NCBI GenBank assembly: GCA_025360185.1
Contig: JANYCR010000582.1
Span: forward strand, 1 to 33,028
Origin: Leptospiraceae bacterium
GTDB lineage: Bacteria > Spirochaetota > Leptospiria > Leptospirales > Leptospiraceae
Direction of reading: 5' to 3'
Length of the DNA stretch: 33,028 nucleotides
A program made the translations under genes and the position numbers. The notes beneath the pieces are model-generated. The model was not told where the DNA came from. It did not search any database and was given only the letters and a program-made list of their open reading frames with translations. Shown piece by piece: positions 1-33,028 of this stretch. How positions within the stretch are numbered: the stretch's first letter is position 1; every line of letters begins with the position of its first letter.

Positions 1-81
1 AAGAAAATATATAGTAGGCATTAAAGTCTCTGACGAAAACTATAATTCTGTAAATCTAAAACAGCATCGCTTTCATCCAGA

Positions 82-120
82 ATGGAATTACTCCATATTA
101 CCCCACTAATTGTGTTTTTT
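82..120 (+). other. Signal-peptide segment out of frame with the TonB receptor
   Basis: An ATG at 82 opens a frame reading MELLHITPLIVFFISGQC, a short hydrophobic stretch typical of an export signal. It lies one frame away from the receptor that follows. Removing one T from the six-T run at 115-120 would join the two as ...PLIVFLFQDNALDPKE, a plausible signal-to-mature junction. A one-base insertion in the T run is inferred. It could be a real mutation, a slippage switch or an assembly error. No strong ribosome binding site precedes the ATG. Confidence 0.5.
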
Positions 121-2884
121 ATTTCAGGACAATGCCTTAGATCCAAAAGAAACGAAAGTTTCAGACGAACAAAACATTGGCGACTTCTCAAATAAAATTG
201 CAAACCGAATTAAATCAAATGTTAAGCGGTCAGAACGCTCAGAAAATATTGATGAATTTATTAAAAATAATTCTATTGGAAAAGACATTGTATTCCCATT
301 GCCCAAAGAAGACCTTGCCGCAGCATCTGAAGATGTATTCAAAATACTTTCCGAAAAAGATGATGTAGTTGTCTCAGTCTCTAAGTTTGCACAAAAGACC
401 TCGGAAGCCCCCGCAGATGTAACAGTAATTAGCCGCGAGCAAATACGTAGGTCAGGATTTAGAAATCTTACTGAGGCGCTAAACTTTGTGCCGCAAGTTT
501 ATACTCATTGGGTCGGTCAAAACTGGAGTTCTGATTTTAGAGGTTTATATGTAAACAACCAAATAGAAAGAAGGGTTTTATATTTACAGGATGGGAAAAA
601 GTTAAATGACTATTTTCATTTTGGAGAATTTTATTCTGATGTTTATACTGATATGGAGCGAATTGAAAAAATTGAAGTAATCAAAGGACCCGGAGCAGCT
701 TTGTATGGAAATAATTCTATCACAGGGGTAGTAAACATTATTACCCGCAAACCAACTAAGAAAAATGAAATGGAATTAATTACAGAATACGATTCTGTTT
801 TAAAAAATCTAACGACAAGAGCTTTATACTATTCAAAATTTAGTGAAAAGTTGTCTGTATCCCTTGATGCTTCTCGCTTTGAAGGGAAGGGGACTTATAA
901 TTCTGGATATAATTCCTGGGGCGGCAATCGATTCTATGACCCAAATGGTGGAGCTAATACGACTAACTTTAATTCAACCCCAACGAACTCGAGCCTGGGA
1001 ACAAGCGAATATGGAAGAAATTCCTCAGAAGTAGATACCGGTCAAAGAATGTGGACATCCACCGGACTTACAGCGGATAATGGTAAATGGTTTCCAAATT
1101 ATAATCTAGATGTTAAGTATGGAGAATGGAACCTTAAATCTTTCTATATGTCAAAGCGGACAAGCTGGGTTCCGCCTCAAGTAGACGCGGGTGCATTTGG
1201 AGGAGACACTGTATATGGTTCTCCTAGAAATGATAGAATTTGGGGAATGGGAGTGGTTTCTCTTGATTATACTCCTACTTATTTAGAAAAACAGGAAGCG
1301 AATGTAAAAATTTTTCGCCAATTAAACATAAATAGTGATTACAGAGACAAAGACTACCAAGGATTTTCACAAGCGACGAATCCGCCAGGTGCTCCAGCTT
1401 CCTACGGAGCTACTCCTGCTGCAAGACTATCCTCTCCTACTTATTTTAATTATATGCAGTCAATGGGAGGAGGAGTAGTTAAGCGTTATGCGTCCACTGC
1501 TAAAACAGAAGGGATTGAATTTCAAGTTACTCCTTTTAAATTAGAAAATAAAAATTCTGTTATCAAAAATTTTCGTTTTATGACAGGCGGAAATATGCAA
1601 TCTGTCAATTACATTAATTATCAAGCAAATGTAGGACGGAACGGATTAATCGATAGGAGACAACAAGGAATAGCCGACGACGGACGACAATTCGGTCTAT
1701 GGACTCAATTAACCACTACTTTTAAAACAGACACAACCCTGGTCTTAGGACTCAGATACGATGCGCAAAAAATATACAATGTTTACCGACATCAAAATGG
1801 AATGGAAACGGATATGGCGTATGAATCTATTACAGATCCTTATCTTAGAACTCCTAGCACAGGCGGAACACAGCCGTATGTCGGACCAGGTAATACAATA
1901 AATCTTACGAATCCGGTAAATGATCCATTAGGAAATAGAACGGCTAATGGTTACGTGCAACCATTTCAACGAAAAGATTATGTTGCAGAAGATAAAACCC
2001 CCAGGATTGCTCTAATACAAAATTTTCAAAAAACTGACACGACCGTTAAATTCATGTATGCCGAAGCATTCAGAATGGTAACACCCCAGGAATTAATTCG
2101 ATTGCCTCGTGACCTTGGAAATGCGCAATCAGAAAAAGTAAGAAACAAAGAAATTAATATCATCCAGCCTTTTTTAAAGGGAATATTGGTTTTCAATTTA
2201 GACTTATTCAGGATGACAGGCAGTACTATTTACGCATTTAATGCTGCTACCTTAGCATTTGGTCAATCTCCAGAATGGAGTAATACGGGTGGATCGCTTG
2301 CAAGTACTTATATTATTAATAACAAGTGGAGGGCTAATGCGAGTTATTCAAGCTACCAACTTAGAAGACCTAGTGATTCTTCTTTCTTGAATACAGTTTT
2401 TACTCCAAAACCGCAGGGTTTAAATTCCCCAACAAAATTATGGAAAGTAGCTTTATCCAGATCTGTGATTAATGATAATTATACGCTTAGTCTTGAATTT
2501 TATTATAACGGCTCTATATTCTTAATGGAAAACCCCCCTTCTGCAAATTCACAGGTTCTAAACAATAATGGAACACTAAGAGAATTACCGCCATTACCCG
2601 GAGAAAGGACAAATGCGTCTGCCTACTTTGGCTATGGAGTAGGGGGAGGGATTACTCGCTATAGAGTTTGGAAAGTTCCAGAGAGTAAATTTTTTAACTT
2701 AACATTTTCCTCTAATCTTGGAAATGATTTAATTCTTGTTGTATCCGCAAAAAATATTTTCAACCAGAGAGTTCTCTTTCCGTTAGATATTGAAAGCGGA
2801 AGTTTTACATCGCCGACTCTCGACCCTCATCAACTACTCGGTTTCGGAAGAGAACTTTATTTTAAATTAGGGTATAGGTTTTAA
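110..2884 (+). CDS. TonB-dependent outer-membrane receptor
   Basis: This is a TonB-dependent receptor of about 920 residues, the usual size for this family of outer-membrane importers of iron chelates, haem, cobalamin or similar ligands. The plug domain spans roughly residues 85-215. It contains the typical segments EAPADVTVISREQIRRSG, LYLQDGKKLND and IEKIEVIKGPGAALYGNNS followed by GVVNIITRKP. The rest is rich in alternating beta-strand sequence and ends in LGYRF with a C-terminal Phe, as expected for a BamA-inserted barrel. The open frame begins at TTG 110 directly after a stop and lacks a signal peptide; a suitable one sits in another frame at 82, so the gene is probably frameshifted there. 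The substrate cannot be told from sequence. A small lipoprotein gene starts 2 bp downstream, suggesting an operon. Confidence 0.88.
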   Translation: MCFLFQDNALDPKETKVSDEQNIGDFSNKIANRIKSNVKRSERSENIDEFIKNNSIGKDIVFPLPKEDLAAASEDVFKILSEKDDVVVSVSKFAQKTSEAPADVTVISREQIRRSGFRNLTEALNFVPQVYTHWVGQNWSSDFRGLYVNNQIERRVLYLQDGKKLNDYFHFGEFYSDVYTDMERIEKIEVIKGPGAALYGNNSITGVVNIITRKPTKKNEMELITEYDSVLKNLTTRALYYSKFSEKLSVSLDASRFEGKGTYNSGYNSWGGNRFYDPNGGANTTNFNSTPTNSSLGTSEYGRNSSEVDTGQRMWTSTGLTADNGKWFPNYNLDVKYGEWNLKSFYMSKRTSWVPPQVDAGAFGGDTVYGSPRNDRIWGMGVVSLDYTPTYLEKQEANVKIFRQLNINSDYRDKDYQGFSQATNPPGAPASYGATPAARLSSPTYFNYMQSMGGGVVKRYASTAKTEGIEFQVTPFKLENKNSVIKNFRFMTGGNMQSVNYINYQANVGRNGLIDRRQQGIADDGRQFGLWTQLTTTFKTDTTLVLGLRYDAQKIYNVYRHQNGMETDMAYESITDPYLRTPSTGGTQPYVGPGNTINLTNPVNDPLGNRTANGYVQPFQRKDYVAEDKTPRIALIQNFQKTDTTVKFMYAEAFRMVTPQELIRLPRDLGNAQSEKVRNKEINIIQPFLKGILVFNLDLFRMTGSTIYAFNAATLAFGQSPEWSNTGGSLASTYIINNKWRANASYSSYQLRRPSDSSFLNTVFTPKPQGLNSPTKLWKVALSRSVINDNYTLSLEFYYNGSIFLMENPPSANSQVLNNNGTLRELPPLPGERTNASAYFGYGVGGGITRYRVWKVPESKFFNLTFSSNLGNDLILVVSAKNIFNQRVLFPLDIESGSFTSPTLDPHQLLGFGRELYFKLGYRF

Positions 2885-2886
2885 AT

Positions 2887-3315
2887 ATGCATCCTATCAT
2901 ACAAGTTGTTTTACTTATTTTTATTTTAAACTTTTCACATTGTCCTATTACAAATAAAATTTTTCTAAAACCCTCACGCATCAAAGGGAGTGAAGCAAAG
3001 TTAATTCTAAACAATAGACTTTCTTCCCTTTTTGTAAACGATATTTCAACTGGAAGTAATGACTCGTTAGCCTATGATTTTCTAATATCAACGTTAGCCG
3101 GCATCCAAAATGATAATGTCTATAGTCGAAGGGATGTAGAAAGTTGTGCAACTAAAATATTCCTTGCAGCCGTAGCAATAGATCAGCCCAGTATTGTAGC
3201 CAATCGAACGAAAAAAGCCGTTGATCCATTAAGGACAAGTGATCCGAATAGTAGGCTTTATCCGCCAATACTTTGCCAATTGAAAGCGATTGATAAAGTT
3301 ATTGATTTAGAATGA
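2887..3315 (+). CDS. Small putative lipoprotein next to the TonB receptor
   Basis: A 142-residue protein of unknown function. Residues 4-18 form a hydrophobic signal sequence ending in NFSHC, so Cys19 is a likely lipidation site of the relaxed spirochaete lipobox type. The mature part has two further cysteines (in ESCATK and PILCQL) that could form a disulphide. It starts 2 bp after the receptor stop codon and is almost certainly co-transcribed with it. An accessory role in ligand capture or receptor function is possible but is inferred only from position. It ends 1 bp before the stop codon of the convergent gene on the other strand. Confidence 0.6.
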   Translation: MHPIIQVVLLIFILNFSHCPITNKIFLKPSRIKGSEAKLILNNRLSSLFVNDISTGSNDSLAYDFLISTLAGIQNDNVYSRRDVESCATKIFLAAVAIDQPSIVANRTKKAVDPLRTSDPNSRLYPPILCQLKAIDKVIDLE

Positions 3316-3316
3316 T

Positions 3317-4081
3317 TTACATTGAATGAATTTTTGCATTCGTTTTTGATTTATTTTTTTTATGATGAGACTTAGTGTCTTCTGTTTCGAGCGTATAATT
3401 AGGAAGATGCATTTTTGCTATTTTATGAGTTAATTCTATCATCTTCTCGAAACCAAGCAATTCCATAAGTTCTAGACTTTTTTCAAAACCGATGATCTGT
3501 ATAAATACAAGCATATTTTCAGCTCCTATTGAGTGAATAATTTGCGGAATCTCGTTTAGTCCACGCTTTTTAATCCATTTTTTACATTGCGGTAGTGTAA
3601 GCGCATTTATGATAGGAATCAATTGCTCGATGTTTACATCGCGAATAATTTTAACTAAATTATCCGAGCCTATGTATTTAATTAATCCAATAGATTTGTC
3701 TGTTCCAATATTTTTCAAAAGTTCAATTGCACCTTCTTTGCCTAATCCACCGGCTAATTTATTAATATCCGCAGGAGGAATAGATGTAGCAATTTTTTTA
3801 AGATCATCGATGGATAGACTGTGGATATAGTATATTAACTGCTCATCTGAATTTGCATCAATTATCTCAATCAATTCTTTCTCTGGGATTTGTGTGATTA
3901 ACTCTAGAATTTTTGCATCCGAAAGTTTTTGTGCTAAATAGATTAAACGTTCCTTTTTTAATTTAGAGGAAAGTGAAATTACTTTTTCATAGCCCAAATT
4001 TTTCATTAATTGAATAGATTTTGCTGGTCCTAATTTCTCTAAGTATTCATAAGCATTCTGTATTGTAAGTATTAAAGTCAT
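3317..4081 (-). CDS. Helical-repeat protein, FliG/MgtE-N-like in texture
   Basis: A 254-residue protein built from short amphipathic helices in a loosely repeating pattern. Recurring units include AKSIQLMKNLGYEKVISL, AIELLKNIGTDKSIGLIKYIG and KSLELMELLGFEKMIEL. The G-[FYT]-[ED]-K-x-[IL]-x-L signature recurs about every 20-40 residues. This texture resembles the right-handed superhelices of FliG and of the MgtE N-terminal domain, which bind other proteins. I see no catalytic motif, signal peptide or membrane segment, so a cytoplasmic scaffold is likely. The C-terminal tail is basic (SHHKKNKSKTNAKIHSM). It is monocistronic and convergent with the lipoprotein gene. The family resemblance is from memory of the motif style only. 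Confidence 0.6.
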   Translation of the reverse strand: MTLILTIQNAYEYLEKLGPAKSIQLMKNLGYEKVISLSSKLKKERLIYLAQKLSDAKILELITQIPEKELIEIIDANSDEQLIYYIHSLSIDDLKKIATSIPPADINKLAGGLGKEGAIELLKNIGTDKSIGLIKYIGSDNLVKIIRDVNIEQLIPIINALTLPQCKKWIKKRGLNEIPQIIHSIGAENMLVFIQIIGFEKSLELMELLGFEKMIELTHKIAKMHLPNYTLETEDTKSHHKKNKSKTNAKIHSM

Positions 4082-4173
4082 AGCCTATCCTATTCTAAAT
4101 GCATCTTTAATCTTGCAACCAAATTAAATTTAATACTTGCTTAGAATTTTATATAGAACAAGATAATTCTACT

Positions 4174-5403
4174 ATGCAAAACTTTAAAGAAAAATTGAAC
4201 AGAATTAATCCTTTTTATGTAATTTGCGGATATTTATTATTACTCTTAATTTTATTACTATTTAAAATATATCCGTATGGTTATAACATTTCAGCTCTTA
4301 TTGGAATATGGAAAGGATTTGCAGAATTAAATCCAGATTTAATTGATAAGGGTTTTGTAATATACAATGATGGCGGTTACGACGGGCAGTTTTTTTATTT
4401 AATCAGCAAATCACTATTTACCGGAGGTGTTCAATCATTTCCTATTTTAGATTCTTTCCTTCTTAGGTTCAATCGAATCGGATTACCACTATTAACCGGA
4501 GTTCTTAATTTTTTTACGGGCTTTCATTTTTATCCTATGACTACTTTATTGTTATTAGTTGCCTTACATATTTATTCTTTCCAAGTTCTTTATAAAATAC
4601 TTGATTCAGAAATTAAATACCTCGCCTATTTTTATTTATTCTCTCCTTTTAGTCTTAATTCTATTTTACTTCTAGTATCAGATTCGCTATTTGTCTCAAT
4701 TACTTTAATTTGCGTTTATGTTTTAAAATTTGAGGGATATGAATTTTATAATATAAGAACTAAAATAAATCCATTTAAAAAAAGCATAGTACTTATTTTT
4801 CTAGTGGCTATATTTACTTGTTTTGTGAAAGAATCTGGCTTAATTATCATCGGAACTATTTTACTTTTAAGTTTCTATGACAAGAATTTTAGAATAACAA
4901 CGATACTTCTGCTTGCTATTATAGTTTTTTTATTCATCACGCAAGCGTTTAAATTTATCCCGAAGATTAACCCGGGAACAAACCCATTGGGATTTACAGA
5001 CTTAATAGATTATCCACTTTTCGGATTTTTTAAAAGTATTCAGATGAACTCAATAAATAGTTTAAAAAGTTTATTCAGAGAAATTGCCAAGTTTCCTATT
5101 TTTATTTTTTATCTAATATTGATTTTAAATTTAAAAAACATAAAACGAATTCGAGATATTATTTTATCCATTCCAATTTATTTTATTCTATTTACGGCAG
5201 GAGTTGGGGAAGTAGGCTATTGGCTCTCGTTTGATAATATTTCTAGAATGTTTACAATTAGCATACCCTGGATAATTTTGCTGAAACAGGAAAACAAAGC
5301 GCATAAGGATTATTATGCACTTGATCTTAGTTTTATAATTCTAATACTTCTAATAATACGCCTAGTTTTTATAAAAGTACCAATGACATATTATATTTTT
5401 TGA
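4174..5403 (+). CDS. Polytopic membrane protein, possible GT-C-type glycosyltransferase
   Basis: A 409-residue integral membrane protein with about nine to ten hydrophobic segments, the first near residues 14-32. The soluble loop after it contains YNDGGYDGQFFYLIS (around residues 63-77). Similar acidic D-G-Q loops follow the first membrane helix in many GT-C-fold enzymes that use lipid-linked sugars and in the uncharacterised membrane proteins related to them. No larger soluble domain is present. The ATG at 4174 has only a weak ribosome binding site. The gene stands alone: the neighbour upstream is divergent, and the one downstream is convergent with 4 bp between stop codons. The assignment to glycosyl transfer is tentative. 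Confidence 0.5.
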   Translation: MQNFKEKLNRINPFYVICGYLLLLLILLLFKIYPYGYNISALIGIWKGFAELNPDLIDKGFVIYNDGGYDGQFFYLISKSLFTGGVQSFPILDSFLLRFNRIGLPLLTGVLNFFTGFHFYPMTTLLLLVALHIYSFQVLYKILDSEIKYLAYFYLFSPFSLNSILLLVSDSLFVSITLICVYVLKFEGYEFYNIRTKINPFKKSIVLIFLVAIFTCFVKESGLIIIGTILLLSFYDKNFRITTILLLAIIVFLFITQAFKFIPKINPGTNPLGFTDLIDYPLFGFFKSIQMNSINSLKSLFREIAKFPIFIFYLILILNLKNIKRIRDIILSIPIYFILFTAGVGEVGYWLSFDNISRMFTISIPWIILLKQENKAHKDYYALDLSFIILILLIIRLVFIKVPMTYYIF

Positions 5404-5407
5404 TTTT

Positions 5408-5974
5408 CTATTTTCGTAAATTTACTTTTTCGATGATAGCTTTTTTGCCGCCCTCTACTTTGTAGGAGAGTGCACATTCACATTCAGAAAAAGTCTTTTC
5501 AGCAGAAGTAGGTTGACAATTTAAAACTTCAATCTTTTTTAAATCATCCTTTGTAATCTTAGCGAATAAAAGAGCAATAGCTTCTGGCTTTAAATCGATT
5601 CCCAATGAAGAATAAGAAGACTCGATTAAAGATTTAGCATTTTCTTTTTTCACTGCTTGTTTACAGGTAGACTCCATATACGAAGGTGATTTTAATTCGA
5701 TGGAACGACTATTTGCTTTTCCTGAATATTTTTTAGTATACCAGTTAGCCTCTGTTATCCCATTAACATCCTTTGCATTTGACAGTTCTCGCGGATTAAC
5801 TCCCCATCCATCATCCATTATAACGACTGGAAGGGATTTAAGCTCAGGTGTATTCTGAATAGACGCTGGCTTGTTAACAATTGTCTTGGTCGAATCCACG
5901 TTAGAGGCACACCCAATACTATAAATTATAATCCCAAGAACTAAAATAATTTTCTGATTTTTGATTTTGCTCAT
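5408..5974 (-). CDS. LipL21-like outer-membrane lipoprotein
   Basis: A 188-residue lipoprotein: a basic start (MSKIKNQK), a hydrophobic stretch, then the lipobox YSIGC with Cys22 as the lipid attachment site. The mature part recalls Leptospira LipL21, as I remember that sequence: a D-G-W-G segment, then NWYTKKYSGKANSRSIE, then ESTCKQA, and near the end ECECALSYKVEGGKKAI, which parallels ECQC...PGGKDAL. Four cysteines in the mature region match that pattern. LipL21 is an abundant surface lipoprotein reported to bind peptidoglycan. Upstream on this strand is AAAGGAAG, a good ribosome binding site. It is the last gene of the metF operon, 12 bp after the metF stop. It is probably a divergent paralogue, since the main lipL21 is elsewhere in known genomes. 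Confidence 0.65.
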   Translation of the reverse strand: MSKIKNQKIILVLGIIIYSIGCASNVDSTKTIVNKPASIQNTPELKSLPVVIMDDGWGVNPRELSNAKDVNGITEANWYTKKYSGKANSRSIELKSPSYMESTCKQAVKKENAKSLIESSYSSLGIDLKPEAIALLFAKITKDDLKKIEVLNCQPTSAEKTFSECECALSYKVEGGKKAIIEKVNLRK

Positions 5975-5986
5975 ATCACACTTCCT

Positions 5987-6853
5987 TTAAATTAAAGATT
6001 TCATAATCTCAATTGTTGCCCTAGATTGGTTTAAAGTATAAAAATGAATTCCAGAAACACCCATACTTAATAATTCCTTACATTGTGAAACAGTAAACTG
6101 AATACTCTTATCTAGAAACTCAACAGGGTGATCCTTTAAGGCTTCTAATTCCGCTACTAAATCATCCGGTATTTGACAATTTGCCATTCCTCTAAATCTT
6201 TCAATTTGACTGAAGGAAGTAATCGGCATTATCCCCGGAATAATAGGAACGGTAATTCCGGCTAATTTTATTTTATCTCTAAATTTTTGAAATAGTTGAT
6301 TTGAAAAGAACAGCTGTGTAATTAAGAACTCTGCACCTGCCTCGACTTTTTTCTTTAAAAATCGAATATCATCATCTAAAGTAGGGGAGTCTGGATGTTT
6401 TTCAGGGTAACAACCGCCGCCAAGGCAAAAAGAAAAATTTTCTCGTTTTATAAATTCTATTAATTCTGTTCCGTTTGCAAATCCCATTGGATGCTTAATA
6501 AAAACACCTTGATCCTTCGGTGGATCACCTCTTAATGCAATGACATTTTCAATTTTCTTTGACTCAATTATTTTTAAAGTAGCTTTGACGTCAATGCTAC
6601 TAGCACCCACACAAGTAAAATGGCACATCGTAGGAATTTGGAATTGAGATTGAATGCTCTCGCACAAATCTATTGTTTTATCTTTGGTAGATCCGCCCGC
6701 TCCATAGGTTACAGAAATAAAACTTGGTGAAAGTTTTTTTAATTCGGACACAGTATTTATTAATTTGTAATCTCCTTCAATAGTCTTGGGGGGAAATATC
6801 TCAAATGAGAAAACCGGTTTATTCGCTTTGGAATATATTTCAGAAATTTTCAT
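5987..6853 (-). CDS. metF: 5,10-methylenetetrahydrofolate reductase
   Basis: MetF reduces 5,10-methylene-THF to 5-methyl-THF using FAD, supplying the methyl group for methionine synthesis. At 288 residues the length matches bacterial MetF. Diagnostic motifs are SFEIFPPK (residues 16-23, with the catalytic Glu18), SVTYGAGGST, CHFTCVG, and NVIALRGDPP. The region around FLITQLFFSNQLF and the C-terminal HFYTLNQSRAT, which matches the family's C-terminal block, also fit. The ATG at 6853 is 1 bp beyond the stop codon of the discoidin/fibre-repeat gene, so the two are translationally close. The LipL21-like gene follows 12 bp later. As I recall, metF is a hallmark housekeeping gene of the Leptospira second chromosome. 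Confidence 0.95.
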   Translation of the reverse strand: MKISEIYSKANKPVFSFEIFPPKTIEGDYKLINTVSELKKLSPSFISVTYGAGGSTKDKTIDLCESIQSQFQIPTMCHFTCVGASSIDVKATLKIIESKKIENVIALRGDPPKDQGVFIKHPMGFANGTELIEFIKRENFSFCLGGGCYPEKHPDSPTLDDDIRFLKKKVEAGAEFLITQLFFSNQLFQKFRDKIKLAGITVPIIPGIMPITSFSQIERFRGMANCQIPDDLVAELEALKDHPVEFLDKSIQFTVSQCKELLSMGVSGIHFYTLNQSRATIEIMKSLI

Positions 6854-6854
6854 A

Positions 6855-9371
6855 TTAACTCAATGTAAGGATAACAGGAATTATCCCTTTATCTTTTCTA
6901 CATTCACCTAACGCTTTTCCGACAAGCATTCCGGGCTTCAACTTATTTATATCTGCTTTGATAGCATAACCAGCCGCTAAACCAGAAACTAAAAGTTCTC
7001 CAGGAGTAATAGGTCCTTCGGATGCATCAACGTGCATATAAATAACTCCAAAAAGAGCAACGAGCACAAATTCGTTTCCAAGTTTTTTATCGCCAAGCTC
7101 AATGCTTGAGGAATCAACACAAACTCCGACTACCCGTGAAGAATAAGCATTTCTACATTTTGCAACGGTAGAATCTTTTTCAGTAACAATAAGCAAATCA
7201 CCTTTAGCCACAATATCATTACTAACTAATTTAAAATACCTAGCAATACAGTCATTTCCGTTTATATCTACAAATCGAGCAGACCCAAAAAAATCAGACT
7301 CCCCGTTGGCTAATAACGCTTTACCAGATCCAACAATGTCTTTTTTCTTAACTCCAATTCCATTAGCATGAATGGCATATTTTTTTTGAGAAGTAAATAC
7401 CGCACCAAATCCTTTTTTGGAAAATCCAGCAACGCCTGCGGATTCTTCATCAATGCCTGCGGAATAACCTATTATTCCGCTGTCTTCCCCATATCCAATC
7501 ACACCTTCATCGATTCCTACTCCAGAAATTCCTGAACCTCCTTTCGAATCGTTACGTCCATATATTACTGAATGATTTTGCATTGGTGGAGAAATATTTT
7601 TAAACTCCGAAGAAGATGACCCCTTTAAGTGTATCAAACCAGAATGCGAACCGAATTCATGTACAATAGGCGCATAATTATGAGTATGCGGCTTTGCCTC
7701 TCGCGCATCAAACAATCTAGTATCATCAGCAGATACCGCCTTATTTGGAGTATCCAGTCCATTCTTAGCAAGCATTACTATACCTGCGTCGTCAGTAGAT
7801 GCATATTTTAAACGTTTATCATCGCCTTGAACAACCACTCCTTCTTTATCTTCACCTGATTGGGCAAGTTCGACGATTCCATATGACTCTGTTGTAGCCT
7901 TTTTCAAACGCTTATCACTTCCTTGAACAGCAGCCATATTCGACTCTTCTCCGTTGCTTGCGAAGCGGATAATACCTTCCTTTTCAGTTGTTGCTTTTTT
8001 TAATCTTGGATCATCAGATGTCAAAACACGCCCGGGGAGATCTGCACCTAATTCAGACATTACTACGAGACCATATTCTGAAGTTGTAGCTTTTTTCAAA
8101 CGCTTATCATTACCTTGCACTACAACACCTGGTCGCGTTTCTCCATCTTCGGCTAATTCGACTATGCCTACAGATTCTATAGTAGCAGACTTTAATCGAT
8201 CATCGTCACTTTGTACGACTAACCCAGGTTTTGCTTCTCCTCTCTTTGCCAGACGTATTAGTCCATAGCTGTTTTCCGTCGCATGTTTTAATCTCTTGTC
8301 ATTTCCTTGAACTACAACGAGCTCTCGGTCTTCTCCATCGGTGGCTAATTCTACTATACCCTTAAATTCAGTCGTAGCATCTCTTAACCTTCTATCATTT
8401 CCTTGAACCGCTAAACCTTCTTTAGTTTCGCCATCAGCAGCAAGTCTCACAAGTCCTGGACGCATTATAGAAGAGTAGGGGGGAGTTTCGGCTATAATTC
8501 TTTTCTTTGAAAGTGCGATTATATCAGCGTCTGCATATATCTCTAATTCTACAATTTGAGATACATATTTTTTATTTGAATTAGATTTATTATTTACGCA
8601 AAGCAATTTAAAAAAGCGAACGTTAGTAGGAAAGAACTTCCATTTATACCAAGTTCCAGGCTCAGACATAAATTGAGGTTCTTCGTGCAATTGATGCCAA
8701 GATAAATCATCTTCACTATAATAAAAATAGAACGCCTCGGGAAAATTGGTTTCCTCTGCATTCTTGGATAAAATTCGAATTTCTTCTACTCTATTGATTG
8801 ATCCCAAATCTACTAATAAAAATTCTTCGCCTGGAGAAGTTTTTTCTTTTGATGACCATCCATAATCAGGTCGCTCATCAATAATATTTTCCTTCACCCA
8901 AAAACGATCATTTTCAGAGCTACTGATTATTTTTTCTATACCAGCTATCATTACTTTAAAATTCGAAAATGCTGTTTTATAGAAACCATCTTTGTTTCTT
9001 CGATTAAGTCGAATGACCATTTTTAAGTAAGCCGAATTAATCATGGAAAAATTCCACTTGCACTGTTTCTTGCTTACTCGCGAATATTCATATTCCTTAA
9101 TGATTGGCTCCCAAATTTTTCCATCATCGGAAATTTCAAACCGGAAAGTATTGGGCATGAATTCATTTTCTTTTTCCATAGAATCAAATTGAATACAGTT
9201 AAAAGACGAAAGTTCCTTAAACTGAAATGTAATGATTGCAATAGATGAAGTAGGGGACTCTTCTATAAAATGAAACAGTGCTCCATTTGTTAGCTCATAT
9301 TGACCTTTACTAGAAATATTTTGAATAAATACTTCGGCGGGATGACTAATCCTGACTGATTTATCTGGCAT
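6855..9371 (-). CDS. Discoidin-like protein with eight phage-fibre-type repeats
   Basis: An 838-residue modular protein. The first ~285 residues contain two beta-rich modules resembling F5/8 type C (discoidin) domains: the first has FRFEISDDGKIWEPI and the second has LLVDLGSINRVEEIRILS with FYFYYSEDDLSWHQL. Residues 306-561 are eight consecutive 32-residue repeats with the consensus GIVELA.DGE...GVVVQGNDKRLKKATTESY, a pattern familiar from phage tail fibres. A histidine-containing linker (PHTHNYAP) leads to a glycine-rich section and a beta-rich C-terminal domain, with LLANGESDFFGSARFVDING and YFKLVSNDIVAKGDLLIV, that recalls the trimerising ends of tail spikes. No signal peptide or membrane segment is visible. 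It is the first gene of a tight operon with metF and the LipL21-like gene. The function is unknown; a trimeric fibre binding carbohydrate or lipid is my inference. Confidence 0.7.
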   Translation of the reverse strand: MPDKSVRISHPAEVFIQNISSKGQYELTNGALFHFIEESPTSSIAIITFQFKELSSFNCIQFDSMEKENEFMPNTFRFEISDDGKIWEPIIKEYEYSRVSKKQCKWNFSMINSAYLKMVIRLNRRNKDGFYKTAFSNFKVMIAGIEKIISSSENDRFWVKENIIDERPDYGWSSKEKTSPGEEFLLVDLGSINRVEEIRILSKNAEETNFPEAFYFYYSEDDLSWHQLHEEPQFMSEPGTWYKWKFFPTNVRFFKLLCVNNKSNSNKKYVSQIVELEIYADADIIALSKKRIIAETPPYSSIMRPGLVRLAADGETKEGLAVQGNDRRLRDATTEFKGIVELATDGEDRELVVVQGNDKRLKHATENSYGLIRLAKRGEAKPGLVVQSDDDRLKSATIESVGIVELAEDGETRPGVVVQGNDKRLKKATTSEYGLVVMSELGADLPGRVLTSDDPRLKKATTEKEGIIRFASNGEESNMAAVQGSDKRLKKATTESYGIVELAQSGEDKEGVVVQGDDKRLKYASTDDAGIVMLAKNGLDTPNKAVSADDTRLFDAREAKPHTHNYAPIVHEFGSHSGLIHLKGSSSSEFKNISPPMQNHSVIYGRNDSKGGSGISGVGIDEGVIGYGEDSGIIGYSAGIDEESAGVAGFSKKGFGAVFTSQKKYAIHANGIGVKKKDIVGSGKALLANGESDFFGSARFVDINGNDCIARYFKLVSNDIVAKGDLLIVTEKDSTVAKCRNAYSSRVVGVCVDSSSIELGDKKLGNEFVLVALFGVIYMHVDASEGPITPGELLVSGLAAGYAIKADINKLKPGMLVGKALGECRKDKGIIPVILTLS
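7689..8456 (-). repeat. Eight in-frame 96-bp repeats inside the fibre-like gene
   Basis: Eight consecutive units of 32 codons encode residues 306-561. All begin with Gly plus two aliphatic residues, have a [DN]-[DK]-x-R-L core near position 20-24, and usually continue K-x-A-T. The copies are well diverged at DNA level, so this is an old array held by protein selection and not a recent expansion. Confidence 0.85.
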
Positions 9372-9562
9372 CGCTTACTCTGTTAATAATCATAATTTTC
9401 TATCTAATGTGTATAGTAGCGGATTAGTGCAAAGTATTTTCCTATATTTCAGAAATTATTTTATAAAATCAGGGATCTATTTTATCCCTTCATGATTGTA
9501 ATAGGAAGCATCAATATATTAAAGGAATTTGGTAGCAATGAATAGATCGGATCGGGAATAGT

Positions 9563-9599
9563 TTATTTGCTTCCATTATGCTTAATTTAAAGCAAATAA
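9563..9599 (-). terminator. Inverted repeat downstream of rep
   Basis: Perfect 10-bp arms TTATTTGCTT (9563-9572) and AAGCAAATAA (9590-9599) with a 17-nt loop lie just past the end of the rep gene, reading on the minus strand. There is no convincing T tract, so this may be a weak terminator or an mRNA 3' stabiliser. The rest of the 242-bp gap up to the fibre-repeat gene is AT-rich with no recognisable gene. Confidence 0.35.
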
Positions 9600-9613
9600 T
9601 AGACCAATACTAC

Positions 9614-10501
9614 TCAATACTTATTACTAGAAACTCCTGAAAAAACAATAACGATGACTGGGCGAATTTCTTCATTAAAGTATTTCAAGATGATTTGCTT
9701 CAGAAACTCAGTTAAGCTTTCCTCGATAAAGATTGTCTGTCCGTCCACAGCGATAGCAATTCTCTGGAGAATCTCAATAGATGACCGTGTCAAATGAGAT
9801 TTGCTCCAATCCAAGAAGCTCTTCCATGAGTCAATTACATGTTGAGCCGAGTCGATATCCTGAGTAAAATTAGTTTGACTATTCTTTTGACCCCTGCTTA
9901 AATTTTTACAAACGCCCGCAATATAGGAAATATTATTCTCTAGTCCCTTTGCCTTGGCAATTTGAATAGAAGAATCTACAATATTAAATCCATACCTTTC
10001 TATGAGCTTGTCAAAAGTAAAATTATTAAAGTCTTCACTTAGATTAGATTGGGTATTGTTAATGGTTATATTAAGATTGTTTGGGTGTATCGAAGCACTC
10101 CCCTGAGGGGTGCCTGATGAATCGCCTCGGGCGCATTTTTCGAACTCACTGAGGGATGTTTTCTTATCCCACTGAGGGATAATTTTAGAACCCTCATAGC
10201 TGAAAGAAAAGAAATAGGTAGAGTTTGTTCTACCCGATCCTGCTTTATATTGCAGCAAGCCTTCCTTGATTAGTTCTTTCTTGCCTAACATAATAGATTT
10301 CTTTGTCTTAAAGCCCGTAAGTTTAAGCAGAGTCTCTGTGCTCGGCCAAACTTGTTTAAAGTTTTGGTCACTAAATTTAAGCAATACAGGATATAATGTT
10401 TTTGCAGCAGGACTTAATTTGCCCCAAAGTCCGGAATCTATGATATCAGACATAAACTTAATATACTGGCTGTTTGTCTCGGCCATGCCCTTTTTCTCCA
10501 T
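9614..10501 (-). CDS. Replication initiator-like protein with winged-helix domain
   Basis: A 295-residue protein probably acting as the replicon-specific initiator. The N-terminal part (about residues 20-105), with LWGKLSPAAKTLYPVLLKF, WPSTETLLKLTGF and KKELIKEGLLQYKAG, is a winged helix-turn-helix of the kind found in plasmid RepA/DnaD-like initiators. After a polar linker with asparagine runs, a second region (around residues 165-205) has LIERYGFNIVDSSIQIAKAKG and NNISYIAGVCKNL. This resembles the DnaD C-terminal domain, where a YI-x-G motif helps bind DNA. An internal ATG at 10486 (MAETNSQYIK) is preceded by AAAAAGGG, a better ribosome binding site than that of the ATG at 10501, so the true start may be five codons later. 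It lies downstream of parA-parB across a palindrome-rich gap. Confidence 0.7.
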   Translation of the reverse strand: MEKKGMAETNSQYIKFMSDIIDSGLWGKLSPAAKTLYPVLLKFSDQNFKQVWPSTETLLKLTGFKTKKSIMLGKKELIKEGLLQYKAGSGRTNSTYFFSFSYEGSKIIPQWDKKTSLSEFEKCARGDSSGTPQGSASIHPNNLNITINNTQSNLSEDFNNFTFDKLIERYGFNIVDSSIQIAKAKGLENNISYIAGVCKNLSRGQKNSQTNFTQDIDSAQHVIDSWKSFLDWSKSHLTRSSIEILQRIAIAVDGQTIFIEESLTEFLKQIILKYFNEEIRPVIVIVFSGVSSNKY

Positions 10502-10544
10502 TGTTTATGAAACTTCAAAATTAAGCAGAAAGGGAATTAAATGC

Positions 10545-10573
10545 TTGACATAATGCGATTAAAATTTTATTAT
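10545..10573 (+). promoter_or_regulatory. Strong promoter-like sequence opposing rep
   Basis: TTGACA (10545-10550), a 17-bp spacer and TATTAT (10568-10573) form a near-consensus housekeeping promoter on the plus strand. It would start transcription near 10580, away from the rep coding sequence and antisense to any rep leader that begins upstream. The inverted pair GACATAAT/ATTATGTC overlaps both boxes, so a protein bound there could silence this promoter. Confidence 0.4.
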
Positions 10574-10579
10574 GTCTCA

Positions 10580-10642
10580 TCTGACAATATTCCTTCGGAT
10601 ATTTCCCGACCCCGGTTGCCGCCGGGGAGTTTCTTTCTTATT
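10580..10642 (+). ncRNA. Possible countertranscript RNA in the rep leader
   Basis: A transcript from the promoter at 10545-10573 would run only about 60 nt before meeting a GC-rich hairpin followed by a pyrimidine-rich stretch. It would carry two small stem-loops, TCGG/CCGA and CCCCGG/CCGGGG. Short antisense RNAs complementary to a rep mRNA leader control copy number in many plasmids. Nothing here proves expression; this is an inference from the arrangement of promoter and terminator. Confidence 0.25.
10610..10642 (+). terminator. GC-rich hairpin with T-rich tail
   Basis: CCCCGG (10610-10615) pairs with CCGGGG (10622-10627) around a 6-nt loop. It is followed on the plus strand by AGTTTCTTTCTTATT, giving an intrinsic-terminator shape. 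No plus-strand gene ends here, which is what makes it odd. Confidence 0.45.
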
Positions 10643-10659
10643 ATTTAGAGTTACATAAA

Positions 10660-10673
10660 TTAGTACGTACTAA
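10660..10673. repeat. 14-bp perfect palindrome, candidate parS or initiator site
   Basis: TTAGTACGTACTAA is a perfect palindrome. It is bracketed by GTTACATAA (10650-10658) and TTATGTCAC (10681-10689), which are inverted with one mismatch, giving a nested symmetric block. It differs from the common chromosomal parS sequence. Its place between parB and rep makes it the best parS candidate in this window. Confidence 0.35.
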
Positions 10674-10815
10674 ACTTTTGTTATGTCACATTACGTGTAC
10701 TATTTATGGAGGTCAAGTACAAGAAAAAATTTTTGTTTATCGGGATATTTTACCGAACGTCAAAATAAAAATCGCGGAACTTATTTATGAGAAGTTCTAT
10801 ATAAATTGGCTTTTT

Positions 10816-11622
10816 TTAATTGAGGAAGTCTGAGAAGGTTTTTCTTATCTTAGCTTCAATTTCGATTAAGAGCTTCGGATTATCACTCTTGATAATGAGT
10901 TTATTTTCAAGTCTTTCTATTGAATATTTTTCTGCGGCTGTATTCTTTTTAGTTAGATTAGTAGTTTTCTTTTTATTAAACTCTTTTGCTTCTTTTATGG
11001 TTTTTAAAGATCCATTTTTAAAGTTTTCAATGAAGCTACTGAAGTCGCCTTTCTTGTGGGATTGAGCGGCTTGAACTAGTAAATTTTTATTATCAATTCC
11101 AGCCTCCCTACAAGCTTCAAGCTCTTTTTGTCCAAGAACAGATATACTTAAAATCTCTGTAATATAATTCCGGCTCTTCCCAAAAATCGATCCTATTTCA
11201 TTGTCAGTATATCCATATTCAACTTTAAGAATTTTCATTGCATCGGCTTCATCATAGGCAGAAAGGTTTTCTCTCTGAAGGTTTTCTATTACTGCAAGTT
11301 TGTAGATTTCTTTTTCTGGTTTGTTTAAAATTTTACATTCAACCTCCAACCAGCCAAGCTGGCTTACGGCATGAAATCTTCTTTCCCCGGCAATGATTTT
11401 ATAAGACTCATCTTGCCCTGATTTGGTAACTACAATGGGTTGGAGTAGCCCATCGATCATTATACTATTTGCTAACTCTTCAACGCTTTTTTTTCGATCA
11501 CCTCTTGGTTGTCTTTCCGATGGAAGAATTTTTGAAATCTTAATTTTCCGAATTGTGCCTTCTAATACTTCAGATTGGAAAATATCTGCAAGCGAGCCTA
11601 ATCGTTTACTTTTTAAGCTCAT
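10816..11622 (-). CDS. parB: ParB-family partition protein
   Basis: A 268-residue ParB/Spo0J/Noc-type protein that binds parS, spreads as a CTP-dependent clamp and stimulates ParA. The N-terminal ParB/Srx domain includes ILPSERQPR, SVEELANSI, DGLLQPIVV and the CTP-binding GERR motif (residues 79-82). ENLQRENLS (113-121) follows. The helix-turn-helix is at about 138-158 (YTDNEIGSIFGKSRNYITEI). The C-terminal ~70 residues are Lys/Thr-rich and then form a putative dimerisation segment. It is shorter than many chromosomal ParBs but complete. Its start lies inside the end of parA with a 17-bp overlap, so the two are one operon with coupled translation. It is separated from rep by the candidate origin. 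Confidence 0.93.
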   Translation of the reverse strand: MSLKSKRLGSLADIFQSEVLEGTIRKIKISKILPSERQPRGDRKKSVEELANSIMIDGLLQPIVVTKSGQDESYKIIAGERRFHAVSQLGWLEVECKILNKPEKEIYKLAVIENLQRENLSAYDEADAMKILKVEYGYTDNEIGSIFGKSRNYITEILSISVLGQKELEACREAGIDNKNLLVQAAQSHKKGDFSSFIENFKNGSLKTIKEAKEFNKKKTTNLTKKNTAAEKYSIERLENKLIIKSDNPKLLIEIEAKIRKTFSDFLN

Positions 11623-12355
11623 GTAAAAATTCCTCTACAAACTCTTCATATTCCTTCGATTGTCTGCATTTTTTGTTATAATCATAAATTGAACATTTCG
11701 CTAGATGGCTCTCCCCAATTGCCACACCATCCGAAATACTTTGGTCGAATACTTTAAAATACTTTGTCAAAATAGGGATAATCGTTTTTGTTAATAAAGT
11801 GTGTGGCTTCAATTGGGTAATCAAAGCACCTAGGATCTGTAATTGAGGGTTAATTCTTTTCTTAATACTAGTGATTGTTTGCTGTAGACCTACAATCCCA
11901 TCGACCGAAAATTTTTCTGCCTGTAATGGGATGAGGACATAGTTAGATGCTACTAAGGCATTTATTGTAAAAATTGAAAGACTAGGGGGGCAATCAATAA
12001 TGCAGAAGTCAAACCCGTCTAAATCTTCCATTGAATCTCTTAAAATAAAAGGGGCTTCCACGTTATTTGCGCTAACCGCTTCCATTTCAGCGAGTCTAGA
12101 ACTAGCCGGAGCTACGAAAAGATTTGGCTTCCCTGTTTGTAGAATGATTTGGCTTAACTTTGCTTTTGCATGGAAAATATGAAACATATTTTGGTCTAAA
12201 TTTGTATTTGTGTAAATACTAGTTGAATTGCTTTGAGGGTCCATATCAAGAAGAATTGTTTTCTTTCCTCTTCTAGCAAGCCCTTCAGCTAAATTAATCG
12301 AGGTTGTAGTTTTGCCTTCCCCGCCTTTTTGGTTTGTAATGGAAATTGTTATCAT
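11606..12355 (-). CDS. parA: ParA-family partition ATPase
   Basis: A 249-residue Walker-type ATPase that drives DNA segregation with ParB. The deviant Walker A motif is KGGEGKTTT (residues 10-18), keeping signature Lys10 and catalytic Lys15, with Glu13 where most ParAs have Val. Walker A' is LLDMDPQSNST (35-45), and the Walker B region is FCIIDCPPSLS. It has no N-terminal DNA-binding domain, so it is of the short type Ib/chromosomal length. The ParA autoregulation seen in type Ia plasmids would therefore need another factor. A minus-strand TATAAT (12404-12399) and a CTTGTT/AACAAG palindrome lie immediately upstream. It is the first gene of the parA-parB operon and is divergent from the AAA+ regulator gene. 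Confidence 0.95.
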   Translation of the reverse strand: MITISITNQKGGEGKTTTSINLAEGLARRGKKTILLDMDPQSNSTSIYTNTNLDQNMFHIFHAKAKLSQIILQTGKPNLFVAPASSRLAEMEAVSANNVEAPFILRDSMEDLDGFDFCIIDCPPSLSIFTINALVASNYVLIPLQAEKFSVDGIVGLQQTITSIKKRINPQLQILGALITQLKPHTLLTKTIIPILTKYFKVFDQSISDGVAIGESHLAKCSIYDYNKKCRQSKEYEEFVEEFLHELKK

Positions 12356-12359
12356 CTAT

Positions 12360-12373
12360 CTTGTTTTAACAAG
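12360..12373 (-). promoter_or_regulatory. Palindrome at the parA ribosome binding site
   Basis: CTTGTT-TT-AACAAG sits 4 bp before the parA start codon, downstream of a TATAAT box at 12399-12404 on the same strand. A repressor bound here, or a hairpin in the mRNA, would block parAB expression. ParB or Rep autoregulation is a reasonable guess but not shown. Confidence 0.4.
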
Positions 12374-12460
12374 GTTTGATACGGATACCAGTTTTTCAAT
12401 TATAAAAAAGATTTAGACTTTAAATACGTTGGATTTACTCTTTTTAAGATAGATAAAATA

Positions 12461-12474
12461 GTCGGATGTCCGAC
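12461..12474. promoter_or_regulatory. Palindromic operator candidate in the parA/regulator divergent gap
   Basis: GTCGGA-TG-TCCGAC is a perfect 6-bp inverted repeat about 10 bp upstream of a TTGACA box (12485-12490) that probably serves the plus-strand regulator gene. No good -10 box is seen at standard spacing, which fits a promoter that needs an activator. The sequence TCGGATGTCCGAC recurs inside the MBOAT gene at 18255-18267, so it may also be a chance or widely scattered word. Confidence 0.35.
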
Positions 12475-12521
12475 AGAAAGTACCTTGACATTTTGCTTAA
12501 AATTAAACAGATTCTATTTCA

Positions 12522-13844
12522 ATGGTCTCTTTAATAAAAAATCTAGATATAGATCAAACTCCTTCCTTTTATAAAAACATTGATTTGATTTTTGAGGATA
12601 TCGTTAAAATCTTAAATGGGTCTTGCGGAATTTTGGTTCTTCGAGACAGCATAGATTCCTTTATTGAATTAACGTCTTACGGTTATGAGACCGATTTTTA
12701 TTATCCTTTTTTGGCAAGGGGAAAGGGAAATTTTGAAGCCATTTCGTCTTCCAGTGAGCCAGTGATTTTTAGTTCACAAGAGTTCGATTTGCATCTAAGT
12801 AGCTCGAGCTTAGCTTTTGCAATAAGGATTATATATGGAGAAGAAACGCTGGGGTTTATATTTATAGAATTTTCTAAAGATATTTCTGTCTTGCAAAAAG
12901 TGTTTCTGCAAATGCTCGCTGAGAGAATTGGAATTATTCATGCTATTAAATCAGATTTACTAATTCCACGATCCCCTCAGATTATAACAAATCGAGATAA
13001 GTCGATAAGTTTCGAAGTTTTTGATTATATTTTGAATGAATCAATTGGATTTGCAAATAGCCTCAAAGCAAACAGGTTTATAAATATTCAGGGAGGACCG
13101 GGGTCTGGGAAAAAGTCACTTGTAAAATACATATACAAAAAATTAGATTTGCACGGGAAATTAATTTATTTGAATTCGCTACCAGAACAGATCGTAAAAC
13201 TAGAAAAATCTCTCCAAGATTGGATTGCTCTTTCAGGAAATGGAATACTTGTGATTGAAAACGTTTCTAAACTCACCATGGGACAACAGAGGGTTTTTTT
13301 TGAATTTATCAAAGAGCCAGTACTTGAGCCACGTATTATTTTTCTAGATGACCTTACTAGGCACAAAGAAGATTATCAACCTTTCTGGAATTTGCTTTCA
13401 CAACATACTATACAGCTTCCAAATTTACTCAGCTTAGATCGTGAAAAAATTAAAATCTTAATAGATATTTTATTCAAAAACTTGAGACAAATTAACCACC
13501 GGCCTGATATGACTCTCTCAGAGGATGCCTACGAATTTTTATCAGATTTCCCTTACAAGGAAAATTTACGGGATTTAAGAAATCTTTTAGAGCAAGCTGT
13601 GGTAAGTTTAAAAGAAAATATTGTAAAAAAAGATTTTTACTTGAAATTAAATAATTCCAAAATAAAAAGCTTAGATTTTCAGAACGAAGAAGACCTTGAT
13701 TTAAGAAAAAGTGTACAAGCGCTAGAGCGTCAAAAAATTCTACTCGCTAATAAAATTTTTTCAGGAAATCAAATCCGAATGGCTAAAGCGTTAGGAGTTT
13801 CAAGGGGGTCTTTGCAATATAAAATGAAACAATTGGAGTTGTAA
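12522..13844 (+). CDS. GAF-AAA+-Fis regulator, degenerate NtrC type
   Basis: A 440-residue protein with the plan of a sigma-54 activator but eroded motifs. Residues ~20-145 look like a GAF sensor domain (CGILVLRDS, GEETLGFIFIEF). An AAA+ module follows: Walker A is GGPGSGKKS (residues 191-199). The Walker B position reads ILVIENV with Glu246-Asn247, where active family members have Asp-Glu. The GAFTGA loop that contacts sigma-54 is absent. The C-terminus (~405-440) is a Fis-type helix-turn-helix, ending AKALGVSRGSLQYKMKQL. It therefore probably binds DNA and may bind ATP, but should not remodel sigma-54 holoenzyme in the standard way. It is the first gene of a plus-strand operon, with the next gene 1 bp downstream, and is divergent from parA. 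Confidence 0.75.
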   Translation: MVSLIKNLDIDQTPSFYKNIDLIFEDIVKILNGSCGILVLRDSIDSFIELTSYGYETDFYYPFLARGKGNFEAISSSSEPVIFSSQEFDLHLSSSSLAFAIRIIYGEETLGFIFIEFSKDISVLQKVFLQMLAERIGIIHAIKSDLLIPRSPQIITNRDKSISFEVFDYILNESIGFANSLKANRFINIQGGPGSGKKSLVKYIYKKLDLHGKLIYLNSLPEQIVKLEKSLQDWIALSGNGILVIENVSKLTMGQQRVFFEFIKEPVLEPRIIFLDDLTRHKEDYQPFWNLLSQHTIQLPNLLSLDREKIKILIDILFKNLRQINHRPDMTLSEDAYEFLSDFPYKENLRDLRNLLEQAVVSLKENIVKKDFYLKLNNSKIKSLDFQNEEDLDLRKSVQALERQKILLANKIFSGNQIRMAKALGVSRGSLQYKMKQLEL

Positions 13845-13845
13845 A

Positions 13846-14337
13846 ATGCTTACGAATCAAGAGACGATGGAAGAACGAAAGACACCAGGCGGATTTACCG
13901 TCCGTGTACATAGAGCAACAATGACGTATGAGGTTTTGTCTAGAAAGGGGATGGAAATACCTCGTAATTCAAAAAACAATACAAGTATAGTTAAAGTTCC
14001 AAGACTAATTTTTCTTGGATCATCTTTTAACCTTTCCCATTTTCGCTTATCTGATTTAACTTATGTAAATTCAAAATCTGGGAAGTTACAGATCCCTTAC
14101 CAATATGAAGGCAGCACTGACATAAAGATTATTTCTGTTCCAACTGGATCTGACTCTGATGTTTTGCCAATCATTCCATATCAGTACCAATCTCTAAAAG
14201 AAATTGTCTATGCTGCCGATCACGGACTCGAATTTCAGAACATTATAGTAGATGAGTCTTCTCCTAAAAATGAAATGGTTAATTTGAAGATAAGATTTCC
14301 AACTGTGAATATTTTGATTCTCAGGAAGAAAGCGTGA
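13846..14337 (+). CDS. Tandem paralogue A, unknown family
   Basis: A 163-residue soluble protein that I do not recognise. It is clearly homologous to the first ~165 residues of the next gene. Shared blocks include EERKTP-x-GF, TY-x-V, KNN, VPR, FLG-x2-FNLSHFRL, VN-x-KSGKL-x-IPYQ, DIK, G-S-x-SD and L-x-IR-[FY]-PTVNILIL at the end. The many short beta strands suggest a compact beta domain. No signal peptide, membrane segment or catalytic triad is visible. The ATG has a good ribosome binding site (GGAG at 13836-13839) inside the upstream gene, so translation is coupled to the regulator. A second ATG at 13867 is possible. The role is unknown. Confidence 0.65.
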   Translation: MLTNQETMEERKTPGGFTVRVHRATMTYEVLSRKGMEIPRNSKNNTSIVKVPRLIFLGSSFNLSHFRLSDLTYVNSKSGKLQIPYQYEGSTDIKIISVPTGSDSDVLPIIPYQYQSLKEIVYAADHGLEFQNIIVDESSPKNEMVNLKIRFPTVNILILRKKA

Positions 14338-14339
14338 TC

Positions 14340-14370
14340 AAATTAAAATAATAAAAAATTATTTTAATTT
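14340..14370 (+). promoter_or_regulatory. AT-only perfect hairpin between the paralogues
   Basis: Arms of 13 bp, AAATTAAAATAAT (14340-14352) and ATTATTTTAATTT (14358-14370), are perfectly complementary around a 5-A loop. Being all A:T it is a weak stem. It could still end some transcripts or protect the 3' end of the upstream message, adjusting the ratio of paralogue A to B. Confidence 0.45.
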
Positions 14371-14426
14371 TCTAGGGCTTACAAATACTCGTCTCTACAA
14401 GTGGGATATATTTGGAGTCTTTAAAA

Positions 14427-15443
14427 ATGGAAGAGGATCAGCAATACGAAGAGCGCAAAACACCTGCTGGGTTTTTAGTTAAAGTACGCTTAACTAAACT
14501 TACTTATGTCGTTTTTACCCCTAAGGGTCCTGAGGTACCTAAAGGAGCAAAGAATAACTCGATCATTGTTCCAGTTCCGAGGGTTGTTTTTTTAGGCGAT
14601 GATTTTAATTTATCGCATTTTCGTTTAGGTGAACTTAGTTTCGTTAATGTCAAATCGGGAAAACTTGTTATCCCTTATCAGCATGGTGGTTCAAGAGATA
14701 TCAAGACTATCTATTTAAACTCCGGCAGTGAAAGCGATATCCTTCCTGTAATCATTTTTCATTTTAATTTTGTAAAAGACATTATGAATGCTACAGAGCA
14801 GGGGACGGAGTTTCATCATATTGTAGCTGATGAAAGTTTACTTAAAAATGATATGGTTACGCTTAAGATTCGTTATCCGACCGTTAATATTTTGATTCTT
14901 AAAAAGAAAATAAATGTTGCTTATGAAAATAAGTCTCCTGTAGCTGCTATAACTGATAGTGATTCAAAGACAGACTTCGCGACCCCTGTAGTCGATGCCG
15001 ATATAGCTAGAGCCGCCGATATGGCTTCCTCTGGCTCTAATCTAAACATGTATTCGGAAAATCCAGTTTTCCTTGCTCGTATTCATTTGCGTAATTTAGA
15101 ACTAGATAAAGTAAAGCAATTGCTTTTTGATTTTAACTTAAAAGGAGAAGACATTATCTTTATTCGAACATTTTTAGATGTAATGGTTAAGAATGTTAAT
15201 AATAAAGAAGAGCTTAATACAAATAAGGATAAAGTTAGAGTTTTGGACGAGATATTTAGGCTTGCGGTACTAATAATAAACCACGATGAAGCAGATTTTG
15301 AACTTGAACTGGAGAAGGGGTTATCGAAAGATGTTGCTTATATGATTTATGCACTGCTCGAAAAATACCAGGAGCAGGCTAAAAATATTGAAGAAGAGAT
15401 TATGATTTGGGAATGGAAGTATCGAGCTAGAAGGTTAATGTAA
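14427..15443 (+). CDS. Tandem paralogue B with helical C-terminal extension
   Basis: A 338-residue protein from ATG 14427, which has GGAG at 14414-14417 as its ribosome binding site; a TTG at 14412 would add five residues. Numbering below is from ATG 14427. The first ~165 residues duplicate paralogue A (EERKTPAGFLVKV, FNLSHFRLGELSFVN, RYPTVNILILKKK). A Ser/Asp/Ala-rich linker (~175-208) leads to a mainly helical C-terminal region with NLELDKVKQLLFDFNLKGED and a charged end, KYQEQAKNIEEEIMIWEWK. That part is likely alpha-helical and may mediate oligomerisation or binding. No known domain comes to mind. It follows the AT-only hairpin and precedes a small gene by 4 bp. The function is unknown. 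Confidence 0.65.
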   Translation: MEEDQQYEERKTPAGFLVKVRLTKLTYVVFTPKGPEVPKGAKNNSIIVPVPRVVFLGDDFNLSHFRLGELSFVNVKSGKLVIPYQHGGSRDIKTIYLNSGSESDILPVIIFHFNFVKDIMNATEQGTEFHHIVADESLLKNDMVTLKIRYPTVNILILKKKINVAYENKSPVAAITDSDSKTDFATPVVDADIARAADMASSGSNLNMYSENPVFLARIHLRNLELDKVKQLLFDFNLKGEDIIFIRTFLDVMVKNVNNKEELNTNKDKVRVLDEIFRLAVLIINHDEADFELELEKGLSKDVAYMIYALLEKYQEQAKNIEEEIMIWEWKYRARRLM

Positions 15444-15447
15444 TTAT

Positions 15448-15750
15448 ATGAATAAAGCCGCATTTAGTAAGTTAATAGAAGCTATGAGAAGCTTAAGCAA
15501 TGAAGTCAATGATCAAGAGATTTGTCGACGACTAGAGACTTTAATGCTTACTAGCAAAGATGATTTGAATTTATCTGTAGTAAATCATCTCCTAGATAAT
15601 CCCATGGAATTCGACCCAAAAGAGATTCCAGAGCCTTACACCATGTATGTGAAGCATTTCATTTATATGGTTAAGCGAAATGAAAAATTGGGCATATCCT
15701 CTCGCTTCCATTCCATTCCAGAGCCAAAACCTAATCGCAAAAAGGAGTAA
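15448..15750 (+). CDS. Small protein ending the GAF-AAA+ operon, unknown function
   Basis: A 100-residue soluble protein with an amphipathic helical N-terminal half (KLIEAMRSLSNEVNDQEICRRLE) and a basic C-terminus (PKPNRKKE). It starts 4 bp after paralogue B and ends 1 bp before the stop codon of the convergent exonuclease gene. I do not recognise it. The tight spacing suggests it acts with the regulator and the two paralogues. Confidence 0.55.
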   Translation: MNKAAFSKLIEAMRSLSNEVNDQEICRRLETLMLTSKDDLNLSVVNHLLDNPMEFDPKEIPEPYTMYVKHFIYMVKRNEKLGISSRFHSIPEPKPNRKKE

Positions 15751-15751
15751 T

Positions 15752-16387
15752 TTAAAAAAGCCACTCCTGCCTTATGTAGTCTTCTATCATTTTATAACCT
15801 TTTGCATGGAAATTTGCTTTTTCAGCGGTTTCTGACCAATAGCCCATTTTATCCACACAGTAAATGAAAACTTTCATTGCTGCAAATGAATCATCTAGTG
15901 CTTCATGAAAGGAATGGCGGGCGCTTGATGTATTCATTTTTTCAATTTTAAAAAAATCTCTAAGTGCGACTAAATTAAATTTCTTCAATTCTGGAAATAT
16001 CTTTCGAGTTAAATTCAAAGTGCAAAAAACAGGTAGGGTAGGGATAGTAATACCTCTTTTTTTGGATTCTAGAAGAATGAAAGAGAGGTCAAATTCTGAA
16101 TTCTGTATTACTAATGCAGAGCCAGCGATAAATTTTAAAAATTCAGGTAAAATTTCGTTTAAACTCCGGGCATTTTCAAGCATTTTCGGGGTAATACCAT
16201 TTACTATTTGAGCATTTATTTGAAGTGGTTTTAGTGGTTTCACCAGAAAATTGTATGTATTTAAAATTGTATCTCGATCAAATCTAATTGCAGCAATTTC
16301 TAAGATTTCACTCTCATTTGGATCTAGTCCTGACGTTTCGATATCGAGTGCAGTAAATTCGATGTTCTGTAAAAGTTTTTGATTCAT
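15752..16387 (-). CDS. DnaQ-like 3'-5' exonuclease
   Basis: A 211-residue DEDDh exonuclease, related to the DNA polymerase III epsilon subunit. The three motifs are intact: ExoI DIETSG with Asp15 and Glu17, ExoII NSEFDLSF with Asp100, and ExoIII HEALDD with His161 and Asp166. The fold covers residues 9-175; the short tail after that lacks an obvious clamp-binding motif. It could proofread for a polymerase, or be a stand-alone nuclease in repair or RNA turnover; DnaQ homologues are often multiple. AAAGGA lies 4 bp before the ATG. The gene is alone on its strand, convergent with the regulator operon, and starts beside the palindrome-containing non-coding region. Confidence 0.88.
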   Translation of the reverse strand: MNQKLLQNIEFTALDIETSGLDPNESEILEIAAIRFDRDTILNTYNFLVKPLKPLQINAQIVNGITPKMLENARSLNEILPEFLKFIAGSALVIQNSEFDLSFILLESKKRGITIPTLPVFCTLNLTRKIFPELKKFNLVALRDFFKIEKMNTSSARHSFHEALDDSFAAMKVFIYCVDKMGYWSETAEKANFHAKGYKMIEDYIRQEWLF

Positions 16388-16496
16388 ATAATCCTTTGCT
16401 TACATATAAAAAAAGCTTGCATGAATAATAAACAAAGAAAGGAAAGAAAAAGACTTTTTTCACCTAAAAATGGTTAAATATTATCTTATTTGCCAA

Positions 16497-16513
16497 TATT
16501 ATGTCACATAATA
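16497..16513. repeat. 17-nt palindrome sharing a word with the candidate origin
   Basis: TATTATGT-C-ACATAATA has perfect 8-bp arms around one base. The 11 bases TTATGTCACAT (16499-16509) are identical to 10681-10691 in the parB-rep gap. It lies about 110 bp upstream of the exonuclease start and could be an operator for it or a site for a replicon protein. Confidence 0.45.
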
Positions 16514-16631
16514 AATAAATTTTCCAAACAATAAACTGTATATTGGTTACCTTGCGGGCGGCGAGAGGTATTTAAAGGTTAACAAACTACCTAAAACTTC
16601 AATCAGCAAGATAAGAATAAAAATCCTTCAG

Positions 16632-16757
16632 CATACCGCCCATTTAGTGGCATATAGGATAATACAAACATAATCGGAGCAGTAGGCATCAGGTATGCGA
16701 CATAATGGCATCACTACGGAAGTAATACCCATATGACAAAGTGGCATACGGATGTTA
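16632..16757 (+). repeat. Three degenerate direct repeats
   Basis: Three related segments occur. The first (16632-16664) has CATACCG then TTTAGTGGCATATAGGA then ATAC. The second (16693-16728) has GTATGCGACATAATGGCAT then TACGGAAGTAATAC. The third (16731-16757) has ATATGACAAAGTGGCATACGGATGTTA. The shared core is roughly [AG]TGGCAT..ACGGA.GTAATAC. The spacing is irregular, so it does not look like CRISPR. These could be iteron-like sites or decayed repeats. Confidence 0.35.
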
Positions 16758-16808
16758 CGTTTTTCAAAAAATGATTGCGAGATAGATTGGTATTGTTACT
16801 TTAATCTA

Positions 16809-17024
16809 ATGGCTGAAACGTTAAAGGTTCGAGTTCGGTGTCACGCATGCACCTATATGATTGAAGGCACTGCGAAATACGGCAAGGGCCACTATGTTCC
16901 CGAGGGCGTGGATTTTGATTTCGTGGCAATTGGAAAGGTTGAAACATCAAAAGGGCGGACGGTTAAGGCGGAAGTTTTATGTATCTGCCCTAGTTGTGGA
17001 GTAAAATGTAAATTTGTTGTTTAA
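16809..17024 (+). CDS. Small Cys-motif (zinc-ribbon-like) protein
   Basis: A 71-residue protein from ATG 16809 (MAETLKVRVRCHACTYMIEG). Two cysteine pairs, CHAC near the N-terminus and CPSCGVKC at the end, suggest one zinc-ribbon or similar metal-binding fold around a short beta-rich core. A longer frame opens at 16752, but the extra 19 residues look unrelated and the ATG at 16809 better fits the start of conserved-looking sequence. The function is unknown; proteins of this kind are usually nucleic-acid or protein adaptors. It is followed by an 18-bp direct repeat and then the MBOAT gene. Confidence 0.6.
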   Translation: MAETLKVRVRCHACTYMIEGTAKYGKGHYVPEGVDFDFVAIGKVETSKGRTVKAEVLCICPSCGVKCKFVV

Positions 17025-17074
17025 AATTAAGCATTTTATTGATTGATTGTAAGCTATTTAAAATTAAGCATTTT
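17020..17074 (+). repeat. 18-bp direct repeat in front of the MBOAT gene
   Basis: TTTAAAATTAAGCATTTT occurs at 17020-17037, overlapping the stop codon of the small Cys-motif gene, and identically at 17057-17074, 7 bp before the MBOAT start codon. The second copy occupies the ribosome binding site region of the MBOAT gene. It may be a duplication or paired binding sites. Confidence 0.7.
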
Positions 17075-17081
17075 TTCATAA

Positions 17082-18620
17082 ATGAATTTTACATCTCCTG
17101 AATTTTTGTTCTTTTTAGTGTTATTGTTCCTGCTCCGTTGGGCTATATTCCCATCTTTTTTCACATTTTCTCAACTCTTTTTTAATATGCATCGATCATC
17201 CCAAATTCGAGGCAGCTTACTGGATAATAACCAACGATTACAAGCTTCGTTAGTAGCTCTTTTGTTATTAGGAAGTTATTTCTTTTATGCAAGTTGGAAC
17301 TATAAATTTCTAGGACTTTTGCTTCTTACCTCCTATTACGATTTTACCATCGGCAAGACGATCTTTTTTTCTAAGGTCGAGTCAAGGCGTCGGCTGTTTC
17401 TTCTATTTTCCATTGTGTTGAATTTGTCAATTTTGGGCTTTTATAAATACTTCTTTTTTCTTTCTGAAAATTTGATAGGCGTTAGTAGTTTTTTTGGTTT
17501 CACGATCACTCGACCGAGCTGGAATATTTTGTTACCGGCTGGAATTTCTTTCTATACATTTCAGTCGCTAAGCTATACGATTGACGTTTACCGGAAAATC
17601 ATACCAGCAGAAAAAAACTTCTTACGATATGCCCTTTTTCTGGCATTCTTTCCACAGTTAGTCGCCGGACCGATTGTCGTTGCTCATGATTTTCTTCCTC
17701 AAATTTTGAGTATAGCTAGGAGAAAATTTGCTGAAATTAACTTGAATCGGGCTTTCTATTTTATACTCCTTGGATTTATTAAAAAATCAGTCTTGGCAGA
17801 TAATATATCGGGTATTAGTGATTTTGTTTTTTCCAAAGGGACAGATGTTTCGATGCTTTCCTGGGTTTATGTCTTGATGGGAATGGTCTCTTATTCTATT
17901 CAAATTTATGGAGATTTTAGTGGGTATACGGATATTGCTCGAGGCGTTGCTATTCTATTTGGATTTGAGCTTCCGGAGAATTTTAATCTTCCATACTTAG
18001 CTTCTAGTTTGACCGATTTTTGGAGAAGATGGCATATTTCTTTGTCCAGTTGGCTTCGGTCTTATCTTTATATTTCGCTCGGAGGAAATCGCTATGGGTC
18101 ATTTTTTACTTACCGCAACTTATTTCTTACGATGCTACTCGGTGGACTCTGGCATGGAGCTAGTTGGAATTTTGTTATTTGGGGTAGTTTACATGGATTT
18201 TATTTAGGAATTGAGAGATATGCTGTTTCGAAATTTCGAAATTATTCCTACTTTTCGGATGTCCGACCTTTTACTAAAAGGTTAGCAAAAGTTTTTTATG
18301 TCGCGTTTACTTTTTGCCTAGTGACCTGTTTTTGGGTATTTTTTAGATCCAATAATTTAGAAATGGCGCTTTCTAGATTGGGAGCTGTTCTTCATTTGCA
18401 GGGAGGGATTTCCCCAAACTACAGCATTGAAATTCAGTTTTATTCTATTTTCTTTTGTGTGGTTTTCGCTCACTTAATCGGGTATTTTTATAGCGATAAG
18501 ATTTGTAAATTCTTCGAAAGGGAAAATGGAAATTGGCAGTTTCCCCTCTATGCATTTTTGTCTATTCTTGCTGTATTATATAGTGGTGAATTAAAACCCT
18601 TTATTTATTTTGTATTTTAA
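17082..18620 (+). CDS. MBOAT-family O-acyltransferase (AlgI/PatA/DltB type)
   Basis: A 512-residue polytopic membrane protein of the MBOAT family, which moves acyl groups across the membrane onto extracytoplasmic polymers. Characteristic segments include LLPAGISFYTFQSLSYTIDVYR, FFPQLVAGPIV and YGDFSGYTDIARG. NFNLPYLASSLTDFWRRWHISLSSW carries conserved His318, and LLGGLWHGASWNFVIWG carries the catalytic His358. Many strongly hydrophobic helices span the whole length. The next gene is an SGNH-like protein, so this is a split MBOAT-SGNH pair comparable to AlgI with AlgJ/X, DltB with DltD or PatA with PatB. The acceptor is unknown; a GT51 glycosyltransferase downstream hints at peptidoglycan. No clear ribosome binding site precedes the ATG. 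Confidence 0.92.
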   Translation: MNFTSPEFLFFLVLLFLLRWAIFPSFFTFSQLFFNMHRSSQIRGSLLDNNQRLQASLVALLLLGSYFFYASWNYKFLGLLLLTSYYDFTIGKTIFFSKVESRRRLFLLFSIVLNLSILGFYKYFFFLSENLIGVSSFFGFTITRPSWNILLPAGISFYTFQSLSYTIDVYRKIIPAEKNFLRYALFLAFFPQLVAGPIVVAHDFLPQILSIARRKFAEINLNRAFYFILLGFIKKSVLADNISGISDFVFSKGTDVSMLSWVYVLMGMVSYSIQIYGDFSGYTDIARGVAILFGFELPENFNLPYLASSLTDFWRRWHISLSSWLRSYLYISLGGNRYGSFFTYRNLFLTMLLGGLWHGASWNFVIWGSLHGFYLGIERYAVSKFRNYSYFSDVRPFTKRLAKVFYVAFTFCLVTCFWVFFRSNNLEMALSRLGAVLHLQGGISPNYSIEIQFYSIFFCVVFAHLIGYFYSDKICKFFERENGNWQFPLYAFLSILAVLYSGELKPFIYFVF

Positions 18621-18639
18621 TATGAGCCCGAGGATTTGC

Positions 18640-18663
18640 CACAGAGTCACAGAGACACAGAGG
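18640..18663 (+). repeat. Three tandem CACAGAGN octamers
   Basis: CACAGAGT-CACAGAGA-CACAGAGG lies in the 89-bp gap between the MBOAT and SGNH-like genes. I recall CACAGAG-rich words as scattered intergenic repeats in several bacterial genomes. The role is unknown. Confidence 0.6.
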
Positions 18664-18709
18664 TTTTGAGTTTGCCCTATGTTTTTATGCGCTTCTTGCT
18701 AAAGAAAGT

Positions 18710-20263
18710 TTGAAAAAGTTTTTTTACATAGATAATCTTCAGAATATTAAACGAATTTTATTGTTCTTAATTGTCTTATTCGTTTTAGACCAATTCTTTT
18801 TTGGTTTTGTAATCTGGAGATTGCCGAATGAATCTCCATGGGGAACGAATCATTTTTTTAATTTCGTTTATGAGAAAAAACGAATTGAGAGAACGCCTAA
18901 GACGAAGCCAAGAGTTTTAATTATTGGGAGTAGTATTGCATACTATTCTTTAGATAGAGATTTATTGAAGTTTTATCTGAAAGAAAAAACTGGGACAGAA
19001 TTTGATGTAGAGTATCTCTCCTATGCTGGGATGACCCCCTTAGATTCCTTTTTGGTGAGCGAAGACATTGAAAATTTAAAGCCAGATATTGTTATATATC
19101 CTTTAAATTTTATAGATCTGCGTTTGCATAGAGCTTATGTTTTAAATCCGAATGGCACAAACGAGACTGCTGACGATACATCTCTTCTTCTTGATGCATT
19201 GAATTTTGGAGACGCGCCTCAATCCAAATTTACCTTCCCTGAAAAAGCCGTTCAAGAGTTTTATAAAATTCTTCCCTTAGAAAAAATCGCGACTTACTAT
19301 TCTTCTTATCTATTTTTATTTTATCGCTACCGGGAAATTTATTCTCAAAATCTTCGTAATCTGTATAATCATCGCTTTGGAAGAAATACAAGTTATCATG
19401 GATATGCAGGTGTGCAAATTCCAGAGAGAGTAAATTCTCTGGGTTGGACGGGAAAGCAGTTTTCTTTTTTTCCAAAAACCTATATGTTTGAAAAAGGATT
19501 TTGGATTCAAATTGTTCCTGAAATTTTAGCGGAGGGTAATCTTATTTTGACGCTAACCTCTGAGGGTGAATCGGAAGCGTTCAACTTTACACAACCTGGT
19601 TGGAAAAAGGTAAAATTAAACTCTAAATTTAAAAAGCAATATTCTTTTATTACTGCGCAATTGTCCAAAACTTGGCAGCCCTATTTAGCAAAGGAAGATA
19701 GGTTCGATCACTCCCGCGATGAAGTTGGCGTTCGCCTGCAACAAACATTTGGACTTGACCAGCCCCTTTCTAATATGCAATATGTAAGAGAGGAGAGGAT
19801 AGAAGATCTCCGCTATATAAATATGAGTGACTCTGAATATGAAGAATATTTTCAGTATAGATTACTTTCCGATTTTGAGCATCGACCCGGCATACGATAT
19901 ATACATGCGTTGAAAGATGCGAAAGAGCGGCTAACAAGAGAAGCCTTTCGACCAGGAATTCATTTGCAATATTTAAAAAAATTCACCGAATCAATGCGAG
20001 ATAAACGAATTCCCGTCGTATTGATTAATAATCCAGAAAATCCACTTGCACTGAATTGGTATGAAAATTCTAAATGGTATCAGGATCATCTTTCTTATTT
20101 ACAGAGTCTCGCATCGGACGAAGAAATTTATTTTTTAGATTTCAAGCATAAACTCAAAATGCAAGACTTTAGTGATTTTCATCATTTTACTTATCCGGGA
20201 ATGGTGAAAATGAATCCAGTATACGGGGACTCAATTGCAAAATTTTCCAGAAAAGCCAATTAG
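18710..20263 (+). CDS. Membrane-anchored SGNH-like protein, DUF1574 type
   Basis: A 517-residue protein with a single N-terminal membrane helix (about residues 15-35) and a large periplasmic part. The block I nucleophile region reads VLIIGSSIAYYS (Gly73-Ser74-Ser75), and the C-terminal D-x-x-H is Asp489-His492 in DFSDFHHFTYPG. Both fit the SGNH/GDSL hydrolase superfamily and the DUF1574 proteins common in Leptospira. YEVLSYAG-like block II is seen as VEYLSYAGMTPLDS. Such proteins receive the acyl group from an MBOAT partner and transfer it to a polymer, like DltD or AlgX. The start is a TTG with a poor ribosome binding site; no better in-frame start is seen. The next gene overlaps its end by 29 bp. 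Confidence 0.75.
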   Translation: MKKFFYIDNLQNIKRILLFLIVLFVLDQFFFGFVIWRLPNESPWGTNHFFNFVYEKKRIERTPKTKPRVLIIGSSIAYYSLDRDLLKFYLKEKTGTEFDVEYLSYAGMTPLDSFLVSEDIENLKPDIVIYPLNFIDLRLHRAYVLNPNGTNETADDTSLLLDALNFGDAPQSKFTFPEKAVQEFYKILPLEKIATYYSSYLFLFYRYREIYSQNLRNLYNHRFGRNTSYHGYAGVQIPERVNSLGWTGKQFSFFPKTYMFEKGFWIQIVPEILAEGNLILTLTSEGESEAFNFTQPGWKKVKLNSKFKKQYSFITAQLSKTWQPYLAKEDRFDHSRDEVGVRLQQTFGLDQPLSNMQYVREERIEDLRYINMSDSEYEEYFQYRLLSDFEHRPGIRYIHALKDAKERLTREAFRPGIHLQYLKKFTESMRDKRIPVVLINNPENPLALNWYENSKWYQDHLSYLQSLASDEEIYFLDFKHKLKMQDFSDFHHFTYPGMVKMNPVYGDSIAKFSRKAN

Positions 20264-21092
20264 AATAAAAAAAGCAAGAGTTCCTCATCATAAGAATCCA
20301 GTAATATCCAAAACGCCGAATATTTATTTACGGATTCTAAAAAAACTTTTTTGGAATAAGAAGTTTCTTTATCTATTTTTATTTCTATTTCTTCTTTTTA
20401 TTCCTTGGGTGCCAGTTTTATATTTTGGAGTCTTGGTTTATTTTCCTTATGATGAAACCGGAAAAAATCGGTATACGCGAATTACAGGACCACTTATACA
20501 ATATGTGGGTGGAGAATGGGTAAGCACAGAAAGAATTCCAGTTGCTTGTAAGAAAGCCGTTGTAATTGCTGAGGATAGTGAGTTCTACAATCACAGTGGA
20601 ATTTCCGTTGAGAGCATTCGGTCTAGTTTGGAATACAATCGCAAGCAAGGTCGGATTATTTCTGGTGCCAGCACAATCAGTCAGCAATTTATTAAAAATG
20701 CATTTCTAAATCGCAAGAAAACTTATATAAGAAAAGTTCGTGAAGCGATGGGAGCCATTTTGTTTAATCTACTTTTTTCCAAAGACCAACAACTCACTTG
20801 GTATTTGAATGTGGTTGAATTTGGTCCTCGTATATACGGACTACAAGCCGGTGCAAATAGCTATTTCAAGAAAGATGCATCGAGGTTGAACGTTAGGGAA
20901 TGTGCGACGCTTATCGCATTTTTACCGCGCCCAGTTCATTTTGGGAATAGTTATCGGAATGGTCATACACCTGTCGCCTATCAAAGAAGATTTCAGCGCA
21001 TTTATGCAGGACTAGCAACTATGCCCGTAAAGAAAGAAAAGGAAAAAGAGAAAGAAGAAATCGTAGAAGAGCAAGACGAAGAAGTCGATTAA
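20235..21092 (+). CDS. mtgA: Monofunctional peptidoglycan glycosyltransferase (GT51)
   Basis: A 285-residue enzyme that polymerises lipid II into glycan strands. It has one membrane helix (about residues 44-68) and then the GT51 domain. The catalytic motif is AEDSEFYNHSG with Glu113. Donor-site motif GASTISQQ (residues 144-151) follows with FIKNAFL. The block WYLNVVEFGPRIYGLQAGA and the later ATLIAFLPRP complete the domain. There is no transpeptidase domain, so it is of MtgA type. The C-terminal tail (about 266-285) is a run of Lys/Glu then Glu/Asp, unusual for the family. It starts at a TTG with GGGGA 5 bp upstream, overlapping the SGNH-like gene by 29 bp. This coupling suggests cell-wall synthesis and acylation are linked here. 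Confidence 0.9.
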   Translation: MQNFPEKPIRIKKARVPHHKNPVISKTPNIYLRILKKLFWNKKFLYLFLFLFLLFIPWVPVLYFGVLVYFPYDETGKNRYTRITGPLIQYVGGEWVSTERIPVACKKAVVIAEDSEFYNHSGISVESIRSSLEYNRKQGRIISGASTISQQFIKNAFLNRKKTYIRKVREAMGAILFNLLFSKDQQLTWYLNVVEFGPRIYGLQAGANSYFKKDASRLNVRECATLIAFLPRPVHFGNSYRNGHTPVAYQRRFQRIYAGLATMPVKKEKEKEKEEIVEEQDEEVD

Positions 21093-21164
21093 GATAGCTT
21101 CATAAAAAAATTATTGCTTTATTGTTTTACCAATTAAAAAAATCTATCTCTAAGGCGGTAAAAA

Positions 21165-22220
21165 ATGGGTAAAGTTAAGGTTGGCGTTCTTGGAGCGACA
21201 GGCTCTGTAGGACAAAGATTTATTCAGTTATTAGAAAATCATGAATACTTTGAAGTAGTTGCGCTTGGTGCATCCGATAAAAGTGCCGGCAATCTTTATA
21301 AAGACGTGATGAAGTCTAGATGGAAAGTTTCTTCCAAAATTCCTGATTATGCCGCCAATATGAAAATTACTCGTTGCACACCCAAAGAGACACCTGGCGT
21401 TGATTTAGTTTTTTCTGGTTTAGATAGTGATGTCGCTGGAGAGGTAGAAACCGAGTATGCGCAAGCTGGCGTTATGGTCATTTCCAATTCTAAAAATCAT
21501 AGAACAGATAAAGACGTTCCTATATTATCCGCTGAAGTAAATTCAGAACAATTAAAAGTTTTAGAAGCCCAAAAAACAAAAGGCAAAATTATTACAAATT
21601 CCAACTGCACTATTATGGGCGTTACCATTACCCTCAAGCCACTTTTAGATGCTTATGGAATTGAATCTGTATTTATCGTTTCAATGCAAGCGATTTCAGG
21701 TGCGGGTTATCCCGGAGTTCCTTCGCTTGATATTTTAGGAAACGTAGTTCCGCATATTGGTGGTGAAGAAGAAAAAGTAGAAATGGAACCACAAAAATGT
21801 CTGGGTAAAGTAAGTGGTGGAAAAATAGTTCCGGCTAACTTTAAAATATCCGCTCATTGTAATCGTGTTCCAGTGATTGACGGGCATACGGTTTGTGTTT
21901 CAGTTAAATTAAAGAAAAAAACCACAGTTGAAAAAATCAAAAAGTTGTGGGCAGAATTTTCCGGTGAGCCGCAAAAGTTAAAACTTCCTTCTGCACCGCT
22001 TCAAGTAATTGATTACCGGGAAGAAATAGATAGACCTCAACCAAGACTCGACTTGATGAATGGAAATGGAATGACTACAACTGTCGGACGACTCAGACCA
22101 GATCCACTTTTTGATTTTAAATATGTTGTGCTAAGTCACAACACAATTCGTGGAGCTGCAGGGGCTGCGATTTTAAATGCGGAATTAGTTTACAAAAAAG
22201 GTTACTTGAGAGTAAAATAA
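21165..22220 (+). CDS. asd: Aspartate-semialdehyde dehydrogenase
   Basis: Asd reduces aspartyl phosphate to aspartate semialdehyde with NADPH, feeding lysine, diaminopimelate, methionine and threonine synthesis. At 351 residues it is full length. The NADP-binding start is [14 protein letters not shown] (residues 6-19), the active-site cysteine is Cys148 in NSNCTIMG, and the substrate region is [14 protein letters not shown]. The sequence looks closer to the archaeal/fungal-type branch than to the E. coli type. AAGGCGG lies a few bases before the ATG, one of the strongest ribosome binding sites in the window. As I recall, asd is a defining essential gene of the Leptospira second chromosome. 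The next gene starts 1 bp after the stop. Confidence 0.95.
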
Positions 22221-22221
22221 A

Positions 22222-24165
22222 TTGTCAGAACAAAATTCACAATTCTTTAGAGTAGTAGACTTTAACCCAGCAGCGCAGAGCGTTCAAGGTATGGAGTCGC
22301 GTGGAGATTTCCAGTATAAGGGAATCTATCGTTTCTTTACCACGATTAATGAGTGGACTGAAAAGTTTTTAGCAAATAAAATACTGCCCAACGCTGAGCA
22401 GTTAACTAGGGACATCAGTATCGAGAAAGATAAAGTTGATTTTTTCATCAACGAGCTTTGTTTTAAATCAAACCCGCCGATCATAAAGAAAATTACTACT
22501 GTAGAATTTGAATTAAGCGATATGCGTAAGTCCGAGAATCTGACAACAGGACTTAGGCGAAATACTGTTTTTGCAAGACCTTCTACTTTAGATGCAGGAT
22601 CTTCCCAGCGCTATATAAATGGCTGTAATGAAAGAAGTGTTGCTGCCATAAAACGGGCAATTGCAGAAGTGCGCACTCCCTGGCATGGAGATAAATTTAA
22701 AGATTATATTTTTACACGTATCAATGCAAATAAATTGAGCGATACCTATGCATCTTATGATGTTGGAAATTTATTCAACTGTCCATATGATTCGAGTAAA
22801 CAACTCAAAGAGATAACGGTGAATACCCACTTGAAGCCTGTGTTAAAAAAGTTAGTAGACGATAAGATTTTGTTATTTTTTCGAAATGAGAAAGCGCTCA
22901 AGTCTGCGAATAAATCCATTTTCTTGTACAACAGTAAAGATGAAGTAATTGAAAGAATCGAAATCTATGTAAATTATCTCAAGAAACACATTATTCCTTC
23001 ACTCCAAAAAATTGGAGTCATTGGCGGCGTGTCAGATGAAGAATACTCGGACTTTGCCTCACTTGCTACAAAAGTTTTAGCATATATGGACGATTCGTAC
23101 GGCGATCAAAAATATATGGTGGAAGAATTAATTATCCTCGGTGCATTCTATGAGAATTATAGAGAAGAGATCAAGAAGAAGGAACAAAAAGATAAAATCA
23201 TTGAAGTTGTCAAACTTGTGGAGAATGCCGGTAAGCTGGTAGACATTGCTACAATTCGAGTCAATGGTGATCCGATACCGAAAGAGGTAATCCCATCAAT
23301 AATTGCAAATGAGAATATACTTTATTGTGAGTATGATGACGGGAGTAATTTGTATGAATTCCTTTTACACAAATCCGCTGTTAACCTCGCTGCCGATCTA
23401 GCAAAGAAAATTTTTCAGAGCACAGGAAATGATACTGATGTACGAATTCTGTCTCGGATGAACATTAATACAAGCATAGATGAAAATATCAAAAAAGAAT
23501 TTTATGCAATTGAAATGGAAAGTCTTTTTAAGTATTTGCCATTTCTGACAAGAATGTGGCGCACCTTAATGGGAAATATTTATGTTACCAAAGCAGAAGC
23601 AGATCAGATTCGTCGCCAAAAAGAAATGGAACAAAAAAAGCGAATCAACGAAGCAAAAGCTAAACAAATTGCAAAAGAAAAAACTAAGCTCGTAGAAGAG
23701 CGAATGAAACAGATTGATGAGATAGAGCAAGGTTTGCCGGTTGCTGAAGCCAAAGAGGGAGAAGCGGATAAGAAGCTTTCGCCTGAAGAAGAAAAACAAG
23801 TGAAAGATGTTTTACAAGCAATCATAACTGTATTGGATACTGCATGGGACGCAAAGCTTTATCCCGATAGAGAATACGTTATGCAAAATGTAAAAACAGG
23901 AATGACCGAAGATCAATTTGTTATGTTTCTGAAGAAACATTCACTGAAGGAAATTCTGTCTTTCCAGATAAAATCTAAAACTAATAAATATAAATGGCCA
24001 ATTCTTGTATCACGCCATTATCTCAAGCGACATGGAAGAAGACTTTTAGAAATCGCTAAACGTGAATCTGATATAGAGAGAAGGGCTCCAGCGCCCGATC
24101 AAGACAAGTTTGATTTGTATACATTTCTCGAAGAGTTTTTAGAAAGAGTATTACCTAGGATATAA
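22222..24165 (+). CDS. Coiled-coil protein of unknown function between asd and pyk
   Basis: A 647-residue soluble protein that I cannot assign. It begins at TTG 22222, 1 bp after the asd stop codon, and shares its last base with the pyruvate kinase ATG, so all three genes look co-transcribed. Residues ~469-505 form a strongly charged coiled coil ([20 protein letters not shown] and on), with a shorter Lys-rich helix near 325-340. The remainder looks mixed helical, with several KK and RR clusters and no signal peptide or membrane helix. No catalytic motif is obvious. It is probably a lineage-specific cytoplasmic protein. Confidence 0.65.
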
Positions 24166-25589
24166 TGCAAACTATTGAAAAATTTAGAAAAACAAAAATC
24201 ATCTGCACTTTAGGTCCGGCAACTTCGGACATTAATATGATTCGCAAACTTGCGGATGCAGGGATGAATATCGCGAGACTCAACATGTCACATGGCGATC
24301 ATAAATTTCACGGCGATCTAATTCAAAAAATAAAAAAATTAAACAAAGATTTAAAATATCCAATTGCTATCATGATTGATACGCAAGGACCTGAAATTCG
24401 CACAGGTGAAGTTCATACAGAGCTTGATTTAAAAGTCGGAGAAATTTTTACCTTCCATGTAATTCCGGGACAAGAGTCGGAGGAGAAATCCGTATTCGTA
24501 AATTACACTGACATCATCAATGATTTAAAAATCGGCGATAAAGTAACTGTAGACAATGGTCTTATCAACTTAGTAGTCCTCGAAAAAAAAGAAAAAGAAT
24601 TAGTTTGTAGAGTCATGGATGGGGGAAAACTAGGTAGCCGCAAGCATATCAACCTTCCGGGGATAAAGGTGAATATCCCTTCTATTACACCGAAAGATAT
24701 AAAAGATATTCTTTTTGGTCTCGAACAAGATATAGATTTTATTGCATTGTCATTTGTAAGAAGTCATGAAGATATACTACAGCTCAGAAAGATCATAGAG
24801 GAAAACAACGCTCATGCGCAGATAGTCGCAAAAATCGAAGACGCAGAGGCAGTGAAAAATTATAAAGAAATCATTGCTGTATCCGATGGCGTTATGGTGG
24901 CTCGTGGCGACTTGGGAGTAGAAGTAGAATTAGAAGAGCTGCCGATTATCCAAAGAAAGATTATCAAAGAATGTGCTGTTCAAGGCAAACGTGTAATAGT
25001 CGCAACTCACTTACTCGAAAGTATGATTCAAAATCCATTTCCTACTAGAGCGGAAGTTACAGACGTTGCGAATGCTGTATTCGAAGAAGCGGATGCTATC
25101 ATGTTATCCGGTGAAACTGCTTCGGGAAAATTTCCTGTTCGTTGTGTGGAGATGCTACATAAAATCGCAATGCGTATAGAATCATCAGGCGGTGGAGTAG
25201 GTTATGTATTACAAAAAAAACCAAAGGACAAAAAAGAAGAACTCGCCAAGTCCGCAGCTCTCCTTGCTGATTCACTTAAATGCAATGCTGTAATCGTTAT
25301 TACCCGCAGGGGAACAACTGCAAATAATATTGCAGCATATCATCCTGAGTATCCAGTTATTCATGCGTTTACAAATATGACATCAGTTCGTCGTAAGTTA
25401 TGGCTAAATCGCGGTATTCTTCCTTACAGAGTAGATTTTTCGAGTGACCCGGAAAAAACAATTGCACACGCAATCGAAACTCTAAAGAAAAATAATATGA
25501 TTGCTATTGGGCAACAGGTTGTTATCCTCTCTGATATTATTGCAGGCGAAGATCGTGTTGAAACGATTCAGGTTAGGGAAGTGAAATAA
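24165..25589 (+). CDS. pyk: Pyruvate kinase
   Basis: A 474-residue glycolytic enzyme converting phosphoenolpyruvate and ADP to pyruvate and ATP. It is full length and intact. Visible motifs are [12 protein letters not shown] at the N-terminus, [11 protein letters not shown] (Arg38, Asn40), [12 protein letters not shown], the active-site signature [11 protein letters not shown], and [41 protein letters not shown] and a C-terminal domain with [15 protein letters not shown] follow. Its ATG shares one base with the stop codon of the preceding gene. A structured repeat begins 13 bp after its stop codon and may end the asd-pyk transcript. Confidence 0.96.
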
Positions 25590-25602
25590 TTTTTGGGCGA
25601 TT

Positions 25603-25712
25603 CGTCACAATCGATACGATGCTAAGAAGCATCTACTCAGTGACCGGACTACTAGGATTAGGTGCGGTCACTGAGTAGCCTGTATTTTTTCGCAGGCGTA
25701 TCGAATGTGACG
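25603..25712. repeat. Cloverleaf-folding repeat with no unpaired junction bases
   Basis: The closing stem pairs CGTCACAATCGATACG (25603-25618) with CGTATCGAATGTGACG (25697-25712), one mismatch in 16. Inside it, three hairpins abut exactly. The first is ATGCT/AGCAT (25619-25632, loop AAGA). The second is CTACTCAGTGACCG/CGGTCACTGAGTAG (25633-25678, perfect 14-bp stem). The third is CCTG/CAGG (25679-25696). Together they make a four-way junction with no spare base. It lies between pyk and the SGNH-MBOAT gene and is not a tRNA. It may be a mobile or REP-like repeat, a terminator, or a structured RNA. Confidence 0.75.
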
Positions 25713-25722
25713 ACCGCGCTTT

Positions 25723-25776
25723 CCGCTCCAATGCTACCCTTCGATACAACGCTAGGAAGCGTCACTCAGGGAGCGG
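25723..25776. repeat. Second, diverged copy of the cloverleaf half-element
   Basis: The segment from TTCGATACAACGCTAGGAAG (starting at 25740) through AGCGTCACTCAGGGAGCGG parallels the left half of the cloverleaf (25611-25647). Its small hairpin is ACGCT/AGCGT with loop AGGA, against ATGCT/AGCAT with loop AAGA in the first copy. The pair has changed from T:A to C:G on both sides. CCGCTCC (25723-25729) and GGAGCGG (25770-25776) close it. The bases from there to 25854 hold no gene that I can see. Confidence 0.55.
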
Positions 25777-25854
25777 CATTTCCACTACAATCGCTATCGC
25801 TAGAGATAACAATGAATAAAAGTATATTAGATTTTTAAAATAGAATTAACCACC

Positions 25855-28647
25855 GTGCTTAAAAAGATTTTATATTTCTTCCTGGCTTTTATCATAACAC
25901 TCGGAGCCTTTTCCTTCTTGCAAGAAGAAGTCTTGGATTCCTCACAAAAGTATTTCCCTTTATTCAATGAATATATTCCCGATAGCGTCGGGGAAATAAA
26001 AAAAATTTTCAAAGAAGAAGTAAAGAAAGAAGAACCCAAAGTAAAAACAAATCTATATGCAGGGGATAATTATGCTTATCTACTCAGGTTTCTACAGAAA
26101 CTTTCTGAGTTAGAGAAAAATAAAAAACAAATTGTCCGAGTTTTGCATTATGGAGATTCAATGCTCTGGTCGGATATGATTACATCTGGAATCAAAGAAA
26201 AATTTCAAAAGGATTTTGGTGACGGTGGAAGGGGGCTTGTGCCTATCACCAATCAACCTTCAAGGAAAGTTTTACTACATAAAAATCTTACTGATGAAAC
26301 GCAATTTACTTGGAAAAATTTAGACCATAGACAATTTGTAAATCCACAGATTGGGTTCTTAGGAGAAGCGGCTATTTCTAATTATCCGAGAGTAATCATG
26401 AAACATGAACTCGATGGAACAAGTATAGGCTGGAAGAAAGCAGAACTTTTTTTTCGCAATATGCAATCTCAGAATTCTTTAGCTATAAAGGCAAGCTATC
26501 ATACAACAACGGGTAAAATTTTACAGCCGCTCGAAGAAAATAAAATTTCACAAAGTAATTTTGACAACTGTAATCAAGTCAATATTTCATTATCTGATAC
26601 ATCTCTTCTCCAGTTAGAATTGACAGTGCCTCCGCAGACTATTTTCGATGCAATAGTTTTTGAAACTGAATTTGGAGTTTCGTACTCTACAGTCTCCAGG
26701 CAGGGAATTGAAGTAGGAGATTTGCTTTTAATAGAAGAGAAAAGCCTCGCTTGCGGGTTTACTCAGTATAAGCCGGACTTAGTTGTATTTCAGTTTGGAG
26801 TAAACGAATCGGAAAATCTAGCGCGTAAGGCGTATATAACTCCTGAAAGTTATCGTAAGAATCTAGAAGATGTTGTCGTTCGTTTTAAAAAACTTCTACC
26901 GAACGCAAACTTATTATTAATCTCTCCAATCGAAAGAATTTCTAGAAATGAAAAAGGCGAAATGGGAACCATGCCAGAAATTCTTCTGATTCGGGACACA
27001 CAAAGAGAAGTTGCAGAGAAATACCACATCGCTTTTTTTGATAGCTTTACTGCTCTCGGTGGGTCAGGACAGAACGATATTTTATCCGAGAATGGCTTCA
27101 TGCAACCGGATAAGACTCATTTAACCCGAAAAGGGGGCGAGTTCTTTGCAGAAGTATTTTACTCTGATTTTTTTACTCATTATAAAAAATTCAACGGAGT
27201 AGTGGAGGAAACACGTAAGTTAGATTTAGAAAAATTAAAGAAAGAAAAAAACAAAGAAGTCAATTTTGTTTCGAAAGCTTATTTTTATTTCTTTCTATTT
27301 GTTTGGATTTGTTCGGCACTACTTACTCGCTTTCCTGAATTAAAAATTGGATTTCTGGCAATTGTTTCCTTTTATTTTTATGCGACGTGGAATATATATG
27401 CGCTTGGAATTATTTTAATTTCTACGTTGATTGATTATTTTTGTGGACTTCAAATTTATAAGAAGCAACAAGCGGGAAGTAGAGGAACAATTTATTTAGT
27501 CTTGTCGCTTACTTCCAATTTATCAATTTTATTTTTCTTTAAATACTATGACTTTGCCATTAGCCTCATCAATGGAGTTTTAGTCAATGGAAATGCTGTT
27601 CAAATTCCACTTTTACATTTGATATTGCCGGTTGGAATTTCATTTTATACATTCCAGACTCTCTCTTATACAATTGACATCTGGCGAAAAAAATTAATCC
27701 CAGAAACAAGACTGATTCGATTCGCAGAGTATGTTGCTTTTTTCCCTCAGCTTGTGGCAGGTCCGATTGTGCGGGCAATGGAGTTTTTACCCGGACTTAG
27801 AGATAGGGGAGAACATTTCGGGTTAAAGTATATAAATTTTTCTAGCGGTATATTTCAAATACTTGTTGGGGTGCTGAAAAAAATCTTAGCTGATCGTTTA
27901 GCCTTTGGAATTGTTGATGGAGTCTATGCAAATCCAGATATGTATAGCTCTCTTGAAATACTCGCGGGTATTTATGCTTATGGAGTTCAGATATATTTTG
28001 ATTTCTCCGGTTACTCCGATATAGCCATTGGGTCCGCAAAAATTTTAGGTTATCACTTAACTCTTAATTTTAACAGACCTTATACTTCGTATTCAATAAC
28101 AGATTTTTGGAGGAGGTGGCATATTTCTCTAGGGAGTTGGTTTAAGGATTATCTGTATATACCGCTCGGTGGAAATAGAAATTTGGTCTATCGAAATTTA
28201 CTTATTACATTTATCCTCTGCGGAATCTGGCATGGGGCAGGGATTCCTTTTTTTATTTGGGGGCTGTATCATGGGGCTTTACTTGTAATCGAAAGACTTA
28301 CTGGTATAAATAAACGAGAAAATTTTTTTATGAGAGCGATTACTTTGCATTTGGTTTTATTTGGATGGATTATTTTTAGAAGCGATAGTTGGTTTACCTT
28401 TAGCCGCGTCTTGCAAAATCTTTCTAAGTTAAGTTTTCATACTGCCAACTTGGAGATTTGGATCATTTCCTTTTTAGCATTCTATTATTTTTACGAATTA
28501 TTTTATGCAAAGCTAGTCGGGCGTATGCAGCTAGTCTGGTATAAGTCTCCATCTGTCCTTCAAGGATTTTTAGCTGCCATACTTATTTTGACTGCTTATT
28601 ATCTCCATCGTGCAGAAGTTAAGCCATTTATCTATTTTCAATTTTAA
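25855..28647 (+). CDS. SGNH hydrolase-MBOAT acyltransferase fusion
   Basis: A 930-residue fusion. An N-terminal membrane helix (residues ~3-22) leads to a periplasmic SGNH domain (about 95-440). Block I is HYGDSMLWSD with nucleophile Ser102, block III is FQFGVNES with Asn317, and the catalytic pair is Asp419-His422 in PDKTHLT. A basic linker then joins a complete MBOAT module (about 475-930). It has SFYFYATWN, LPVGISFYTFQTLSYTIDIWR, FFPQLVAGPIVR, and DFSGYSDIAIG. WRRWHISLGSW carries His756 and CGIWHGAG carries catalytic His793. Both halves keep their key residues. In PatA-PatB, AlgI-AlgJ and DltB-DltD these activities are separate proteins, as in the 17082-20263 pair of this window. The start is a GTG without a clear ribosome binding site. 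The acceptor polymer is unknown. Confidence 0.88.
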   Translation: MLKKILYFFLAFIITLGAFSFLQEEVLDSSQKYFPLFNEYIPDSVGEIKKIFKEEVKKEEPKVKTNLYAGDNYAYLLRFLQKLSELEKNKKQIVRVLHYGDSMLWSDMITSGIKEKFQKDFGDGGRGLVPITNQPSRKVLLHKNLTDETQFTWKNLDHRQFVNPQIGFLGEAAISNYPRVIMKHELDGTSIGWKKAELFFRNMQSQNSLAIKASYHTTTGKILQPLEENKISQSNFDNCNQVNISLSDTSLLQLELTVPPQTIFDAIVFETEFGVSYSTVSRQGIEVGDLLLIEEKSLACGFTQYKPDLVVFQFGVNESENLARKAYITPESYRKNLEDVVVRFKKLLPNANLLLISPIERISRNEKGEMGTMPEILLIRDTQREVAEKYHIAFFDSFTALGGSGQNDILSENGFMQPDKTHLTRKGGEFFAEVFYSDFFTHYKKFNGVVEETRKLDLEKLKKEKNKEVNFVSKAYFYFFLFVWICSALLTRFPELKIGFLAIVSFYFYATWNIYALGIILISTLIDYFCGLQIYKKQQAGSRGTIYLVLSLTSNLSILFFFKYYDFAISLINGVLVNGNAVQIPLLHLILPVGISFYTFQTLSYTIDIWRKKLIPETRLIRFAEYVAFFPQLVAGPIVRAMEFLPGLRDRGEHFGLKYINFSSGIFQILVGVLKKILADRLAFGIVDGVYANPDMYSSLEILAGIYAYGVQIYFDFSGYSDIAIGSAKILGYHLTLNFNRPYTSYSITDFWRRWHISLGSWFKDYLYIPLGGNRNLVYRNLLITFILCGIWHGAGIPFFIWGLYHGALLVIERLTGINKRENFFMRAITLHLVLFGWIIFRSDSWFTFSRVLQNLSKLSFHTANLEIWIISFLAFYYFYELFYAKLVGRMQLVWYKSPSVLQGFLAAILILTAYYLHRAEVKPFIYFQF

Positions 28648-28677
28648 TATCTACGTGAGGACGACTACGTTTTAGAG

Positions 28678-29349
28678 TTGACAGCTAAGAGTATTTTTTC
28701 GAACACTCAAGGTATGAAATATATTTATTATATTGCTCCGTTTGCGCTTTTATTACTCATTGGCTTTTCTTTTTTTAAAGATTTTACTAAATCTAATAAT
28801 AATGTTGGTGAGAATAATAGGGAGATTGCGCATGAATCTACTGATTCCTCCTCGACTAAGAAGAAAGGTAGGGCAAATGGAAAGTCCTTGTTTGATGAAG
28901 ATTCCAAGTTTTTAGAGTTTCCAGAAATTGGAATTGAAGACTTTGAATCCGGCGAGCTTACTCTTGCTGAACGGGAACGCAGAAAAAAACTAATCATAGA
29001 GAAATCAAAAAAACTCGCGGACATGTTTCCGCATAATTCTGTTATACCTCGGGAGTTTTCCTCTGCTGAGGCAAAGAAGCTAGTTGAGACTAGCCAGAAA
29101 ATGGCGAATATACAAAACCAATTTTTACAGAATGAAAAAGTTCCGAAAGAGGACAAACTTTTTTACTATAAAGAGAGACTCAAAACTTCTAAGGATAGAT
29201 TGGAAATTTTTCGCTATGCGCTTGGTCTCGAAAATGGGGGTGTCTTCGATGAGTCGAAGTTAGAAGGGTTTTTAAAAGAGCGCTATGAAGTATTTTTGGA
29301 AAACGAAAAAGCATACTCTAATGAAATTATAAAAGTAGAGAAAGAGTAG
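28678..29349 (+). CDS. Membrane-anchored helical protein of unknown function
   Basis: A protein of up to 223 residues. A single hydrophobic helix (YIYYIAPFALLLLIGFSFF) is followed by a polar Ser/Lys/Asn-rich linker and a mostly helical, highly charged C-terminal region with LTLAERERRKKLIIEKSKKL and LFYYKERLKTSKDRLEIFRY. The start is either TTG 28678 or ATG 28714; neither has ideal ribosome binding site spacing. It begins 30 bp after the SGNH-MBOAT fusion and is probably in the same transcript, so it may be an accessory protein for the acyltransferase. No known domain is recognised. Confidence 0.6.
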   Translation: MTAKSIFSNTQGMKYIYYIAPFALLLLIGFSFFKDFTKSNNNVGENNREIAHESTDSSSTKKKGRANGKSLFDEDSKFLEFPEIGIEDFESGELTLAERERRKKLIIEKSKKLADMFPHNSVIPREFSSAEAKKLVETSQKMANIQNQFLQNEKVPKEDKLFYYKERLKTSKDRLEIFRYALGLENGGVFDESKLEGFLKERYEVFLENEKAYSNEIIKVEKE

Positions 29350-29370
29350 TTGAAAAATTTCTTGTAACTA

Positions 29371-31722
29371 ATGATGAATATGAATGATGGAACTATGAAA
29401 CAATCCATTTTGATAACACAGTGTTTGCAAAACGATTTTACAAAACTCATTGGAAAATTTGACGGAATCCCTAATTTGCTTCATGTTGGGTATGAAGAAG
29501 CACGTCGCATATTGAGTGAGAAAGTAGAAGAAGGACCTGTCACTACTGTTATGGATTGGGCATATCATACTCCAGAAGAAAATCTTAATATTATACATAT
29601 CCGTGATTGGCATAATCCTGATGATCCGCTTCAGAAAGATCATTTGAGTCAATTTGGAAATCACTGTTTACAAAATACAGAAGGCGCAGAATTTGTTTTC
29701 GCCAAATCTATATTACCCGGTAGAGCACACCATATTGTAAATGCGTCTGGACTAAATGATTTTGTGAATACAAATTTAGAGGAGTTATTATCTCCTTATA
29801 AATCCGAACCTGTAAAAGTGGGGCTAATGGGTGTGTGGACAGAAGCGAAGGTAACTTTTCTTGCTTATGATTTAAAAACGCGCTATCCGAATTTTGAAAT
29901 TGCGGTATGTTCGGCATTATGCGCAAGTTCTTCTAGGACGATGCATTTTATTTCTCTCGATCAGTTAACGTCTATTTTAGGAATCAAAGTATTTTCCTCA
30001 GTAGGAGATTTTACAAATTTTCTAACAGGAACTCTTCCAAAGATTGGACATAAAATACAAGATAAGAAAGCAATTCAGTTAAAATTCTCGGATCCAAATT
30101 ACAGTATATCAGAGGTTGATACTCAGATTTTACTTTATTTGTATAGGGATGCGAAAGAAGTAGAATTTCTTTGCCTGGATGGTGGGTTTTCAGGGAACGT
30201 AGTTTTAAAAGCCAGGGCAATGGATAAGTTCGGACATTACCAGGTGCCAACAGTTGTAAAGATCGGCAAACGCGAGTTAATCGCTAAAGAAAGATCTTCC
30301 TTTGAAAAAATTCAGGAAGTATTAGGAAATAATGCTCCAAACATTGTAGACTTTGCAGAGTTAGAAGATAGGGGAGCGATTAAGTATCGTTATGCGGCAA
30401 TGCTTGACAATGGAGTAAAGACATTTCAAAAATACTATGGCGCTATCGATGATATGGAAAAAATCAAGCACAAACTTGAAATTATCTTTCGTAAGCAACT
30501 CGGCAGGCTCTATGATGCATCTTCCAATGAAAAATTAAACCTACTCGAATACTATGAGTATTCCAATAAATATGCAGGCTCTATTCGTAACAAAGTAGAG
30601 GCAATCATTGGAGCACCGGCTAACGGGCATACTCTTAATCTACATGGATTTACATTTCCGAATGTATGTAATTTTTATGAGAGAGAGCTTTCCGGACTCA
30701 AAGAAAATATTACTCCCTATCATTATGTTTCTTATTTACATGGAGATTTGAACGGGGCTAATATCATTATAGACGCTCAGGAAAATGTATGGCTGATAGA
30801 TTTTTTTCATACTCATAAAGGTCATATTCTAAAAGACTTAATTAAGTTAGAGAACGATATTTTATATATCTTCATGACGATTGATTCACTTGATGAATTT
30901 AAAGAAGCAGTGCAGCTAGTTGATATTTTGCTTGACATTCATAATCTCGGCGAGCCACTGGATATTTCTCTAAAGGCAAATTTTAAATTTCCACAAATTG
31001 CAAAGGCGTTTGAGACAATCGCTATTATGCGCTCGTATTATCCCGAATTGATTCATACAGATAGAGACCCGTATCAATTATTTGTAGGACTTATGCGTTA
31101 TTCGATGCATACACTTTCTTTCGATGAGTCAAATGATTGGCAAAAAAAACTTGCCCTCTATGCAGGCGCTACTTGCTCCGCTAAAATTAAAAATACTTTA
31201 CAGACTACAAATGATCTTAGAATTGATTTTATAGAAAATCCCTCTGATAATGGTGAGGGTAAGATGGGTTTGACGATACTTCCCGGTCGAAAGGATAGGG
31301 CGCGAAGCATCACTACAGATGTAAAAGTAATCAAGTCGAATGAGATTAACGCAGTCGTATCGCTTATTACAGAATTGGAATTCGAAGAGTATGGAGTGCA
31401 AAGACTCAAATCTGCTTACGTAGATGCGGGACTTGCTACTTGCTATTTTCCAATTATCGATCAGGGGATACCGGACGTATACTCAATGAATAAAAATTTA
31501 GAATGGATGCATGAAATACTGTCTAATAAACAAAATGTATTGATTCATTGTGTTGGCGGATTAGGGCGATCGGGAACGCTGGCAGCTTGCTATTTGATTC
31601 GGTATTATGGTCTTAGCGCAAAAGATGCAGTAGCCCGTGTTCGAAAATTTAGATCCGAGCGAGCAGTAGAATCAATTGAGCAGGAAAAATTTATAGAAGA
31701 CTTTGCGAAAAGGAAATTATAA
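29371..31722 (+). CDS. Pseudo-isochorismatase, kinase-like and tyrosine phosphatase fusion
   Basis: A 783-residue protein in three parts. Residues ~10-215 look like the cysteine hydrolase (isochorismatase/nicotinamidase) fold, but the catalytic Asp position is Cys18 (in QCLQNDF) and the catalytic Cys position is Lys160 (GVWTEAKVTF), so it should be inactive. Residues ~260-600 are kinase/phosphotransferase-like: a glycine loop GGFSGNVV (271-278), Lys297 in VVKIG, HGDLNGAN (457-464) with catalytic Asp459, and metal-binding Asp477 in LIDF. Residues ~640-783 are a dual-specificity phosphatase with HCVGGLGRSG (Cys727, Arg733) and a candidate general acid at Asp697 or Asp702. The middle part recalls kinase-like domains such as TCAD9. 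Start choice among several close ATGs is uncertain. moxR follows after 16 bp. Confidence 0.75.
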   Translation: MMNMNDGTMKQSILITQCLQNDFTKLIGKFDGIPNLLHVGYEEARRILSEKVEEGPVTTVMDWAYHTPEENLNIIHIRDWHNPDDPLQKDHLSQFGNHCLQNTEGAEFVFAKSILPGRAHHIVNASGLNDFVNTNLEELLSPYKSEPVKVGLMGVWTEAKVTFLAYDLKTRYPNFEIAVCSALCASSSRTMHFISLDQLTSILGIKVFSSVGDFTNFLTGTLPKIGHKIQDKKAIQLKFSDPNYSISEVDTQILLYLYRDAKEVEFLCLDGGFSGNVVLKARAMDKFGHYQVPTVVKIGKRELIAKERSSFEKIQEVLGNNAPNIVDFAELEDRGAIKYRYAAMLDNGVKTFQKYYGAIDDMEKIKHKLEIIFRKQLGRLYDASSNEKLNLLEYYEYSNKYAGSIRNKVEAIIGAPANGHTLNLHGFTFPNVCNFYERELSGLKENITPYHYVSYLHGDLNGANIIIDAQENVWLIDFFHTHKGHILKDLIKLENDILYIFMTIDSLDEFKEAVQLVDILLDIHNLGEPLDISLKANFKFPQIAKAFETIAIMRSYYPELIHTDRDPYQLFVGLMRYSMHTLSFDESNDWQKKLALYAGATCSAKIKNTLQTTNDLRIDFIENPSDNGEGKMGLTILPGRKDRARSITTDVKVIKSNEINAVVSLITELEFEEYGVQRLKSAYVDAGLATCYFPIIDQGIPDVYSMNKNLEWMHEILSNKQNVLIHCVGGLGRSGTLAACYLIRYYGLSAKDAVARVRKFRSERAVESIEQEKFIEDFAKRKL

Positions 31723-31738
31723 CAGGAACAAATAGAGA

Positions 31739-32725
31739 ATGGAAGAATTAGTAAAAACAGAAGAGATTCAAAAAGCAAAAGAAAAAATTAATGGGCTACT
31801 AGAAGAATTAAAAAAAGAAATTACCGGGCAAACAGTCGTTATCCGAAATATCATGACCTGCCTTGTCGCACAGGGACATGTGTTGCTTGAAGGTATGCCG
31901 GGACTTGCTAAGACACTACTTGCAAAGTCAATTGCGCAAAGCATTGATCTTTCATTTAAGCGAATACAGTTTACTCCCGATTTACTTCCGGCGGATTTAA
32001 TTGGAACAGTGATCTTTAATCCAAAGACAGCCAATTTTGAAACAAGAAAGGGACCTATTTTTACAGGAATACTTCTTGCCGATGAAATCAACCGCGCTCC
32101 CGCAAAAGTCCAGTCCGCACTTCTTCAATGCATGGAAGAAAGGCTTGTAACGATAGGCGATACCACGTTTCATTTAGATGCTCCGTTTATGGTTTTGGCT
32201 ACGGAAAATCCAATTGACCAGGAAGGAACGTATCAGCTACCGGAAGCACAGATGGATAGGTTTCTGATGAAGGTAAATGTGGATTATCCCGCCGAGGCAG
32301 AAGAAGTAGCGATACTCAGTCAGCATGGAAGCGTATCTTCTAAGAATAAAGAAATTAAAAAGAGCCTTAGTAGAAAAGAGATTCAGGAAATTTCCTCCTT
32401 ATCTGATAAAATCTATATTGATGATAGGCTCAAAGATTATATTGTCAAGCTAGTTCGTAATACTCGCCCACAAACATCTAAGTTAGATGAAATTAAGCCC
32501 TACGTCAAACACGGAGTATCCCCACGTGCATCTCTTGCACTTCTACGTTGTGCACGTGCAAATGCACTCTTAGAAGGAAGAAATTTTGTGGTACCGGAAG
32601 ACATTCGTTTTTCTATCTACGAAGTAATGCGTCATCGTATGATCTTGACGTTCGAAGCTGTATCCGAAGATGTAACAGTGGATTCGTTGATTAAAACAGT
32701 CCTAGAAGTAACCGCACTTCCTTAG
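31739..32725 (+). CDS. MoxR-family AAA+ ATPase
   Basis: A 328-residue MoxR-type AAA+ ATPase, a chaperone-like protein that usually works with von Willebrand factor A proteins encoded beside it. Walker A is GMPGLAKT (residues 52-59), Walker B is [11 protein letters not shown] with Asp115-Glu116, and sensor 1 is the Asn of [23 protein letters not shown]. The C-terminal lid includes [15 protein letters not shown]. It starts 16 bp after the kinase/phosphatase fusion and is followed by a DUF58 gene, the standard first two genes of a moxR-bat (Bacteroides aerotolerance-like) operon in spirochaetes. Confidence 0.95.
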
Positions 32726-32726
32726 G

Positions 32727-32754
32727 GTCGCTCCCTGAGCGGAGTCGAGGGGCG
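32727..32754. repeat. Repeat word between moxR and the DUF58 gene
   Basis: GGTCGCTCCCTGAGCGGAGT continuing to CGAGGGGCGC follows the moxR stop codon directly. CGCTC and GAGCG form a small stem. The CTGAGCGGAGTCGA word resembles a very common dispersed intergenic repeat, and the CTCAG/GGAGCGG words of the repeats at 25603-25776 look related. It is probably one family of scattered elements. Confidence 0.5.
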
Positions 32755-32777
32755 CACTTGCGTTAAAAGACAAACCA

Positions 32778-33028
32778 ATGCTACTAAAAGAATTAGAAAA
32801 ATTAATCCAAGAGATTGAATTAAAATACAAAAAGAAAATCCGCAGTAATCGAGCGGGGTCAATTCTTGTTAACCGCTCAGGTAGAGGAATGGATTTTAAA
32901 GAGTCGCGGGTTTATATGTATGGAGATGACATTAGGTTTGTAGATTGGAACGTTAGTTCTCGTATGGGCGAACTTTATGTAAAACTTTTTCATGAAGAGA
33001 ATGACAGGACGATTAATCTTTTTCTAGA
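32778..33028 (+). CDS. DUF58-domain protein, N-terminal part
   Basis: The gene runs off the window end; 83 complete codons are visible. It begins MLLKELEKLIQEIELKYKKK, then has GRGMDFKESRVYMYGDDIRF and VDWNVSSRMGELYVKLFHEE, the typical DUF58 pattern of Y-x-x-GDD-x-R-x-[IV]-DW-N. DUF58 proteins are usually paired with MoxR ATPases, as here, and are thought to take part in envelope or protein-complex assembly. A dispersed repeat lies in the 52-bp gap from moxR, so the two genes are probably still co-transcribed. Confidence 0.9.
   Translation, partial: MLLKELEKLIQEIELKYKKKIRSNRAGSILVNRSGRGMDFKESRVYMYGDDIRFVDWNVSSRMGELYVKLFHEENDRTINLFL

Follow-up and report, generated by a model that had tools for sequence, protein, structure and literature searches.

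In the nicotinamidase PncA of E. coli (Pfam PF00857), Asp10, Lys111, and Cys156 are catalytic, and Asp52, His54, and His86 are metal ligands. Kinases of the APH type usually target small molecules, and human KAP/CDKN3 (PF05706; 1fpz and 1fq1) is a stand-alone CDK2 phosphatase. The TCAD9 kinases (PF19974) are named after MoxR-vWA-VMAP ternary systems (for background, see PMC7159879) and are known from these and from STAND-type conflict proteins; we found no functional test of the family. ADP-ribosylglycohydrolases fused to rhodanese-superfamily phosphatases have been reported as ARG-R-P systems (PMC9503650). The gene analyzed here encodes relatives of PncA, TCAD9, and KAP in one chain of 783 amino acids: a new combination of known domain families, with an unusual conserved replacement in one active site. 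A search of the open-access literature turned up no account of this combination of three domains, an absence that is weak evidence.

The gene (29371..31722, + strand) lies in the window, that is, the whole 33,028-nt stretch of DNA analyzed (Leptospiraceae bacterium, GCA_025360185.1, contig JANYCR010000582.1, forward strand). Its reading frame agrees with 27 full-length members of the family, and its start codon is uncertain within the first ~8 residues. Sixteen base pairs separate its stop codon from the start of moxR at 31739; the ORF, the coordinates, and this gap reproduce those of the initial annotation. Pfam matches to the Isochorismatase, TCAD9, and CDKN3/DSP phosphatase families all exceed the curated cut-offs. 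An AlphaFold2 model built from a 25-member alignment has a mean pLDDT of 85.8 and a pTM of 0.70, the relative placement of its domains being no proof of contact between them. Searched against the PDB with Foldseek, this one full-length model matches KAP (1fpz, TMt 0.85), Bacillus subtilis PncA (6a8l, TMt 0.79), and APH(3')-Ia (4feu, TMt 0.56), so that Pfam, the model, and Foldseek are concordant on three domains. Sequence profiles concur for the N-terminal and phosphatase domains; the middle domain is too distant from solved kinases and gives weak GCN2 and RIO matches. A chance run-on of domains or an assembly artefact is ruled out by the 27 co-linear members, the sole split case (G024) being spread over two contigs.

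The N-terminal domain (residues 9-235; 29395..30075, +) has the nicotinamidase/isochorismatase fold, as indicated by PF00857 (residues 66-200, E 7e-8), profile matches to 3hb7, 3s2s, and 1ilw, Foldseek, and the alignment with E. coli PncA. It has the fold, the DxH...H metal site, and the RDWH and HC...GA signatures in common with PncA, but differs at the catalytic triad and in being always joined to two further domains. Cys18 (29422..29424, +) takes the place of Asp10 and Lys160 (29848..29850, +) that of Cys156; the catalytic lysine, Lys111, is aligned less surely with Ser126, and its position is mostly Ser or Thr across the family. The metal ligands are retained: Asp52 and His54 correspond to Asp79 and His81 of the motif Asp79-Trp80-His81 (29605..29613, +), and His86 corresponds to His98 (29662..29664, +). 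Cys18, Asp79, His81, His91, His98, Cys99, and Lys160 are each invariant in all 27 full-length members, a count that takes in the 783-aa protein itself. The initial annotation had described an isochorismatase-like fold without its catalytic Asp and Cys, and this description holds; the retained metal site, of the Asp/His/His kind that marks the nicotinamidase subgroup, and the family-wide invariance of Cys18 and Lys160 were absent from it.

This altered site is maintained. Among the 27 members, 22% of N-domain positions are invariant, compared with 19% in the kinase and 14% in the phosphatase. Among the three closest genomes, dN/dS is 0.03-0.06 for the N-domain and 0.04-0.06 for the kinase, with synonymous sites near saturation in some pairs. 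Since purifying selection on the N-domain is as strong as on the kinase, the site is repurposed rather than decaying. Besides the pseudo-domain, we found no ordinary nicotinamidase/isochorismatase-family gene in this genome (G000, 94% complete), which is one of nine holders that have no further match to that family. The N-domain thus cannot be explained simply as the partner subunit of an active paralog, and we rejected a role as regulatory subunit of an active isochorismatase. A triad-less nicotinamidase fold with its metal site kept is best explained as a putative sensor or substrate-binding module.

The middle domain (residues 245-613; 30103..31209, +) belongs to TCAD9 by score, matching PF19974 in two stretches (E 1.1e-54) with 186.7 bits against a curated cut-off of 40. 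A model of the kinase alone has a pLDDT of 90.7, and with it Foldseek places aminoglycoside, ethanolamine, and homoserine kinases ahead of any eukaryote-type protein kinase, at TM-scores of ~0.5. The ATP-binding lysine, Lys297 (30259..30261, +), and the segment from the catalytic loop HGDLNGAN (His457, Asp459, Asn464) to the metal aspartate Asp477 in IDFFHT (30739..30801, +) are intact, and Lys297, Glu307, Glu312, His457, Asp459, Asn464, and Asp477 do not vary in the 27 members. The kinase-like middle part with Lys297, Asp459, and Asp477, for which structure prediction and a fold search of each segment had been proposed as a check, is therefore confirmed as a kinase fold. This domain shares its fold and the catalytic Lys, HGDxxxxN, and IDF with the APH(3'), choline, and homoserine kinases, although identity to them is ~15% and TM-scores are just ~0.5. 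An identity as eukaryote-type protein kinase was considered on the weak GCN2 and RIO profile matches and rejected, because the structure favors APH; by its predicted structure the domain is APH-like, of a small-molecule kinase lineage rather than of the eukaryotic type. The fold thus favors a small-molecule substrate, and TCAD9 kinases could also act on proteins. Unlike in the known TCAD9 contexts, the kinase here sits between a pseudo-nicotinamidase and a KAP-like phosphatase, without a VMAP or vWA partner.

Three other TCAD9-type proteins are encoded in the same genome (L056:5872-9864, L057:5006-8299, and L055:3291-7832; contigs C54, C598, and C403). In two of them the partner is an nSTAND1 NTPase, joined in one case by a dCache sensor; the third, which lies downstream of a cyclase gene and a NUDIX gene, has an AAA-type domain. 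Two of the three have NUDIX genes nearby.

The C-terminal domain (residues 614-783; 31210..31719, +) is a KAP/CDKN3-like Cys phosphatase, matching PF05706 at residues 618-744 (E 3e-19), the 1fpz profile (E 7.3e-32), and 1fpz in Foldseek. The likeness to KAP extends over the whole domain and includes the N-terminal LPG segment, the general acid, and the HC-x5-R loop. The predicted general acid, Asp697 (31459..31461, +), aligns with that of KAP and is present in 27 of 27 members, as are His726, Cys727, and Arg733 of the signature loop HCVGGLGR (31546..31569, +); the intact loop had been noted before. In contrast to the human enzyme, this phosphatase comes from a bacterium and shares its chain with an APH-type kinase. 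It is the sole domain of the three with close relatives elsewhere, which stand alone or are fused to ADP-ribosylglycohydrolases. The phosphatase of the ARG-R-P systems (PMC9503650) is such a relative (~33%-36% identity), whereas an ADP-ribosylglycohydrolase is absent from the three-domain family both as a domain and as a recurring neighbor. Two Spirochaetota loci encode related N-terminal phosphatases fused to an ADP-ribosylglycohydrolase, the fusion being seen by Pfam in one (L086:1489-3174) and judged by eye in the other (L087:1486-2991). In a further genome, a phosphatase-like fragment lies just 3' of the full-length gene (G043:C82:24246-24404, in L039; a 73-aa frame with 49% identity over 53 residues) and is perhaps a partial duplication.

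Full-length members are 765-823 residues long and 46%-88% identical to the 783-aa protein. Of the 100 nearest genomes, 24 have such a member, counting this one, and in one more the gene is split over two contigs; in wider samples, it is present in 27 of 393 Spirochaetota genomes, taken across the phylum, and in one of 388 Verrucomicrobiota genomes. Three records are named: two environmental MAGs of Leptospiraceae and a Verrucomicrobial one. All members have all three domains, in a single copy per holder genome, and when the N-domain and kinase profiles were searched alone in 61 genomes, every match fell within the three-domain architecture, bar one ordinary nicotinamidase (E 1e-9). The pairing claimed at the outset, which sets a kinase and an opposing phosphatase behind a catalytically disabled but conserved hydrolase-fold domain, is thereby an obligate fusion across 27 genomes. 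The plasmids, phages, and viral contigs searched contain the phosphatase domain at most and never the full protein, so that a mobile or phage-borne origin was rejected. The Verrucomicrobial copy and a copy from another family (G068) fall inside the spread of the family tree, but too many of its forks are weak for horizontal transfer to be proved. The family is old and self-contained, with a patchy distribution in spirochetes.

The 783-aa protein had also been proposed to control the system encoded next to it. The adjacent moxR (31739..32725, +; AAA_3, E 9e-63), a neighbor outside the three-domain family, heads a moxR-DUF58-vWA (Bat-type) cluster; DUF58 lies largely past the end of the window, and DUF58 and VWA were instead read in a sister locus (L032). 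In the genus of this genome, moxR follows the gene in four of four genomes, including one whose protein is just 60% identical (G001), and the link survives a change of the upstream genes in G001 and G003. Outside the genus, as far as the contigs allow, moxR is among the nearest genes at none of 21 loci. Two genomes (G004 and G006) contain both genes, but on separate contigs or at a large distance from each other, and two sister genera (G005 and G007) have the moxR-DUF58 cluster without the three-domain gene and with other genes upstream. The proposed check, whether the fusion stays upstream of moxR in other genomes, thus comes out positive within the genus and refutes the link beyond it. Co-transcription with moxR, which the 16-bp gap permits, is plausible in this genus; the evidence gives no support to a conserved functional link, and the adjacency is a genus-level habit. 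We therefore reject control of MoxR as a family-wide function on the unlinked or absent genes of G004-G007 and the 21 outside loci, and regard a role in regulating the neighboring MoxR-DUF58-vWA machinery as very unlikely even with the full linkage seen in the genus.

No recurring partner gene was found across 25 loci, whose neighbors are diverse: outside the genus they include hslU-, groES/groEL-, and hisF-like genes, recognized by eye, and an ArsA-type ATPase, recognized by Pfam. In one genus (g9), the gene lies between a 472-aa putative ATPase with no Pfam match and ArsA-type ATPases at four of four loci (L045, L048, L049, and L050). In the window, the gene immediately upstream encodes a 223-aa protein with a hydrophobic stretch at its N terminus (28678..29349, +), conserved in this position in G002 only. 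Two genes upstream, a 930-aa protein (25855-28647) combines a GDSL-lipase-type domain and an MBOAT O-acyltransferase in one chain by Pfam.

One copy per genome and the lack of a conserved partner gene suggest that the protein works alone. With the lasting fusion and the complete catalytic sets, that lack is best explained if kinase and phosphatase share a substrate or if each acts on what the other produces. We therefore infer a self-contained signaling switch encoded by one gene, with the pseudo-nicotinamidase as ligand sensor, and put the probability of this reading at about 0.4. The APH-type kinase would add a phosphate that the KAP-type phosphatase would take off again; the substrate carrying it would most probably be a small metabolite or of nucleotide type, not a protein. 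The N-domain would no longer hydrolyze amides; it may instead bind a ligand at the retained metal site and the rebuilt Cys18/Lys160 pocket, and would set the balance between the two presumed activities by allostery. Since the phosphatase clade is tied to ADP-ribose processing (PMC9503650) and the N-domain derives from nicotinamidases, NAD/ADP-ribose-type ligands would be, judging from these relatives, the foremost candidates. The phosphatase could also act on its own chain or on an unrelated target.

The same relatives allow a nonregulatory reading, in which the three domains process one nicotinamide- or ribose-containing metabolite stepwise, as a sequential metabolic or repair enzyme of NAD/ADP-ribose-type metabolism. 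The nicotinamidase descent of the N-domain, the ADP-ribosylglycohydrolase fusions of close phosphatase relatives, and the small-molecule habit of most APH-type kinases all fit such an enzyme. However, the hydrolase triad is lost, the ADP-ribosylglycohydrolase link is a feature of the phosphatase's relatives and not of the three-domain family, and neither an ADP-ribosylglycohydrolase nor an NAD gene is ever a recurring neighbor at the loci read; we consider this reading unlikely, if worth keeping in view. The conservation of Cys18 and Lys160 also fits a new catalytic activity, and both replacements and all metal ligands are invariant under selection that matches the kinase's. An N-domain active through a re-engineered metal/Cys18/Lys160 center nevertheless seems improbable to us: each of the superfamily's three catalytic positions is altered, and no amidase of the isochorismatase fold is known to us that can dispense with the Cys nucleophile. 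Even less probable is that Cys18 and Lys160, on a metal-binding pseudo-nicotinamidase, form a sensor that works by redox or covalent chemistry, such as covalent capture of a reactive metabolite or a Lys-O-Cys "NOS" bridge (PMC8964421 surveys such bridges); this sensor would drive kinase and phosphatase oppositely in a sense-write-erase circuit within one polypeptide.

A role in conflict or immunity, as a single-gene relative of the NTP-dependent conflict systems with TCAD9 kinases, is suggested by the origin of the TCAD9 name (for background, PMC7159879), the nSTAND1 fusions of the paralogs in this genome, and the patchy spread with its one Verrucomicrobial copy. The loci do not resemble a MoxR-vWA-centric ternary system, in which dedicated MoxR and vWA-effector genes are joined by a VMAP or iSTAND third component in preserved order: no such third protein is adjacent, no VMAP or vWA-effector protein is present, moxR is absent at 21 of 25 loci, and sister genera have moxR without the gene. 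Further, the protein has no match among the defense models of PADLOC, which rejects a known anti-phage system; its neighbors are of housekeeping type by eye (hslU, groEL, hisF); the mobile and viral sequences searched have the phosphatase domain at most; and its strong conservation contrasts with the fast diversification that conflict systems typically show. We therefore hold such a role to be doubtful.

If the switch reading is right, a sensor, a kinase, and a phosphatase would form a full regulatory loop within one bacterial protein without a partner gene, and the TCAD9 family would gain a tractable representative. An Asp/Cys pair replaced by invariant Cys and Lys, beside a metal site that is retained, poses a sharp chemical puzzle.
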